A stretch of DNA of 64,000 bases from Betaproteobacteria bacterium (lineage in GTDB: Bacteria > Pseudomonadota > Gammaproteobacteria > Burkholderiales > Rhodocyclaceae): NCBI GenBank assembly GCA_016234745.1, contig JACRAR010000074.1, positions 124,001 through 188,000 of the forward strand, in the 5' to 3' direction. Shown piece by piece: positions 1 through 64,000 of this stretch (position 1 is the stretch's first letter; each line of letters opens with the position of its first letter). The position numbers and the translations under genes are program-made. The notes below the pieces were generated by a model, which searched no databases, had not been told where the DNA came from, and saw only the letters and a program-made list of their open reading frames with translations.

Positions 1-1
1 G

Positions 2-709
2 CCGAAATTCGGCCTGCTCGACTACATGCTGAAGAATTTCGATGAGCGCAGCACAGAGGGCAAGCGCGACCTGGTGTTCATTCCGGTCGGCATCAATTAC
101 GACCGCGTGCTTGAGGATCGCAGCCAGTTGCTCAAGCTGCGTCCACAAGCCGCGCGGCCGGGGAAGCTGCATGGGGTCGGCATCGCCGCCGGCTTTGCGC
201 TGCGCAACCTGAGGCAAACGCTCAGCGGCGGCTGGCACCGTTTCGGCTATGCCTGCGTCAATTTCGGCACGCCTTTCTCGATGCGCGCCCATGCGCTGCA
301 GCGCGGCCTGCATTTCCCCGCGCTCGACGAAACCGCGCGACGTGCCGAAGTCGGCTCGGTCGCTGCCAGGCTGATGGAGGCGATCGGCCGCATCGTGCCG
401 GTGCTGCCGGTATCGCTGGTAGCCAGCGTGATGCTGCGCGATCCGCAGCAAGCCTGGAGTGAGCTCGAACTCAAGGCAGCCGCGCATGCGCGCATGCGCG
501 AACTCGCGGCTTACGGTGCACACCTCTACATTCCGCGTCAGGATCACGATTACGCTTTCGGCGTGGGCTTGCGCATGCTGACCCTGCGCCACATCGTCAC
601 TGAGGAAGCCGGTCTCTACCGGCCAGTTCCAGGAGAGCTCGAGGTGCTGGCCTACTATGCCAATGCCATCGCCCACCTGGATGCGGACAGCCGGCCTACT
701 GGGACTTAG
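2..709 (+). CDS. Glycerol-3-phosphate/lysophosphatidate acyltransferase-like protein, C-terminal part
   Basis: The reading frame is already open at the left edge, so this is the 3' part of a longer gene. The first codons give PKFGLLDYMLKNFDE, followed by RDLVFIPVGINYDRVLEDRS, which resembles the region of PlsB-type acyltransferases after the acceptor-binding motifs, where a conserved hydrophobic strand ends in an I-x-Y-(D/E)-x-V-(L/M)-E pattern. The catalytic HX4D box would lie upstream of the window. The family acylates glycerol-3-phosphate at the inner membrane in phospholipid synthesis. The gene ends tail to tail with the next gene, overlapping it by 4 bp. Family assignment is moderate; the exact acceptor is not determinable. 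Confidence 0.6.
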   Translation, partial: PKFGLLDYMLKNFDERSTEGKRDLVFIPVGINYDRVLEDRSQLLKLRPQAARPGKLHGVGIAAGFALRNLRQTLSGGWHRFGYACVNFGTPFSMRAHALQRGLHFPALDETARRAEVGSVAARLMEAIGRIVPVLPVSLVASVMLRDPQQAWSELELKAAAHARMRELAAYGAHLYIPRQDHDYAFGVGLRMLTLRHIVTEEAGLYRPVPGELEVLAYYANAIAHLDADSRPTGT

Positions 710-1293
710 CTCTTGGGCTGCCTGCCCAGCAGGTAGAACTCGTCGTTCGCCCGCATGCTGATCATGTTGGCCATGCGGTTCGACAGGCCGAAAAAGGCGC
801 TGACACCGCCGATGTCCCAGATGTCCTCGTCGGAAAAGCCGTGCGCGCGCAATGTGGCATAGTCATCATCGCCAATCGCATAGGACTGCTGCGATACCTT
901 CATGGCGAAATCCAGCATGGCGCGCTGGCGCGGCGTGATATCGGCCTTGCGGTAATTGACCGCGACCTGGTCGGCCACCAGCGGATTCTTGGCGCGGATG
1001 CGCAGGATCGCGCCGTGGGCGACGACGCAGTACTGGCACTGGTTGGCGTTGGAGGTGGCGACGACGATCATTTCGCGTTCCGCCTTGGTCAGTCCGCTTT
1101 CCTTTTCCATGAGCGCATCGTGATAGGCGAAGAAGGCTCTGAATTCCGCGGGACGATGGGCCAACGCCAGGAACACGTTGGGCACAAAACCGGACTTTTC
1201 CTGCACGGCAAGAATGCGGGTACGAATGTCGTCCGGCAAGTCGGCCAGTTCTGGCACCGGGAAGCGGCTGATGGACGGGGTTGTGGCAGACAT
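706..1293 (-). CDS. Peroxidase-related protein, AhpD/carboxymuconolactone decarboxylase-like
   Basis: A 195-residue protein carrying the AhpD-like redox motif CQYCVVAH (CxxC followed by the conserved His) within a helical domain, as in 'uncharacterized peroxidase-related' enzymes. Such proteins reduce peroxides with the CxxC cysteines. The C-terminal half keeps the usual pattern (DFAMKVSQQSYAI, then FSDEDIWDIGGVSAFFGLSNRMAN). The ATG at 1293 has a strong AGGAGG ribosome site upstream, which fixes the start. It stands alone, convergent with the acyltransferase and without obvious operon partners. Confidence 0.85.
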   Translation of the reverse strand: MSATTPSISRFPVPELADLPDDIRTRILAVQEKSGFVPNVFLALAHRPAEFRAFFAYHDALMEKESGLTKAEREMIVVATSNANQCQYCVVAHGAILRIRAKNPLVADQVAVNYRKADITPRQRAMLDFAMKVSQQSYAIGDDDYATLRAHGFSDEDIWDIGGVSAFFGLSNRMANMISMRANDEFYLLGRQPKS

Positions 1294-1366
1294 GGGTGTC
1301 CCTCCTCAAAGTGGCACGTCAGAAAAATGGGGATTTTACGCGAGGCAGCGGCGCCGCCGGTTCTGC

Positions 1367-1855
1367 TCAATGCACCGCGTTCGAAGCCGGCAGAACTCCA
1401 GGTATCGCTTCCAGTGGTCGCCACAGATCGAGCCGCCATTCGCAGGTTTGCATGATGTCATCGAGCAACTGGATCAGGGCATGCAGGCTGTCGTCATCCA
1501 TGATCAGCATTTCGCCCCCGCCTGCCGCATCGATCAGACTCAGCGCATGCCCGCCTTTTTCATGCGGTCCGTATTTGAGCGTCGTCACCAGAACCGGTGG
1601 CGCTTTCAGTTCCAGCCTGGGCGACTGGGTCACGGGGTGCTTCTGGCTTGCCCGGTTCTGCTGCATCGCCAGCAGCATCTCGCGCGCTGTGGCGCCGGCC
1701 TTGCCGTCGATTGCTGCGCCGGCCCGCTGCCAGAGTGCTTGCCAAAGCAGCTCAGTAAAACGCCGCGTCAGCCAAAAGCCCAACGCACGCTCTCCCAGCT
1801 TCATTGAAAGCAGCAGGCGGTCTTCGGTAGGATCGTAAGTCAGTTGTAATTGCAT
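1367..1855 (-). CDS. Conserved-looking hypothetical protein
   Basis: About 162 residues from the ATG at 1855; a TTG three codons further up is possible. I do not recognise the family. The N-terminus (MQLQLTYDPTEDRLLLSMKL) looks like beta strands, the middle is helical, and the C-terminus contains an acidic DDDSLHALIQLLDDIMQ helix followed by WRLDLW. It has no signal peptide, membrane segment or metal motif. It is transcribed away from the zapB-like gene and shares a 130 bp spacer with it. G+C and codon use match the neighbours, so it is probably a real cytosolic protein. Confidence 0.6.
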   Translation of the reverse strand: MQLQLTYDPTEDRLLLSMKLGERALGFWLTRRFTELLWQALWQRAGAAIDGKAGATAREMLLAMQQNRASQKHPVTQSPRLELKAPPVLVTTLKYGPHEKGGHALSLIDAAGGGEMLIMDDDSLHALIQLLDDIMQTCEWRLDLWRPLEAIPGVLPASNAVH

Positions 1856-1984
1856 GGCGGCCAAGTATTCAACCTGGCGAACCTCTCACGGCAAAGGCAG
1901 TTGCTTCACATACTACTCCAAACAACCTTCAAAACACTGCGTTATTACTTGACCGTAATCACTTTTTCAAACAAACTTCCACCC

Positions 1985-2191
1985 ATGAAAAGCGACCTGA
2001 TTGCGCTCGAGCAGAAAATTGAGCAGTTCCTGGCATTCTGCCAGGGCTTGCGCGCCGAGAATCAGGCATTGCGCACTCGCGTTGCCGGACTCGAGGACGA
2101 ACGTCAGCACCTTCTCGACAAGATCGACACCGCGCGCACCCGGCTCGAAGCCTTGCTGATCAGGCTTCCTGAAGAACAAGCCGAGAAATAG
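1985..2191 (+). CDS. Small coiled-coil protein, ZapB/TIGR02449-like
   Basis: A 68-residue protein beginning MKSDLIALEQKIEQFL. The heptad pattern continues to the end (LRAENQALRTRVAGLEDERQ), so it is almost entirely one coiled coil. The ATG at 1985 was chosen because the upstream in-frame stretch is AT-rich and not protein-like. It lies 12 bp before zapA. In gamma- and betaproteobacteria short coiled-coil genes of the ZapB or TIGR02449 type often precede zapA, suggesting a role at the division ring. That role is inferred from structure and neighbourhood, not from a specific motif. Confidence 0.75.
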   Translation: MKSDLIALEQKIEQFLAFCQGLRAENQALRTRVAGLEDERQHLLDKIDTARTRLEALLIRLPEEQAEK

Positions 2192-2203
2192 GCCCGCGCA
2201 CCC

Positions 2204-2545
2204 ATGAAAAAAACGCCCACCCTCGACATCAAGTTGCATGGCCGCGAATATAGCGTTGCCTGCAGCGCGGAAGAACGCGACGCCTTGCTCGCCGCAGCCG
2301 CTCACGTTGGCGCCAAGATGGAAGAGATCGCCGGCAAGACCAAGAGCACGGGCGAACGTCTGGCCGTGATGACCGCACTCAATCTGGCGCATGAATTGCT
2401 CGCCAAACCCGCGGAAAACGCTACTCCCCAACCAGTCGAACTGACGCCCGCTGCCAGTTTTGACAGCGAAGAATTAACGCGTAGAATCGGAGCGATGGTG
2501 GCGCGTCTCGATGCTGCGATGGCACCGCAAGATAAGCTGTTCTAA
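2204..2545 (+). CDS. zapA: Cell division protein ZapA
   Basis: A 113-residue protein with the ZapA layout: an N-terminal beta segment (LDIKLHGREYSVACSAEERDALLAAAAHV), a conserved helical core (MEEIAGKTKSTGERLAVMTALNLAHELL), and a C-terminal coiled coil ending near RRIGAMVARLDAAM. ZapA binds FtsZ in the cytosol and bundles filaments at midcell. It directly follows the ZapB-like gene and directly precedes 6S RNA, the classic proteobacterial order. The ATG at 2204 follows a weak purine stretch. Confidence 0.92.
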   Translation: MKKTPTLDIKLHGREYSVACSAEERDALLAAAAHVGAKMEEIAGKTKSTGERLAVMTALNLAHELLAKPAENATPQPVELTPAASFDSEELTRRIGAMVARLDAAMAPQDKLF

Positions 2546-2584
2546 TTTCTTGCCGATGCCCGGGTCGTATCGGTTGCGCTCAAG

Positions 2585-2765
2585 AAATCCCCTGCGGTGC
2601 CCGCCAAGGCCATATATTCCTTGAACCAATGATCTTGGCATTCGGCCAGCGACCATGCAGCCGCCGTTGTGAGCGTTCCCTGCGAATGCACCTGAAGCGG
2701 CCGGAAGTTGGCCACTCTGAACTCCGGTTCAGGATGCCGGTCTAGCGTCACTGCGGGGGACCCTT
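2585..2765 (+). ncRNA. ssrS: 6S RNA
   Basis: This lies just after zapA, the conserved site of ssrS. A closing stem forms between 2589-2599 (CCCCTGCGGTG) and 2749-2759 (CACTGCGGGGG): 11 pairs including G-U wobbles. Inside are the typical CCTTGAACC segment near 2620 and a small CTGAAC/GTTCAG hairpin near 2717-2732, matching the open central bubble with a small 3' hairpin. 6S RNA mimics an open promoter and sequesters housekeeping RNA polymerase in stationary phase. The ends are estimated from the stem, to within about 10 bases. A strong terminator follows at once. Confidence 0.82.
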
Positions 2766-2769
2766 TATT

Positions 2770-2796
2770 GAAAGCGCGGAGTATTTCCGCGCTTTC
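2770..2796 (+). terminator. Terminator after 6S RNA
   Basis: A perfect 11 bp stem (GAAAGCGCGGA with TCCGCGCTTTC) encloses a 5-base loop and is followed by GCTTTTC. It sits between 6S RNA and the EVE gene and probably ends the zapA/6S transcript. Confidence 0.75.
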
Positions 2797-2815
2797 GCTT
2801 TTCTGGATTTGGGCA

Positions 2816-3286
2816 ATGCGTTACTGGTTGATGAAATCCGAGCCGTCCGATGCCAGCGTCGACGCGGTGTTGGCGATGCCGGGTCAGACTGTGGCGTGGT
2901 ATGGCGTGCGCAATTATCAGGCGCGCAACTTCATGCGCGACCAGATGCGGGTCGGCGACAAGGCATTCTTCTATCACTCGAACTGTGCCGAACCTGGCAT
3001 CGTCGGTCTGGCAGAAGTAGCCAAGCTGGCCTACCCGGACCAAACCCAGTTCGATCGCAAGAGCAAGTACTACGACCCCAAGGCAACGCCGGAGAATCCG
3101 CGCTGGATGAACGTCGATGTGCGCGTCGTGCAAAAGACCCGCCTAGTCGGCCTTCCCGAACTGCGTGCGCAACCGGAACTGGCGCAGATGCGCATCCTGC
3201 AGCGCGGCAACCGCCTCTCGATCACGCCGCTCGATCCGCGCGAGTGGACCTTCATCTGCAAGCAATTGCTGGGGGTGAAGGCATGA
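2816..3286 (+). CDS. EVE domain-containing protein
   Basis: A 156-residue protein beginning MRYWLMKSEPSDASVDAV, which is the hallmark start of EVE-domain proteins (YWLMKSEP). The core motifs follow: WYGVRNYQARNFMRDQMRVGDKAFFYHSN, EVAKLAYPD and WMNVDVRVV. EVE proteins are PUA-like folds thought to bind modified nucleotides in nucleic acid; the bacterial role is not settled. The gene commonly sits next to 6S RNA in betaproteobacteria. Its TGA overlaps the ATG of a tiny downstream frame (ATGA at 3283-3286). Confidence 0.88.
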   Translation: MRYWLMKSEPSDASVDAVLAMPGQTVAWYGVRNYQARNFMRDQMRVGDKAFFYHSNCAEPGIVGLAEVAKLAYPDQTQFDRKSKYYDPKATPENPRWMNVDVRVVQKTRLVGLPELRAQPELAQMRILQRGNRLSITPLDPREWTFICKQLLGVKA

Positions 3287-3396
3287 GCAGTAAGCAGGGG
3301 CCCCACGCAGTGGGGATGCGCACGTCCGCGATTGCCTTCAGCCAACGACACTACGGTGGAATGCGCAGCAACGATGTCACGGAGGCGGCGGTATGA
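3283..3396 (+). CDS. Candidate 37-residue ORF coupled to the EVE gene
   Basis: This short frame starts MSSKQGPHAVGMRTSAIAF. Its ATG overlaps the EVE stop codon (ATGA), and its own TGA overlaps the ATG of a second tiny frame at 3393. No family is recognised. Either it is a translated linker maintaining coupling to the downstream exporter, or the overlap arises from a duplicated 18 bp sequence. Protein-level reality is uncertain. Confidence 0.3.
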   Translation: MSSKQGPHAVGMRTSAIAFSQRHYGGMRSNDVTEAAV

Positions 3397-3410
3397 GCAG
3401 TAAGCAGGGG
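3283..3410 (+). repeat. 18 bp direct repeat flanking the EVE-TSUP spacer
   Basis: ATGAGCAGTAAGCAGGGG occurs exactly at 3283-3300 and again at 3393-3410, 110 bp apart. The unit between the copies contains a small hairpin, CCCCAC-GCA-GTGGGG, near 3300-3315. It looks like a local duplication or the scar of an insertion between the EVE and TSUP genes. Confidence 0.75.
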
Positions 3411-3425
3411 GAGGCGGCGCCATGA
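3393..3425 (+). CDS. Candidate 10-residue ORF overlapping the TSUP start
   Basis: MSSKQGEAAP begins with the same six codons as the preceding mini-ORF. It starts in an ATGA overlap with that frame and stops in an ATGA overlap with the TSUP gene at 3422. It would make an unbroken chain of terminating and restarting ribosomes from the EVE gene to the exporter. It is reported for this geometry only. Confidence 0.22.
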   Translation: MSSKQGEAAP

Positions 3426-4222
3426 CTCTGTGGTGGCTGACTTATCCCTTGCTCGGCGCCTTCGCCGGCTTCATTGCCGGTCTGTTCGGCGTCGGCGGAG
3501 GGCTGACGCTGGTGCCGCTGCTCTATATGTTGTTCGCGGCGCAGGATTTTCCCGCGGCGCATGTCATGCACCTGGCGCTGGGCACGTCGATGGCAACCAT
3601 CGTATTCACCTCGATCGCCAGCATGCGCGCGCATCATGCCCATGGCGCCGTGCGCTGGGACATCGTCAAGAGCATGGCGCCGGGGCTGATGTTGGGCACG
3701 CTGTGCGGGTCCTTCATTGCCAGCAGCGTGCAGACACGGCCGCTGGCAATGATGTTCACTGCCATCGTCTATTACGCCTCGGTGCAGATGATGCTGGACT
3801 TCAAACCCAAGCCATCGCGCAACCTGCCCGGGCAGATCGGCTTGCTGATCGTCGGCGGGATCATCGGGGGCGTCTCCAGCCTGGTGTCGGCGGGCGGCGG
3901 ATTCATGTCGATCCCGTTCATGGTGTGGAGCAATGTGGCGATTCATCAAGCGGTCGGCACGTCCTCCGCGCTGGGTTTTCCGATTGCCATTGCCGGCGTG
4001 GTGGGCTACATCATGAGCGGCTGGAACGCGACCCAGCTGCCGCCATTTTCACTCGGCTATGTTTATCTGCCGGCGTTTGTCGGGGTCGTGCTGATGTCGT
4101 TCCTGCTGGCACCCTACGGGGCAAGGATGGCGCACAAGCTGCCGGTGAAGCAGTTGAAACGCGCTTTTGGCGGATTCCTCGCCCTGCTGGCAACAAAAAT
4201 GCTGTATGGATTGATGACCTAG
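3422..4222 (+). CDS. Sulfite exporter TauE/SafE (TSUP) family protein
   Basis: A 266-residue inner-membrane protein with about eight hydrophobic segments and the two glycine-rich family repeats: GAFAGFIAGLFGVGGGLTLVPLL near the N-terminus and GGIIGGVSSLVSAGGGFMSIPFM in the middle. TSUP proteins move organosulfur compounds, sulfite or other small anions; the substrate cannot be read from sequence. The ATG overlaps the stop of an upstream mini-ORF, so translation is probably coupled. It is convergent with the NodJ-like gene, overlapping it by 4 bp. Confidence 0.88.
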   Translation: MTLWWLTYPLLGAFAGFIAGLFGVGGGLTLVPLLYMLFAAQDFPAAHVMHLALGTSMATIVFTSIASMRAHHAHGAVRWDIVKSMAPGLMLGTLCGSFIASSVQTRPLAMMFTAIVYYASVQMMLDFKPKPSRNLPGQIGLLIVGGIIGGVSSLVSAGGGFMSIPFMVWSNVAIHQAVGTSSALGFPIAIAGVVGYIMSGWNATQLPPFSLGYVYLPAFVGVVLMSFLLAPYGARMAHKLPVKQLKRAFGGFLALLATKMLYGLMT

Positions 4223-5010
4223 TTCAGTAAGCGCCGACGCGTCAGGATCAGCGCAACCCAATAGGCCGTCAGTGCGATCGCCAGCAGCACCGAGAGGTGC
4301 ATGATGGCATGCGTCGGCAACTCGCCCAGCAGGAGCGGCCGCACCAGGCGCACCGAATGCGCCAGCGGCAGCGCCGCGGCGACTGTCTGAAATGCGGCCG
4401 GCAACTGCTCCACGGGAAAGAACACTCCCGAGAGCAGGACCATCGGCGTCATCAGCAGCGTAAAGTAGTACATGAAAAAATCATACGATGGCGCCAATGC
4501 GGTGACGATCAAACCCAACGCGGCAAAAGTCAGGCCGGTCAGGAAAATCACCGGAATGGTCCATAGCGCCAGCGGCGAAGCGACAAAGCCCAGCGCCGTG
4601 ATCACCAGCAGGATGGCCAGGCCGGAGAGCGTCGCCTTGGATGCGGCCCACAGCCATTCGCCGCTCAGCACATCGTCGAGCGCCACGGGCGCGTTGAGGA
4701 TCGCTTCCCAGGTTTTCTGCACATGCATCCTCGAGAAAGCCGAATACAATGATTCGAACGAGGCTGCGTTCATGGTGCTGGCGCAGACCGTGCCGCTGGC
4801 CAGGAAAACGATGTAGCTGACACCACCGACCTGCGGCAGCAGGCCGCCCAGGCCATAGCCCAGACCGAACAGGTAGATCATCGGATCGGCCAGGTTGCCG
4901 AGCACGGAGGGAATCGCCAGCTTGCGCCAGACCAGGAAATTGCGGCGCCACACGGCGATGGCACGCCAGGAAAAACTGGGTAAGGCATACTGTGTGGGCA
5001 AGTTAGTCAC
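4219..5010 (-). CDS. ABC-2 type transporter permease, NodJ family
   Basis: A 263-residue inner-membrane permease with six hydrophobic segments. The N-terminal part ([30 protein letters not shown]) and the [18 protein letters not shown] segment are typical of the NodJ/ABC-2 group. It begins with GTG at 5010 and overlaps the end of the partner ATPase gene by 8 bp, so the two are coupled. NodIJ homologues export lipo-oligosaccharides in rhizobia. In non-symbiotic betaproteobacteria the cargo is unknown, so the nodulation name should not be taken as function. Confidence 0.88.
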
Positions 5011-5941
5011 GCAGTTCCCTCCCGGTTAACTTGAGAAATACGTCTTCAAGATTCGCCGGCCGGTGCAGGGTGCGCAATTGCGGCAGGTTGGCGAGTTGCG
5101 CCAGCAGCGGAATCACCTGGCCATCATCGACATAGCAGAAGACCGTCTCGCCGCTGACTTCAATGCGTTTCGCATAGGGCTGTGCCGCACTCGCCGCCCA
5201 GGCCGGTGCGTCCTCGCCATACACCTCGACGACTTGCGGCTCGATCTGGCTGGCGATCAGTTCGCGCGGTGCGCCTTGCGCGACGATGTGACCTTCGTCG
5301 AGGATCGCCAGGCGATGGCAGAGGCGTTCCGCTTCGTCCATGAAGTGGGTCGTGAGCAGAATGGTCTTGCCTTGCTGCAGCAAATGCTTGAGGCGCTCCC
5401 AGATCAGGTGGCGCGCCTGCGGGTCGAGGCCGGTGGTCGGCTCGTCGAGCAGCAGCAGCTCCGGATCGTTGACCAGTGCGCGCGCCAAAGTCAGGCGGCG
5501 TTTCATCCCGCCGGAAAGCGTCTGCAGGCGTGCCTGCTCCTTGCCGGCGAGGCCGGCAAAATCGAGCAACTGGGGAATGCGCCGGCGCGTCTCGGCATCG
5601 GCCAGGCCAAAGTAGCGCCCGAACACGCGCAGGTTTTCCGCCACCGTGAAATCCGGGTCGAGGTTGTCGAACTGCGGCACCACGCCGACCTTCATGCGCG
5701 CTTCGCGGGCGCGCTGCGGCACCGGTTCGCCCACCAGGGTGATGTCTCCCGCACCTGGTGTTGTCAGGCCGAGGCAGCAGCGCAACGCGGTGGTCTTGCC
5801 GGCGCCATTGGGGCCGAGCAAGCCATAGCATTCGCCACGCGCCAGGTTGAAACTGACGCCCGCCACGACTTCCCGGCCTGCGTAAGATTTGCGCAACCCG
5901 GCGACAGACAGAACCGGAGCTTGGGATGTCAGCGTCGCCAT
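5003..5941 (-). CDS. ABC transporter ATP-binding protein, NodI family
   Basis: A 312-residue ATPase. Walker A is GPNGAGKT at 43-50, the signature is LSGGMKRR from 142, Walker B is [12 protein letters not shown] from 162, and the switch His follows in TTHFMDEAE. The C-terminal domain (about 240-310, ending with [16 protein letters not shown]) is typical of exporters in the NodI/DrrA group. It pairs with the NodJ-like permease immediately downstream. Its start overlaps the end of the preceding hydrolase gene by 13 bp, placing all three in one operon. Confidence 0.92.
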
Positions 5942-6576
5942 GCCGAATGGATGATGCTGCGAATCAGATGCAGCTTGCGGTGGAAGAAGTGATCGGCGTC
6001 GGGTACGAGAATCACGGGCAAGTCGAGCGGGGTAGCCCAGGCAATGACATTGGCGAGCGGCACAGTCTCGTCGCGCGAGCCATGGATGACGATGGTGTCG
6101 GCAGGAACGGCATCCGCCTGGTAGTTGCGCGTGCCCTCGATGTGTCCCGCGGCCGTGCCGACCAGCACCAGGCGCTCGGCGGGATCGCCTCGCTGCGCCA
6201 GGGCTTTCGCCAAGCGCGTAGTGACATAGGCGCCGAAAGAAAAACCGGCGAGCGCCACCGGCAATGGCGCTGACGCGCCAGGAAATTGCTCGCGGGCGTA
6301 GGCATGCACGGCCAGCAGATCCTCCGTCTCCCCCGCGCCATGATCATGCGCGCCCTCGCTGCCGCCGACACCGCGAAAGTTCGGCCGCAAGGTGCTGTAG
6401 CCCAGTTCGCGAAATGCCTTGGCCAGCGTCGTCACCACCTTGTTGTCGGCACTGCCGCCATAGAGCGGATGGGGGTGTGCGATCAGGGCGATGCCCCGCG
6501 CATCCGGATGCGCTTCGACAAACACTTCGATGCTGCCGCTGGGTCCGTCAAACAGCACGCGTTCGTGCTTGCTCAT
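5929..6576 (-). CDS. Alpha/beta hydrolase
   Basis: A 215-residue alpha/beta hydrolase of the short cytosolic type. The oxyanion region is [16 protein letters not shown] (HPHP motif), the nucleophile is S113 in GFSFG, the acid is likely the Asp in HGSRDETVP, and the base His is in [10 protein letters not shown]. This HPHP...GFSFG arrangement matches the proteobacterial 'YcjY/dienelactone hydrolase-like' esterases. The substrate is unknown. It is encoded 3 bp after the ferredoxin and overlaps the NodI-like gene, so it belongs to the long minus-strand run. Confidence 0.85.
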
Positions 6577-6579
6577 GGA

Positions 6580-6888
6580 TCAGATCTTCAGGCGCTCGAC
6601 AACTTTGCCGCCGACGAGATGCGCATCAATGATCTCGTCGATGTCTTCCTTGTCGATATAGGTGTACCAGACACCCTCGGGATAAACCACCATGACCGGC
6701 CCCTGGTCGCAGCGATCCATGCAGCCGGCCGAGTTGATGCGCACCTTGCCGGCGCCCGACATGCCGAGCGCCTTGAGGCGGTCCTTGGCATAGTTGCGCA
6801 TTTCCGTTGCGCCGCGCGCATTGCAGCAGGTGTCGCCCGGCGCGCGCTGGTTGCTGCAGAAAAACACGTGATGCTTGAAATAACTCAT
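6580..6888 (-). CDS. Thioredoxin-like [2Fe-2S] ferredoxin
   Basis: 102 residues from the ATG at 6888, which has a GGAG ribosome site. Four cysteines for a thioredoxin-fold [2Fe-2S] cluster are visible: C11 (FFCSNQ), C21 or C22 (DTCC), and C56 and C60 in GCMDRCDQGP. The C-terminal part VMVVYPEGVWYTYIDKEDIDEII is family-typical. These small proteins are soluble electron carriers; in betaproteobacteria they commonly lie beside hydrolase and NodI/J genes, as here. The electron partner is not identified. Confidence 0.88.
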   Translation of the reverse strand: MSYFKHHVFFCSNQRAPGDTCCNARGATEMRNYAKDRLKALGMSGAGKVRINSAGCMDRCDQGPVMVVYPEGVWYTYIDKEDIDEIIDAHLVGGKVVERLKI

Positions 6889-6915
6889 GGCGGCTCCGTT
6901 CAATCGGTTTAAATG

Positions 6916-7278
6916 TCAATTATAGCCGCCCGCCTGTGTCTCAGACCCGGCGTGCGGTGCTGGGTACTTGACAGCATTTTTGACGATCTTGGCGCGCGCC
7001 GCCTCGATCAAGTCGATGCCGAGCACATCGGCGATCTCGACCAGGTAAATCAGCACATCGGCGACTTCGTCGCGCACCGCCGCAGCCTTTTCCGGCGCCA
7101 AGCGGCAACTCTCCTCGGGCGTACTCCACTGGAACTGCTCGACCAGTTCGGCGGCTTCGACGATCAGCGCCATCGCAAGATTCTTCGGCGTATGGAATTG
7201 GCGCCAGTTTCGTGCTGCAGTGAATTCGCGCAGAGTATTGCGCAGGCTCAACAGATCGTCCTGTGATTCCGTTTTCAT
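6916..7278 (-). CDS. MazG-like nucleotide pyrophosphohydrolase
   Basis: A 120-residue all-helical protein of the compact MazG-like type (RS21-C6/dCTPase group). Metal-binding acidic motifs are visible: EAAELVEQFQW, then DEVADVLIYLVEIADVLGIDL, matching the EExxE...ExxD pattern. Members hydrolyse dNTPs such as dCTP or modified nucleotides to the monophosphate and pyrophosphate. It overlaps the preceding VanZ-like gene by 4 bp, indicating translational coupling, though no functional link is evident. Confidence 0.87.
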   Translation of the reverse strand: MKTESQDDLLSLRNTLREFTAARNWRQFHTPKNLAMALIVEAAELVEQFQWSTPEESCRLAPEKAAAVRDEVADVLIYLVEIADVLGIDLIEAARAKIVKNAVKYPAPHAGSETQAGGYN

Positions 7279-8354
7279 GCCGTCTCCTTATCCTGCCTCA
7301 GCAACATCAGCCAGGGCAGAGCCAGAAATGGCCAGAGTGCGGATGTCAGCCGCGTCAGGCCATTGAAGTTGAGAAAGTGGCCCTGCTGCCAAACCTGCAG
7401 GATGGCAGTGAGATAGGGATTCTCCGGCGCCAGATTGACCAGGGCTGTCGCCAGCATCAATGACACAGCCGCCAGTGCCTGGCGCATGCGCCGCGGCAGA
7501 TGAACCGCCGCGAACCAAAGCAGCAGGCCGACTGCCAAACCGGTCAGGCTGCCTGAAGTGGCCCAGGACAAATCGGCGCTGCTCTTGAGCAACATCAGCG
7601 CACAACTCCTGACGAGCAGGGCCGTACCGACCAGGCTCAGCGGCAACAGATAGCGGTACTTGTCTCTGCGCAAGAGACAACCAAACAGCAAGCCAAGCGC
7701 CAGGGTATTGCTGGCCGTGACGCCAGCTTCTATCCAGGGAAATTGCTCGGCGACGTATGGCAGCGGCGGCAGCACGCCGGCTTCGTTTAACAGGCTGCGC
7801 AAATCGCCGTTGCCGAAGAGGAGGATTTCCGGATTGAGCTGGGTCAGCAACCACAAGCCCAGCAACACGAGACCGGCATCGGCCATGGCCCCTCTGCCGA
7901 TCAATCGCATGCGCAAGAGATGCAGGCGGCCGCCGTCGAGCAGCGTGGTTCCCCAGCGCACGCCGGCCAGGGCACCGAGCAAGGCTCCGCAACTATTGCA
8001 GGCCAGATCGACATTCGATGCCACACGGGTCGGCAGAAAATTCTGCAGCGTCTCCAGCGACAGGCTGAGGCAGGCGCCCAGCAAGGTTGCCAGGACCACC
8101 GCGCGCCATTTGCCGTGGCGCGGCTGCAGGGTGGGCACCCAGATGAAGCCAAGGGGCAAATAACCCAAAATGTTCACGAACAGCTCGAATGCTCTCCAAT
8201 AGCGCGGCCAGGCGGCAAACAAGAAAGCGGCCGGAGACGCTCCGGTATCGTGCCAGCCGGAAAATGGATGCAGGCTGGCATAGATCGCCAGCAACGTATA
8301 AGCCGTCGCCAGATAGAGCGGGAGCGGTGAAACGGGGGCTGTGCGCTGCTGCAC
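7275..8354 (-). CDS. VanZ-like integral membrane protein
   Basis: 359 residues with many hydrophobic segments. The VanZ-like N-terminal pattern is visible (SLHPFSGW, then NILGYLPLGFIW), followed by the helix with LSLETLQNFLPTRVASNVDLACNSCGALLG, which is highly characteristic. A second multi-helix half follows. It starts with GTG at 8354, 11 bp after ubiT. The family is of unknown function apart from the teicoplanin-resistance VanZ that named it. Confidence 0.82.
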   Translation of the reverse strand: MQQRTAPVSPLPLYLATAYTLLAIYASLHPFSGWHDTGASPAAFLFAAWPRYWRAFELFVNILGYLPLGFIWVPTLQPRHGKWRAVVLATLLGACLSLSLETLQNFLPTRVASNVDLACNSCGALLGALAGVRWGTTLLDGGRLHLLRMRLIGRGAMADAGLVLLGLWLLTQLNPEILLFGNGDLRSLLNEAGVLPPLPYVAEQFPWIEAGVTASNTLALGLLFGCLLRRDKYRYLLPLSLVGTALLVRSCALMLLKSSADLSWATSGSLTGLAVGLLLWFAAVHLPRRMRQALAAVSLMLATALVNLAPENPYLTAILQVWQQGHFLNFNGLTRLTSALWPFLALPWLMLLRQDKETA

Positions 8355-8365
8355 GCCTGAACAGG

Positions 8366-8899
8366 TTAAGCGGCGCTCGACCCGGCGCCGGTTGAGGCCC
8401 TGCCGCCCAACAACCGGCGCAGCTGGTGCAGCGATTGCAGCGGTGTCAACGAGTTCAATTCAAGGCGCGGAAGCTCGATCGCATCAAGCGTGTTCTTCAC
8501 CAGCAAACCGAGTTCCGTCTCGCCCTGCATCTGCAGGCGACGGTTGAAGAACAGCGTGTCGGCGTCTTCTTCGCGCGTCAGCAAAGCCAGGTAGTCGCGG
8601 GTGCGCGCCGTGATGGTGAGATCCGCCGGCGTGGCGTCGAAGCTCGGCCGGAAGCCGCGCTCGTTGTAGGCAAAGCGCAGCGTCAGCCCCGCATCGCTGA
8701 CGCGAATCGCCAGGCGTTTACCCAGCATCGGTTCGAGGGGCTCGCGCGGCAACAGGCGGTCGAGCGCCAGGTTGAGCGCACTGACCAGGGCCAGGGTCGG
8801 CGGCAATTGCGGCAGGCGCTGACCAAAGCGGGCAAAAAATTCCGGCAGGGTGAAGTTGGGTATTTGCTTGATCATGTTCATCGGCATCTGCATGGGCAT
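8366..8899 (-). CDS. ubiT: Ubiquinone biosynthesis accessory factor UbiT (SCP2 domain)
   Basis: A 177-residue SCP2-type lipid-binding protein. The N-terminus (PEFFARFGQRLPQLPPTLALVSALNLAL) is typical of UbiT, and the SCP2 core runs about 60-150 (GKRLAIRVSDAGL, then ADLTITARTRDYLALLTREEDADTLFFNRRLQMQGETELGLLVKNTLDAIE). UbiT is needed for O2-independent ubiquinone synthesis, probably binding isoprenoid intermediates. It follows ubiV by 6 bp on the same strand, and the ubiU-ubiV-ubiT set is complete here. Confidence 0.92.
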   Translation of the reverse strand: MPMQMPMNMIKQIPNFTLPEFFARFGQRLPQLPPTLALVSALNLALDRLLPREPLEPMLGKRLAIRVSDAGLTLRFAYNERGFRPSFDATPADLTITARTRDYLALLTREEDADTLFFNRRLQMQGETELGLLVKNTLDAIELPRLELNSLTPLQSLHQLRRLLGGRASTGAGSSAA

Positions 8900-8905
8900 C
8901 GCGTC

Positions 8906-9802
8906 CTATTCTGCGAAGATTTGTTCCAATCCCGGCCGGCCATGCCAGAAACCATTGCAGGGCTCTCCCGGCAAATGCTGCCGGGCATCCTCCCAAGCGG
9001 CCTGCGGCGTCAGCAAGGTGTCGCGACAGCGCCGGAACAGATCGATCAGTTCGGCGGTATGCTCGGCCTGCGGACTGATGCGCGCCACGGCAACGTCGGC
9101 AGCCAACAGGGCGGGCATCTCCAGCAGCAGATTATAGACTTTCGCCGACTGCGTCTGAGTGCCGTTGAGCGTCAGGAAAGCCTCGCCGTCGCGCGTCGAC
9201 AAGGCCAGCCCTTCGGGGAAATCCAGGCAGCGAAATTCGCAGGCATCCTTCTGCAGATTGAAACGGCGCGCCGTGAAACAACGCGCCGAATAGGCCAGCG
9301 GCAATCGGCCCAGGGCGAAGACTTCGGTCTGCATATCCGCCGGACGCTGCGCCTGCAAGGCATTGAGTTGCGCCGCGCCGGCTTCGGGCGGCAGCACCCA
9401 GCGCGTGGCGCCGAGGCCAGCGATAAAGCGCAGCGTTTCGCCATTGAAAATATTCAGGGTGGGTCCGGCGATAAACGTCAGTTTCTTTTCCGCCAGCAGG
9501 CGCACCGCACCCATGTCATTGGCTTCAACCGCGAAGCGGCCGTTATCGACGAGCTTGCGGATGGTCTTAAGGTCGGACTCGGACTCGATCAGGGTTTGGG
9601 TGGACAAAATTGCCTGCTTGCCGGCCTCATCGAGCAGCGCGGCGATATCCAGCCAGTCCTCCGGACGCAGTTCATGGCGGCGCGAACACACTGTCTCGCC
9701 GAGGTAGACGATGTCGACGGGCTGCTCCGCCATCTGTGCATAAAAATCAAAGACGCGCTGGCGCGGCCAGTAGGTGAGCAGCGGACCCAAGGACAACATC
9801 AT
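8906..9802 (-). CDS. ubiV: O2-independent ubiquinone hydroxylation protein UbiV
   Basis: A U32-peptidase-like protein of 299 residues from the ATG at 9802 (another ATG follows directly). The reading frame is open further upstream, but that part translates a hairpin-rich spacer and is unlikely to be protein. The four [4Fe-4S] cysteines of UbiV are in place by spacing: C39, C175, C188 and C192 (RCFTARRFN, then DACEFRC), matching the family pattern of 13 and 4 residue steps. With UbiU it hydroxylates ubiquinone precursors without O2. Confidence 0.93.
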   Translation of the reverse strand: MMLSLGPLLTYWPRQRVFDFYAQMAEQPVDIVYLGETVCSRRHELRPEDWLDIAALLDEAGKQAILSTQTLIESESDLKTIRKLVDNGRFAVEANDMGAVRLLAEKKLTFIAGPTLNIFNGETLRFIAGLGATRWVLPPEAGAAQLNALQAQRPADMQTEVFALGRLPLAYSARCFTARRFNLQKDACEFRCLDFPEGLALSTRDGEAFLTLNGTQTQSAKVYNLLLEMPALLAADVAVARISPQAEHTAELIDLFRRCRDTLLTPQAAWEDARQHLPGEPCNGFWHGRPGLEQIFAE

Positions 9803-9945
9803 AGGAGCCCCGCCGCCGGACCGTCCGCGCGAAGCCTCCCCTCTAGGGGACAAGGCGGGGCAGTCAACAACCTGCGAGCCTTCGTTCTGCGAAGGAGAGC
9901 CGTAGTCACCCCCGTTCTCGGGACGGGGGTTGGGGGGTAGGCCGT
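9803..9945 (-). repeat. Hairpin-rich spacer between ubiU and ubiV
   Basis: Three inverted repeats in 143 bp: 9837-9850 (TCCCC/GGGGA), 9879-9895 (CCTTCG/CGAAGG), and 9908-9930, a perfect 8 bp stem (ACCCCCGT/ACGGGGGT) starting about 15 bp after the ubiU stop. It has no U-tract, so it is more likely an mRNA-stabilising or REP-like element than a full terminator. Confidence 0.6.
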
Positions 9946-10959
9946 TCATTTCCACGGACGATAGTAGGCGCCGAGCGTATGCGACTGGCCTTCGGACACC
10001 TTGTTGAGTTCGGCCATCCAGGCTGGCAGCGGCGTGTAATGCTGCGGGTCACGCGCGCAGGCATTGATCGCCGCACGCCACACCTTGGTGACCTGGGCCA
10101 CGTAGATCGGGCTGCGCTGACGTCCTTCGATCTTGATTGCACGCACGCCGATCTCCATGATCTGCGGCAACAGTTCCAGGGTGTTCAGACTGGTCGGTTC
10201 CTCGATGGCATAGTAGGTCGCATCGTCCACCGAGAAGCGTCCCTTGCACAAGGTCGGATAGCCGGCGCGCTCGCCATCGGCATAACGGTCGATCAGAATG
10301 CCGTTGAGTCGGGTTTCCATGCCCGCGGCGGTCTGCTCCCAGCGCACGCTCTTGGCGGGCGAGCAAGCGCCATTGCAATTGGGCGAAGTGCCGGTGGTGA
10401 AGGCGGACAGGGAACAACGCCCTTCGACCATGACGCACAAGCCGCCAAAGCCGAACACCTCAATCTCCACGTCGGTTTTGTCTATCACCTGGGCAACCTG
10501 CGCCAGCGAAAGCACGCGTGGCAGTACGGCGCGCTGGATGTTGAAGTGCTCGCGATAAAAGTTGATCGCCTCGTAGCTGGTCGCCGAGCCCTGCACCGAC
10601 AGATGCAAGCGCAACTGCGGATGGCTGCGCCGGGCATAGCCCATCAGGCCGGGGTCGGCCAGGATAACGGCATCGACGCCGGCCTTCGCGGCGCGGTCAA
10701 CCGCGCCGGTCCAGCGCAGCCAATTGTCGGCCTGGGGATAGGTATTCAGCGCCAGGAGCACCTTGCGGTTGCGCGCATGGGCATAGCGCAGGCCTTCCGC
10801 CAGCGCGGCATCGTCGAAATTCAGGCCGTTGAAGTTGCGCGCATTGGTGTCGTCGCGGAAACCGAGATAGACGCAATCGGCGCCATGATCGACGGCGGCC
10901 TTGAGTGCCGGCAAAGTGCCGGCCGGACAAACCAGTTCGAGGGGAGCAGCAGCGGACAT
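9946..10959 (-). CDS. ubiU: O2-independent ubiquinone hydroxylation protein UbiU (U32 family)
   Basis: 337 residues with the U32 start LELVCPAGTLPALKAAVDHGADCVYLG. The four cluster cysteines C175, C182, C199 and C238 have exactly the spacing of the UbiU [4Fe-4S] site (steps 7, 17 and 39), within FGGLCVMVEGRCSLS and later segments. It ends with LGAYYRPWK. UbiU and UbiV form a heterodimer that supports ubiquinone synthesis under anoxia. The gene lies 64 bp downstream of the bacteriohemerythrin gene on the same strand. Confidence 0.95.
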   Translation of the reverse strand: MSAAAPLELVCPAGTLPALKAAVDHGADCVYLGFRDDTNARNFNGLNFDDAALAEGLRYAHARNRKVLLALNTYPQADNWLRWTGAVDRAAKAGVDAVILADPGLMGYARRSHPQLRLHLSVQGSATSYEAINFYREHFNIQRAVLPRVLSLAQVAQVIDKTDVEIEVFGFGGLCVMVEGRCSLSAFTTGTSPNCNGACSPAKSVRWEQTAAGMETRLNGILIDRYADGERAGYPTLCKGRFSVDDATYYAIEEPTSLNTLELLPQIMEIGVRAIKIEGRQRSPIYVAQVTKVWRAAINACARDPQHYTPLPAWMAELNKVSEGQSHTLGAYYRPWK

Positions 10960-11023
10960 ACCGGCTCCAGCAAAAATAATTCGCTAGTCTAAACTTCCGC
11001 CGCCCAACGGGGCTTGACCTGAG

Positions 11024-11443
11024 TCAAGCCAATTTTGAGGGTTTCGTGAGAACCACCTGAGCACCGCCGGCGATATGCCTGGCATAGCCCTGGTCCGCGC
11101 CCATGATGTGCTGCACCAGCCAGTTGTGCAGAAATTCCACCGTACCCTTGGTCACATCCGTCTTCAGGGATTGCTGCTCAAGCTCCTTCAGCTTAATGAA
11201 AAATGCCTGGTGCAGGCCCATGTGGTCGGCAACTTCGGGATAGCCGAACAGGTGCATCAAGGCTTCCTCGACCGAAAAATGAATGCGGGCGAATTCATGC
11301 AACTGGATCAGGATGAAATGCAGGCTTGACCAAGTTCCGCCGGCGGCCACGGCATCTTTGATCAAATTGAAATAATCGAGCAGCACGCGATGCTGTTTGT
11401 CGATCTCATCGATGCCAACCGAGTACTCTGCCTTCCAGTGCAT
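11024..11443 (-). CDS. Bacteriohemerythrin
   Basis: A 139-residue single-domain hemerythrin; the ATG at 11443 follows a GGGGGA ribosome site. All di-iron ligands are visible: H18 (DKQH), H55 and E59 (HFSVEE), H74 and H78 (HMGLH), and H112 with D117 (HIMGAD). Bacteriohemerythrins bind O2 reversibly in the cytosol and serve in O2 sensing or delivery. It is the first gene of the minus-strand run leading into ubiU, ubiV and ubiT. Confidence 0.93.
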   Translation of the reverse strand: MHWKAEYSVGIDEIDKQHRVLLDYFNLIKDAVAAGGTWSSLHFILIQLHEFARIHFSVEEALMHLFGYPEVADHMGLHQAFFIKLKELEQQSLKTDVTKGTVEFLHNWLVQHIMGADQGYARHIAGGAQVVLTKPSKLA

Positions 11444-11660
11444 GCTTCCCCCATCCGGCGCTTTGTTCCTGAAAGCGATCCCAGCGTTTGCGCTCCGACA
11501 GATGATCCCATGTCTGACCGAAAGCGGCAAGCGTGAGAAGACCGGCAATGGAGGCGACCAAGTGTTTTCAGATAGAATGAGGCTCCATATAGGCTAGCGC
11601 CCTAAATCAAACACGGGCAGGAGCGCCTGTTCGTTCCCAATTATCCTTGCCTGACACACC

Positions 11661-12509
11661 ATGGCTCAAGACTCCGCCGAACTGCTGCCGCCGATCGTTT
11701 TGAGTTTTGCCGCCTCGGACCCGACCTGTGGCGCAGGCATCCAGGCCGACATCATGGCCCTGGCCAGCATGGGTTGCCATCCGCTTACGGTGCTCACCGC
11801 AATTACCGTACAGGATACTGCCGGGGTCGAAGACATCCTGCCCATCGATGCCGACTGGGTTTCCGACCAGGCGCGCGCGCTGCTCGAAGACATGCCGGTG
11901 GCCGCCTTCAAGTTGGGACTGCTGGGCAGCGTCGAGAACATCGTGGCAATTGCCGAAATCCTGGCCGACTACCCCGATATCCCCCTGGTATTCGACCCGG
12001 TGCTGGCTTCCGGACGCGGCGATCAGTTCGCCAATGAAGACATCATCGATGCAATGATCGAATTGCTGTTGCCACAAACCACCATCATCACGCCGAACAG
12101 CCTCGAAGCACGGCGCCTGGTGCAAAGCGACGAAGATCGTGACGAAGGGGAATCGTTAAGCCTCGCCGAATGCGCGCGGCGCCTGGTTGTCGGCGGCAGC
12201 GAATTCGTGCTCGTCACCGGCACGCACGAGAATACCGAGCTGGTCGTCAATACCCTTTACGGCAGCCACGGCGTGGTGCGCAGCGACAAATGGGAACGCC
12301 TGCCCGGCAGCTACCACGGTTCCGGTTGCACGCTGGCCTCGGCGATTGCCGCCAACCTGGCCAACGGCGCGGAGATGGCGGAGGCCGTCAAGGATGCCCA
12401 GGAATACACCTGGCATGCGCTCGCCGGAGGATTCCGTCCCGGCATGGGGCAATACCTGCCTGACCGGTTTTTCTGGGCGCGTGCGGATGAAGACGACGAC
12501 GGAGAGTGA
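11661..12509 (+). CDS. thiD: Bifunctional hydroxymethylpyrimidine kinase/phosphomethylpyrimidine kinase
   Basis: A 282-residue ribokinase-family kinase. The substrate motif CGAGIQADIMALASMGCHP lies near the N-terminus; the anion-hole motif GSGCTLASAIAANLANG is C-terminal. ThiD phosphorylates HMP and HMP-P in the pyrimidine branch of thiamine synthesis. The TGA at 12507-12509 directly abuts the ATG of thiE. No TPP riboswitch could be recognised in the spacer upstream (11444-11660). About 20 residues at the C-terminus are rich in acidic amino acids. Confidence 0.94.
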   Translation: MAQDSAELLPPIVLSFAASDPTCGAGIQADIMALASMGCHPLTVLTAITVQDTAGVEDILPIDADWVSDQARALLEDMPVAAFKLGLLGSVENIVAIAEILADYPDIPLVFDPVLASGRGDQFANEDIIDAMIELLLPQTTIITPNSLEARRLVQSDEDRDEGESLSLAECARRLVVGGSEFVLVTGTHENTELVVNTLYGSHGVVRSDKWERLPGSYHGSGCTLASAIAANLANGAEMAEAVKDAQEYTWHALAGGFRPGMGQYLPDRFFWARADEDDDGE

Positions 12510-13145
12510 ATGAGCGCGTTGCAAACCCGGCGCGGCCTCTATGCCATCACGCCAGAAGACGACTTGCTGCCGCGCCTTTCGGTCATGGTCGCCGCGGCAC
12601 TGGCCGGCGGCGTGCGCCTGGTGCAATACCGCAACAAGCGTTCGCCTGCCCCCCTGCGCCGCGCCCAGGCTGCGGAATTGCTGCGCCTGTGCCGAGCCCA
12701 TGACGCCGCACTGATCGTCAACGACGACCTGGCGCTGGCGCTGGAAATCGGCGCCGATGGTGCGCATCTCGGCCGTGACGACGGCGACATCGGCGCTGCA
12801 CGCGGCGCCCTCGGCCCACAAAAAATTCTCGGCGTTTCCTGCTACGACGATCTGGAACTCGCCGCGAATGCCGTCAAGGCAGGCGCCGACTACGTGGCAT
12901 TCGGCAGCATTTATCCGACCACGACCAAACCGGACGCCACTTCTGCGCCGTTATCGGTGCTGGGCGAAGCGAGGCGTCGCTTCGCCGTGCCGATTGCCGC
13001 GATCGGCGGCATCAAGCTCGCCAATGCCGCGCAGACCCTTGCCGCAGGCGCCGATCTGCTGTCGGTGGTCAGCGATGTGTTCGATGCCGAGGACATCGCC
13101 ATGCGCGTCCGTGAGTACAATCAATTGTTCGAATTGTCATCTTAA
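12510..13145 (+). CDS. thiE: Thiamine phosphate synthase
   Basis: A 211-residue TIM-barrel enzyme. Key motifs are RLVQYRNKR (pyrophosphate-binding Arg/Lys strand), [21 protein letters not shown], and [19 protein letters not shown], followed by AIGGI. It joins HMP-PP and thiazole phosphate to give thiamine phosphate. It begins on the base after the thiD stop, and hemL follows 13 bp later, so thiD-thiE-hemL appear cotranscribed. Confidence 0.95.
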
Positions 13146-13158
13146 TATCGAGGTTCCC

Positions 13159-14430
13159 ATGAGCAGCCGCAATCAAGATCTTTTCCTTCGCGCCCAGCGC
13201 AGCATCCCCGGCGGCGTCAATTCCCCGGTGCGAGCCTTCCGCTCGGTGGGCGGCACGCCGGTTTTCTTCACGCGCGGCGAGGGACCTTATGTCTGGGACG
13301 CCGACGGCAAGCGCTACATCGATTATGTCGGCTCCTGGGGGCCGCTGATTCTCGGCCACGCCCATCCCGAGGTGGTGCGCGCAGTGCAGGAGGCGGCGGC
13401 CAAGGGCTTGTCCTTCGGCGCACCGACCGAAGGCGAGGTCGAACTGGCCGAACTGCTGACCCGCCTGGTGCCGAGCATGGAACTGGTGCGGCTGGTCTCA
13501 TCCGGCACCGAGGCCACCATGAGCGCGATCCGCCTGGCGCGCGGTTTTACCGGACGCGATCTGCTGATCAAGTTCGAAGGTTGCTACCACGGTCATTCGG
13601 ACAGCCTGCTGGTCAAGGCGGGCAGCGGCATGCTGACCTTCGGCAACCCCTCTTCGGGCGGTGTGCCAGCCGATCTGGCCAAGCACACCCTGGTGCTCGA
13701 CTACAACAACCCGCAACAACTTCATGACGCCTTTGCCAAGCACGGCGACAAGATCGCCTGCGTGATCGTCGAACCGGTCGCCGGCAACATGAACCTGATC
13801 GCGCCACGTCCCGAATTTCTCAAGGCGATGCGCGACCTATGCACCCGCCACGGCGCGGTGCTGATTTTCGACGAAGTGATGACGGGCTTTCGCGTCGCCC
13901 TGGGCAGCGCCCAGGGTCTGTTCGGCATCACCCCGGACCTGTCGACCTTCGGCAAGGTAATCGGCGGCGGCATGCCGCTCGGTGCATTTGGTGGGCGGCG
14001 CGACATCATGGAGAAAATCGCCCCGCTCGGTCCGGTGTATCAGGCCGGCACGCTGTCCGGCAACCCGCTCTCGGTGGCCGCTGGCCTGGCGACTTTGGCG
14101 CTGATCCAACAACAGGGGTTCTACGCGGATCTGGCAAGCAAGACGCAGCGGCTTTGCGAAGGACTCTTGGCGGCGGCACGCAGCAAGGGGGTAAAGTTTT
14201 CCGCGCAATCGGTCGGCGGCATGTTCGGGGTCTATTTCCGCGCCAGCCCGCCCGGCAGTTATGCCGAAGTCATGGAATGCGACAAGGAGGCGTTCAACCG
14301 CTTCTTCCACACCCTGCTGGAAAAAGGCATCTACCTTGCGCCCTCGGCATTCGAAGCCGGCTTTGTTTCCGCGGCACATAGCGCTGCCGACATCGCCGCC
14401 ACCATCGCCGCCGCGGAAAGTTGTTTTTAG
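13159..14430 (+). CDS. hemL: Glutamate-1-semialdehyde 2,1-aminomutase
   Basis: A 423-residue class-III PLP enzyme. The N-terminus [20 protein letters not shown] is diagnostic, the PLP lysine is K266 in [13 protein letters not shown], and the [10 protein letters not shown] motif precedes it. It converts glutamate-1-semialdehyde to 5-aminolevulinate, the C5 route into haem. The start at 13159 ([13 protein letters not shown]) is chosen by homology, since the frame is open upstream through thiE. It ends 3 bp before the convergent diguanylate cyclase gene. Confidence 0.96.
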
Positions 14431-14433
14431 GGT

Positions 14434-15822
14434 CTAGTGCGCGGTGTAGCAGTAGCGGTTTCGCCCCTGCCGCTTGGCCACATACATGGCCTGGTCGGCA
14501 TTCTTGAGCAGGCTCTCGCCATCGCTGCCGTCATTCGGAAAGATGGCGATGCCGATACTGCCCGAGATGTGGCAGGTGTGGCTGCCCAGCTGAAAGGGGC
14601 GCGCAAGCTGCTGAAGAATATTCTGCGCGATGCGTGAAACGCTCTGGCTTTCGCCGAGTTCAACCAACACGATGACGAATTCGTCCCCGCCGAGACGCGC
14701 GACGGTGTCGGTTTCGCGAACGCATTCGCTGATGCGGCGCGCTGCCTCGGCCAGCAGTTGGTCGCCCCTGTCGTGTCCGAAAGTGTCATTGACGTGCTTG
14801 AAATCGTCGAGATCGATAAACAGCAACGCAACGCCGTGGTTGACGCGATGAGCTTTCTTGAGTTCAAGTTCCAGTCGGTCGAGAAACATGCGGCGGTTGG
14901 GCAGGCCGGTCAGGGCGTCGAAGTTGGCCTGGAACCAAATCGTTTCCTCGCTGCGTTTTCGGTCGGTGATATCGCGCACTAGGCAGAACAGTTCGCCTTG
15001 CGCCTGTGTCAATCTGCTCACCGTCACCTCGATCTCGATGAGATTCCCGTCCTGGCGCTTCCAACGCGTTTCATAGCGGCAGTGATTGCCTGCAAAGTCA
15101 CGCCCGGTACCGCCGCGATTTTCGGTTTCGACCTCCAGATCGGTGAGGGCGAGACCCAGTAAAATCTCGCGCGAATACCCTGTCAAATTGCTTAAGGCCG
15201 CATTGACTTCGCGCAGCTTGCCGTTTGAATCGACCAGCATGTAACCTTCCATCGCCGACTCGAATGCCAGAGCATAACGTTCCTGCTGTCCGGTCAGCTC
15301 GGCCGTGACGCGGCGTAAGACTCGCAAAGGATAGACCTTCAGGACCGCATACAAGAACAGGCCGCTCAACACCCCGAGAAGCAACATCAGCGAAACGCCG
15401 TACAAATCCGCACGGTAAGAATGCACGACTTCGACACTTCCCACGACGCGCCCCGACTCAAATATCGGCTGGCGACGGCTGAGTACCGGTGCATCGGGGA
15501 TCATTCCGACACTGGCCAGGTTGCGCCCATCCTGATCCCACAACAGGGTCGCCTCATCGTCCAGACCTGCGACATGGGTGGCTAGCGCCGCTTCCAGACG
15601 GGGTATCTGATACATCCACATTTCGGGGTTTCTGCTGACCAGCCCGGTGACAGCGGTCGCCTTGACGTAGGTCACGGTCTCGAGCAGCTGACTGTGGCTG
15701 CGGTAGGTTAACCCGGCGTAAACCAGCGGCAGGCCAAACGCGACCAGAAGTGCGCCGGCCAATGCCACGCGCCCCACCAGATTGGCCAGCCGGTCCTGCG
15801 CTTCGCGCGGTACCCGATTCAT
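14434..15822 (-). CDS. Membrane diguanylate cyclase with periplasmic and PAS domains
   Basis: 462 residues: a membrane helix at about 16-38, a periplasmic sensor region at about 40-140, a second helix at about 141-160, a PAS domain at about 180-295 (ending CLVRDITDRKRSEE), and a GGDEF domain. The active site is intact (ARLGGDEF, G378-F382), and an inhibitory RxxD site (R369-D372) stands five residues before it. It should make cyclic-di-GMP under product inhibition. Its ATG lies 4 bp after the stop of the PstS-like gene, so the pair is probably one transcript with coupled translation. Confidence 0.93.
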   Translation of the reverse strand: MNRVPREAQDRLANLVGRVALAGALLVAFGLPLVYAGLTYRSHSQLLETVTYVKATAVTGLVSRNPEMWMYQIPRLEAALATHVAGLDDEATLLWDQDGRNLASVGMIPDAPVLSRRQPIFESGRVVGSVEVVHSYRADLYGVSLMLLLGVLSGLFLYAVLKVYPLRVLRRVTAELTGQQERYALAFESAMEGYMLVDSNGKLREVNAALSNLTGYSREILLGLALTDLEVETENRGGTGRDFAGNHCRYETRWKRQDGNLIEIEVTVSRLTQAQGELFCLVRDITDRKRSEETIWFQANFDALTGLPNRRMFLDRLELELKKAHRVNHGVALLFIDLDDFKHVNDTFGHDRGDQLLAEAARRISECVRETDTVARLGGDEFVIVLVELGESQSVSRIAQNILQQLARPFQLGSHTCHISGSIGIAIFPNDGSDGESLLKNADQAMYVAKRQGRNRYCYTAH

Positions 15823-15826
15823 CGCT

Positions 15827-16642
15827 TCATGGCAGCCAAAGTCCGCTGTCGGTCAGCATCTTGCGCCCTTCCGGGGAATGGACAAAAGCAATGAAAGTGT
15901 CCGTATACGTGCTGCGCTTTGCCCGCATCACCAGAAACAGTCGCTTGAAATACGGGTAGGCGCCGCGTCCCAGGTTCGCCGCGCTGGGAATCCGGTCGTC
16001 CAGCTTGAGCGCTCTGAGTCCGCGTTGTTCGGAGAGTATCAGAGACAACGACGTGGAACCGATGGCTCCAGGAATTTTTTCCAAATCATCCGCGGCATCT
16101 TGGTCCGTGACAGCAAGTGTCAGGCCGGGGCGCTGCTCGGCGAGCGAAACCGCCTCGCGGATTTCTCCTGAAAAGGATTTCAGGGTCTCGCTATCGGAAT
16201 CACTGGGCGGGCGCAGCACCACGCGTATGAGGCTGCCATCCGGCCAAGTCGTCTGCCGCCCGGCGTAAATTGCCGCAAGTTGAGCGAGGCTGATTTCAAG
16301 GACCGGGGAACTCGCTGCCACCGCAATTACAAACGGTGTCCGGCCGAATTCGATCTCGCTTAAGCCGAGCCGGAGCTCATCCGGTTTCAGCGGGCGCGAC
16401 GTTACGGCAATATCGAGCGCGCCACTGCCTACAGCGCGCACGCCGCCAGTGCTGCCGAGGCTGGGCAAGAATCTCACCGCAATCCCGGGGTGCCTGGTGC
16501 TGAAAGCCTTGGCTAACAGTTGCAACGTGCCGAGCGCCGAACCGGTGCCGCCGACCCTTACTTCTTCCGCGCCGACACAGCCGGTTCCCGCGATCGATAG
16601 CAAAGCCGCTACGGCCAGACCGGAACAAACCACTCGAAGCAT
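15827..16642 (-). CDS. PstS-like phosphate-type periplasmic binding protein
   Basis: About 271 residues from the ATG at 16642. There is a signal peptide (LAVAALLSIAGTGCVGA), then a PBP-like fold with the oxyanion-binding motifs GTGSALGTL and LGSTGGVRAVGSGALDIAVTSRPL typical of the PstS family. No pstCAB genes accompany it. Instead it directly precedes, and probably shares an operon with, a membrane diguanylate cyclase that has a periplasmic domain. A sensory rather than transport role is therefore plausible. The ligand may be phosphate or another anion. Confidence 0.85.
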   Translation of the reverse strand: MLRVVCSGLAVAALLSIAGTGCVGAEEVRVGGTGSALGTLQLLAKAFSTRHPGIAVRFLPSLGSTGGVRAVGSGALDIAVTSRPLKPDELRLGLSEIEFGRTPFVIAVAASSPVLEISLAQLAAIYAGRQTTWPDGSLIRVVLRPPSDSDSETLKSFSGEIREAVSLAEQRPGLTLAVTDQDAADDLEKIPGAIGSTSLSLILSEQRGLRALKLDDRIPSAANLGRGAYPYFKRLFLVMRAKRSTYTDTFIAFVHSPEGRKMLTDSGLWLP

Positions 16643-16832
16643 GCAATATTTGCCAGTCAACTTGATCCCTGTCGTGTCATCAATGGTCCCATGGGGTATC
16701 CGCACAAGCTTGGCCTTATTTTAGGACTTGTTCGCATAATGTCCATGAGCGCTTTTCGGCTGCCTCAGGAAGCATGCGGGTGCGCGGATAGTTGGTGTAT
16801 ATTTCACGGGTTATCAAGCGTTGAGAGCGTGG

Positions 16833-18671
16833 ATGAAGCCCATGGATCAGGGATGCAGGCGCGAACTTGCTCGCAATCGCTGGTCATTGTCTGCTCTCAT
16901 TCGCCTGCCCGGCAAACTGGCGCTCGGAGTTGGATTGTGCCTGACCCTGTTGTCAGGTATATGCAGCGCCGCAGCCGATCCGAACAAAGTCATCCACGCT
17001 GCTTTTGAGGCACCCGACGACGGCTTCGATCCAGTCAAGACCACTAATCTTTATTCCGGCTGGATCAACGAGTCGATTTACGAAAACCTGCTCACCTACG
17101 ACTATCTGGCGCGCCCGGCCAAGCTGGTGCCGCTCACCGCCGAAGCGATGCCGGAAGTCGCCGACGGCGGCAAGACCTTCACCTTTCGCATCAGGAAGGG
17201 CATCTACTTCACGCCTGATCCGGCCTTCAAGGGGCGCAAGCGCGAGCTGACCGCACAGGACTATGCCTACACCTTCAAACGCCTGCTCGACCCGGTCAAC
17301 CGCTCGCCGTCCGCCAGCATGCTCGAAGGAAAAATCGTCGGCCTCGACGCACTCGCCGCCCAGGCCAAGAAGACCGGCAAATTCGATTACGCAGCGCCGG
17401 TTGCCGGTCTCGAAATACCCGACCGCTACACCTTGCGGGTCCGCCTGAATCAGCAGGACTACAATTTCCTGTATGTGACCGCTTATCATTCGCTGGCGGC
17501 TGTCGCGCGCGAGGTGGTCGAGGCTTATGACCAGCAAAGCAGCGCCCACCCGGTCGGCACAGGGCCGTACCTGCTCAAGGAATACGTGCCGCGCAGCAAG
17601 ATCGTGCTGGAAGCCAACCCGGACTACCGCGGCTATACCTGGAACTTCGCCGCCAGCGGCGAGCCCTGGGACGAGCAGGTGGTGCGCGACATGAAGGGCA
17701 AGCAGATGCCGCAAGTCGGGCGCGTCGAGATCAACATCATCGAGGAGGAGCAGTCGCGCTGGCTGGCGTTTCAGGGCGGCCAACTCGACCTGGACAAGCT
17801 GCCGCAGATAGCGGCGCCGGTAGTCATGGACGGCGACCGGCTCAAGCCGGAATTCTCCGGACAGGGACTCACGGTGTACCGCAAGCTCGAACCTGAAATC
17901 ACCTATACGCTGTTCAACCTGCGCGACCCGGTGATCGGCGGCTACACCCCGGAAAAGATCGCCCTGCGCCGTGCCATGGTCATGTCATACAACATCAAGG
18001 AAGAGATCGCGCTGATCCGCAAGGGCCTGGCGACGAAAGCCGAAATGATCGTGCCGGTGGGCGTGGTCGGCAATGATCCGAACTACCGCAGCAGCATCCC
18101 CTACGACCCCGACCTGGCCAGCCGTCTGCTCGACCATTTCGGCTACAAGCGCGGAGCCGATGGTTACCGGACTTTTCCGGATGGCAAACCATTGACGGTG
18201 AATATGCGCCGCGAAACGCAATCGGTCTCGCTCCAGTATGGCGAACTGTGGAAGCGCAGCCTGGAGAAGATCGGCCTGCGCCTCAACATCACGGTCAGCA
18301 ACTTCGCCGATAACCTCAAGGCCGCCACCGAATGCCAGCTTCCGTCGTGGGGCGCCGCCTGGTACGCCGATTTCCCGGAAGGTGAAAATTTCCTGCAACT
18401 GCTCTACGGCCCCAACGCCGGCCAGGGTAATCACGGCTGCTATCAGTCGGCGGCATTCGACGCGCTCTACAAGCAATTCGTGGCCACGCCACCCGGCGCT
18501 GAGCGCAACCGGCTGGCGATCGAGATGAATCGCCAGATGGAGGCGGACACGCCCTGGTCGCTGCATACCTCACGCATCCGCTACTGGTTGCTGCGGCCGT
18601 GGGTGAAGGGTTTCAAGAAGCACCCGATCCTGCAATCCGACTGGAAATACCTCGACGTGGAGAAGCACTGA
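16833..18671 (+). CDS. Peptide ABC transporter substrate-binding protein, first copy
   Basis: About 612 residues from the ATG at 16833; a TTG four codons upstream or an ATG at 16842 is also possible. The N-terminal export segment LALGVGLCLTLLSGICSAAADP is followed by an SBP_bac_5 (cluster C) fold: YENLLTYDYLARPAKLVPLTAEAMP, then DGGKTFTFRIRKGIYF, and GTGPYLLKEYVPRSKIVLEANP. Such proteins bind peptides in the periplasm for Opp/Dpp/Yej importers. It is a clear paralogue of the next gene and its TGA overlaps that gene's ATG by one base (TGATG). Confidence 0.92.
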   Translation: MKPMDQGCRRELARNRWSLSALIRLPGKLALGVGLCLTLLSGICSAAADPNKVIHAAFEAPDDGFDPVKTTNLYSGWINESIYENLLTYDYLARPAKLVPLTAEAMPEVADGGKTFTFRIRKGIYFTPDPAFKGRKRELTAQDYAYTFKRLLDPVNRSPSASMLEGKIVGLDALAAQAKKTGKFDYAAPVAGLEIPDRYTLRVRLNQQDYNFLYVTAYHSLAAVAREVVEAYDQQSSAHPVGTGPYLLKEYVPRSKIVLEANPDYRGYTWNFAASGEPWDEQVVRDMKGKQMPQVGRVEINIIEEEQSRWLAFQGGQLDLDKLPQIAAPVVMDGDRLKPEFSGQGLTVYRKLEPEITYTLFNLRDPVIGGYTPEKIALRRAMVMSYNIKEEIALIRKGLATKAEMIVPVGVVGNDPNYRSSIPYDPDLASRLLDHFGYKRGADGYRTFPDGKPLTVNMRRETQSVSLQYGELWKRSLEKIGLRLNITVSNFADNLKAATECQLPSWGAAWYADFPEGENFLQLLYGPNAGQGNHGCYQSAAFDALYKQFVATPPGAERNRLAIEMNRQMEADTPWSLHTSRIRYWLLRPWVKGFKKHPILQSDWKYLDVEKH

Positions 18672-20518
18672 TGGTTCGAGAGCGCATCCTCTGCCTCCTG
18701 CGTTGCTGCGCCATGGTCTGCGGAATTGGCTTGTGGGCCATGCCGTCTTCCCATGCCGCTGATCCGAATGCCCCGAAGGTGCAAGTACCCGGAGCGGTAC
18801 AAATCCCCTTGGGGGATAAGGTCCTGCGCGCCGTCTTCGTCGCCGCCGAAACCGGCTTCGACCCGGCGATAACGCGTGATCTGTATTCGGCACAAGTGAT
18901 CCAGGTGGTCTTCGAAACGCTGTACACCTACGATTATTTGGCACGCCCCGCCAAGGTGGTGCCGCAGACCGCCGAGGCCATGCCCGAGATCAGCGATGGC
19001 GGCAAGACCTACACGATACGGCTGAAGAAAGGCATTTACTTCTATCCCGACCCGGCCTTCGGCGGCAAGCGCCGTGAACTCACCATGGCCGACTACGTGT
19101 ATTCCTACAAGCGCCTGTTCGATCCGAAACTGGCCTCGCCCCATGTCTGGCTCTTCGAAGGCAAGGTGGTCGGGCTCGACGAAGCCGCCGAGAAAGCCAA
19201 GAAGACGGGGCGCTTCGACTACGACGCGACTATCGCCGGCTTCGAATTGCTCGACCGCTACACCCTGCGCATCCACCTCAAGCAGCCCGACTTCAATCTG
19301 AGCATGATCCTGGCGCACGAGCCGACCAGCGCCGTGGCGCGCGAAGTGGTGGAGAAATACCGCGACGGCATGGGCCAGGTTGCCGCCAATCCGATCGGCA
19401 CCGGACCTTATCGTCTGGCCGATTGGGTGCGCGGCTCGCGTATCGTGCTCGAAGCCAACCCTGAATACCGCGGCCTGACCTGGAACTTCACGGCCGGCGC
19501 CGACCCCGAGGATCAGGCCATTGTCGCCGCCATGAAAGGCAAGCGCATGCCGCAAATCGGCCGCGTCGATATCCGCATCATGCTCGAAGATCAGTCGCGC
19601 TGGCTGGCCTTCATCGACAACCAGGTCGACCTGGTGGAACTGCAGGGTCCGCTCGCGCCGAAGGCGCTGACCAAAGGCAAGCTCAAGCCGGAGTTGGCGG
19701 CGCAAGGCATCCAGTTGTCGCGCATCATCGACCCGGAGATCAGCTACAACTACTGGAACATGCAGGACCCGGTGATCGGCGGCCTCTCCAAGGAGAAGAT
19801 CGCGCTGCGCCGTGCCATTGCCATGGCCTACAACGTCAAGGAAGAAATCGCCATCGTCTGGAACGGCGAAGCGGAACCGCTCGAATATCCGATACCGCCG
19901 GGCATCGTCGGCCACGACCCGAACTATCGCAGCAGCGTGCGCTACGACCCCAAGCTTGCCAATGCCCTGCTCGACAAGTTCGGCTACCGGCGCGGGTCGG
20001 ACGGCTTCCGCACCTTGCCGGACGGCAAGCCGCTGACCATCAGGTACTCCTCGCGCAACGATTCGAACGGCCAGCATCAGGCGGAAATCTGGAAGAAAGC
20101 CTACGACTCCCTGGGCATCCGCATGGAAGGCAACACCAAGCCCTTCCCCGATCTGCTCAAGGCCGAGAAGCAGTGCAAGCTGATGTCGCGCAATTCTCCC
20201 TGGATCGCCGATTACCCCGACGGCGACAATTTCATGCAGTTGTTCTACGGCCCGAACACCCACCAGAACAACAACGGCTGCAACAAGATCCCCGAATACG
20301 ACAAACGTTACGCGGCATCGCAGAAACTTCCCGATGGCCCCGAGCGCAACCGGCTGTATCACGAGATGGCGCGCATCCTCGAATATTACGCGCCGATCCG
20401 CATCAGCTATGCGCGCTATCGCAACATGCTGGCACAACCCAAGGTCATTGGCTTCAAGAAGCATCCGATCCTGCATGCCGAATGGCTCTACATCGATATC
20501 GACAAGGAGAAGAAATGA
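18671..20518 (+). CDS. Peptide ABC transporter substrate-binding protein, second copy
   Basis: A 615-residue binding protein, colinear with the preceding one throughout (YTYDYLARPAKVVPQTAEAMPEISDGGKTYTIRLKKGIYF; DYPDGDNFMQLFYGPN). The signal peptide is near MVCGIGLWAMPSSHAADP. The start ATG at 18671 overlaps the upstream stop. The two copies have diverged in the central ligand region, which suggests different peptide preferences served by the one set of permeases downstream. Its stop overlaps the peptidase ATG (ATGA at 20515-20518). Confidence 0.93.
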   Translation: MVRERILCLLRCCAMVCGIGLWAMPSSHAADPNAPKVQVPGAVQIPLGDKVLRAVFVAAETGFDPAITRDLYSAQVIQVVFETLYTYDYLARPAKVVPQTAEAMPEISDGGKTYTIRLKKGIYFYPDPAFGGKRRELTMADYVYSYKRLFDPKLASPHVWLFEGKVVGLDEAAEKAKKTGRFDYDATIAGFELLDRYTLRIHLKQPDFNLSMILAHEPTSAVAREVVEKYRDGMGQVAANPIGTGPYRLADWVRGSRIVLEANPEYRGLTWNFTAGADPEDQAIVAAMKGKRMPQIGRVDIRIMLEDQSRWLAFIDNQVDLVELQGPLAPKALTKGKLKPELAAQGIQLSRIIDPEISYNYWNMQDPVIGGLSKEKIALRRAIAMAYNVKEEIAIVWNGEAEPLEYPIPPGIVGHDPNYRSSVRYDPKLANALLDKFGYRRGSDGFRTLPDGKPLTIRYSSRNDSNGQHQAEIWKKAYDSLGIRMEGNTKPFPDLLKAEKQCKLMSRNSPWIADYPDGDNFMQLFYGPNTHQNNNGCNKIPEYDKRYAASQKLPDGPERNRLYHEMARILEYYAPIRISYARYRNMLAQPKVIGFKKHPILHAEWLYIDIDKEKK

Positions 20519-22524
20519 GGCGCCTGATTCCTCTGCTCGCCTGTTGCTGGCTCTGTCTGCCCGCACTGGTCCAGGCAGCCGCTGAGCGTCCCTTGCTGCC
20601 GGTGCTGAGCGCCGAACAGATCAGCGGCGGCTGCAGCACCACCATCGACGCCCTGAAACAACGCATCGCCGCGCTGGAAAAATTGCCGGCAGCGAAAGCG
20701 CGCGATCCCAGACTGCTCTTCCAGCAATGGAACGCATTGCAAATCGCCCAGGAGGATTTCCAGGGTCCGGTCGAACTCCTCGGTGAAGTTTCACCCGACA
20801 AGGCGGTGCGCGATGCCGCAGAACCCTGCATGGTCGCGTTCAGCAAATACAACTCCGAGCTGTACCAGAACGAAAAGCTCTATGCCATGTTCAAGGCGGT
20901 CAAGGCGCGCGACCCCATCGACAGGAAGCTCCGGCAGGACCTGCTCTGGTCCTTCGAGGATACCGGCGTATCCTTGCCGGCCGAAAAGCGTGTGCGCATG
21001 AAAGCCATCCTGACCCGGCTCGAGGAATTGAGCCAGGCGTTCTCGCGCAACATCCGCGACAACGACCAGCGCCTGGCATTCAAGCCCGCTGAAGTCCAGG
21101 GCCTGCCGCCGGAATATCTGGCCAAGGCCAAGCGCGACGCCGAAGGCAACTACCTGCTCGGTTTCGCCTATCCCGAATTCATTCCTTTCATGGAGCATGC
21201 CGACAGCAGTGCCGCGCGTCAGCGCTACCTGTTCGCCTTCAATAACCGCGGCACACCGAAAAATCTTGAAATTCTCAAGGAAGCCATCGCGCTGCGCAAG
21301 GAAATGGCCGGCCTGTTCGGCCTGCCGAGCTTTGCCGACTTCGTGATCCGCCGGCGCATGGCGCAGACACCCGCGGCCGTGAACAAATTTCTGGGGGAAG
21401 TCAGGACTGCCGTGACGGCCGGCGAGAAGGCCGAACTTGAGGAGTTGCGTCTTTTTGCGGCGAAGGCGCAGGGGCAAACACCGGACGACACGAAGCTGCG
21501 GCGCTGGGACGTGCAGTACTGGCAGCAGAAGCTCAAGCGCGCACGCTATGACCTCGACCCGAATGCCTTGCGCAAATATTTCCCGGCAGAAGCCGCAGTC
21601 GCCTGGATCATGCACGTGTCGGGATTGCAGTACGGCGTGGAATTCCGGCCGGCTTATGTGCCAAATTCGGTGCCGGTCTGGCATCCCGAAGTACGCTATT
21701 ACGATGTCATCGATGCCCAGACACGGCGGCGCATTTCCGGCATTTATCTGGACATTCATCCGCGCGACGGAAAATTCAGCCATGCCGCTGCTTTCCCGGT
21801 ACGCGGCGCCAGTACCGCGGCGCGGCGCACACCAATTTCGGTGCTGGTGGCGAATTTCAATCGCGACGGTTTTGACGACAACGAAATGAAAACCCTGACG
21901 CACGAATTCGGCCACATTCTGCATGGCGTTCTCTCCAGGACGCGTTATGCCTCCCAGGCGGGCACCAATACCGAACGTGATTTTGTCGAGGCGCCTTCGC
22001 AGATGTACGAAGAATGGGCGCGCAATCTGGAACCTTTGGCCCTGGTGGCGAATTTCTGCCAAAGCGAGTGTCCCAGGGTTGATGCGGCACTGGTGCAGAA
22101 AATGACGGCGGCACACAACTTCGGGCGTGCCATCCGCTATGCGCGGCAACTGCTCTATGCGAGCTTCGACATGGCCATCTACGCCGACAAGCCGGTCGAT
22201 CCGCTGGCCGCGTGGAACGAAATGGAAAGCGCCACGCCGCTGGGCTATGTCAAGGACACGCAGTTTCCGGGCACCTTCAACCATGTCATGAGCGGCTACG
22301 GCGCGGGCTACTATGGCTACATGTGGGCAGAAGTGCTGGCGCTCGACATGCTTTCGGCATTCAATGGCAAACTCCTCAATCCCGAGGTGGGCGCACGCTA
22401 TCGCGACACCATCCTGAGCCGCGGCGGCGAAATGCACGGCATGGAGATGGTGCGCGGCTTTCTCGGCCGCGAGCCCAACAGCCAGGCCTTCTTCGCCGAG
22501 ATCGCCGGCAAACGGCTGAAATAG
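20515..22524 (+). CDS. Exported M3-family oligopeptidase
   Basis: A 669-residue zinc peptidase of the M3 (thimet/oligopeptidase A) family. The catalytic HExxH is H463-E464-F465-G466-H467, with the third ligand E492 in FVEAPSQMYEEW, and the substrate loop GYGAGYYGYMWAEVLALDM lies downstream. Unlike cytosolic OpdA it starts with a signal peptide (LIPLLACCWLCLPALVQAAAE), so it should act in the periplasm. Its ATG overlaps the stop of the second binding protein and the permeases follow, so it probably trims peptides bound for this importer. Confidence 0.92.
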   Translation: MRRLIPLLACCWLCLPALVQAAAERPLLPVLSAEQISGGCSTTIDALKQRIAALEKLPAAKARDPRLLFQQWNALQIAQEDFQGPVELLGEVSPDKAVRDAAEPCMVAFSKYNSELYQNEKLYAMFKAVKARDPIDRKLRQDLLWSFEDTGVSLPAEKRVRMKAILTRLEELSQAFSRNIRDNDQRLAFKPAEVQGLPPEYLAKAKRDAEGNYLLGFAYPEFIPFMEHADSSAARQRYLFAFNNRGTPKNLEILKEAIALRKEMAGLFGLPSFADFVIRRRMAQTPAAVNKFLGEVRTAVTAGEKAELEELRLFAAKAQGQTPDDTKLRRWDVQYWQQKLKRARYDLDPNALRKYFPAEAAVAWIMHVSGLQYGVEFRPAYVPNSVPVWHPEVRYYDVIDAQTRRRISGIYLDIHPRDGKFSHAAAFPVRGASTAARRTPISVLVANFNRDGFDDNEMKTLTHEFGHILHGVLSRTRYASQAGTNTERDFVEAPSQMYEEWARNLEPLALVANFCQSECPRVDAALVQKMTAAHNFGRAIRYARQLLYASFDMAIYADKPVDPLAAWNEMESATPLGYVKDTQFPGTFNHVMSGYGAGYYGYMWAEVLALDMLSAFNGKLLNPEVGARYRDTILSRGGEMHGMEMVRGFLGREPNSQAFFAEIAGKRLK

Positions 22525-22533
22525 AATGGCGCC

Positions 22534-23472
22534 ATGACCGCTTACATCCTGCGCCGTCTCTGGCAAATGCTGCCCACCCTGCTGGGGGTGGTGGTGCTGG
22601 TGTTCCTGCTGTTCAACTGGGTCGGCGGCGATCCGGCCTACATCCTCGCCGGGAAGATGTCCAACCCCGAGCAGATCGCTAACATCCGCAAGCAGCTCGG
22701 CGTCGATGAACCCTACTGGGTACAGATGTGGATCTTCATCAAGCAGATCGTCACCGGAGATTTCGGCGCCAGCTGGAGCACCGGGGAAACCGTCAAGAAT
22801 GTGCTGGAAACCCGCCTGGGGCCTTCCATGACCGTGCTGATCCCCCTGACGATCCTGGAGACCCTGATCGCCATTGGCCTGGCTCTGGGCGTGGCTTATG
22901 TGCGCGGTTCGCTGACCGACCGCATGGTGATGATTGCCTGCACCGTCGGCATGTCGATCAGCATCCTGGTATACATCATCGTCTTCCAGTATTGGCTGGC
23001 TTACAAGCTCGGGCTGTTCCCGGTGCAGGGCTGGGGCGACAGCCTCAGCGAGAACCTGTTCCATTACGCCCTGCTGCCGATCCTGATCGCATTGGCCGTC
23101 GGCATCGCCCCGAATCTGCGGCTGTTCCGCACCTTCTTCCTCGACGAGATCAATCAGGACTACGTCCGCACCGGCCGCGCCAAGGGGCTTTCCGAGCCGC
23201 GCATCCTCTGGGTGCATGTGCTGCGCAATGCATCGATCCCCATCGTCACCCATGTCATGGCGAATCTGCCGTCGCTGTTGATTGGCGCATTCCTGATCGA
23301 GCGCTTCTTCTCGATCCCCGGCATCGGCCGCGAAGTGATTCTGGCGGTAGAGCGTTCGGACTTCCCCGTGATCAAGGCCATCACGGTGTATGTCGCCGCC
23401 GCCACCATGCTCTTCAACCTGCTCGCCGACTTGATCTACAAGGCGATCGATCCGCGCGTCCAGCTCAAGTAA
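22534..23472 (+). CDS. Peptide ABC transporter permease, OppB/DppB/YejB type
   Basis: A 312-residue permease: N-terminal TAYILRRLWQMLPTLLGVVVLVFLLFNWVGGDPA, family-typical for the first permease of peptide importers, then six hydrophobic segments. The coupling EAA-like loop is DYVRTGRAKGLSEPRILWVHVLRNASIPI. It starts 9 bp after the peptidase gene and 6 bp before the second permease. Confidence 0.94.
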   Translation: MTAYILRRLWQMLPTLLGVVVLVFLLFNWVGGDPAYILAGKMSNPEQIANIRKQLGVDEPYWVQMWIFIKQIVTGDFGASWSTGETVKNVLETRLGPSMTVLIPLTILETLIAIGLALGVAYVRGSLTDRMVMIACTVGMSISILVYIIVFQYWLAYKLGLFPVQGWGDSLSENLFHYALLPILIALAVGIAPNLRLFRTFFLDEINQDYVRTGRAKGLSEPRILWVHVLRNASIPIVTHVMANLPSLLIGAFLIERFFSIPGIGREVILAVERSDFPVIKAITVYVAAATMLFNLLADLIYKAIDPRVQLK

Positions 23473-23478
23473 CACACC

Positions 23479-24606
23479 ATGAACCCCTTCCTCGATACGC
23501 CGCAAACTTCGCCTGGGCTGTGGGCCCTGGCCTGGCGTCGCTTGCGTGCCGACCGGATGGCGATGGTGGCGCTGGCGGTGGTGGCGTGGTTCCTGCTGAC
23601 CCTGTTGCTCTCGGCTGCTGGATTCATTGCAAAAGATTGGGATGCCGAGATCGGCGTCAACTACGCCCCGCCCACTTTCATGGGCGCACAAAGCGCGGAA
23701 GAGCGCGGTGTGCAGGGCATGCATGCGGCAGAAGTGGCGACGCCCGACAATCCGCGCGATCCTCTCCGCGACATCATTCGCCAATTGCGGGCGGAGCGCG
23801 AGGGTGGTGCGAACCCCGCTCTCGTCCAATTCGACGATTACGGCATCGCCGATCCGCTCGCCGCCGAAATCGCAGAAATTCGAGCAGCGCAAGGTCAGCG
23901 TAATACGACAGCGGCAATCGAAAAACGCGCGACGCTCCCGCTTGGCGCCGACAAATGGGGCCACGACATCATCCAGAAAACCATCAAAGGCTCGGAAACC
24001 TCGATCGTGGTCGGCCTCACCGCGGCCCTGCTGGCGACGGTGCTGGGCACGCTCTTCGGCGCTGTCGCGGGTTACTACGGCAAATGGGTGGATGATTGCT
24101 TCAACTGGTTCTACAGCGTGTTCACCTCCGTGCCCTACCTGCTGCTGATTCTGGCGGTAGCCGCCGTGCTGCAGCAGAAAGGCGTGCTGACCATCGTCCT
24201 GATCCTCGGCCTGACCGGCTGGACCGGCGTGTTCCGCCTGATCCGCGCCGAGTACATCAAGCACAAGAACCGCGAATACGTGCTGGCGGCGGATGCCATC
24301 GGCGCATCGGATCTGCGCAAGATGTTCATCCACATTTTTCCCAACATCAGCCATGTGTCCCTGGTGCAGATGTCGATCCTGACGGTGGCCTTCATCAAGT
24401 CCGAGGTCATCCTGAGTTTCCTCGGCTTCGGCGTGCCGGTGGGGATGGCCTCCTGGGGCAGCATGCTCAATGAGGCGCAAAACGAATTGATCCTCGGCAA
24501 GTGGTGGCAACTGGCCGCCGCCAGTGCCGCGATGGCGGTGCTGGTGACCGCTTTCTCGCTGTTTACCGATGCCCTGCGCGACGCGCTCGATCCCAAGCTC
24601 AAGTAA
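23479..24606 (+). CDS. Peptide ABC transporter permease, OppC/YejE type
   Basis: A 375-residue permease. The first helix (MALAVVAWFLLTLLLSAAGF) is followed by an unusually long polar region of about 120 residues (roughly 50-155) before the transmembrane core that starts with ETSIVVGLTAALLATVLGTLFGAVAGYYG. The EAA loop is EYVLAADAIGASDLRKMFIHIFPN. The long loop should be periplasmic and may help dock the two binding proteins. The gene lies between the OppB-like permease and the fused ATPase. Confidence 0.93.
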   Translation: MNPFLDTPQTSPGLWALAWRRLRADRMAMVALAVVAWFLLTLLLSAAGFIAKDWDAEIGVNYAPPTFMGAQSAEERGVQGMHAAEVATPDNPRDPLRDIIRQLRAEREGGANPALVQFDDYGIADPLAAEIAEIRAAQGQRNTTAAIEKRATLPLGADKWGHDIIQKTIKGSETSIVVGLTAALLATVLGTLFGAVAGYYGKWVDDCFNWFYSVFTSVPYLLLILAVAAVLQQKGVLTIVLILGLTGWTGVFRLIRAEYIKHKNREYVLAADAIGASDLRKMFIHIFPNISHVSLVQMSILTVAFIKSEVILSFLGFGVPVGMASWGSMLNEAQNELILGKWWQLAAASAAMAVLVTAFSLFTDALRDALDPKLK

Positions 24607-24608
24607 TC

Positions 24609-26336
24609 ATGGCCGTGGAATCCAAACCCTTGCTCAGCGTGCATGATCTGCGGGTCAATTTCCGTCTCGACAAACACGACAAAAATTCCGGGTTCGCTGC
24701 GGTGAAAGGCGTCAGTTTCGAGATACCGGAAAATTCCACGGTCGCCCTGGTCGGCGAATCGGGCAGCGGCAAGTCGGTCACGGCGCTGGCCATCCTCGGC
24801 CTGTTGCCGCCGGAAAACGCGACGGTGCTGCCAGGCAGCCAGATCCTCTATGGCGGACGCAACCTGCTGGAGCTCCCCAAGAGCGCTTTGCGCAGCCTGC
24901 GCGGCAAGGACATTTCGATGATCTTCCAGGAGCCGATGAGCTCGCTCAATCCGGTGTTCACGGTCGGCTACCAGATCGCCGAGGTGTTGCGCCTGCACAT
25001 GGATCTGACTCCGCGCCAGGCGCAGACGCGGGTGGTGGAACTGCTCAATGAAGTCGGCATACCCGACCCGGCCGCAAAAAGCATTGCCTATCCTTTCCAG
25101 CTCTCCGGCGGGCAGCAGCAACGCGTCATGATCGCCATGGCGATTGCCTGCAATCCCAGGCTGCTGATCGCCGACGAACCGACCACCGCACTCGACGTCA
25201 CCATCCAGAAGCAGATCCTCGAACTGCTCGCAGCCTTGCAGGATAAGCATCGCATGTCGGTCCTGTTCATCACTCACGACCTGGCCGTGGTCGGCGAAAT
25301 CGCCGACCACGTGGTGGTGATGCGCGACGGCGAGATACGCGAAAGGGGCACGAACGAGGCGGTGTTTAGCAACCCGCACGATACCTACACCTGCGCGCTG
25401 CTCCAGTGCCGGCCGCCGCTGGACAGCCGGCCGCGACGCCTGGCGGTCATCGAAGATTTCATGGATGGCAACTGCCCGGCACCGGAAACTGAAGTTTCCA
25501 AACGTGGCTTGAGCGGCAGCGAACCGGTGATCCTCGAGGTACGCAATCTCGGCAAGAGCTTCTATACGCGTGAAGGGCTCTTCGGCAACCGCGAATTCAA
25601 GGCCGCCCACGGCGTCTCCTTCAAACTGCCGCGCGGCAAGACGCTCGGCGTCGTCGGCGAATCCGGCTCCGGAAAAACTACCGTCGGTCTCACGCTGATG
25701 CGCCTGCACGAAGCCACGACAGGGGAAGCGCTGTTCGAAGGGCGCGACCTCTTCTTGATGTCCAAGGCTGAATTCAAGAACTACAAGCGACGCATCCAGA
25801 TCGTTTTCCAGAACCCCTATGCCTCGCTCAACCCGCGCTTCACCGTCGGTCAGATTCTTTCCGAACCCTTGCTGATTCATGGCATCGGCGGCAGCGATGC
25901 GAAGCGGACCCGCCTGGTGAACGAACTCCTGGAACACGTCGGCCTGCCCCAGGTTTCGTATCACAAATACCCGCACGAGTTTTCCGGCGGACAGCGCCAG
26001 CGCATCGCCATCGCCCGTTGCCTGACCATGAAGCCGGACATCCTGATCTGCGACGAATCGGTCTCCGCGCTGGATGTCTCGGTGCAGGCGCAAGTGCTCA
26101 ACCTGCTGCAGGATCTGCAGGACGAGTTCAGCTTATCCTACATATTCATTTCGCATGACCTGGCCGTCGTCAAGTACATGTCGGACCAGGTCCTGGTGAT
26201 GAATCAGGGCGAAGTCGTGGAATACGCCAATTCGGATGAAATCTACCTGCGGCCGCAACATCCTTACACGCAGCGACTGCTCAACGCGATACCCAAGGCG
26301 GGTGAGCGTATTCGGGGGAAAATCAGCGCAAACTGA
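24609..26336 (+). CDS. Peptide ABC transporter ATP-binding protein with two fused ATPase domains (YejF-like)
   Basis: 575 residues from the ATG at 24609, two bases after the permease stop. It contains two complete cassettes: Walker A GESGSGKS at 49-56 and again at 350-357; signatures LSGGQQQR and FSGGQRQR; Walker [13 protein letters not shown] and [12 protein letters not shown]. The fusion of the OppD- and OppF-like halves is typical of YejF. The gene closes the operon; the next gene is convergent, separated by 34 bp. Confidence 0.95.
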
Positions 26337-26370
26337 TCCGGGTCTGGTGCCCGCATTGGGTTGTAGGGCA

Positions 26371-27609
26371 CTAGGAAGACTGGCCGAGACGGATCACCCA
26401 GAGCCGGGCCAGCGCAGCAGTGCCTTCCGCTTCCTGAGCCTTTTTGAAGCTCTGAATCGCCTTCTGCGACTGACCCGCAAGGTAGTAAGCATAGCCCAGA
26501 CGCAGCCGGGCATCTTCGGGGTGTTTCATGCCGCCCTTGGTCAGGCCGCTTTCCATCATGCCCAGGCCCTTGTCGGCACGACCGTGCAGCACATAATTGA
26601 ACCCGCTGTTGAGCAGGGCAGAGCCGTCCTTGGCGGACGCCAACTGGACATCGTCCTGTCCCAGGGTCTTGGTGTCTTCGGCCAGATTCTTCGCCGCCAG
26701 ATCCTTGAGACGCTTGTGCCTGTCGGCATCAGGACCGGCGCCGAGCAAGCCGGCCGCGTAACCCGCATCGATGAACTTCTTCGCCTCGGCCGGGAGCCCC
26801 GCCTGCAAGCAAAGCTGGGCTGCCTCGACATATTCATTCGCGTTGCGCATGGTGGCGGTTGCCAGCTTGAGCCGGCTCACGTCGAGCGACAGACGATCCG
26901 GGAAACCGGGCCGGGAGGTCGTGCCATGGATCACCGCCAGCCAGTAGTCCGGCTTGGGGTGGTAGGCCACCAGTTTCTCAAGCGCACCGGCGTAGCCGGC
27001 GCTGTTCTGCTGTTTCTGATAGGCGCTGGAAAGCAGTTGCAGGCGCTCTTCGGTGGGTGCCTTGCCGGCCTGTTCGTCGGCCTGAATCTCGGCTTGCAGT
27101 TCCTTGGCCGCCTGCGCAAAATTGCCGCCCAGATAAAATGCCTGAATCTGCAGCGTGCGCAGCGCCTTGTCGCTTCCGCCATCCTTGAAGTAGCGCCCGG
27201 CGAGATCGGCCGACTTGGCATAGTCCTTGGCCGAGTAGTACTGCCCTGCGGCTGCCGCGAGGAATTGCAACTTCTCCCTTTCCGCAATGGATGGAGAATT
27301 TGCCACCGCTTCGAAGGAGCGCGCCGCGACAGCGGCTTCCCCCGCCAGCGCCGCAGCCTGGCCGCGTACCTGGTCGATCAGGAATACTTCATGCGCAGTC
27401 TTGTCGCTGACCGACTCGGTCTCGCGCACCTTGGCCAGCGCATCCTTGCCCTTCTTCTGCTTGAGCAGCTCTTGCGCGGCCTGCAGCGGCTTGCCGATCT
27501 CGGGGCGCACCGTCTTGGATTCCTGCGCAAAAGTCGGATTCAGGCCGAGTGCGCCGAGCACGATCCAGCAGGCAGCTAAAACTTGGGTAATACGCATAGG
27601 AGTGTTCAT
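26371..27609 (-). CDS. TPR-repeat protein of the TonB/ExbBD operon
   Basis: About 412 residues from the ATG at 27609; ATGs at 27639 and 27597 are alternatives. A signal peptide (ITQVLAACWIVLGALGLNPTFAQ) precedes an alpha-helical protein with tetratricopeptide-like repeats, clearest at the C-terminus (HPEDARLRLGYAYYLAGQSQKAIQSFKKAQ). It should be periplasmic. It follows the second exbD with a short gap or overlap, so it is the last gene of the tonB-exbB-exbD-exbD unit. Its role is unproven; a scaffold linking the motor to the receptor is one possibility. Confidence 0.8.
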   Translation of the reverse strand: MNTPMRITQVLAACWIVLGALGLNPTFAQESKTVRPEIGKPLQAAQELLKQKKGKDALAKVRETESVSDKTAHEVFLIDQVRGQAAALAGEAAVAARSFEAVANSPSIAEREKLQFLAAAAGQYYSAKDYAKSADLAGRYFKDGGSDKALRTLQIQAFYLGGNFAQAAKELQAEIQADEQAGKAPTEERLQLLSSAYQKQQNSAGYAGALEKLVAYHPKPDYWLAVIHGTTSRPGFPDRLSLDVSRLKLATATMRNANEYVEAAQLCLQAGLPAEAKKFIDAGYAAGLLGAGPDADRHKRLKDLAAKNLAEDTKTLGQDDVQLASAKDGSALLNSGFNYVLHGRADKGLGMMESGLTKGGMKHPEDARLRLGYAYYLAGQSQKAIQSFKKAQEAEGTAALARLWVIRLGQSS

Positions 27610-27622
27610 GCGGCGTCCAGCG

Positions 27623-28051
27623 CTAGATGAATTGTTCATTGCCGATCACGCCAATTTTCTTCAGTCCCAGGCGCTGGGCAGATGCCATGACCATGGCCAC
27701 ATGCTGATACTTGACCAGCTTGTTCGGCCGCAGATGCACCTCCGGCTGGTCGGGCTTGGCGGCAGCGATGCGCATCTGAGCCTCCAGATCGGCCTTGCCT
27801 GCCATCACCTGGCCGTTCCACAAGATGGTTCCGTCAAAGTCCACTTCGATCGTCACCACTTCCGGCGGTACGGTCTGCTGCGCCGGCGCATTGATCGGCA
27901 TGTTCAACTTGACTGCGTGGGTCTGGATCGGGATGGTGATGATCAACATGATCAACAACACCAGCATCACGTCAATGAGCGGTGTGGTATTGATGTCAAT
28001 CATCAGGTCCGGTTCGCCTGAACTGCTGGTGCTGCCGACATTCATGGCCAT
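27623..28051 (-). CDS. exbD: ExbD biopolymer transport protein, second copy
   Basis: 142 residues: a single membrane helix preceded by MIDINTTPLIDVMLVLLIMLIITIPI. The proton-path Asp is D27. A periplasmic domain follows (ILWNGQVMAGKADLEAQMRIAAAKPDQPEVHLRPNK, then LGLKKIGVI). ExbD works with ExbB to power TonB from the proton motive force. It lies 29 bp after the first exbD; the two copies share the helix but differ in the periplasmic half. Confidence 0.93.
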   Translation of the reverse strand: MAMNVGSTSSSGEPDLMIDINTTPLIDVMLVLLIMLIITIPIQTHAVKLNMPINAPAQQTVPPEVVTIEVDFDGTILWNGQVMAGKADLEAQMRIAAAKPDQPEVHLRPNKLVKYQHVAMVMASAQRLGLKKIGVIGNEQFI

Positions 28052-28080
28052 GGTTCCGTGCCCTCGCTCAGTTCGTGCTG

Positions 28081-28509
28081 TCAGCCGCCGCGCACTGGCG
28101 GCTCGGTGATGAAGCCGACCTTGATGATGCCGGCACGCTGGCAGGCAAAAACCACCTTGCCGACAAATTCATAGCGTGCCTCCGTGTCGCCGCGGATATG
28201 CACCTCAGGCTGCGGCACCTTGACCGCCTCGGTCTTGAGCCGCTGCAGCAATCTTTGCATATCCGGCACCAGCACTTGGTCCCAGAAAATTTCTCCGTCG
28301 CGGTTGATGGAGACAACAATGTTTTCCGGCTTGGTCTGGGTCGGCACATTGGCTTCGCGCGGCAACTGCACCTTGACTGTTTGTACCACCACGGGAATTG
28401 TGATCAGGAAGATGATCAGCAGCACCAGCATCACGTCAACCAAAGGCGTGGTATTGATCGACGAGACGACCTCGTCTTCTTCCCCTTCGACCGCGAAAGT
28501 GAAGCTCAT
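28081..28509 (-). CDS. exbD: ExbD biopolymer transport protein, first copy
   Basis: 142 residues with the helix EVVSSINTTPLVDVMLVLLIIFLITIPV and proton-path Asp D25. The periplasmic domain contains INRDGEIFWDQVLVPDMQRLLQRLKTEA and PQPEVHIRGDTEARYEFV. It starts 2 bp after the exbB stop. Having two ExbD proteins beside one ExbB suggests a mixed pentamer/dimer motor or two interchangeable forms, as known for Xanthomonas exbD1 and exbD2. Confidence 0.93.
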   Translation of the reverse strand: MSFTFAVEGEEDEVVSSINTTPLVDVMLVLLIIFLITIPVVVQTVKVQLPREANVPTQTKPENIVVSINRDGEIFWDQVLVPDMQRLLQRLKTEAVKVPQPEVHIRGDTEARYEFVGKVVFACQRAGIIKVGFITEPPVRGG

Positions 28510-28511
28510 GA

Positions 28512-29327
28512 TCAGTTGGCCTTGGACTGGCCTGAGCGTGACAGGAGAATCATGTGGAGCTGGCCGCTGAAGTGGCGCACTTGTTCCAGGGCCACCTTGT
28601 TACGGCGCACCAGCCAGTTGTAGCCGAGAACTGCCGGGACGGCCACCGCCAGACCCATGGCGGTCATGATCAGCGCTTCACCGACGGGGCCCGCGACCTT
28701 GTCGATGGAGGCCTGGCCGGCGATGCCGATCGCCGTCAAGGCGTGATAAATCCCCCAGACGGTACCGAACAAGCCGACGAAAGGCGCGGTCGAGCCGACC
28801 GTGGCAAGAAAAGCCAGGCCGTTTTGCAAACGGTTGCTGATGGTCTCGATGGCACGCTGGATCGACATGCCGACCCAGGTGTTCAGATCAATCTGTTCCA
28901 GCAAACTGCTTTCGTGATGCTCGGAAGCCTTGATGCCTTCTTCGGCAAGATAGCGAAAGGCGCTGTCTTCATGCAGGGTGCGGATGCCATCCTTGATCGA
29001 GGTGGTTTTCCAGAACTTCTCGCGTGCATCCTTGGCCTGGCTCAGCAACTTGCCCTGCTCGATAAGCTTGACGATGCCGATGTACCAGGAACCCATCGAC
29101 ATGATGGCGAGGATGATCAAGGTGCCTTTGGAAACGAAGTCGCCCTGTTTCCAGAGTGCGTCGATGCCATAGGGGTTCTCGACCGTCTCGGGTGCAGCGG
29201 CAACAGCGGCGGGTTTGGATTCGGCCGCCTGGGCCCAGACAGCGCCGGGCAGCATGCCCGCCGTGGTCAGGGATAGGCTCAGCAGCAGCGCGGCAAAGAA
29301 GTTTCGGACCTGGGGTTTAAAGCTCAT
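28512..29327 (-). CDS. exbB: ExbB (MotA/TolQ/ExbB proton channel) with N-terminal extension
   Basis: About 271 residues from the ATG at 29327, which has AGGAT upstream; an ATG three codons earlier is possible. A signal-like segment (FAALLLSLSLTTAGMLPGAVWAQA) and a periplasmic stretch precede the three-helix channel core. Typical pieces are FVSKGTLIILAIMSMGSWYIGIVKL, GLAFLATVGSTAPFVGLFGTVWGIYHAL, and GEALIMTAMGLAVAVPAVLGYNWLVRRN. It forms the inner-membrane proton channel with ExbD. Confidence 0.93.
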   Translation of the reverse strand: MSFKPQVRNFFAALLLSLSLTTAGMLPGAVWAQAAESKPAAVAAAPETVENPYGIDALWKQGDFVSKGTLIILAIMSMGSWYIGIVKLIEQGKLLSQAKDAREKFWKTTSIKDGIRTLHEDSAFRYLAEEGIKASEHHESSLLEQIDLNTWVGMSIQRAIETISNRLQNGLAFLATVGSTAPFVGLFGTVWGIYHALTAIGIAGQASIDKVAGPVGEALIMTAMGLAVAVPAVLGYNWLVRRNKVALEQVRHFSGQLHMILLSRSGQSKAN

Positions 29328-29375
29328 AGTGATCATCCTGAAAAAGGGTTGGCAACGCGATGCGGGGTTCCGGAT

Positions 29376-30002
29376 TTATTCAATGCGCCATTCATACTCG
29401 ATACGCGCCCATGATTTTTCCGGCTTGCCGTCCACCAGGGCGGGCTGGAACTTGCAAAGCCCCAGGGCTTTTCTTGCCGCTTCATCGAGGCGGCGGGTAG
29501 CGGTCGATTTTTCAACCTTGCTGTCGAGGACGCGGCCATCCACATCGATCAGGAAAGCCAAGGTCACCACGCCATCTTCCTGGGCTCTTAATGCCGCGGC
29601 CGGGTACTCAGGCTTTTCGCAAGCGCTGGCATTGACGATGGCAGCCGACCGGGTAATGTGTTTCACCGGCGGGGACGCCACCGGAGCCGGGGCAGGTTTG
29701 CTGCTCGTCACCTGGGTGATCGCGAACTGCTGGACACTCGCAGGCAACTGCACCTGTACTTCGGGCGGTGGAATATAGGGCGGTGGCGGTGGCGCGAACT
29801 TGGGTGGAGGCGGTGGTGGCGGTTTATCCGGGGGAGGCTTCACTTCCTCAATGATTTTTGTTTCAAGCGGATCGGTGATGACCTGCACCACTTTTCGCGC
29901 AAGGCCGTTCAACAAGCCATACACAAGCAACGCATGCAAAACCAATACGACGACCATGCCGGTGAATCGGCGACCCGAATCATGTGGTTGAACGTAGCTC
30001 AT
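29376..30002 (-). CDS. tonB: Energy transducer TonB
   Basis: 208 residues: an N-terminal membrane anchor (TGMVVVLVLHALLVYGLLNGLA), a proline-rich periplasmic linker at about 48-72 with long runs of Pro, and a C-terminal TonB domain (EKPEYPAAALRAQEDGVVTLAFLIDVDGRVLDSKVEKS, then RKALGLCKFQPALVDGKPEKSWARIEYEW). It carries energy from ExbB/ExbD to outer-membrane receptors. It is the first gene of the unit and the likely partner of the large receptor encoded just upstream. Confidence 0.94.
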   Translation of the reverse strand: MSYVQPHDSGRRFTGMVVVLVLHALLVYGLLNGLARKVVQVITDPLETKIIEEVKPPPDKPPPPPPPKFAPPPPPYIPPPEVQVQLPASVQQFAITQVTSSKPAPAPVASPPVKHITRSAAIVNASACEKPEYPAAALRAQEDGVVTLAFLIDVDGRVLDSKVEKSTATRRLDEAARKALGLCKFQPALVDGKPEKSWARIEYEWRIE

Positions 30003-30065
30003 CGCATTTCCATGGTCCGTATCATCGACATCGGCTTTTTAAGCGGGCGATTCTAGCAGAATAAG

Positions 30066-30096
30066 CAACCCCGCCTCCTTGTGGGAGACGGGGTTG
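30066..30096 (-). terminator. Hairpin between the TonB-dependent receptor and tonB
   Basis: On the minus strand CAACCCCG/CGGGGTTG closes a stem extended by an inner CTCC/GGAG stem, followed by TTGCTTATTCT. It lies 90 bp after the receptor stop and 64 bp before the tonB start, so it probably ends the receptor transcript in part. The U-tract is weak. Confidence 0.55.
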
Positions 30097-30185
30097 GGCG
30101 CAGTTGCAATGATGGCTTCGGGAATTCGATAACCTGAAAACTGACTTACTTGATCAAATCCCGAAAGTTTCCTCAGTCGGATCTA

Positions 30186-32960
30186 TTAGAACTTGTATGA
30201 AGCCTTGCCGTAGAAGAATCGGCCGAGGGGATCATACAGCGTCGGGTCGAAACCATACTGGAAGAAGTTGGTGACATTGATATAGACTGGCGGATTCTTG
30301 TCAGCCAGGTTCTTTACACCGAGAGCCAGGCTCAGGCCCTTAATGCCCGAATAGCGCGCCTGGGCATCAAAGATTGAATAGCCTTTGACGTAGTGCTTGT
30401 CGCCATTCAAGTCCAAGCCGTTCAGATACTTGTCGTTGTAATTCTGGGTCAGGGTAACGCCCCAATCAGCCATCGACCAGTTGACGTTGATCTTGTGCTT
30501 GTACCTGAGAATGACGCCGCCGTCACCGATCAATTTGAGCGAATTGCCGGCAGCGTCAATCATCTTGCCACGGGCATTCTCGGTGCCATCCGGCGTGCGC
30601 AGTTTCGCCTTGTCCATGTATGTCGCGTTGTAGTCAACGCCGAGACGGCCGAAACTGAACTTGTCGCTCCAGCTCGCCCCCAGGTCAAAGCCGGCGAACT
30701 TCGCCACGCCCGCATTCAGGTCGCGCTGGTCGATGATATCCGGCGTGCCATCCGGCAGGAAGGTCACGAAACCGGTCTGACCTGCCCGCGCTGCAGCAAC
30801 CAGAGCACCCGGGCTCGCCGTGGTGATGTATTTCTTGATCTGGATGTAGAAATAATCGACATGCATCGTCACGTTCTTGACCGGCGTGAACACACCGCCC
30901 AAGGACCACTGCTTGGATGTCTCAGGCACCAGGTTGGGATTGCCGCCAAACGTTCCATTGGCCTGATAGTCCGGACCGGCAACCAGATCATTGAACTGGG
31001 CGGTCGAACCCAGGGAAACCGGCTCATTAAGCTCTTCCAGCGATGGGGCACGGAAACCCGTTCCAGCGCTCGAACGCACCACCAAGGAACTCACCGGGGT
31101 CCAGCGCGCGGAAATCTTGCCGGTAATCGGGTCGGCGTCTTTCTTCAGGTCGTCGTAGTGGTCCCAGCGCCCGGAAACATTCACCTCGAGGTTCTTGAGG
31201 AAAGGCATGTTGACTTCGCTATAGACGCTGGTCACGTTGCGGCCGGCTTTCATAGGAATCGTGCCGCCGCCCAAACCGGCTATGTCGCCGCTCTCGAGGA
31301 TCGCCGGAGCCGTGACCTCAAACTGTTCCTTGCGGAAGTCTATACCGAGCGAGGCTCCGATTTCGCCACCCTGAAGTTGGCCGACTGCCTTGGAAATCTT
31401 GCCGTCCCAACCCGTGCGAGTAAATTTGCCGCCTGCGGTCGGGCCAACATACTTGGCGGCAGCGACTCCGGCAGCGACAGCGGCGGGTTGCACGCCCATT
31501 GACGCCCAGGGGTTCCAGGTGCTGGCGGGATCGTTCAAGGCACGCGCCAAACCAAGCTGGGAGAAATAGCCATCGACCACGGCGCCTTTGACATCGCTCT
31601 CATCGCGGGTGAATGCCGTATCGTAATCAAAGCCCATGAAGTTACCCTTGAAGCCCAGGGTAAACCGGGTTTGGGTGCTCTCGTCGTTTTGCGTGCGATT
31701 ACCCGCAATGAAGGCCCGTTGCGTGACCGCCAGGACCCTGCCGTCCATCGCCGCCAGCCCATGCGCCCTGAGCCAGGCGCTCGGATAGTTGGGGTTCGCC
31801 GGGTAGATCAGCAGAGCAGGATCCACGCCCGAACCGGTAAACGCGGTATCCGTGGCGAGGAAGCTGGCACGAACCGGCGATGGCTGGAACTGCATCAAGG
31901 TCTTGTTCTCAACCCAGGAACCCTGGCCATAGAATTCGGTGTCGGGGTTGAGCTTGATGGTAAACGACCCAAGCAGGTTCTTCTTGTCCGTCTTAGGTAT
32001 CAGGGCCACATACCCGGCGGAATCGAAGAAGCAACGTCCGGCACTGGTGCTGGGCGACTGCACTCCTCCCACCGGGAAGTGGCCATCAATGCAACCGCTG
32101 GGAGCGTCGGCCCACGGGTTGCCATAGTAGGAGGAGGAAAGCCCGTAGGGATTGGTCGTTGCGTTACGCAGGTTTTGCGCGCGCGTCTGGCCCGGAACCC
32201 ATACCCCCTCGATATTGCCGCCACCCGTCGCGCCGTTGGTGTAATACGGCGGCACATTGCCCGATGCCGAGAACTTGCGATTCGTGGCCAGCAAAGTATC
32301 CTGGTTCTCGACCGAGGCCGTAAGCATGAAATTGTACTTGTCCTTCGACAACGAGCCTTTGCCCAGGACAACACCGACCTTGGTGGTCCGGCCGCCGCCG
32401 CCGCGGTCCGAATCGCCGGCTTCGGCATTCAGTTCTATGCCCTGGAAGTCGCGGCGCAGAATGAAGTTCAACACGCCACCCATGGCGTCCGAACCATAAA
32501 TCGAAGAGGCGCCATCCGTCAGGACTTCGACGCGCTCAATGGCGTCCATCGGGATGGCGTTGATGTCTACCGAGCTTGAATCCAAACCGAAAGGTGCCAT
32601 GCGGCGGCCATTCACCAGCACCAGAGAGCGGCTTGAACCAAGACCCCTTAGCGATACTGTCGACGCGCCATAAGTCGAAAGGCCTGCGCCCATCGATTTG
32701 GTCGTGCTGCCCGCAGTATTCACCGCCGGCAGGGACTGGACCAACTGTTCGATATTGACTGAACTGCTGTTCTGGATATCGTCGCGCGAAATGATCTGGA
32801 CCGGGAGGGCTTGCTCCTCCAGCACGCGTTTGATACTCGAACCTGTTACGGTGACCCGCTCGACCTGCTGCGCCTGTACAGCCGAAGCGGCCAGAGCAAA
32901 CGCGCCGGTTGCCAGCGCATAGCCAATCAAAACATGAACTCGTTTCTGCTTATAAATCAT
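30186..32960 (-). CDS. TonB-dependent outer-membrane receptor
   Basis: 924 residues. A signal peptide (ALATGAFALAASAVQAQQ) leads to a plug domain at about 35-165: VERVTVTGSSIKR serves as TonB box region, followed by LPVQIISRDDIQNSSSVNIEQLVQSLPAVN and STVSLRGLGSSRSLVLVNGRRM. A 22-strand barrel follows, ending YDPLGRFFYGKASYKF with terminal Phe. This plug type is the large 'oar-free' group common in Xanthomonas, Caulobacter and Shewanella for peptides, glycans or aromatic compounds, not a classic siderophore receptor. Its position beside a dedicated TonB system and a peptide importer supports peptide uptake. Confidence 0.92.
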   Translation of the reverse strand: MIYKQKRVHVLIGYALATGAFALAASAVQAQQVERVTVTGSSIKRVLEEQALPVQIISRDDIQNSSSVNIEQLVQSLPAVNTAGSTTKSMGAGLSTYGASTVSLRGLGSSRSLVLVNGRRMAPFGLDSSSVDINAIPMDAIERVEVLTDGASSIYGSDAMGGVLNFILRRDFQGIELNAEAGDSDRGGGGRTTKVGVVLGKGSLSKDKYNFMLTASVENQDTLLATNRKFSASGNVPPYYTNGATGGGNIEGVWVPGQTRAQNLRNATTNPYGLSSSYYGNPWADAPSGCIDGHFPVGGVQSPSTSAGRCFFDSAGYVALIPKTDKKNLLGSFTIKLNPDTEFYGQGSWVENKTLMQFQPSPVRASFLATDTAFTGSGVDPALLIYPANPNYPSAWLRAHGLAAMDGRVLAVTQRAFIAGNRTQNDESTQTRFTLGFKGNFMGFDYDTAFTRDESDVKGAVVDGYFSQLGLARALNDPASTWNPWASMGVQPAAVAAGVAAAKYVGPTAGGKFTRTGWDGKISKAVGQLQGGEIGASLGIDFRKEQFEVTAPAILESGDIAGLGGGTIPMKAGRNVTSVYSEVNMPFLKNLEVNVSGRWDHYDDLKKDADPITGKISARWTPVSSLVVRSSAGTGFRAPSLEELNEPVSLGSTAQFNDLVAGPDYQANGTFGGNPNLVPETSKQWSLGGVFTPVKNVTMHVDYFYIQIKKYITTASPGALVAAARAGQTGFVTFLPDGTPDIIDQRDLNAGVAKFAGFDLGASWSDKFSFGRLGVDYNATYMDKAKLRTPDGTENARGKMIDAAGNSLKLIGDGGVILRYKHKINVNWSMADWGVTLTQNYNDKYLNGLDLNGDKHYVKGYSIFDAQARYSGIKGLSLALGVKNLADKNPPVYINVTNFFQYGFDPTLYDPLGRFFYGKASYKF

Positions 32961-33174
32961 CGCAGCGCCCTTTCATTCAATGTGAATAAATGGCCTTGTA
33001 ACGATGACATTCAAATCGCAACAAGCCCTCTTAGTTCTTGATGTGCCCGGCAGAGTCACCCACCAAACGCAATAGAACAAGTGGCGCGAATATATGCTTT
33101 AGTTGTATCAAATGAAACTAATTCCGGCCTGCATCCGGCTTGCGTGTTGCTTATTTACAACATAAATCCACGAG

Positions 33175-33197
33175 TTCGAAATGGTCGGGATTTCGAA
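33175..33197. promoter_or_regulatory. Inverted repeat between the receptor and mtgA genes
   Basis: TTCGAAAT and ATTTCGAA form a perfect 8 bp inverted repeat around a 7-base spacer. It lies 40 bp after the mtgA stop and about 215 bp upstream of the receptor start, within a 276 bp AT-richer spacer that holds no gene. It could be an operator for the receptor or a weak terminator for mtgA. Confidence 0.4.
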
Positions 33198-33236
33198 GAA
33201 TTTGGAAAGCACTTTAGCCCTGGATGTCTTTTGAAA

Positions 33237-33932
33237 TCAAGGCACCTCGGCAAACTGCATCCGTCCCAATATGATCGAGGTACGCGCGTTGACGAAAGCC
33301 GAGTAGGGATTCTTCTCATAGCGCCGCGGCGCCGGAAGCATGACCGCCAATCTGGCCGACTGTTCCGCGCTCAGTTGTGCCGCGGAAACATTGAAATAAC
33401 GTCGCGCGGCAGCTTCTGCGCCGAAGACGCCCTCGCCCCATTCGACGGAGTTCAGGTACACCTCGAGGATACGACGCTTGTCCCACAAGGCTTCGAGCAT
33501 CAAGGTGATCACGGCTTCCTGGGCCTTGCGCCAGGGCGTCTTGGCCGGCGAAAGGAACAGGTTCTTGGCGAGTTGCTGGGAAATCGTCGAACCGCCCGCG
33601 ACAACTTTGCCCTTCTTGCGGTTTTTCTCAAGCGCCTTTTGCATGCCGTCCCAGTCGAAACCTTCGTGGTCGACAAATTTGTCGTCTTCCGCAGCGATCA
33701 CCGCACGCTTCAAGGAACGAGAAATCTTTTCGTAATCGAGCCACTGATGCCTGAACTCGGCCTTAGGGTTTTTCGAGCGCGCTTCGTCGAGACGGATCTC
33801 CATGAAGTGGGTCATGCCGGGATCAGCGTATTTCCACCAGACCACCCAGCCCAAATACCAGCCCTGCCAGAGCAGAACCAGCATGACCAGGGCAAACAGC
33901 ACCCGTTTGAGCAATTCGACCAGTTTCTTCAT
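33237..33932 (-). CDS. mtgA: Monofunctional biosynthetic peptidoglycan transglycosylase
   Basis: 231 residues: a membrane anchor at about 10-33, then a GT51 domain. The catalytic Glu is E82 in AVIAAEDDKFVDHEGFDWDGM; other family boxes are GGSTISQQLAKNLFL, RKAQEAVITLMLEALWDKRRILEVYLNSVEWGEGVFGAEAAARRYF. It polymerises lipid II glycan strands in the periplasm. The start overlaps the aroE stop by 4 bp, ending the uppP-to-mtgA run. Confidence 0.95.
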   Translation of the reverse strand: MKKLVELLKRVLFALVMLVLLWQGWYLGWVVWWKYADPGMTHFMEIRLDEARSKNPKAEFRHQWLDYEKISRSLKRAVIAAEDDKFVDHEGFDWDGMQKALEKNRKKGKVVAGGSTISQQLAKNLFLSPAKTPWRKAQEAVITLMLEALWDKRRILEVYLNSVEWGEGVFGAEAAARRYFNVSAAQLSAEQSARLAVMLPAPRRYEKNPYSAFVNARTSIILGRMQFAEVP

Positions 33933-34780
33933 GTTCCGCGTAAAGCCTTGAGCACCGGCAGGGTATCCGGTTGTACTCCGCGCCAGAGAAAGAATGCCTC
34001 GGCTGCCTGCTCGACCAGCATGCCGAGGCCATCACTAACCTGTGCCTTTGCACTGTGCGCCTGCGCCATGAACGGCGTTTGCCTGCCATACATCATCTCG
34101 TAGGCCAGGCATCCCGGCGCGAATACGCTGTCGGGAATGTCGAGTGGCTTGTCGGCGAGGCCTGTCGAGGTGGCGTTAATGACGAGATCGAAACATTCGC
34201 CGGCAAGTTCGTTCAAACCGCAACTCGTGGGCGCCGGCAGAGGCGGGCCGGAGTCGGTCTCCGCCGGCAAATCCGCCATGGCACTGACAAGCTGGCTTGC
34301 CAGCATTTGCGCCTTCTGCGCCGACCGGTTGGCAATCACCAGTTGCACCGGACGCTCGAGCAGCAAAGGCAGGATCACGCCACGCGCCGCGCCGCCGGCA
34401 CCGATCAATAGAACGCGGATCCCGGCAATGTTGTGGCCAAGGTTTTGGTGAACGTCGCGCAGCAAGCCGACGCCATCGGTGTTGTCGCCAAAAATTCCCT
34501 CCGCGTCGAAAAGCAGGGTGTTGGACGCCCCGGCGACGCGCGCGCGCGCGCTCAAGCGCGTGGCCAGATGGCGAGCCTCCTCCTTGAACGGCACGGTGAC
34601 GTTGGCGCCGCAGCCGCCGGCCTGGATGAAGGATCGGACCGTCGCATTGAAATCATCGAGTGGAGCGAGCATGGCTTCGTAAGTCATATCCTGCCCCGTC
34701 TGCCGGGCGAACATGGCGTGAATTCGCGGCGACTGGCTGTGCACAATCGGGTTGCCTATCACCGCATATTTGTCCGTCAT
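33929..34780 (-). CDS. aroE: Shikimate dehydrogenase (NADP+)
   Basis: 283 residues from the ATG at 34780 (MTDKYAVIGNPIVHSQSPRIHAMFA). The substrate motif NPIVHSQSP, the catalytic lysine in NVTVPFKEEA, the NADP loop GAGGAARGVILPLL with NRSAQK, and NATSTGL are all present. It reduces 3-dehydroshikimate in aromatic amino acid synthesis. The frame stays open to 34993 through a GC-rich repeat region, and that part is unlikely to be translated; an ATG at 34801 is the only serious alternative. Confidence 0.95.
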   Translation of the reverse strand: MTDKYAVIGNPIVHSQSPRIHAMFARQTGQDMTYEAMLAPLDDFNATVRSFIQAGGCGANVTVPFKEEARHLATRLSARARVAGASNTLLFDAEGIFGDNTDGVGLLRDVHQNLGHNIAGIRVLLIGAGGAARGVILPLLLERPVQLVIANRSAQKAQMLASQLVSAMADLPAETDSGPPLPAPTSCGLNELAGECFDLVINATSTGLADKPLDIPDSVFAPGCLAYEMMYGRQTPFMAQAHSAKAQVSDGLGMLVEQAAEAFFLWRGVQPDTLPVLKALRGT

Positions 34781-34877
34781 GGCAGATAGTCTAACGCTCA
34801 TGGCAGTGAAAGCCACCCCCTGATGATGAAACACGCGAAATGCGGCATAAAGACCCGCCCCCTCCCACCGTCCCACA

Positions 34878-34962
34878 GCCGGCTTTGCACAGCCGGCCGG
34901 CTGCGGCGGCGCAAAGCGGTGCTTTGCGAAACCCCGCCTCCGCCCCCCTCGCGGGGGAGGCG
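34878..34962. repeat. REP-like hairpin cluster upstream of aroE
   Basis: In a 238 bp spacer between the TonB-like gene and aroE lie two GCCGGC palindromes (34878-34883 and 34892-34897), a perfect hairpin GCAAAGC-GGT-GCTTTGC (34911-34927), and a larger one with CCCCC-TCGC-GGGGG core (34944-34957) flanked by CGCCT/AGGCG. The run is much richer in G+C than its surroundings and resembles extragenic palindromic elements. No gene is seen in it. Confidence 0.6.
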
Positions 34963-35019
34963 ATTGAGTTGCTCGCTTCGCTCGATATGTCACCCAGCGC
35001 TCATTATTGTTGTTTCACG

Positions 35020-35907
35020 CTAATTGGCCTGCAGCAGGTCGGCGCGGGTGAATGACCAGGTACGGGGGATCACGATGGTGTCGGTATCGCGACGTATGCT
35101 GGGCGGGAACAAAGCAAACGGTGCGGCCAGGCGGATGATCCGCAAGGCGGCCTCGTCGAGAATCTTCTTGCCTGACGAACGGTCAATCTCGACCGAAGCC
35201 ACGCTGCCATCGGCATTGATCTCGACCGTGATCACCAGCGTTCCATAAAGCTTGCCCCGGGCTGCTTCGGGATAATTCAGGTTGCCGACCTGCTCGATTT
35301 TCTGGCGCCAGTCTTCAACATATTGAGCAAATCGATACTCCGAAGTACGCGGCGAATAGAAATGCTTTTTCGGCCGCTGGTTATAGGCTTGGGTTTGACG
35401 ATCGATCTGGCCCTGCAACCTGGCAATGGCCAGCGCATTGCTGGCAAGATCGACGCCGGGGGCGGCTTGCGGCTGTGGCTGCGGGTCTTCCTTGCGCTCC
35501 TCGGGACGCATCGCCTGCTTGCTGCGCGCCCGGGTCAATAGCTGCCGCTGACGCAACTCGAGTTCCGCGATGCGTCGCTTTGCTTCGAGCAGGTCGTCGC
35601 CTTCGCGGACATTTTGCGAGGCGGGCAAGGGGGTCGTGACGCGCAGGTTTTCCTCGGTATTGCCGCCGCCGTCAAGATTGGCCTGGGCGCGCGCCTGGGC
35701 TGCGCTTGGCGTGCGCGCACTCTGGCTATTCACCAGGATCACATCAAGGGCGCGCTCCTTGGCTTGCATCAATTTTTCAGGGAGACGGAAATGGATCGAC
35801 AGCACCACCGCATGCAGCAACAGCGAGACCATCAGCGCCAGGGTCAAGTGACGCGAGGGTGGGTCCAGGCGCGCAAGCGGACCCGGCCAGTCAAGAGTCG
35901 TCAGCAT
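35020..35907 (-). CDS. TonB family protein, second TonB
   Basis: About 295 residues from the ATG at 35907; an ATG at 35961 would overlap the RNase gene. An N-terminal helix (HLTLALMVSLLLHAVVLSIHF) is followed by a long charged linker with a coiled-coil part (EAKRRIAELELRQRQLLTRARSKQ) and a C-terminal TonB domain (NYPEAARGKLYGTLVITVEINADGSVASVEIDRSSGKKILDEAALRIIRLAAPFALFP). No ExbB or ExbD is adjacent. This TonB-type gene between RNase II and aroE is a recurrent betaproteobacterial arrangement. Confidence 0.87.
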   Translation of the reverse strand: MLTTLDWPGPLARLDPPSRHLTLALMVSLLLHAVVLSIHFRLPEKLMQAKERALDVILVNSQSARTPSAAQARAQANLDGGGNTEENLRVTTPLPASQNVREGDDLLEAKRRIAELELRQRQLLTRARSKQAMRPEERKEDPQPQPQAAPGVDLASNALAIARLQGQIDRQTQAYNQRPKKHFYSPRTSEYRFAQYVEDWRQKIEQVGNLNYPEAARGKLYGTLVITVEINADGSVASVEIDRSSGKKILDEAALRIIRLAAPFALFPPSIRRDTDTIVIPRTWSFTRADLLQAN

Positions 35908-35935
35908 GAGCGAAGATTTTACTCTGGCGTGGTGA

Positions 35936-37849
35936 TCAGGCAGGCTCTTCGAAAGCCTCATCAGAGAGGTTAACCGGGTCTATTTCGGCCACCTCCGCCA
36001 CGATCTCGACAAAGCGCGCGCGCGCTTCGGTTTCGAGCAAATCGATCTTCTCGATTTCGATGCGCACCCGCACACCACGCTCCAGCGCAGGCATTGAAGG
36101 AACGCGCAGTATCAGGGGCAGACCATCGATGCGTACCAGGTTTTCGCGCAGCACCAGCGCGATCAACTGTTGCCGGTTTTCCTGCAGCAACCAGCGCAGG
36201 CACCAGTAGCGTTCCATGCCCCGCTGGAAATCGGCATAGGCGGCATAGGTCAGTTCAAAATCGCGCAACGCCGACAGCATCTCCTCCGACTTTGCCGTGA
36301 ATCTTGGAGTCTCATGGCGCAGCCAGGCGATCAGTTGCCATTGGTTGAGCAAATCGACATAGCGGCGCAACGGCGAGGACGACCAGGCATAGCAATCGAC
36401 GCCGAGTCCCTCATGGGCAATGGCAGCGGTAGTCATGCGCACCTTGCCTGCAGTCTGCGCCCGGTACAGTGCGGCGATGCCGGCATCGGCGAGTTCGCGT
36501 CCCCAGGTCGAATTCGCCGCGATCATCAGTTCGGCGACCAGCTTGTCGAGCGGTGAACCGCGGCGGCGTTCGCCGATGGTGATCTGACCGGGTCCCTGGG
36601 CCGTGACCACGCTCCAGTCGACGACGAAGTTGTAATCGGTCTGATTGACTCCGCTCTTGCCGCGTCCCGCCTCAAGCACGCAGGCCAGTTCCCAGAGCAG
36701 CTTGAGTTCGTCGCGGAAGGCAAACTCGGGAAGTTCCCCGCTGAGCGTGTCCTCATTGAAAACCGGCTCGATATCGTGATGGCGCAGGTTGGCCACTACG
36801 GGCACCATTTCGATCAAGGACTCATGACTGGTCACGCGCAAATCGCTGGCTACTTCGAAATAGAGGGAAAGCGCCGGGCAATCGCGTCCGGCGGCCAGCG
36901 TGAAGCCGTCGACAACCGGTTCCGGCAGCATGGTGATTTTTCTGCCCGGCATGTAGACGGTGGACAGCCTGCCGCGCGCGGTCTTGCCGAGCTCGTCAAA
37001 GGGATCGATCGCCAGTCCCGGCGCTGCGATATGAATGCCGATGCGCCAGCCCCCCGCCGGCAAGGCGGTGACCGAAAAGGCGTCATCGATCTCGGTGGTA
37101 TGCGCATCGTCGATGCTGAATGCGGATACCGCCGCACGCGGCAGGCCAGCCGGGGCGACAGGCGCAGCGAATTCGCCAAAGTCCGTGCCCGCGGGAAAAT
37201 ACTCGAAGAGAAACCGCCCGAGATGGTAATCATGGCTGGAGGCAATCGCACCACATTTTTCCAGCAGGCGCACCAGCGACAGGCCGGTTTCAGCGCAAGC
37301 CGCTTCGCAGGCCTTGGTTTCGAGCCGGTTGCGATCCGGCTTGTAGAGCAGTTGATTGAGCAGCGGCTGGATCTCCGCGGGCAAGCGCCCGGCTTGGAGT
37401 TCGCCGGCTATACGCGCGATGGCCAATGCCTGGGCGCGTTTTTTCTCCAGCCCGGCCAGCGCCGCTTGCAGGATTTCCGGCGGCGCCTTGCGGAAATGTC
37501 CCTTGCCCTTGCGATGAAAATACATCGGCGCCGAATGCAGGCGCAATAGCACACCCACAGCCTCATCCGGCTGGGGCGGATGTCCGTAATACTCGCGAGC
37601 CAGATCGGCGAAGCCGAATTCCTGGTTGGAACAGACTTCCCAGAGGAAGTCGACTTCAATGCGCTCGGCCTCGGATTCGGCGCGCTCGAGCAACTCGGCC
37701 GGCGCCGGCGCATCGAACCGCAGCAACACGCTTGCCGCCTTCACCTTGCTGCGCTTGCCCGAAACCAGTTCCACCTGCAGCGAAGTGTTGTTGTCGGCGA
37801 GTATGACGCCGGCCTTGAAAGCGCCTTCCTCTTCGAAAAGGACATTCAT
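35936..37849 (-). CDS. RNase II/R family exoribonuclease (RNB domain)
   Basis: 637 residues. The catalytic RNB motif is at 245-260 (SIDDAHTTEIDDAFSV), with conserved Asp residues for two metals. Further RNB pieces are GIHIAAPGLAIDPFDELGKTARGR, TVYMPGRKITMLPE, LDKLVAELMIAANSTWG and the end motif SSPLRRYVDLLNQWQLI. It degrades RNA 3' to 5'. The N-terminal part lacks an obvious long RNase R extension, so RNase II-like is a fair name. It follows yqiA by about 20 bp. Confidence 0.9.
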   Translation of the reverse strand: MNVLFEEEGAFKAGVILADNNTSLQVELVSGKRSKVKAASVLLRFDAPAPAELLERAESEAERIEVDFLWEVCSNQEFGFADLAREYYGHPPQPDEAVGVLLRLHSAPMYFHRKGKGHFRKAPPEILQAALAGLEKKRAQALAIARIAGELQAGRLPAEIQPLLNQLLYKPDRNRLETKACEAACAETGLSLVRLLEKCGAIASSHDYHLGRFLFEYFPAGTDFGEFAAPVAPAGLPRAAVSAFSIDDAHTTEIDDAFSVTALPAGGWRIGIHIAAPGLAIDPFDELGKTARGRLSTVYMPGRKITMLPEPVVDGFTLAAGRDCPALSLYFEVASDLRVTSHESLIEMVPVVANLRHHDIEPVFNEDTLSGELPEFAFRDELKLLWELACVLEAGRGKSGVNQTDYNFVVDWSVVTAQGPGQITIGERRRGSPLDKLVAELMIAANSTWGRELADAGIAALYRAQTAGKVRMTTAAIAHEGLGVDCYAWSSSPLRRYVDLLNQWQLIAWLRHETPRFTAKSEEMLSALRDFELTYAAYADFQRGMERYWCLRWLLQENRQQLIALVLRENLVRIDGLPLILRVPSMPALERGVRVRIEIEKIDLLETEARARFVEIVAEVAEIDPVNLSDEAFEEPA

Positions 37850-37870
37850 GGGAATAAGTATATAGGCGGG

Positions 37871-38446
37871 TCAATAGCCGGCAAATTGGATGATGTCATC
37901 GAGATAGTCACTCCAGCGGGTAAAGCTGTGGTCGCCGCCTTCCAGAATGGTCTGGCGGGCGCCGGCATATTTTGCGACCGCCTGACGATAGTCGAGCAGT
38001 TCATCGCCCTTCTCGGCAAGCAGCCAGAAGCGTTGCGGCTCAGTCAATGGCACAACTTCCAAGGCCCGCAATTGTTCGATATGCGCCAGGGTGAAATCGA
38101 AAACCTCTCCGGTATACAGATTGGTCTGCTGACCGACATACTCCCGCAACGAAAGATGTGCGACCACCGCCGGATTCACGAGTACCGCCGGCAAATCGTG
38201 CTTCGCTGCCAGATAAGTCGAGTAATACCCGCCCAGCGAAGAACCCACCAGAGTCACCGGGTCGGTGCTGGCGGCAATCAGATGTTCGCACAATGCCATT
38301 GCGGCACGTGGTTCGACCGGCAGCTGCGGACAGATGAAGCGCTGAGCGTATCCCCGTTCAGCCAGCCGCGCCTTGAGCTGCAGCGCCTTGTGCGAAGCCG
38401 GGCCGCTGCGAAAACCGTGCAGATACAGGATCAGGGGTTGCTCCAA
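37871..38446 (-). CDS. yqiA: Esterase YqiA
   Basis: 191 residues if translation starts at the TTG at 38446, giving [20 protein letters not shown]; that length and beginning match E. coli YqiA closely. The frame has no ATG nearby. The nucleophile is S70 in VGSSLGG, and the catalytic acid and base lie in [15 protein letters not shown] and [13 protein letters not shown]. YqiA cleaves short acyl esters and has reported acyl-CoA thioesterase activity. The start overlaps the end of uppP by 16 bp, suggesting coupled translation. Confidence 0.9.
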
Positions 38447-39255
38447 TCTACCCAGCCGAACTTCCAGGTGACGAGCACCAGCGCACCAAATGCGATGCGG
38501 TACCAAGCGAAAGGAACGAAGTCGTGCCGGCTGATGTAGCGCAACAACCAGCGCACACAAAGAAAAGCCGAAACAAAAGCAGCGCCGAAACCGACCAGAA
38601 ACATGCCCGCGTCATCAAGTGAAAACAACGCACGCTCTTTGTACAATTGGTAGAAGGTCGCCACCATCAAGGTCGGGATGGCGAGAAAGAAGGAAAACTC
38701 CGTTGCCGCCTTGCGCGACAAGCCGAAGAACAATCCACCGATGATGGTGGCGCCGGAACGCGAGGTTCCGGGTATCAGTGCCAGCGCTTGCGCCAGACCG
38801 AGCTTGAGCGCATCGAGCGTCCCCAGTTGATCGATGGTTTCGATACGGATCACATGGCGGCGCCGCTCCGCCCACAGGATGAAGAAGCCGCCGAGAATGA
38901 AAGCCATGGCGACCGGGACCGGCTGGAACAGGACAGCCTTGATGATCTTGTGGAATAGCAAACCCAGCAACGCCAGTGGCATGAAGGCAATGAAGAGGTT
39001 GATGGCAAAGCGCTGTGACGTTGGATTGCTGCCGAGGCCGCGGATGACTTCGGTGATTTTTTCGCGATATTCCCAGACGACGGCGAGTATGGCGCCGAAC
39101 TGGATCACAATCTCGAACACTTTGCCTTTTTCATCGTTAAAATGGAGCAAATCGCCGGCCAGGATCAGGTGGCCCGTGCTCGAAACTGGAAGGAACTCGG
39201 TAAGGCCTTCGACAATGCCCAGGATCAACGCGTGCAACAGCAAAGTGATATCCAT
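38431..39255 (-). CDS. uppP: Undecaprenyl-diphosphatase
   Basis: A 274-residue membrane enzyme of the BacA/UppP family. The catalytic motifs are [17 protein letters not shown] near the N-terminus and [33 protein letters not shown] in the middle. It recycles undecaprenyl pyrophosphate for cell-wall synthesis. It is the first gene of the minus-strand run that continues through yqiA, RNase II, tonB, aroE and mtgA. It is divergent from the HD-GYP gene with an 80 bp spacer. Confidence 0.95.
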
Positions 39256-39335
39256 AAGACGGGTCGAAAAGAGGTGTGTTTGATGAAGGGGCGACCAGGA
39301 AAGGCGAGCGAGTTTAGCACGCCATAAATTTCATC

Positions 39336-40553
39336 ATGCTAAAAAAAATCAACGTCAAACAAGTCCGGCTGGGCATGCATATTCATGAATTATGCGGCCC
39401 CTGGATGAATCATCCCTTCTGGCGCACCAAGTTCATCCTGACCGATCCGGCCGATTTGCGCCGCCTTCAGGAAAGCGGCATCACGGAATTGTGGATCGAC
39501 TCGGTCAAGGGGCTGGATGTCGAAGCGGGTGAAAGCCGGGAAAAAGTGGAAAGAGCCGTCGAGCAGGTTCTGGTCACGGCCAGTGTCCGCGAGGAAGTGC
39601 CCAAGCAGGTCTCGTTCTCCGATGAAGTCAAACAGGCGGCGAAAACCTGCGCCAAGGCCACCAAGGCCGTCAAATCCATGTTCGAGGAAATTCGCATGGG
39701 CAATGCGGTCAACTCGGAATCCGCCAACGAACTGGTCGAGGAAATTTCATCTTCCGTAGTCAGAAATCCAGGCGCCCTGATCAGCCTGGCGCGTCTCAAG
39801 ACTGTGGATGACTACACCTACATGCACTCCGTCGCGGTGTGCGCGCTGATGGTCGCCTTGGCCCGGCAACTGGGTGTTTCCGAAAGCGAAACACGCGAGG
39901 CGGGCATGGCCGGCCTGCTCCACGACCTGGGCAAGGCGCTCATGCCGATGGCAGTCCTGAACAAGCCGGGCAAACTGACCGACGAGGAGTTTGCGATCAT
40001 CAAGACGCATCCCGTCGAGGGCCACCGCTTGCTGGTGGAAGGCAACACCACGCGCGCGATCCCTCTCGATGTCTGCCTGCATCATCACGAGAAAGTCGAT
40101 GGTAGCGGCTATCCGCATCGCCTCAAGGATGCCGAAATCACACTTTTCGCCAAGATGGGCGCGGTCTGCGACGTGTATGACGCGATCACCTCGAACCGCC
40201 CCTACAAGCAGGGTTGGGATCCGGCCGAATCCATCAAGAAAATGACCGAATGGAGCAATGGTCACTTCGAGCAGAAAGTTTTCCAGGCCTTCGTCAAATG
40301 CATCGGCATTTATCCGACGGGTGCGCTGGTCCGCCTGTCTTCCGGCAGGTTGGGCGTGGTGCTCGACCAGTCGGCGAAGTCTCTGCTGACTCCCCAGGTC
40401 AAAGTCTTTTTTTCCACCAAGTCACAATCCTACATCCAGCCGGAAGTTGTCGATTTGTCTCGACCCAACTGTCCGGAAAAAATCGTGGGCAGGGAAGACG
40501 CCGCCAAATGGGGCATCAAGAACCTTCACGAAATGTGGGCGGAAACCGCCTAG
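39336..40553 (+). CDS. HD-GYP cyclic-di-GMP phosphodiesterase, first copy
   Basis: 405 residues. An N-terminal DUF3391-like part (VKQVRLGMHIHELCGPWMNHPFWRTKF) is followed by a helical linker and an HD-GYP domain. Metal ligands and signature are intact: H164 (MHSV), H196-D197 (LLHDLGK), H225 (THP), H249-H251, and HEKVDGSGYPHRL with GYP at 258-260. It should hydrolyse cyclic-di-GMP in the cytosol. No receiver domain is present. The second copy follows after 19 bp. Confidence 0.93.
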   Translation: MLKKINVKQVRLGMHIHELCGPWMNHPFWRTKFILTDPADLRRLQESGITELWIDSVKGLDVEAGESREKVERAVEQVLVTASVREEVPKQVSFSDEVKQAAKTCAKATKAVKSMFEEIRMGNAVNSESANELVEEISSSVVRNPGALISLARLKTVDDYTYMHSVAVCALMVALARQLGVSESETREAGMAGLLHDLGKALMPMAVLNKPGKLTDEEFAIIKTHPVEGHRLLVEGNTTRAIPLDVCLHHHEKVDGSGYPHRLKDAEITLFAKMGAVCDVYDAITSNRPYKQGWDPAESIKKMTEWSNGHFEQKVFQAFVKCIGIYPTGALVRLSSGRLGVVLDQSAKSLLTPQVKVFFSTKSQSYIQPEVVDLSRPNCPEKIVGREDAAKWGIKNLHEMWAETA

Positions 40554-40572
40554 GCCCCGGGAATTTATCGAC

Positions 40573-41793
40573 ATGAGGAAAAAAATCCCTGTTGATCAAG
40601 TCCGGCTGGGAATGCATATCCACGAGCTTTGCGGACCGTGGATGAGCCATCCGTTCTGGCGCACCAAGTTTGTTCTCAAGGATCCCGAGGATATCCGCCG
40701 CTTAAGGGAAAGCAGCATCAAGGAAGTCTGGATCGATTCCAATCTGGGATTCGACGTCGAACCCGGCGAAACCCTGGAAGAAGTCGAAGAGAAGGTCGAG
40801 AAAATCCTTGAAAAGGCAAACGCCCCCGAGGAACGGCGCAAGAAGGTTACGGTCACGGAAGAACTCAAGGAAGCGGCCAAGACCTGCGCCAAGGCCACCG
40901 ACGCGGTAAAGACCATGTTCGGCGAGTTACGCATGGGCAAGGCGCTCAGCGCCGGGGCAGTGGACGGTCTGGTGGAAGAAATCACCACTTCCCTGGACCG
41001 CAACCCCGGCGCATTGATCAGCCTCGCCCGCCTCAAGACGGCAGACGATTACACCTATATGCACTCGGTTGCGGTCAGCGCCCTGATGGTGTCGCTGGCC
41101 AAGCAGATGGAAATGAATGACCGGGAGGTACACGGTGCCGGGCGGGCCGGACTGCTCCACGACCTGGGCAAAGCCAATGTTCCGATGAAGGTACTGAACA
41201 AGCCCGGCAAACTGACGGATGAGGAGTTCAGTCTGGTCAAGGTTCACCCTGAAGAAGGCCACCGCATTCTGCTCGAAGGTGGCAGTACCGACCAGGTCGC
41301 GCTTGATGTGGTGATACACCACCATGAAAAAGTCGACGGCACGGGCTACCCGCACGGCCTGCTGGATGGCCAGATCAGCCGTCTGGCCAAGATGGGTGCG
41401 GTATGCGATGTCTATGATGCGATCACTTCCAACCGCCCCTACAAGCAAGGCTGGGATCCGACCGAATCCATCAAGAAAATGGGCGAATGGACCGGGACGC
41501 ACTTTGACCACGACATCTTTCAGGCCTTCGTCAAATGCATCGGCATCTATCCGACGGGTTCCCTGGTCAGCCTGACCTCCGGACGAATCGGCGTGGTTCT
41601 TGACCAATCACCGCAATCGCTGCTGACACCCCAGGTGAAAGTTTTTTTCAACACCCGGACCAGAACCTATCTGGTCAAGCCGGAAGTGGTGGACCTTGCG
41701 CGCCACGGCTGTCTGGAAAAAATCATTGGTGCTGAAGACGCCGCCAAATGGGGCATCAAGAACGTATCCAAGTACTGGGCCGCACCGTCCTAG
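40573..41793 (+). CDS. HD-GYP cyclic-di-GMP phosphodiesterase, second copy
   Basis: 406 residues from the ATG at 40573. It is a close paralogue of the preceding protein along its whole length (QVRLGMHIHELCGPWMSHPFWRTKF; GLLHDLGKANVPM; HHHEKVDGTGYPHGL; RPYKQGWDPTESIKKM). All HD-GYP ligands are kept. The two copies differ mainly in the helical linker at about 65-130, probably the signal-coupling region. It is convergent with, and overlaps by 38 bp, the Cys-cluster gene on the other strand. Confidence 0.93.
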   Translation: MRKKIPVDQVRLGMHIHELCGPWMSHPFWRTKFVLKDPEDIRRLRESSIKEVWIDSNLGFDVEPGETLEEVEEKVEKILEKANAPEERRKKVTVTEELKEAAKTCAKATDAVKTMFGELRMGKALSAGAVDGLVEEITTSLDRNPGALISLARLKTADDYTYMHSVAVSALMVSLAKQMEMNDREVHGAGRAGLLHDLGKANVPMKVLNKPGKLTDEEFSLVKVHPEEGHRILLEGGSTDQVALDVVIHHHEKVDGTGYPHGLLDGQISRLAKMGAVCDVYDAITSNRPYKQGWDPTESIKKMGEWTGTHFDHDIFQAFVKCIGIYPTGSLVSLTSGRIGVVLDQSPQSLLTPQVKVFFNTRTRTYLVKPEVVDLARHGCLEKIIGAEDAAKWGIKNVSKYWAAPS

Positions 41794-42034
41794 GCAGCGG
41801 TGAGGTAACCTCCTCCAGCGCAGCAAGCCAGGCCAGCGCCTGTTCACGCGTTTCGCCGCACATTTCCAGTGAAGCTTGCAGACCCGCGCAGCAGGCCGGG
41901 CGCTCCGGGCTGCCGTACAGATCGCAGCGTAAATCCCGATCGAGATGCTGGCAAGCCATGCCGGCAGGCTTGGCCAGGGAACTGATTGAAGGCGCGATAC
42001 AGCAGGCAGCGCAACCGGGGCGACAGTCGCTCAA
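41756..42034 (-). CDS. YkgJ-family Cys-cluster (zinc/iron-chelate) protein
   Basis: 92 residues starting with TTG at 42034: MSDCRPGCAACCIAPSIS. The CxxxCxxCC cluster and the later CQHLDRDLRCDLYGSPERPACC cysteines fit the YkgJ family, thought to bind zinc or an Fe-S cluster. The start lies in an overlap with the stop of the HD-domain gene, so the two are coupled. Its last 38 bp run antisense to the 3' end of the second HD-GYP gene. Confidence 0.85.
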   Translation of the reverse strand: MSDCRPGCAACCIAPSISSLAKPAGMACQHLDRDLRCDLYGSPERPACCAGLQASLEMCGETREQALAWLAALEEVTSPLPRTVRPSTWIRS

Positions 42035-42927
42035 GGGTCGATCACCCTTTGCGGCACGCGCTGCAACCGCGGCAGCTGTTCGGTGGCGAGCAGTTCCTCA
42101 AGGAAGCTCAGGTTGCGCCTGATCGATGCCTCATATGGGCACTCGCCGCCGAAATGAATTTTCATGTAGCGATCGGCATCGGCATATTCATTGCGGATAC
42201 GGTCTTGCAGCAATCCGCTATAGAAGCCCGGCGTATTCTTCAATAGCGTCTCGGGATCGGGGTAGGGCAGGCCCGGTGCTCCAGCGAGTCCGATGGCACT
42301 GAATTCAACGAAGAGAAAATCGCGGCACTTTTCCAGATAGCAACGGTCGGCCAACTGGCTCATGATGTCTGCGGTACCCAACAGGCAGGAAATGGCCCGG
42401 TCGAGCGGCGCGAGGTCGGCAGGCATGTGCCAGACCAGGCGCGTCACCATGATCAATTCGGACTTTTCGGCCAGATGCGCCAGCGCGGTGCGGTCAAGAT
42501 AATCGCGCATGAACTCGACGCCGCGCGCCTCATGTATCGGCGTAAGCTGCGCCCCCTGCATGTGCGCCTCGTCGGTGCGCCGCAGCAGACCAATGTCATG
42601 AAAGAGCGCCAGCAACACCCCAAGCAGGGCGTGCTCGGGGTCGATATGTTCAGGAGATCCCGGCGCGGTAGCCGACGCCTGGCCATCGAGCAAACGCACC
42701 ATCGCCAGTCCGCTGTCGAGCGCATGGCGCAAATCGTGGTAGAGGGTGTCACACCTGAGCAAGCCGGGATAGTCGCCGCGAAAGGCTTGCGCCACATCGC
42801 TGATCGCCCGTTCCAGCAGGGGTCTGCCGTAATCCCGACCGAAGCGGCGCGACAACAGCGCATCGATGGCGACTAGAACGGCGTCCGGATTCTTCAGGTC
42901 GACTGTGCGCGTTGGATCAAAGTGCAT
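42031..42927 (-). CDS. HD-domain phosphohydrolase-like protein
   Basis: 298 residues with an HD-type metal site: H64 and H68 in YHDLRHAL and H110-D111 in LLALFHDIGLLRR, followed by IHEARGVEFMRDYL and VWHMPADLAPLDRAISCLLGTADIMSQLADRCYLEKCRDF. No GYP motif is present. It is therefore a different HD subgroup from the two tandem HD-GYP proteins next door; the nucleotide or other substrate is unknown. It is encoded between thiC (16 bp upstream) and the YkgJ-like gene. Confidence 0.85.
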   Translation of the reverse strand: MHFDPTRTVDLKNPDAVLVAIDALLSRRFGRDYGRPLLERAISDVAQAFRGDYPGLLRCDTLYHDLRHALDSGLAMVRLLDGQASATAPGSPEHIDPEHALLGVLLALFHDIGLLRRTDEAHMQGAQLTPIHEARGVEFMRDYLDRTALAHLAEKSELIMVTRLVWHMPADLAPLDRAISCLLGTADIMSQLADRCYLEKCRDFLFVEFSAIGLAGAPGLPYPDPETLLKNTPGFYSGLLQDRIRNEYADADRYMKIHFGGECPYEASIRRNLSFLEELLATEQLPRLQRVPQRVIDP

Positions 42928-42943
42928 CGCTAAGGCAACCGGC

Positions 42944-44887
<1,944 letters not shown>

Positions 44888-45007
44888 CTAACTAGGGAAA
44901 CTACTGGAAACGCTTCTGGAATGCAACCGGGGGAATTTGTGGGACAAACTCTAAAGTTCTTTGACCACCGGTCGATATCATTAGTTACGTCATATAGGGG
45001 GTGGAGT

Positions 45008-46504
45008 ATGCGTGTCAAAATTTTGATGATTCTAGCCGGACTGGCCGGACTGACGATACAGCCGGGGCAAGCGGCAAACTGGATGCCAATTGCCAGCAAC
45101 GGCAGCGAGCGGATCGAAATTGACCAGACACGCATTGCCCGTGTGGGTAATGGCAGGATGCTGGCATGGAGCCGCCTGATCTTTGGGCGGGAAGTGCAAA
45201 TCGGAGACAGCTCCCTGAGCTATAGCGCTGTTGAAGCGCTCAATCGCTACGATTGCACCAGCCGCCGCTTTGCCACGGTCAAGCGCATCTACCTCTCCGG
45301 CACCAAGGGCGTGAAGCAGGAATCGGTTGACAGTCCGGTTGAAATCCAGGCCGCGCCCGACAGTATTGACGACAAGTTGCTCAAGGAAGCCTGCAAACAG
45401 ATCAAACCAGTTGAAATCGCTGAAACGGCTGAGGCAGAGACGGTAACCAACGAAATCCTGCCGAGGCCCATTGCAGAAGCCCCTCCCAAAGCAATGTACG
45501 CCGACATGCGCAGTTCGCGCGATACCCGACCCGCGGCGATTTACCCGGTCGAAGCAACCCCGCCAGCCAAGATCGGCTTGCCCAGCAAGGAGCAGTTGGC
45601 CGCCATGGCAGCCGCGGAAAAGTCCCCGACACCTGCTCCTGCCCACGGCGCGCCGCCGGCTGAAAAGCCGGCAACGCCTGCCGCAGCACACGCTGCGCCG
45701 TCCTTGCCCGCACGCGCATCTAACTCGGCATTGAAAGCCGATACCTACACCTCGTACATTCGCAATACTGCACGCACCAGCCGGAAGAAACCGGCAGCCG
45801 AGACAACCGCGGCCGCCAACGAAGCGGCACATATCCATTGGAGCTATGAAGGGGATGGGGCACCGGCCAACTGGGCCAAGTTGCAACCCAATTACGCCAC
45901 TTGCGCCTCCGGCAAGCGCCAATCGCCAATCGACATCCGCGATGGCATCCGCGTCGACCTCGAAACCATCAAGTTCGATTACCAGATATCCATGTTCCGC
46001 ATTATCGACAACGGCCATACGATTCAGGTCAATGTCGGCAACGGAAGCAGTATCAGCCTCATGGGCCGGCAGTTCGAGCTGGCGCAACTGCATTTCCATC
46101 GTCCTTCAGAGGAGCGTGTCAATGGCAAGGCCTATGACATGGTGATCCATCTGGTGCATAAGGACATGGACAATCATCTGGCAGTGATCGCCGTACTGCT
46201 CGAAAAAGGCAGCGAGCATCCGGTGATCCAGACGCTCTGGAACAATCTGCCGCTCGAAGTAAATCAGGACATCGCCCCGACCGTGCCGATCGATCTCAAC
46301 CATTTGCTGCCGGAAAATCGCAATTACTGGACCTACATGGGCTCGCTCACGACGCCGCCCTGCACCGAAGATGTGTTGTGGATCGTGTTCAAGCAGCCGG
46401 TTCAGGTATCGCCCGAGCAGCTGTCGATCTTTTCAAGGCTTTACCGCAATAATGCCCGGCCAATTCAGGCCAGCAACGGCAGAATCGTCAAGGAATCGCG
46501 CTAG
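45008..46504 (+). CDS. Exported alpha-carbonic anhydrase with N-terminal adhesin-E-like domain
   Basis: 498 residues. Signal peptide (KILMILAGLAGLTIQPGQA), then an N-terminal domain at about 25-135 resembling surface-adhesin protein E (NWMPIASNGSERIEIDQTRIARVGNGRMLAWSRL, then YDCTSRRFATVKRIYLSG). An Ala/Pro-rich linker follows at about 140-270, and an alpha-carbonic anhydrase domain spans 277-498. Zinc ligands H362, H364 (QLHFHRPSEE) and H381 (IHLVHKD) are present, as is SLTTPPCTEDVLW. It should hydrate CO2 in the periplasm. The usual SEH near the zinc site reads SEE here. Confidence 0.9.
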   Translation: MRVKILMILAGLAGLTIQPGQAANWMPIASNGSERIEIDQTRIARVGNGRMLAWSRLIFGREVQIGDSSLSYSAVEALNRYDCTSRRFATVKRIYLSGTKGVKQESVDSPVEIQAAPDSIDDKLLKEACKQIKPVEIAETAEAETVTNEILPRPIAEAPPKAMYADMRSSRDTRPAAIYPVEATPPAKIGLPSKEQLAAMAAAEKSPTPAPAHGAPPAEKPATPAAAHAAPSLPARASNSALKADTYTSYIRNTARTSRKKPAAETTAAANEAAHIHWSYEGDGAPANWAKLQPNYATCASGKRQSPIDIRDGIRVDLETIKFDYQISMFRIIDNGHTIQVNVGNGSSISLMGRQFELAQLHFHRPSEERVNGKAYDMVIHLVHKDMDNHLAVIAVLLEKGSEHPVIQTLWNNLPLEVNQDIAPTVPIDLNHLLPENRNYWTYMGSLTTPPCTEDVLWIVFKQPVQVSPEQLSIFSRLYRNNARPIQASNGRIVKESR

Positions 46505-46553
46505 CACCCCCCAGAATCGAGGGCGGGCTTAGAACCCAGAACCACTCTTGATC

Positions 46554-46581
46554 AACCGGAACCACAGCAGCGGTTCGGGTT
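46554..46581 (+). terminator. Possible terminator after the carbonic anhydrase gene
   Basis: AACCGGAACC and GGTTCGGGTT form a stem with one G-G mismatch around an 8-base loop, about 50 bp after the stop. No U-tract follows, so termination is only a possibility. The rest of the 194 bp spacer holds the pcm promoter region. Confidence 0.35.
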
Positions 46582-46646
46582 GGTTTGGGCCGTCGTTTGA
46601 CCGGCATCAAAAGGCGGCCACCACGGAGGTGCGTTAAAATACATCT

Positions 46647-46681
46647 TTGCTGCACGAGCATATATTAGTCTATACTAATAT
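46647..46681 (+). promoter_or_regulatory. pcm promoter overlapped by a palindromic operator
   Basis: A -10 box TATACT (46671-46676) stands 18 bp after TTGCTG (46647-46652). A perfect inverted repeat ATATTAGT-CTAT-ACTAATAT (46662-46681) covers the -10 box. The ATG of pcm is at 46699, preceded by GGAG. The layout is that of a dimeric repressor site; the regulator is unknown. Confidence 0.55.
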
Positions 46682-46698
46682 TAATTTGGAGAATTGCG

Positions 46699-47352
46699 AT
46701 GAACCTCGAAAAAGCCCGCTTCAACATGGTCGAACAGCAAATCCGCACCTGGGAAGTCCTCGACCAGGACGTTCTCGATTTGCTGTTCGTGGTCAAGCGC
46801 GAGGAATTCGTTCCCTTGGCTTATCGCCAGCTGGCTTTTGCCGATATCGAAATTCCTCTCGGCCATGGCGCCTGCATGTTCGCCCCAAAGATCGAAGCCC
46901 ATGCACTTCAGGCGCTGCACGTCAAGAAGCATGACAAGGTTCTGGAAATCGGCACAGGTTCGGGCTATATGGCGGCCTTGCTGGCCGCGCATGCCGCGCA
47001 AGTCTGGAGCATCGAGATCGTACCTGAATTGTCCAAGACTGCGCATGCCACCATCAAACGCCTGGGCATCAACAATATCACCGTGGAAACCGGCGACGCC
47101 GCAAAGGGCTGGAAGAGCCAGGCGCCTTATGATGTGATCATGGTCTCGGGTAGTCTGCCGATGTTGCCCACCGAAATTCAGGCGCAGCTCAAGGTCGGCG
47201 GCAGGATGTTCGTCATCACCGGCGATGCGCCCGTCATGAACGCACAGTTGGTCACCCGCACGGCGGAAGATGTTTACCAATGCACCAATCTGTTCGAGAC
47301 TCAGGTGCCTGCACTGGTCAATGCACCCCAGCCCGAGCGCTTCACGTTCTGA
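46699..47352 (+). CDS. pcm: Protein-L-isoaspartate O-methyltransferase family protein
   Basis: 217 residues. The SAM-binding motif is VLEIGTGSGYMAALLA from about 81, and the N-terminus NMVEQQIRTWEVLDQDVLDLLFVVKREEFVPLAYRQLAFADIEIPL is typical of the betaproteobacterial Pcm-like group upstream of tolC. Canonical members methylate isoaspartyl residues in damaged proteins. This subgroup may have another substrate, as the acceptor-site region is divergent. It starts the pcm-rhodanese-tolC operon. Confidence 0.88.
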   Translation: MNLEKARFNMVEQQIRTWEVLDQDVLDLLFVVKREEFVPLAYRQLAFADIEIPLGHGACMFAPKIEAHALQALHVKKHDKVLEIGTGSGYMAALLAAHAAQVWSIEIVPELSKTAHATIKRLGINNITVETGDAAKGWKSQAPYDVIMVSGSLPMLPTEIQAQLKVGGRMFVITGDAPVMNAQLVTRTAEDVYQCTNLFETQVPALVNAPQPERFTF

Positions 47353-47357
47353 GGACT

Positions 47358-47690
47358 ATGCAGCAGATCAGCGCGCTTCAGCTCAGCCAGTGGCTTCAGG
47401 AAGGCGCTGCCGGCACACGAGCCAAACCACAGTTGCTTGATGTGCGCGCGCCATGGGAATTCGAGGTCTGCCATATTCCAGATGCGAAATTGATGCCAAT
47501 GCAAAGCGTGCCGGCACGCTATCAGGAACTGAATAGCGATCTCGCAACGGTGGTGATCTGTCATCATGGCGTCCGCAGCTATCAGGTGGGGCTGTTCCTG
47601 GAACGGCAGGGATTTTCCGAAATACTGAATTTGTCAGGAGGCGTCGCAGCCTGGGCACAGCAAGTCGATCCAGGCATGCCGGTCTATTGA
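47358..47690 (+). CDS. Single-domain rhodanese
   Basis: 110 residues from the ATG at 47358, 5 bp after pcm. Active-site Cys is C68 in the loop CHHGVRS (C-x-x-G-x-R), and the family pieces LLDVRAPWEFEVCHIPDA and LNLSGGVAAWAQQVDPGMPVY flank it. Rhodaneses carry persulfide sulfur in the cytosol. It is conserved between pcm and tolC in related bacteria, but its sulfur acceptor is unknown. Confidence 0.92.
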   Translation: MQQISALQLSQWLQEGAAGTRAKPQLLDVRAPWEFEVCHIPDAKLMPMQSVPARYQELNSDLATVVICHHGVRSYQVGLFLERQGFSEILNLSGGVAAWAQQVDPGMPVY

Positions 47691-47706
47691 GCTCCAGGAG
47701 TCAGCC

Positions 47707-49035
47707 ATGAAAAAAATACTGCTGTTGCTGGCCGCGCTGTTCGCGACGAGCGGGGCGCAGGCCATCGATTTGCTCAGCGCCTATCGCGATGCCCTGGGCT
47801 ATGACGCCCAGATCAGTGCGGCACGGGCAGCGCTTGGCGCCGGCCGCGAAAAACTGCCGCAAGGCCGTGCCGGCCTGCTGCCCTTGGTCAATCTGTCGGC
47901 CAGCTCGGCGTGGAACGACATTGAGTACAAGGCCCGCACCGACCCTCCCAGTGAAAACAAGGTCAAATACAACAGCAACGGCTGGTCCGTCTCGCTGTCG
48001 CAACCGTTGTTCCGCTGGCAAAACTGGGAAAGCTACAAGCAAGCTGAACTCGCCGTGGTACAGGCTGAGGCACAATATGAACTTGCCCGCCAGGATCTCA
48101 CCCTGCGCTTGGCCCAAGCCTATTTCGATGTGCTCCTGGCGGAAGAAACTCTCGCTTCGGCACAGGCGCAGAAAAAAGCCATCGAAGAACAGCTGGCTTC
48201 GGCGAAACGCAATTTCGAGGTCGGCACCGCCACCATCACCGACACCCACGAGGCCCAGGCGCGTTTCGATCTCACGACAGCCCAGGAAATCGCGGCAACC
48301 AACGATTTGCAAGTCAAGCGCGAAAGCCTGCGCACCATCATCGGCAAGGAAGCGGCTGCCATCAAAACGCTTAAACCTGCGGCACAGATTGTGCGACCGC
48401 AACCCGACGACATCAAGCAATGGGTAAGCTCGGCTGAAACCAATAACCTGGCCGTGCAATTGGGCCGCGCCGGGCTGGAAATTGCCTCGCGCGAAATTCA
48501 AAAACAGCGTGCCGGCCATTACCCGACCCTGGACTTGGTGGCCACGCGGGGACGCAATTCGCAAAGCGACACTTTGTCAGTAGGCCGCATCCTGCCCGGC
48601 AGCGACACAGACGTCACCACTGTCGGCGTACAACTGGCGATCCCGCTTTTCGCAGGCGGCGCAATTGCATCGCGAGACCGCGAAGCCGCTTCCATGCGTG
48701 AAAAAGCCAGCGCCGATCTGGACAATGCGCGCCGCAGCGCTGCTCTGGCGGCGCGCCAGGCGTATCTCGGCGTAACCTCGGGACTCTCGCAAGTCAAGGC
48801 ACTCGAGCAGGCCCTGGTGTCCTCTCAATCAGCGCTCGACTCCAACAAACTGGGTTATGAAGTCGGCGTGCGCATCAACATCGATGTTCTCAATGCCCAA
48901 CAGCAGCTCTATGCAACCCGCCGCGATCTTGCCAAGGCACGCTTCGACACCCTGATCGCCCAACTGAGGCTCAAGGCGTCCGCCGGGACCCTGAACGAAG
49001 ACGACATCACCGCGGTGAACGGATTGCTGGAGTAA
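47707..49035 (+). CDS. tolC: TolC-family outer-membrane efflux protein
   Basis: 442 residues: signal peptide (KILLLLAALFATSGAQA), then two OEP repeats of long helices and short strands (LLSAYRDALGYDAQISAARAALGAGREKLPQGRAGLLP; VQLAIPLFAGGAIASRDREAASMREKASADLDNA; YEVGVRINIDVLNAQQQLYATRRDLAKAR). TolC trimers form the outer-membrane duct of efflux pumps and type I secretion. It is the last gene of the pcm operon and convergent with waaA, 13 bp apart. Confidence 0.94.
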   Translation: MKKILLLLAALFATSGAQAIDLLSAYRDALGYDAQISAARAALGAGREKLPQGRAGLLPLVNLSASSAWNDIEYKARTDPPSENKVKYNSNGWSVSLSQPLFRWQNWESYKQAELAVVQAEAQYELARQDLTLRLAQAYFDVLLAEETLASAQAQKKAIEEQLASAKRNFEVGTATITDTHEAQARFDLTTAQEIAATNDLQVKRESLRTIIGKEAAAIKTLKPAAQIVRPQPDDIKQWVSSAETNNLAVQLGRAGLEIASREIQKQRAGHYPTLDLVATRGRNSQSDTLSVGRILPGSDTDVTTVGVQLAIPLFAGGAIASRDREAASMREKASADLDNARRSAALAARQAYLGVTSGLSQVKALEQALVSSQSALDSNKLGYEVGVRINIDVLNAQQQLYATRRDLAKARFDTLIAQLRLKASAGTLNEDDITAVNGLLE

Positions 49036-49048
49036 TCAGCACCGGGAA

Positions 49049-50320
49049 CTATCCCGCCAGCACGCTTTCCGCCAAAGCCAGCGTACGCTCGCTGGCGCCA
49101 CGATGCAGTGATGCAAAAGCCTTTCCTGCGGCACCCATGCGTTCGCGCTCGGCAGGATCCGCCAGCAGCCGCAACGCTTCTGCGACCAAGCCCATAGCAT
49201 CCGCGATTGACTTCGCCGCGCCGCAAGCCAGCGCCTCACGTGCCGCGTCCGGAAAATTGTAAGTCGAGGGTCCAATCAGCACGGGTACACCAACCGCACA
49301 GCCTTCGATCAGGTTCTGGCTGCCATAATCAAACAGGCTACCGCCAATGAAGGCGACATCGCTGGAAGCATAGTAGCCATACATTTCCCCCATGCTGTCG
49401 CCCAGCCACACCTGGGTTTCCGGAGCAACAGGTGTTGCCTCGCTGCGCTTTTGCAGGCGCAGGCCACGCGCAGCGACAAGGCTGGCGACTTCAGCAAAAC
49501 GCTGCGGATGACGCGGCACGATCACCAGCAACGCATTGTTGCCGCATCGGGCAGCCCAGGCTTCAAGCAGCGCATCTTCCTCGCCGGCGCGCGTGCTCGC
49601 AGCGAGCATCACCGGCCGTTTTCCGAAAAACTGCCGAAAACTTTCTCCCAGCGCCATCTGCGCGGCCGGCGGAGTGATGTCGAACTTGAGGTTTCCGAAT
49701 ACCTTCACGTCGCCTGCGCCAAGCCGCTTCAGGCGCTGCGCATCTTCCTCGCTGCGTGCCGCTATCGCCGTGAGGTCCTGCAGCATCGAGCGCGTGAAGT
49801 TCGGCAACCCTGCGTAGCGCCGCGCCGATCTCTCGGACATCCGGGCGTTGATCAAAAGCAACGGAATGGAGCGGCTGCGGCAGAGATGAATGAGATTCGG
49901 CCACAACTCGGTTTCCATGATCAACCCGAGGCATGGCCTGAAATGGTTCAGAAAATGGGACACCGCCCGGGGGTAGTCGTAAGGTAGATAAACCCGGTCT
50001 ACGCTGTCACCGAACAATTTCACTCCGGTCTCGCGCCCCGTTGGCGTCATGTGCGTCAATAGTATCCGGTGGTCGGGATGGCGTTGCAGCAACAAACTGA
50101 TCAGCGCCTGTGCCGCGCTTGTCTCACCTACTGAAACGGCGTGGATCCAGATGAATCTTCGATGTTCCGCCTGCGCCGGCGAGCGCACATAGCAGCCAAA
50201 GCGCTCTCCCCAGTGTTTCCGGTATTCCGGCTGGCGCCTGGCGCGCCACAACAAGCGCAGGACAATCGCCGGCAATGCCAGAATCACCAGCAGGGAATAC
50301 CAGGTCCGTGACAATGTCAT
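49049..50320 (-). CDS. waaA: 3-deoxy-D-manno-octulosonic acid (Kdo) transferase
   Basis: 423 residues: N-terminal membrane anchor (SLLVILALPAIVLRLLW), then a GT30 fold with IWIHAVSVGETSAAQALISLLL, THMTPTGRETGVKLFG, GLIMETELWPNLI and the C-terminal FIGGSLFDYGSQNLIEGCAVGVPVLIGPSTYNFPDAAREAL. It adds Kdo to lipid IVA at the inner membrane. The ATG overlaps the stop of waaC by 4 bp. Confidence 0.95.
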   Translation of the reverse strand: MTLSRTWYSLLVILALPAIVLRLLWRARRQPEYRKHWGERFGCYVRSPAQAEHRRFIWIHAVSVGETSAAQALISLLLQRHPDHRILLTHMTPTGRETGVKLFGDSVDRVYLPYDYPRAVSHFLNHFRPCLGLIMETELWPNLIHLCRSRSIPLLLINARMSERSARRYAGLPNFTRSMLQDLTAIAARSEEDAQRLKRLGAGDVKVFGNLKFDITPPAAQMALGESFRQFFGKRPVMLAASTRAGEEDALLEAWAARCGNNALLVIVPRHPQRFAEVASLVAARGLRLQKRSEATPVAPETQVWLGDSMGEMYGYYASSDVAFIGGSLFDYGSQNLIEGCAVGVPVLIGPSTYNFPDAAREALACGAAKSIADAMGLVAEALRLLADPAERERMGAAGKAFASLHRGASERTLALAESVLAG

Positions 50321-51282
50321 GGTGCAGCAGCCAACGCCCTTGTCACAGCCTCATGGACTGTCGCATAGCTCGGCGGTTCACCGCTTTGGCCGAAGCTGGC
50401 ACAAAATGCGTGGCCAAGCACAGCGGCCTGTCGGCTGTCGGAGTCGCAATAGATTCCAATCGTCGGTCGCCCCAATGCGGCAGCAAAATGTGTGAAGCCG
50501 GTATCGAGTCCCACGACCAAGGCGCTGCCTGCCAGAAAATGCGCCGCTGTCGCCAAATCCATCAGGGGGGGAACCACGGCGCCGGGCAGGAACTGCGCCA
50601 GACGCTGGCTGCGCTGGCGCTCATCGGCGCTCCCCCAAGGCAGCACCGCGACCAGTCCGTTTTGTTTCAGATACAGACCCAGGTTTATCCAGTGCAATTC
50701 CTGCCAGAGCTTCTCGGGACGGCTCGCGGCATGCATCAGCACGCAATAAGGTACGGCGGGGAGCCATTCGGCAACCAAGGGGGATGCTGCAATGCCATAT
50801 TCGGGTGGTGTTTCGACAGCGTAGTTGAGAACCCCTGAGGCGATTGCCCGGCAGCGGTCGACCACGTGCCGCGACCGGGCAATCGGCAGGCGATGGCGAT
50901 AAAACCAAGATGCGAGAGGTTCCCGGATACTTTTCCCATCCCCGCCGACGAGCACTCCGCGCGCCATGGTCCCGACCAGAGCGCTCTTGAGCAAGCCTTG
51001 GCTATCCAGAACGAAGTCGTACCCGGTGGCTTTCAGCTGGCGGTGAAACTCCGCCATTTCATGCCAAGTCTTGCGGCTTCCCAGATGACGCCGCCAGCGC
51101 CTCCAGGCTATGGGAATGACGCAACGTACTCCGGGATGCAGCGCAGGAATGGTCACATAGGCTTCTTCGGCCACCCAGTCCACCACGGCGTCCGGGTAAT
51201 GCGCATGAATGTCGGTCACTACCGGCAAGTTGTGCACCAGATCGCCCATTGATGACATCTTGACCAGCAGGATTTTGAGCAT
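50317..51282 (-). CDS. waaC: Lipopolysaccharide heptosyltransferase I
   Basis: 321 residues from the ATG at 51282 (MLKILLVKMSSMGDLVHNLPVV). GT9 motifs are present: the N-terminal KMSSMGD loop, DSQGLLKSAL, and the C-terminal VVGLDTGFTHFAAALGRPTIGIY with the nucleotide-sugar site. It attaches the first heptose to Kdo of the LPS core. It is coupled to waaA and divergent from the glycosyltransferase gene. Confidence 0.94.
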   Translation of the reverse strand: MLKILLVKMSSMGDLVHNLPVVTDIHAHYPDAVVDWVAEEAYVTIPALHPGVRCVIPIAWRRWRRHLGSRKTWHEMAEFHRQLKATGYDFVLDSQGLLKSALVGTMARGVLVGGDGKSIREPLASWFYRHRLPIARSRHVVDRCRAIASGVLNYAVETPPEYGIAASPLVAEWLPAVPYCVLMHAASRPEKLWQELHWINLGLYLKQNGLVAVLPWGSADERQRSQRLAQFLPGAVVPPLMDLATAAHFLAGSALVVGLDTGFTHFAAALGRPTIGIYCDSDSRQAAVLGHAFCASFGQSGEPPSYATVHEAVTRALAAAP

Positions 51283-51339
51283 TGCCCTCAGCACGCTAGA
51301 ATGGCAGCCACAAATTATAGACTGTTGTCGAGCCGCGGC

Positions 51340-52110
51340 ATGAGCCATCCCCAACGCCTTCCGCTGTCGGCGGTAATCATCACCCGGAACGCCGCATCTT
51401 CGCTGCCGGACTGTCTCAAAGCGCTCGCTTTCTGCGATGAAATTCTCGTGGTGGACTCGGGCAGCACCGATCAAACGGTTGCTCTGGCGGTCGAGCATGG
51501 CGCAAAAATCGTGCATCAGGACTGGCTGGGATTCGGTGCGCAAAAACAATTCGCGGCCACTCAGGCAGCACACGACTGGGTGCTGTGCGTCGATGCCGAC
51601 GAGCGTGTCAGCGAAACATTAAAAGAATCGATTTTGCGGGCACTGGCCCAGCCTCACTGCCTGGCCTATCGCTTCCCGCGCCGCAACCGCTTCCTCGGCC
51701 GTTATTTGCATCATGGCGAAGGCTACCCGGACTGGAGCCTGCGCCTCTTCGACAGACGCCATGCGCGCTGGTCTACCGACACGGTGCATGAGAAAGTGCT
51801 GACACAGACCCAGATCGGCTCTCTCAACGGAGACTTGCTGCACGACTCGGCGGAGAGTCTCAGCACCTATCTCGACAAGCAGAATCGCTACACGACACTG
51901 GCAGCACAACAGGCGCATGCTGCGGGTGAGCGCTCCCATGTCGGACATCTGGTGCTGTCCCCATTGCTGCGGTTTCTCAAACTATATTTCCTGCGGCTGG
52001 GCTTTCTCGATGGCGTGCCGGGATTGGCGCATATCCTCATCGGTTGCGGCAACAGCTTCGTCAAGCATGCGAAAATCATAGAACTGCAATCCCGGTCTTC
52101 TCCGACATGA
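51340..52110 (+). CDS. Family 2 glycosyltransferase, LPS core type
   Basis: About 256 residues from the ATG at 51340; an ATG at 51301 would add 13 residues. A GT-A fold is seen with SAVIITRNAASSLPDCLKALAFCDEILVVDSGSTDQT, the acidic VDADERVS motif for metal/nucleotide binding, and a C-terminal hydrophobic stretch (LVLSPLLRFLKLYFLRLGF). This is the WaaE/KdtX-like group that adds a sugar to the inner core. It stands head to head with waaC and is followed by an epimerase overlapping by 4 bp. Confidence 0.88.
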   Translation: MSHPQRLPLSAVIITRNAASSLPDCLKALAFCDEILVVDSGSTDQTVALAVEHGAKIVHQDWLGFGAQKQFAATQAAHDWVLCVDADERVSETLKESILRALAQPHCLAYRFPRRNRFLGRYLHHGEGYPDWSLRLFDRRHARWSTDTVHEKVLTQTQIGSLNGDLLHDSAESLSTYLDKQNRYTTLAAQQAHAAGERSHVGHLVLSPLLRFLKLYFLRLGFLDGVPGLAHILIGCGNSFVKHAKIIELQSRSSPT

Positions 52111-53114
52111 AAATTCTGCTCACCGGCTGTGCCGGATTTATCGGCATGCACGTCTGCGAACGCTTGCTCGCCGCCGGCAATGAGGTCGTCGGTATCGACA
52201 ATCTCAATGATTACTATGACGTTATGCTCAAGCAAGCCCGGCTGGCGCGATTGCTGCCGCACCCCAAGTTCCGCATGCTCAAACTGGATGTCGCCGACCG
52301 AGCCGGAATGCTGGCATTGTTTGAAAGCGAAATGCCCCAGCGTGTCGTCCATTTGGCCGCCCAGGCCGGCGTTCGCTATTCGCTGACGAATCCGCATGCC
52401 TATGTCGACAGCAACCTGGTCGGCTTCGTCAATGTGCTCGAGGGCTGCCGTCACGGGGAAGTCGAACATCTGGTTTATGGCAGCAGTTCCAGCGTATATG
52501 GCGGCAATAGCCGGATGCCGTTTTCCGAGCATGACAACGTTGACCATCCTGTGAGTATTTATGCCGCAACGAAGAAGGCCAATGAATTGATGGCGCACAG
52601 CTACAGCCACCTCTTCAGCTTGCCCTGCACCGGCTTGCGCTTCTTTACCGTCTATGGCCCGTGGGGCAGGCCGGACATGTCGCTATTCTTGTTCACCAAG
52701 GCCATTCTGGAGAACCAGCCGATCGATGTCTTCAATAATGGCCGGATGCAGAGAGATTTCACCTACATCGACGACATCGCCGAAGGCGTGGTACGCGTCC
52801 TTGCCTGCGCACCGTCCGCCAATCCGGAATTCGACAGGCAACAACCCGATCCGGCAGGCAGCTGGGCGCCGTATCGGATCTGCAACATCGGCAACCACCA
52901 GCCGATCGAATTGATGCACTTCATAGAAACCCTCGAACGCGCACTGGGGAAGACCGCCCGGAAGAACTTTCTGCCCATGCAACCCGGCGATGTTCCTGCA
53001 ACTTTCGCCGACACGGAAACTCTACATGCCTTGACGGGAACCGCCCCGGGTACATCAGTCGAAACGGGGGTGCAGCGCTTTGTCGCCTGGTATCGCGATT
53101 ACTTCAAGGTCTGA
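52107..53114 (+). CDS. NAD-dependent epimerase, UDP-glucuronate 4-epimerase-like
   Basis: 335 residues from the ATG at 52107 (MKILLTGCAGFIGMHVCERLLAAGNEVVG). The Rossmann glycine motif is GCAGFIG; the catalytic YxxxK is Y152 and K156 in SIYAATKKANE, with the SSSSVYGG loop upstream. LRFFTVYGPWGRPDMSLFLFTKAIL and QRDFTYIDDI are typical of 4-epimerases of UDP-glucuronate. It likely supplies UDP-galacturonate for the envelope polysaccharide. It overlaps the glycosyltransferase gene by 4 bp. Confidence 0.9.
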   Translation: MKILLTGCAGFIGMHVCERLLAAGNEVVGIDNLNDYYDVMLKQARLARLLPHPKFRMLKLDVADRAGMLALFESEMPQRVVHLAAQAGVRYSLTNPHAYVDSNLVGFVNVLEGCRHGEVEHLVYGSSSSVYGGNSRMPFSEHDNVDHPVSIYAATKKANELMAHSYSHLFSLPCTGLRFFTVYGPWGRPDMSLFLFTKAILENQPIDVFNNGRMQRDFTYIDDIAEGVVRVLACAPSANPEFDRQQPDPAGSWAPYRICNIGNHQPIELMHFIETLERALGKTARKNFLPMQPGDVPATFADTETLHALTGTAPGTSVETGVQRFVAWYRDYFKV

Positions 53115-53231
53115 GCTTCCCGCGCTGAGTCACAAGTTCTTACAACTCAAAGCAGCTTAAGTCCTGGCTTCATCCATAATGAATTGTTGGCTCGGCTGCA
53201 TCAGCGGAGGGATTAGTCGGAGGAAAAAGTC

Positions 53232-53615
53232 GTGAGATCGACAAAACTGATGATTGCTTTCCTGGTTTTGTGCCTAGCTGTGAGTGGCAGCGCTCTAGCG
53301 GATAGAGGCCATCATCGCCACCATCGCCCTGGCGTCATCGTCGTTAACCCTCTGTGGGGGTACGGTTGGGGACCTTGGTTATATCCTCCACACTACTACT
53401 TACCCTTCGGTCCGCCGGTCTATGTGGAGCAAATCCCGCCACCCGCGTTCCTGGAGCAGGAGGAAGAATCACCGGCAGGGTCTGCTCCCACTACACCGGC
53501 GCAAACCGCTTACTGGTACTACTGCGAACCGCAACGGGCCTTCTTCCCCTATGTCCAGGAATGTCCCGGCGGCTGGCAGAAGGTATTGCCGCACCCACCG
53601 GCCCATCCTGATTAG
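53232..53615 (+). CDS. Small exported His/Pro-rich protein
   Basis: 127 residues starting with GTG at 53232 behind a GGAGGAAAAA ribosome site. The signal peptide is IAFLVLCLAVSGSALA. The mature chain begins DRGHHRHHRP, then Trp/Tyr/Pro-rich sequence (WGYGWGPWLYPPHYY), and ends with the YWYYCEPQRAFFPYVQECPGGWQKV motif, which recurs in many betaproteobacterial exported proteins of unknown function. The two cysteines could form a disulfide. It lies alone between the epimerase and flaG. Confidence 0.75.
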   Translation: MRSTKLMIAFLVLCLAVSGSALADRGHHRHHRPGVIVVNPLWGYGWGPWLYPPHYYLPFGPPVYVEQIPPPAFLEQEEESPAGSAPTTPAQTAYWYYCEPQRAFFPYVQECPGGWQKVLPHPPAHPD

Positions 53616-53650
53616 CCAGCTCGGCGGCACTGACGACCCGGACAAGAATC

Positions 53651-54028
53651 TCAAGCTTGCTTGTTGAGAAGCAAGCCCTGCAGTCGAGTGAGTTCCTTGT
53701 CCAGGTGGAGAATCTCTTCGGGGGGGAATTGGCGGATCACTTCCTGGGTGCTGGAATCAGTGACTTTAATTACAAGCCGGCTTGCGTCCCTGTCTATCGA
53801 AAACTGTAAGTTGGGAGCAGCCGTCTGCGCTTTCTGCTGCAGCAGGGCAAGCGCCTGACGCAGTTCAACCTCGCTGGGCTGTTTCGGTTGAAGGGCGGGA
53901 TTGGTGGCAGGTAGGCTGGGGACATTGCCCGGGACATTCACAGGCGAAGATCCACCGCCCGTAACCAAAGGGCTTGTGCCAGAAGCGTAATCGGTTGTTG
54001 GCAATGATGAGGATTGCACTTTGATCAT
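53651..54028 (-). CDS. flaG: FlaG-family flagellar protein
   Basis: 125 residues: a disordered Ser/Pro-rich N-terminal half, then the FlaG domain with LQFSIDRDASRLVIKVTDSSTQEVIRQFPPEEILHL. FlaG proteins affect flagellar filament length or assembly. The gene follows the low-complexity gene by 9 bp and comes after fliD on the same strand. Confidence 0.9.
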   Translation of the reverse strand: MIKVQSSSLPTTDYASGTSPLVTGGGSSPVNVPGNVPSLPATNPALQPKQPSEVELRQALALLQQKAQTAAPNLQFSIDRDASRLVIKVTDSSTQEVIRQFPPEEILHLDKELTRLQGLLLNKQA

Positions 54029-54037
54029 GGCAAAATC

Positions 54038-54727
54038 TCACGCAAAGGTTTTCACTGCATTGCCGAGCCCGCTCAAGGGCGGATTGCCGGCGTTCTGCAG
54101 GTTTTGCAACAAATCCTGCAAGAAGGATTGCAGGCTGGGTTGAGCGCTACCGTCGTTGGTGGCTGTACTCGTCAGACTCTGGAATGCCGCATTCAGGTCG
54201 GAGGTGGCGCCTGCAGCGGAATTGCTGTTGCTTTCCAGATTCTGCACAAAGCTTTGCAGTTGGGAAACCAGGGTCGTGTAGCCGGACGGTCCTCCGGGAT
54301 TCTGCGCCTTGGCACGACTGTCACTGTTATCCGCCAGGGGCTCCGGCCGTGGTGACCCGTTCAGAGTTGGAACACCGCCCGGATTCAAGGCCTGAAACAG
54401 CGAATGCATGAACGTCTGCAGCGTTAGATCGAAATTCTGGCCATTATTCGAAGGCGCGCTATCGGAAGTATTGTTGCCGCTCGCGTTTGGTGTCGCCACC
54501 GGGGCGGTCACGGCGATTTGCCCGGGTTGTCCCAGGCCAAGCTGGCTCAGTGTCTGGGCTACAACGTTGCGCAGTTGGCCGCCGCCTTGCTTGGCATGCG
54601 CAGTTCCTGAAAGCCCGGTAGCTTCGTTATCGCCATCCCGGTCCCCACCCCGCCCGCTGACAGACACCGGGGGGTTGCCGGAAGGAATCTGTAGGTTCAT
54701 GAAACCACTTACGTTACTGGCGCTCAT
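54038..54727 (-). CDS. Low-complexity protein of the flagellar cluster
   Basis: 229 residues from the ATG at 54727, fixed by AGGAG seven bases upstream. I do not recognise the family. The sequence is rich in Gly, Ser, Asn, Gln and Pro, with two similar amphipathic segments (LTLQTFMHSLFQALNPGG and PSLQSFLQDLLQNLQNAGN), suggesting an internal repeat of helical modules. There is no signal peptide or membrane helix. It lies between fliD and flaG, so a role in filament or cap assembly is conceivable but not shown. Confidence 0.6.
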   Translation of the reverse strand: MSASNVSGFMNLQIPSGNPPVSVSGRGGDRDGDNEATGLSGTAHAKQGGGQLRNVVAQTLSQLGLGQPGQIAVTAPVATPNASGNNTSDSAPSNNGQNFDLTLQTFMHSLFQALNPGGVPTLNGSPRPEPLADNSDSRAKAQNPGGPSGYTTLVSQLQSFVQNLESNSNSAAGATSDLNAAFQSLTSTATNDGSAQPSLQSFLQDLLQNLQNAGNPPLSGLGNAVKTFA

Positions 54728-54822
54728 CGAAAGCTCCTGTTTACTTGGGGGCATTCAGGCCCTCTCGAGCTTTTTTAACGGCACTTGAACGGCAAACTTG
54801 AGGAATTTCTTTGCCCCAGACG

Positions 54823-54850
54823 AAAAAAAACCGGGGCTTCCTCGCCCCGG
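54823..54850 (-). terminator. Rho-independent terminator after fliD
   Basis: On the minus strand CCGGGGC and GCCCCGG form a 7 bp stem with a 6-base loop, followed by a run of eight Ts. It lies 35 bp after the fliD stop and separates fliD from the downstream flaG pair. Confidence 0.88.
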
Positions 54851-54885
54851 CTAAAGCAATACGTTTCAACAGGGAGGCGCGAAAT

Positions 54886-56334
54886 TCAGCCGGCCTTGGC
54901 GCCGGGCAGGCTTGCAAGCTGCTGGGTCAGGGCGTCACTGGTGGATTTCATGGCGCTCAACATGGCATCCAGCGCGGCATACTGGGCGCGATAACGCTGT
55001 TCGGTGAAGGTGAGTTGTTCGCTCAGCCGGGCCTTCCGGGCATCCAGCATCTTGATTTCGCGATTGATTCCATCGGTACGCGCAGCAATCTGCCCGTCGC
55101 CGCTGCCTATCTGATGCTCCAACAGGTCTCTGAGCACGCGCCCGGCAATGGCAATCAACGCTGCAACATCGCCAGGGCTGCTGTCGATGGCACCTTGCAG
55201 CTTGACGGAATCGACCGCCAAGCTGCCGTCTTTCTGGAAACCGACCCCAATCTGGGATAAGGACTTGAAACTGCCTTGGATTCCGGGTGGCGTGGCGGAA
55301 ATCGCATTCTGCAATTGCCTTCCGATCATGCTCACGGCGGCATCGCCCTGCAGGACGGCAGCGGTCTTTGTAGCCGGATCGTAGGCCGATATTGTTTTCA
55401 AGGATGCCGCAAGATCATTGTAGGCTTTCACAAACCCGTCCAACTCCGGCTTGATCCCGCCGGAATCGCGCAAAACCTTGACGCTGTCGACCGAGGAGGT
55501 GCTTGGCTTGAGAAGGTTGAGAGTCACCCCATGGATAACGTCCGTCACCATATTCGAGCTTTTGCTGGCGACGATTCCGTTCACGGTGAGTTGGGCGTTC
55601 TGTGCCGAGACTGTTTCCGCAAGACTTTGTCCGGCATCATTGGCCGGGTCATGGGACAGGAGATCGGACAAAGCCTGATCGCCGGTCACGGAAATCCTGA
55701 GGCTGTTGGCTGCACCCGTAGCCGTGGAACTCAGTACCAGACGATAGGGCTTGGCGCTGCCGTCGTTAATGATGGTGGCAGTCACGCCGGCATTGGCCGC
55801 GTTGATGGCGTCGCGTATCCCGCCCAAGGAATTATTGGTGCCGTCTATATTGACTGTTTTTACACCCGAGTTGTTGCTCGCGAAGGATGCCCCGCTATAT
55901 CTGCCAGCCTGGGAGTCGAATGTGCCATTGGCGATGGTGCCGAAATCGAGATTCAAGCTGCCATTGCCAATGACATCGGTGGTGTTGCTCTGGCCCATTG
56001 TCGCAAGCGATTGTCCTTGAGCCAGCTTGTCGACTCGCACCGAGTAAGTGCCTGTGGCGGCGTTGCTCAAAGCCGTGGCGGTGAAGACTGAGGTATCCGA
56101 GGGAACAGCCTTGATCGCCTGAAAGCGGGCCGTGTTGGTCAGGCCTTTCGTTGCGCTCTGCAGTGCAGCCAGCCCACCCTTTAGCGTGCCAATGGCGGTC
56201 AGTTTGGCGGTATAAGTCGCCTTCTTTGCGGTGATCTTGTTGATCGGCTGCTGTTCAATCGCCATCAACTGGCTGACGATCGAATTGACATCCAATCCGG
56301 ATCCGCCGATCCCTGAAGCCGTTATCGTAGCCAT
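54886..56334 (-). CDS. fliD: Flagellar filament capping protein FliD (HAP2)
   Basis: 482 residues from the ATG at 56334, which follows GAGGAAG. The N-terminal FliD domain (TASGIGGSGLDVNSIVSQLMAIEQQPINKITAKKATYTAKLTAIGTLKGGLAALQ) and the C-terminal coiled coil (DGINREIKMLDARKARLSEQLTFTEQRYRAQYAALDAMLSAMKSTSDALTQQL) are diagnostic. FliD caps the growing filament and chaperones flagellin insertion. No flagellin gene is in the window; it would be expected upstream or elsewhere. Confidence 0.95.
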   Translation of the reverse strand: MATITASGIGGSGLDVNSIVSQLMAIEQQPINKITAKKATYTAKLTAIGTLKGGLAALQSATKGLTNTARFQAIKAVPSDTSVFTATALSNAATGTYSVRVDKLAQGQSLATMGQSNTTDVIGNGSLNLDFGTIANGTFDSQAGRYSGASFASNNSGVKTVNIDGTNNSLGGIRDAINAANAGVTATIINDGSAKPYRLVLSSTATGAANSLRISVTGDQALSDLLSHDPANDAGQSLAETVSAQNAQLTVNGIVASKSSNMVTDVIHGVTLNLLKPSTSSVDSVKVLRDSGGIKPELDGFVKAYNDLAASLKTISAYDPATKTAAVLQGDAAVSMIGRQLQNAISATPPGIQGSFKSLSQIGVGFQKDGSLAVDSVKLQGAIDSSPGDVAALIAIAGRVLRDLLEHQIGSGDGQIAARTDGINREIKMLDARKARLSEQLTFTEQRYRAQYAALDAMLSAMKSTSDALTQQLASLPGAKAG

Positions 56335-56352
56335 ATCTTCCTCAAAGCAACC

Positions 56353-56389
56353 TTGCCGTACCAAATGTCTGTTCCTTGTATTACGGCAA
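56353..56389 (-). promoter_or_regulatory. Inverted repeat in the fliD leader
   Basis: TTGCCGTA and TACGGCAA form a perfect 8 bp inverted repeat around 21 bases, 19 bp upstream of the fliD ATG. On the minus strand the arm includes GCCGTAAT, a partial match to the sigma-28 -10 box, but no TAAA at the proper distance. It may be a leader hairpin or operator. Confidence 0.4.
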
Positions 56390-56407
56390 AAAAGAGGAAA
56401 AGATGAA

Positions 56408-57088
56408 TCAGAGCAAGTCGCTGAAATCCGTTATCGCCGCATAGCTGCCTGTATTTTTTGGTGGCTGGCAGGTATCGGGCCGGCGTACCGCAATCAGTTG
56501 GGAAATGCCGTAAGTCCTCGCCGAATCGAGCACAGTCAAGTTGTCGTCCACCAACAGCGTGGAAGCCGGATTAAATGGAATTTGTGTCCGCAAACGTTCC
56601 CAAAAAACCGGGTCCTCCTTGGGCAAGCCGATTTCATGCGAACTCACCAGGTCGTCGAAATAACCGCGCAAGCCGGTGCGGCCCATCTTCAGCGTGAGGC
56701 TTTTATGATGGGCGTTGGTAACCAGAATGACGCGCTTGCCCGCGGCACGGATCGCCACGAGAAAATCGACGACGTGTGGATGGATTGCGATCAAATGCGC
56801 CACTTCTTCCTTGAGGCGCATGATGTCGAGCTCCAGCTCGGTTTCCCAGAAATCGACCGAATACCAGTCGAGCGTACCGGCGCGGGCATGATAGCGCGCC
56901 CGCAATTCGTCGCGCGCCGCTTCCCGTGACAGGCCCCGCGCCTCGGCATAACGCAGCGGCACATGCTCCTGCCAGAAATGGTTGTCGAAATTGAGATCGA
57001 GCAAGGTGCCGTCCAGATCGAGCAGCACACAGTCAATCAGTTGCCAGTCGGGCTTGGGGCGGGTTAGGGACACTCGATCTTGTTTCAA
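56408..57088 (-). CDS. yrfG: HAD-family nucleotidase, YrfG-like
   Basis: 226 residues with TTG at 57088 as the first possible start, overlapping the stop of the CoA-ligase gene; a GTG five codons in is an alternative. The HAD motifs are LLDLDGTLLDLNFD (nucleophile Asp), VILVTNAHHKSL, and SSHEIGLPKEDPVFWERL with LLVDDN. E. coli YrfG dephosphorylates GMP and IMP; the NFDNHFWQEHVP stretch is characteristic of that group. Confidence 0.87.
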   Translation of the reverse strand: MKQDRVSLTRPKPDWQLIDCVLLDLDGTLLDLNFDNHFWQEHVPLRYAEARGLSREAARDELRARYHARAGTLDWYSVDFWETELELDIMRLKEEVAHLIAIHPHVVDFLVAIRAAGKRVILVTNAHHKSLTLKMGRTGLRGYFDDLVSSHEIGLPKEDPVFWERLRTQIPFNPASTLLVDDNLTVLDSARTYGISQLIAVRRPDTCQPPKNTGSYAAITDFSDLL

Positions 57089-58596
57089 CTGAACTGGTCG
57101 CGCAGCAGATTCTTTTGCACTTTCCCCATGGTGTTGCGCGGCAGGTCATCGACCAGGAACACCCGCTTGGGTATCTTGAAATTGGCCAGTTCGCCCTTCA
57201 GCGCCTGGATAATGGCTGATTCGCTCAACGCCGCACCGGCTGCATCCTTGCGCCGCACCACCACGGCCTGGACGGCTTCGCCGAAATCGGGGTGCGGCAA
57301 GCCGATCACCGCCGATTCGGCGACTCCGGGCAAGGCGTCGATGACTTCTTCGATCTCTTTCGGGTAGACATTGAGGCCGCCGCTGATGATCAGGTCCTTG
57401 GAACGGCCGACGATGCTGAGATAGCCGTCGGCATCGAATCTGCCCATGTCGCCCGTCTTGAAGAAACCCTCGGCCGTGAATTCCTCCTTGGTTTTGTCCG
57501 GCATCCGCCAGTAACCCATAAAAACATTCTCTCCCTTGACCAGGATCTGGCCGACCTCGCCGTTCGGCAATGACTGGCCGGCCGCATCTGTGACACGAAT
57601 CTGCATCCCCGGCAAGGGAAAGCCCACAGTGCCGCCGCGCCGTTCGCCGGCGTATGGATTGGAACTGAACATGCCGCCTTCGGTCATGCCATAGCGTTCC
57701 AGGATGGTGTGACCGACGCGTTCGCGAAATTCCTCGAAGGTTTCCCTGAGCAGCGGCGCGGAGCCTGAAACGAACAAACGAACCTGTCCGCAAACTGCGC
57801 GGGTGAAATCCGGTTCGCCCAGCAGGCGCACGTAATACGTTGGCACGCCCATGAACACCGTGGCTTGCGGCAGCAATTTCACGGCGCGCCGGGCGTCGAA
57901 CTTCGGCTCGAACAGCATCGCCGAACCGTTCAGCAGCGCGCAGTGACAGGCGATGAACAAGCCATGCACATGAAAGATCGGCAGCATGTGCAGCAGCACA
58001 TCGCCGGACTTGAATTGCCAGTAGGCATGCAACACCGTGGCGTTGTGGGCGAGGTTGCGATGGGAAAGCATGGCTCCCTTGGAACGACCGGTGGTTCCCG
58101 AGGTATACAGGATGGCGGCGAGGTCGTCACCCTTTCTCGGCACGCTGGCGAAATCATCGGCAAACGGCGTGGCGGCCTCGATCAGCGACCCTTGGCCGGC
58201 ATCATCCAGGACCAGCACATGCGGCACGCCGGCCTGCAGCGCCAGTTCATCGGCCAGCGCCCGATTTTGCGGTCTGCAGACGAACAGGCCGGGCTCAGCA
58301 TCTTTGAGGAAGTAGTCGATCTCGTGGCGCTGATAGGCCGGGTTCAGGGGCAGAAAAACCATCCCGGCGCGCAACGTGGCCAGGTACAGCACCAAGGCCT
58401 CCGGCGTTTTTTCCACCTGCGCCGCAACGCGGTCGCCAGGCTTCAGGCCGAGCGCAACAAGCAGATGGGCGATGCGAGCGGAGGCCTGGTCGACGTCGGC
58501 GTAGGTCCAGGCGCGACCGTCAGGAAGAATCATGCAGGGCGCTCTGGCATCCTTGGGAAAGCGGGATGAAAGTACGGCATAGAGGTTTGCGTTCAT
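57085..58596 (-). CDS. Malonyl-CoA synthetase-like acyl-CoA ligase
   Basis: 503 residues of the ANL superfamily. The ATP-binding motif is AAILYTSGTTGRSKGAMLSHRNLAHN, later GTVGFPLPGMQIRV, TGDMGRFDADGYLSIVGRSKDLIISGG, and the catalytic lysine in LPRNTMGKVQKNLLRD. The N-terminal KPGDRVAAQVEKTPEALVLYLATLRAGMVFLPLNPAY matches malonyl-CoA synthetases (MatB). It should activate malonate or a similar short diacid to the CoA thioester. It is upstream of the HAD gene with a 4 bp overlap. Confidence 0.85.
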   Translation of the reverse strand: MNANLYAVLSSRFPKDARAPCMILPDGRAWTYADVDQASARIAHLLVALGLKPGDRVAAQVEKTPEALVLYLATLRAGMVFLPLNPAYQRHEIDYFLKDAEPGLFVCRPQNRALADELALQAGVPHVLVLDDAGQGSLIEAATPFADDFASVPRKGDDLAAILYTSGTTGRSKGAMLSHRNLAHNATVLHAYWQFKSGDVLLHMLPIFHVHGLFIACHCALLNGSAMLFEPKFDARRAVKLLPQATVFMGVPTYYVRLLGEPDFTRAVCGQVRLFVSGSAPLLRETFEEFRERVGHTILERYGMTEGGMFSSNPYAGERRGGTVGFPLPGMQIRVTDAAGQSLPNGEVGQILVKGENVFMGYWRMPDKTKEEFTAEGFFKTGDMGRFDADGYLSIVGRSKDLIISGGLNVYPKEIEEVIDALPGVAESAVIGLPHPDFGEAVQAVVVRRKDAAGAALSESAIIQALKGELANFKIPKRVFLVDDLPRNTMGKVQKNLLRDQFS

Positions 58597-58759
58597 TTGG
58601 TTTATGGCGCTTGGCCTGGTTGCATCGGGTTCATTTTAACCAAGGACAGCGCACAAGAATTACCCTGCGACTGCCAGAACACCGAGATAAATACACCGCA
58701 AAGGAGGAACGAACATTTATCATGATTCCTCGAACCACCGTTTCGAGCAGAGAATTTCC

Positions 58760-59683
58760 ATGGAAGAGTCAACCAAGCTGGCTCCGTCGCTGAAACCCTA
58801 CGTCTGGCTGTCGATTGCGACGGCAATCGCAACCATCCTGTTGAAGGGCGTGGCATGGCGACTGACCGGGTCGGTCGGGTTGTTGTCGGATGCTATCGAA
58901 TCCTTCGTAAACCTCGCCGGAGCGCTGATGGCACTGTGGATGATCACCCTGGCGGAACTTCCCGCGGACGATGATCATGCCCACGGACACGGCAAGGCCG
59001 AGTATTTTTCCAGTGCTTTCGAGGGCTTCCTGATCCTGTTGGCGGCTTTCAGCATCGGCTATACCTCGATCGAACGCCTGTTCAATCCCCGGCCGCTCGA
59101 AGCGATTGGCTTCGGCTTGGTGGTATCCGCAGTGGCCTCCATACTCAATCTGGCCACGGCTCGCATTTTGCTGGCGACAGGACGCAAACACGGTTCAATT
59201 ACACTTGAAGCCGATGCGCATCACCTGATGACCGATGTCTGGACGTCGGTGGGTGTCATTGGGGGTGTCGGGCTGGTCTGGTTTACGGGCTGGTTATGGC
59301 TCGATCCGGCAGTTGCCCTGATTGTTGCGGCAAACATCGTCTGGACCGGCTGGCAATTGATGCGGCGTTCCGCTGACGGCCTCATGGATGCCTCATTGCC
59401 GGCTGAAAAGCTTGAACAAATCGAGACGCTGTTGGTCAAGTATCGCCGCGAGGGCATCGATTTTCATGCGCTTCGCACCCGCCAGGCCGGCAACCGCACA
59501 TTCGTCATCCTGCACGTTCTGGTGCCGGGAGATTGGACGGTGAAACGGGGACATGACTGGGCAGAGCGGATCGAGGCGGATATTCGCGGTGCTTTGCCGC
59601 GTGCGCATATCACCACCCATCTGGAACCTCTGGAAGATCCCGTGTCCATGATCGATCAAGAACTCGATCGATCATTGTTTTGA
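58760..59683 (+). CDS. Cation diffusion facilitator (CDF) transporter
   Basis: 307 residues with six membrane helices and a cytosolic C-terminal domain. Metal-site helices are [21 protein letters not shown] and [18 protein letters not shown]; a His-rich loop ([16 protein letters not shown]) links helices two and three. The DxxxS/HxxxD combination occurs in Fe/Mn-type members; the metal is not certain. It exports divalent metal using the proton gradient. The P-type ATPase follows 10 bp downstream, making a cation-efflux pair. Confidence 0.9.
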
Positions 59684-59693
59684 GCGCAACTAA

Positions 59694-62396
59694 GTGAGCG
59701 AAAAAATGGCTGTGCCCAACTGGCATGCGGAACACTTGCAAGATATCGCGGCAAGCTTGAATGTCGATATGCTGCACGGTCTGAATGAGGACGAAGCTGC
59801 GGCAAGGCTGAAGAAACATGGGCCGAACCGCCCCAGTGTGCGGCCGGGGCCGAGCCTGTTGGCGCGTTTTGTCTCGCAACTGACCCAACCGCTGGTCCTG
59901 GTGCTGATCGCCGCGGGCACCGTCACGCTGTTTCTGCAGGAGTGGATCGATGCCGGCGTGATCTTCGGCGTGGTGCTGGTCAACGCGGTCATCGGCTTCA
60001 TTCAGGAAGGCAAGGCGGAGGCGGCATTGGCGGCATTGGCAAGGGCAGTCGCGGCGGAGGCGACGGTATTGCGAGAGTCCTCCCATCGCAAGCTCGATGC
60101 CAATGACCTGGTGCCCGGTGACGTGGTCATATTGTCTGCCGGGGACAAGGTACCCGCCGACTTGCGCCTGTTCGCCGTCAAGGAAATGCGCACCGCCGAA
60201 GCGGCGCTAACCGGCGAGTCGGCGCCGGTAGACAAGCATGGTGAGCCTCTGGCAGCTGACACGTCGCTCGCTGACCGGCGCAACATGGCCTATGCCGGCA
60301 CGCTGGTGGTCGGCGGACAAGGCAGCGGAGTCGTGGTCGCCACAGGGGATGCCACGGAAACCGGGCGGATTGCCGGCCTGATTGCGCAGGCGCCGGATCT
60401 GACAACGCCACTGACGCGCAAGCTCGCCGAATTCACCCGGTACCTGTTGGTGGCGATCCTGGTTCTTGCCGGGCTGACTTTTGCCGTCGGCGTATGGCGT
60501 GGCGAATCGGTCATCGACATGTTCATGGCAGCGGTTGCGCTTGCCGTCGGCGCGATTCCAGAGGGCTTGCCGGCGGCCATGACCGTCACGCTGGCAATCG
60601 GTGTCGCACGCATGGCCAAGCGCAGGGCCATCATACGCAAGCTGCCCGCGGTCGAGACGCTGGGCGGCACCACCGTCATCTGCTCCGACAAGACTGGAAC
60701 GCTCACCGAAAATGCCATGACCGTGCGCGAGATATGGGCAGGCGGCACAGCGTTTGTTGTTCACGGGAATGGCTACACGCCGGGCGGCAAGATCGCGTCG
60801 GACGGTACGCCGGCAGCTGTGGCAGGCGCCTTGCTGGAGACCCTGCTGGGCGGTTTGCTCTGCAACGATGCCCGCCTGGTGCAAGAGGGTGATCTATGGA
60901 CGGTGGTCGGCGATCCCACCGAGGGCGCGCTCCTGGTCGCAGCGGGCAAGGGTGATCTGGATAGCGGCAAGCTGAGAGCGAATTTCCCACGCCTCGATGA
61001 ACTGCCCTTCGACTCGGCGCGGCAATACATGGCGACGCTGCACGAGATCGAGGGAACGCGCGCGGTCTACCTGAAGGGTGCCATGGAGAAACTCTTGCCT
61101 ACCTGCGCAAGCATGCTGGATAGCCAGGGCCGGGAAGTCGCGCTTGATCTGGCAGCGGTCCAGGTGGCGGCGCTGCGCATGACGGAAGCGGGACTGCGTG
61201 TGCTGGCCGTGTCACGCGCAGCGCTTGACCCTGGGCAGCGGCTCGAACCTGAGCGCATCGGCAGCGTTTTCCTTGGCTTGATCGGGATGATCGATCCACC
61301 CCGGCCGCACGCCATTGCCGCCGTACGTACCTGTCATGCAGCGGGCATTCGGGTGAAGATGATCACCGGCGACCACCCCGGCACGGCCCTTGCCATCGCC
61401 CGCCAGCTCGGCATCGTCGGAGATGCCGGGAATGCGCTGACGGGGAGTGATCTGGCCAGGCTCGATGATGCCGCATTGCGCAAGGCGGCGGCAGAAGCGG
61501 ATGTGTTCGCCCGTGTCGCACCGGAGCAGAAGCTGCGGCTGGTGAAAGCCTTGCAGGCCAATGGCGAAGTGGTGGCAATGACCGGCGACGGCGTCAACGA
61601 TGCCCCGGCCCTCAAGCAGGCAGATATCGGCATCGCCATGGGCCGGGGCGGCACCGAAGTCGCCAAGGAGGCAGCGGCCATGGTGCTCACCGACGACAAT
61701 TTCGCCACCATCGAGGCAGCGATCGAAGAGGGGCGCGGTATTTATGGCAACCTCGTCAAGTTCATCGCGTGGACCATCCCCACCAACGCCGGCGAGGGTT
61801 TGGTGATTCTCGCCGCCGTCTTTGCCGGCACGACACTGCCGATCACGCCACTGCAGATTCTCTGGATCAACATGACCACGGCGGTCCTGCTCGGCATGAT
61901 GCTGGCCTTCGAGCCCGCCGAGGAGGGCGTCATGCTATGTCCGCCACGAATGCCCGCCGCGCCTATTCTCGACAGTGCTCTGATCCAGCGCTGTCTGCTG
62001 GTCAGCGTACTGCTCCTGGCTGGCTCCTTCGGTCTGTTCGAACTGGCGCTCTATCGGGGGCAGTCGCTGGCTGAAGCGCGGACCATCGCTGCCAACGTCT
62101 TTGTGCTGGTCGAAACTTCCTACCTGTTCAATTGCCGATCGCTTGTGCGTCCATTCTGGACGATGCATCTGTTTTCCAATCCGTGGGTATGGGTCGGCAG
62201 TGGCGCGATGCTGGCGTTGCAGATGATCTTCACTTACATGCCGGCTTTCAATCGTGTTTTCCAGACCGCGCCCATCGGCATTTCCGACTGGTGCGCGATC
62301 GTCGCCATTGCCGCACTGTGCGCAGCGATCGTCGAGATGGAAAAATGGTGGCATTCGTCCCGGGCCGGTAGACAAATTAAAGTCGGAACATCGTGA
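59694..62396 (+). CDS. Cation-transporting P-type ATPase, CtpF-like (P2 type)
   Basis: 900 residues from GTG at 59694, or 896 from the ATG at 59706. Order: N-terminal cation-ATPase domain, two helices, A domain (ALTGESAPVDKHG), helix four with IPEGLP, phosphorylation site DKTGTLTENAMT (D332), nucleotide domain, GDGVNDAPALKQADIGIAMG, and six C-terminal helices including LQILWINMTTAVLLGMMLAFEP. That last motif matches mycobacterial CtpF rather than SERCA-type pumps, so Ca2+ or another cation is possible. It follows the CDF gene. Confidence 0.93.
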   Translation: MSEKMAVPNWHAEHLQDIAASLNVDMLHGLNEDEAAARLKKHGPNRPSVRPGPSLLARFVSQLTQPLVLVLIAAGTVTLFLQEWIDAGVIFGVVLVNAVIGFIQEGKAEAALAALARAVAAEATVLRESSHRKLDANDLVPGDVVILSAGDKVPADLRLFAVKEMRTAEAALTGESAPVDKHGEPLAADTSLADRRNMAYAGTLVVGGQGSGVVVATGDATETGRIAGLIAQAPDLTTPLTRKLAEFTRYLLVAILVLAGLTFAVGVWRGESVIDMFMAAVALAVGAIPEGLPAAMTVTLAIGVARMAKRRAIIRKLPAVETLGGTTVICSDKTGTLTENAMTVREIWAGGTAFVVHGNGYTPGGKIASDGTPAAVAGALLETLLGGLLCNDARLVQEGDLWTVVGDPTEGALLVAAGKGDLDSGKLRANFPRLDELPFDSARQYMATLHEIEGTRAVYLKGAMEKLLPTCASMLDSQGREVALDLAAVQVAALRMTEAGLRVLAVSRAALDPGQRLEPERIGSVFLGLIGMIDPPRPHAIAAVRTCHAAGIRVKMITGDHPGTALAIARQLGIVGDAGNALTGSDLARLDDAALRKAAAEADVFARVAPEQKLRLVKALQANGEVVAMTGDGVNDAPALKQADIGIAMGRGGTEVAKEAAAMVLTDDNFATIEAAIEEGRGIYGNLVKFIAWTIPTNAGEGLVILAAVFAGTTLPITPLQILWINMTTAVLLGMMLAFEPAEEGVMLCPPRMPAAPILDSALIQRCLLVSVLLLAGSFGLFELALYRGQSLAEARTIAANVFVLVETSYLFNCRSLVRPFWTMHLFSNPWVWVGSGAMLALQMIFTYMPAFNRVFQTAPIGISDWCAIVAIAALCAAIVEMEKWWHSSRAGRQIKVGTS

Positions 62397-62487
62397 TGCG
62401 GGTATGGGCCTGCGGCGCCTCCGTGAGGTGGCAGGGATGAAATGTTAAAGTAGCTACCTTGAGTACAGTTTGCTGGAGCAATGAACC

Positions 62488-63009
62488 ATGAACCAATTCG
62501 TTAAATCACTGGAGTCCCTGATTTTTGCCAGCCGATGGCTTCAGGCTCCTCTCTATCTTGGCTTGATTGTCGCCCAAGGCGTCTATGTGTATCAGTTCAT
62601 GCTGGAGCTGATCCATTTGGTGACCAAGATCGGCAGCCTCGGCGAAACCGAAATCATGCTGATCGTGCTGGGGCTGATCGATGTCGTGATGATCGCGAAT
62701 CTCCTGATCATGGTCATCGTCGGCGGCTACGAAACCTTTGTCTCCCGCCTTGATCTGGAAAACCATCCCGATCAGCCGGAATGGCTCTCGCACGTCAATG
62801 CGAGCGTACTCAAGGTCAAGCTGGCCATGGCGCTGATCGGCATCTCCTCCATCGATCTGTTGCGAACATTCATCAACGCGGGACAACTGGAGGACCGGGT
62901 CATATTCTGGCGCGTCACCATTCATGTCACGTTCCTTATTTCGGCGCTGGCGCTGGCCTATACCGACAAGGTCATGATGAGCGCTACGGCCATGCAAGGC
63001 AAACATTGA
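62488..63009 (+). CDS. yqhA: UPF0114 family membrane protein YqhA
   Basis: 173 residues with four hydrophobic segments. The start [37 protein letters not shown] and the central [26 protein letters not shown] are diagnostic for YqhA (TIGR00645). Function is unknown. The ATG follows GGAG. It lies about 90 bp after the ATPase gene, perhaps on its own promoter. Confidence 0.93.
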
Positions 63010-63013
63010 GCGT

Positions 63014-63331
63014 TTGCTCGCGCAGGCTGTGCGTATCAAGGCAACATCTGCCAAGGCGGCCAAGCGCGTCGACGTGCGCACCGTGGCGCAAGCTTTTGGC
63101 GCACACCCGACGGACATCGGTACGGGCAGGGATACCAACCCGTTCTCCCTCTGGCAATTGCGCGGCGAACTCGAACGCCTGCTTCAATCGACCGGCGGCC
63201 GGTCGGCGCTGCCGACCGAACTGCCGCTCCATCCTTCGCCGGCCCAGGTGGCTGCAGTCATGTTGCACATGGCGGTGTAGTGGTTCAGCACCAACGAAAT
63301 CACCAGTGCGCTGCAACGCGAAAAACAATGA
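63014..63331 (+). pseudogene. Degenerate-looking small frame with in-frame amber codon
   Basis: A frame beginning nominally with TTG at 63014 gives RVDVRTVAQAFGAHPTDIGTGRD and then SLWQLRGELERLLQSTGG. It ends at TAG (63278-63280), but the frame continues for 16 plausible codons (WFSTNEITSALQREKQ) to TGA at 63331. The frame is also open upstream of the TTG into yqhA. I do not recognise the family; the stop followed by more protein-like sequence suggests a decayed gene or a fragment at an insertion boundary. Confidence 0.35.
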
Positions 63332-63367
63332 AGATTCCTTGTTCAAATTATCAAAAGGCGGGGTTAA

Positions 63368-64000
63368 GTGGCTAAGGCGGTCTTAACTACAAAGATCGGG
63401 TCCGTCTATGACGATCTGCCTGAAGAACGTTATCACTTTCCTCGCACGTATCTTCGACAAGCCCAAGCTGCTTTGGGAGATTGGATTATCTATTACGAAC
63501 CACGACGTATCAGCAGCGATCCCGGAAGTCGAGGTGGACGACAAGTATATTTTGCCGCGGCTCGTCTGACACAAATTCAGCCGGATCAGAACCGGCCAGG
63601 CTATTACTACGCATTCGTAGCTGATTACTTGGATTTTGACAGGCCGGTACCCTTCAAGGAAGGCGAACATTATTACGAGAGCAAGCTGCGACGAGACGAT
63701 GGGGAAACTAGCAAAGGCGCATTTGGACGGGCAGTCAGATCCATCAGCGATAATGAATACGATCAGATCCTGAAAGCGGGGTTCGCTCGTATTCTTTCAA
63801 CAGAAGCGAAATCCGATGGTGAGGTGACGCAGGACGTTGTTGAAGAATTGACGGCTACTTACGAACGACCAATCATCAAACAAGTAATCGCTCGTCCCTT
63901 TCGAGATGCTGCGTTCGCCTGCGCAGTGAAGACGGCGTATGACAATACCTGCGCCATTACAGGCCTCAAGATCATCAACGGGGGTGGACGTTCTGAAGCG
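63368..64000 (+). CDS. HNH endonuclease-like protein, 5' part
   Basis: The frame starts at GTG (63368), directly after a stop codon and behind AAGGCGGGG, and runs off the window with 211 residues seen. The N-terminal SVYDDLPEERYHFPRTYLRQ and the C-terminal RPFRDAAFACAVKTAYDNTC followed by AITGL are typical of restriction-type HNH endonucleases; the HNH histidines would lie beyond the edge. The TC-x-ITG piece is the first zinc-knuckle-like Cys. G+C is clearly lower than in the preceding 63 kb, as expected of a horizontally acquired defence gene. Confidence 0.75.
   Translation, partial: MAKAVLTTKIGSVYDDLPEERYHFPRTYLRQAQAALGDWIIYYEPRRISSDPGSRGGRQVYFAAARLTQIQPDQNRPGYYYAFVADYLDFDRPVPFKEGEHYYESKLRRDDGETSKGAFGRAVRSISDNEYDQILKAGFARILSTEAKSDGEVTQDVVEELTATYERPIIKQVIARPFRDAAFACAVKTAYDNTCAITGLKIINGGGRSEA

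Follow-up and report, generated by a model that had tools for sequence, protein, structure and literature searches.

The two adjacent genes analysed here, which encode a PstS-like periplasmic binding protein (PBP) and a membrane-bound diguanylate cyclase, very probably form one transport-free receptor in two pieces, in which a PBP dedicated to signalling docks on a sensor and drives its output. This reading rests on the adjacency of the genes, the conservation of the pair across genomes, the exchange of output domains behind the sensor, the co-variation of sensor and PBP, the sensor residues that follow the presence of the PBP, and the replacement of the SGT loop in the PBP. As judged by sequence comparison, it is the receptor half (the PBP plus the sensor module at the N-terminus of the cyclase) that is the conserved unit, and different outputs have been attached to it by evolution.

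Within the window (the whole stretch of DNA analysed, 64,000 nucleotides) both genes lie on the minus strand, the PBP gene first and the cyclase gene second (Table 1); a GTG start further upstream would lengthen the PBP to 292 aa. The pair is flanked by a convergent frame that ends at 14430 and is aminotransferase-like by eye, and on the other side by a divergent SBP_bac_5 gene; no pstCAB genes stand beside the PBP gene among these neighbours. The earlier note had stated that pst transport genes are missing, which holds for the neighbourhood but not for the genome, where a pst locus at a distance of some 190 kb (C53:331226-334111) contains a PstS, a PstC scoring above its cut-off and one more match of PstC/A type; the best PstC match in the genome is at C53:332101-332961.

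Table 1. Features of the two-gene locus, in positions of the window.
Feature	Position	Strand	Description
PBP gene	15827..16642	-	PstS-like periplasmic binding protein, 271 aa from ATG; PF12849, E 2.6e-31
PBP signal peptide	16568..16642	-	about residues 1-25; cleavage site by eye; hydropathy maximum at residue 4
PBP loop 4	16190..16213	-	residues 144-151, RPPSDSDS, where aligned PstS reads R...SGT
Spacer, PBP stop to cyclase ATG	15823..15826	-	4 bp
Cyclase gene	14434..15822	-	membrane protein with diguanylate cyclase domain, 462 aa
Sensor module	15283..15822	-	residues 1-180, made up of a long helix containing TM1, a small alpha/beta domain in the periplasm and a TM2 helix
Periplasmic part of cyclase	15412..15705	-	about residues 40-137; from hydropathy and model secondary structure
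Candidate PBP-docking residues P66, W69, R75	15598..15627	-	follow PBP presence
Candidate PBP-docking residue E122	15457..15459	-	D/E in 98/101 modules with PBP vs 4/17 without
Cytoplasmic PAS domain	14968..15282	-	residues 181-285; PF00989, E 1.1e-11
GGDEF domain	14455..14928	-	residues 299-456; PF00990, E 2.9e-56, 190 bits
RxxD (RETD) inhibitory-site motif	14707..14718	-	residues 369-372
GGDEF signature	14677..14691	-	residues 378-382, intact

The PBP carries a hydrophobic signal segment, and no lipobox cysteine is conserved in the signal region among its aligned relatives. With 109.8 bits against a cut-off of 27 for PF12849 it belongs to the PBP_like_2 domain family; the only Pfam matches at E ≤ 0.001 are PF12849, PF03466 and PF13531, and since no PhnD model matches at this threshold the protein falls outside the AioX family, whose PBPs are PhnD-like. 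It also scores well below the curated PstS models (TIGR02136, 69.3 bits where 206.6 are needed; TIGR00975, 20.5 where 205 are needed). The predicted structure (pLDDT 94.3) has the PstS fold, with 4q8r as best match (Z 29.0, rmsd 2.8, 236 residues aligned), and its closest solved relatives by fold are phosphate-binding proteins. The PstS oxyanion motifs ascribed to this protein in the earlier note are present in three loops, TG(S), S-x-G and SR, but not in the fourth, where the R...SGT phosphate loop is absent from the window PBP.

Among 72 family members, position 144 in this fourth loop is always R, position 148 is D in 63 and E in nine, and position 150 is D in 43, N in 23 and E in four (D, N or E thus in 70 of 72), while elsewhere in the cleft loops G32 and G34 are as invariant as R144, S/T64 is kept in 72/72 and R83 in 71/72. 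In the wider loop-4 table, which excludes L040, L042-L047, L049-L051 and L070, the acidic pattern [DE]-x-[DNE] occurs in 96 PBPs with a sensor module and in two without one (L132, and L160 at a contig end); an SGT/SGS pattern, a class assigned from its occurrence anywhere in the protein, occurs in one PBP with a module (L229) and in 11 without; and other loop types are found in four with a module, of which two are cut or broken, and in 18 without. Because the acidic loop tracks the module and SGT/SGS tracks its absence, a change in the loop accompanies a change of partner.

The second gene has the architecture described in the earlier note. Hydropathy places two hydrophobic segments at about residues 12-40 and 138-166, on either side of the periplasmic domain; Pfam matches identify the PAS and GGDEF domains; and the intact GGDEF signature together with the RxxD I-site marks the protein, by sequence, as a diguanylate cyclase. 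Against the curated DgcN model it scores 190.9 bits, from the GGDEF part only and below the 325-bit cut-off, and is therefore not placed in that family. The sensor module of the window has no Pfam match at E ≤ 1; among weak matches for all 19 sensor modules LapA_dom is the commonest (three members, best E 0.026), and no solved relative is found by sequence below E 0.13. The model of the module (pLDDT 93.5) shows a PAS/Cache-like periplasmic fold reduced to four strands, which matches 4onx_B (Z 9.6, rmsd 2.8, 95 aligned), WalK 4ywz_B (Z 9.3, rmsd 2.7, 112 aligned) and CitA 2j80_B (Z 8.3, rmsd 2.6, 93 aligned); a LapD orthologue is also among the matches, all with modest scores, and PAS/Cache domains make up most of the list. 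A Foldseek search with the model gave a single match at E ≤ 0.001, the WalK-YycH model 9a5d. The periplasmic part of the cyclase is thus predicted to adopt a PAS/Cache sensor fold.

Conservation of the pair was assessed by searching with the PBP alone, leaving its neighbour free to vary. In a family sample of 199 genomes, all 17 PBP orthologues with more than 115 bits, the window not counted, have a sensor module directly downstream on the same strand, where a module was called if the N-terminus of the downstream frame matched the first 175 residues of the window cyclase (weakest match 14 bits, L054), and where at least ten of the 17 (L040, L042-L047, L049-L051) are taken as loci already included in the scan that follows. 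That scan, made with the PBP alignment on one genome per species, yielded 76 loci, which come from Beta-, Gamma- and Alphaproteobacteria, Thermodesulfobacteriota, Nitrospirota and Nitrospinota, from three records with no title beyond Deltaproteobacteria and from one labelled Sumerlaeota, with the caveat that labels of MAGs may be in error. A sensor module is encoded beside the PBP in 74 of them; of the two exceptions, L160 stops at a contig edge and L132 has a PBP with no sensor in 10 kb, so that a PBP without module is seen in one of 75 testable loci. In a phylum sample of 398 genomes, with at most six candidates scored per genome, all 20 PBP hits at 169 bits or more (the window included) have the module, as against none of the ten fetched at 121-135 bits; 14 further rows at 108-120 bits lie outside this comparison, and L212-L230 may overlap L126-L201. 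Chance adjacency is rejected because of the 74 paired loci out of 76 and this sharp division by PBP score, and the co-occurrence across genomes that the earlier note had proposed as a check is thereby confirmed.

The reverse search, with the sensor module in an order sample of 399 genomes (at most eight candidates scored per genome), gave 28 matches in 27 genomes, 11 of them adjacent to a PBP and 17 not. When rescored with a larger model (A5), 12 of the 17 PBP-less modules reach 64-151 bits and five 34-54 bits, and by these scores the weakest matches may represent a different module. The 17 genomes without adjacent PBP have no family PBP elsewhere, their best PBP-family score being 89 bits, whereas four PBP-bearing genomes included for comparison reached 209-308 bits. 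Since the forward and reverse counts differ in this manner, the module can exist without the PBP, and the PBP hardly ever exists without the module.

What follows the sensor module varies: GGDEF, GGDEF-EAL, HD-GYP, kinase, hybrid kinase, or no output domain. According to labels set by hand, with Pfam checks on examples, the 74 paired loci comprise 35 GGDEF-EAL proteins, 29 histidine or hybrid kinases (including L161 and L187, in which sensor or kinase frames are interrupted), two HD-GYP proteins, one GGDEF alone, four modules without output domain and three that are cut or broken and carry no label. The idea that a PBP and a cyclase specifically form the unit, as the earlier note had it, is therefore rejected in favour of PBP plus sensor module. 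On the PBP tree (a quick tree in which many branches are weak and stars mark 21 of the 69 inner ones, L132 and L159 have no output label, and L160, L182, L198, L199 and L201 are outside the underlying PBP alignment A4) at least 11 changes of output type are required, compared with a mean of 28.3 for shuffled labels; the starred branches by themselves force three changes for GGDEF-EAL and three for kinase. Outputs thus appear to be inherited for a while and then exchanged.

Distance correlations point the same way, although they were computed without a species tree to control for descent and the window row is outside those that involve output domains. For the 35 GGDEF-EAL loci r is 0.84 between PBP and sensor, 0.47 between PBP and GGDEF, and 0.41 between sensor and GGDEF; the sensor thus co-varies more with the separately encoded PBP than with the GGDEF domain of its own polypeptide. 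For 23 kinase loci, with HATPase as output, the corresponding values are 0.78 (PBP-sensor), 0.47 (PBP-output) and 0.48 (sensor-output). The order is unchanged when PBPs at least 70% identical are removed, both in the thinned GGDEF-EAL set (0.78, 0.32 and 0.26; n=26) and in the thinned kinase set (0.65, 0.39 and 0.37; n=18), and in Mantel permutations of the thinned sets the observed PBP-sensor r was reached in 0 of 2000 each.

Comparison of 101 modules with a PBP and 17 without (118 rows, 114 different sequences) reveals positions that follow the presence of the PBP, with Fisher values that overstate significance because the compared rows are related. P66 is kept in 97/101 modules with a PBP vs 7/15 without, W69 in 101/101 vs 10/16, and position 75 is R, K or H in 93/101 vs 2/15; in modules without a PBP, P66 and W69 are lost less often than R75 and D/E122, which are mostly lost. 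G128 follows the PBP more weakly (96/101 vs 10/17), and five control sites (P32, L80, S135, and both P and R in the PLR motif that follows TM2) show no difference. The combination of W69, R75 and D/E122 is seen in 90 of 101 modules with a PBP and in one of 17 without, L084, which has K at position 75 and is the lone PBP-less module with the full candidate docking signature. Within one genus, a genome with the PBP reads NPLVW and YDSG and a PBP-less genome SRSVL and YASG, with R75 in both. In the model the four residues are located beyond the first long helix, in a short helix (73-80) and in the turn between the last two strands, a region that by topology would correspond to the membrane-distal end of the periplasmic domain. 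P66, W69, R75 and D/E122 are thus a possible docking face for the PBP.

The ligand of the PBP is probably an anion. The conserved residues R83, R144 and S/T64 point to an anion or carboxylate, and the always-acidic position 148 suggests a ligand carrying a proton, amino or hydroxyl group rather than plain phosphate. Phosphate, the ligand envisaged in the earlier note, is doubtful because the PstS ligand-loop motif is replaced through nearly the whole family, and it no longer stands as the default reading; it keeps some plausibility because PstS itself uses a pocket aspartate (D56). It is unlikely, in our view, that the same bipartite receptor serves as a second gauge of inorganic phosphate beside Pst/PhoR and sets c-di-GMP accordingly. 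Such a gauge would suit the fold, the phosphate-binding proteins that are its closest solved relatives, the retained S-x-G and SR loops and the D56 precedent. Pi-loaded PstS is moreover reported to stimulate the chemoreceptor CtpL (PMC4926252). A phosphate gauge fits poorly with the 96 sensor-paired PBPs in which R...[DE]x[DNE] replaces R...SGT, with the near confinement of SGT/SGS to PBPs without module, and with the genome having pst genes of its own. Position 35, which by our alignment would face T10 of E. coli PstS, carries N, S or A in most members and likewise speaks against phosphate. A phosphate-like pocket can be retuned, since in the crystal of AioX an Asp contacts a phosphate ion, yet in ITC only arsenite was bound among the ligands tested, and not phosphate (PMC5908839).

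In the mechanism that we favour, the exported PstS-fold protein would bind a small periplasmic ligand and close; the loaded PBP would then dock on the membrane-distal tip of the PAS/Cache-like periplasmic domain, near P66, W69, R75 and E122, and thereby shift TM2. Motion of TM2, transmitted through the PAS linker, would alter either the pairing within the GGDEF dimer or its activity; the dimer would make c-di-GMP under product inhibition at the RxxD site, and the PBP would feed no transporter. Ligand binding, physical docking and its place, the sign of the response and c-di-GMP synthesis are all inferred here. The earlier proposal of a transport-free pair that signals through the periplasmic domain agrees with the conservation, the co-variation and the PBP-following residues, but must be widened in that the output is often no cyclase.

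Three other accounts of the pair have to be set against this mechanism. The PBP might bind no small molecule at all and act as a regulatory subunit locking the sensor in an on or off state, like YfiR with YfiN or YycH with WalK; the periplasmic domain does resemble those of WalK and a LapD orthologue, and WalK and LapD domains work with protein partners (for WalK-YycH also according to the title of 9a5d). This account has a rather low probability in our estimation, as the PstS-equivalent cleft loops are highly conserved (G32, G34, R144, S/T64, R83), which would be needless for a pure scaffold. Improbable, too, is that the periplasmic domain itself senses the ligand and the PBP merely concentrates or presents it, or is a bystander kept in the operon. 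Proteins that bind their ligand directly, CitA for example, occur in the same fold family, and the sensor module may work alone, because PBP-less modules exist (17 of 28 in the order sample, 12 of them at 64-151 bits); these modules, about half of which retain W69 and P66, together with L084, which keeps the docking signature, and L132, a PBP without sensor, are the counterpoint to a PBP-dependent reading. Such self-sensing is hard to reconcile with the single testable locus in 75 at which the PBP lacks a module, with a PBP-module co-variation that exceeds that with the output domain, and with R75 and D/E122 being near invariant in paired modules and mostly absent from unpaired ones.

Least probable is that the PBP serves the genome's Pst system or another ABC permease in trans, with signalling as a secondary role. 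The genome does possess a canonical pst locus, but a PstS in which the SGT loop is present (L071) is already encoded there. Among the recurrent neighbours at 77 loci, taken as the 25 largest clusters listed, the pair itself forms one large cluster that also takes in other signalling genes, and the largest cluster apart from the pair and antisense frames is a loose one of ABC ATPases (10 of 77 loci), which could be read in favour of transport; no permease family is prominent, and the neighbours offer no clue to the ligand. The two-piece receptor with a signalling-dedicated PBP thus remains the preferred explanation.

To our knowledge, the input signal of most c-di-GMP enzymes is unknown. The present family suggests a widespread, uncatalogued form of extracellular sensing without import, in which the pair has been kept together over several phyla while the output machinery changed. 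The case is evenly balanced for the broader proposition that it is an uncatalogued, portable class of two-gene receptor, in which a PstS-fold PBP retuned off phosphate is read by a minimal PAS/Cache module through a conserved distal face, and which has been plugged into cyclases, cyclase-phosphodiesterases, HD-GYP phosphodiesterases and histidine or hybrid kinases over Pseudomonadota, Thermodesulfobacteriota, Nitrospirota and Nitrospinota. Its members would then probably all report the same type of ligand, one for which this kind of sensing is not yet known. Sequence suffices to recognise the input half, evolution has repeatedly changed its output, and four residues can be named as its probable docking face; the ligand of one PBP, once found, would suggest the signal for dozens of cyclases, phosphodiesterases and kinases together, and the receptor half could provide a modular input for synthetic signalling.

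Like receptors of the NspS-MbaA kind, the pair has a secreted PBP encoded beside a receptor with a periplasmic domain, and no dedicated permease; PBP and receptor here evolve together (74/76 loci; r 0.84 and 0.78), though PBP-less sensor-like modules exist. NspS belongs to a different PBP family from the window protein. In Vibrio cholerae, as in the pair proposed here, a separate PBP controls a membrane c-di-GMP enzyme by association; NspS is a polyamine PBP, MbaA a GGDEF-EAL receptor, and import is left to another system, PotABCD1 (PMC8967002). Unlike MbaA, which is one GGDEF-EAL receptor, the present receptor half carries several kinds of output. The pair also resembles YfiN/DgcN-YfiR in having a two-helix DGC with a small periplasmic domain and a periplasmic protein partner; it differs in that the partner is a PstS-fold PBP and the cyclase, matching by its GGDEF part only, scores below the DgcN-model cut-off.

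Control of receptors by PBPs is an accepted mechanism, also for c-di-GMP enzymes (PMC9602780), and a review names SBP_bac_3 as the sole PBP-clan domain of c-di-GMP proteins to have been studied (PMC8846402). The same review describes ArtI-STM1987 of Salmonella, where a PBP is required for the response of a periplasmic-domain DGC to arginine, a dependence only proposed here; unlike the present pair, that system combines a dCache receptor with a putative arginine PBP (PMC8846402). With AioX-AioS, ArxX and ArrX the pair shares an oxyanion-type PBP dedicated to sensing whose gene lies beside that of the membrane receptor, but AioX is PhnD-like and its output is a kinase (PMC5908839), whereas the window PBP belongs to PF12849. 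PstS-CtpL of Pseudomonas aeruginosa offers a PstS-fold protein that docks on a receptor whose domain does not itself bind the ligand, docking that would have its counterpart here; there, however, PstS also serves a transporter and the receptor is a chemoreceptor (PMC4926252), and unlike that PstS the present PBP has lost the SGT loop and adjoins the receptor gene. No description of the PBP and sensor-module family was found in the open-access literature as covered by titles and the openings of abstracts, subscription journals and preprints being mostly outside this search; a further paper, PMC8789113, is unrelated. The present family is set apart from the known PBP receptors by its PBP subfamily, its Pfam-less sensor module and the exchange of its outputs.

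Among the loci fetched from other genomes with PBP or sensor-module matches, five from the same bacterial family (L057, L058, L059, L060 and L063) hold a sister set of PstS-like PBPs (134–145 bits), which have aspartate at position 148, within loop 4 (e.g. RENTDASR), and are followed directly by a hybrid histidine kinase gene. Comparison of the N-termini of these kinases with the sensor module gave no match, and the L058 kinase contains dCache_3; judged from sequence, the set is a second PBP-receptor lineage. More distant PstS-like PBPs lie directly before, or overlap, genes for GGDEF-EAL-REC proteins of ~1150 aa in L065, L072 and L076, a predicted third PBP/c-di-GMP pairing. Pfam finds GAF and HAMP in the L065 and L072 proteins, and beyond these matches nothing in the long N-terminal part of the three.

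In L192, L193 and L195 (Kiloniellales/Rhodospirillales MAGs) a PBP-sensor kinase is directly followed by a REC-HD-GYP protein, an adjacency suggesting that the PBP-sensor receptor may also reach c-di-GMP via phosphotransfer. The sensor module makes up proteins of 239–373 aa in four loci (L178, L179, L183 and L200; three labeled Thermodesulfobacteriota and one titled Deltaproteobacteria); no output domain was found in these proteins (Pfam was run on that of L179), all of which close with a cysteine-containing HGICPEC tail.

Two loci look disrupted. The PBP gene preceding an intact sensor-PAS-PAS-HD-GYP gene in L069 is apparently in fragments, and in L161 the sensor module is split after its periplasmic part by ~1.8 kb of foreign-looking frames, downstream of which the kinase part resumes; this looks like a mobile-element insertion.

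Coordinates of the two apparently disrupted loci and of other genes in the window
Feature	Source	Position
Apparently fragmented PBP gene and HD-GYP gene	L069	4882-7136
Split sensor kinase	L161	5738-10361
Peptide-binding/peptidase genes	window	16821-22524
SCP2/U32/hemerythrin row	window	8366-11548

Elsewhere in the window, genes divergent from the PBP-cyclase pair encode an M3 peptidase and, in tandem, two SBP_bac_5 proteins of the peptide-binding type. A further row of genes, which resembles the UbiTUV set of the oxygen-independent ubiquinone pathway, codes for a protein with an SCP2 domain, two members of the U32 peptidase family and a hemerythrin.
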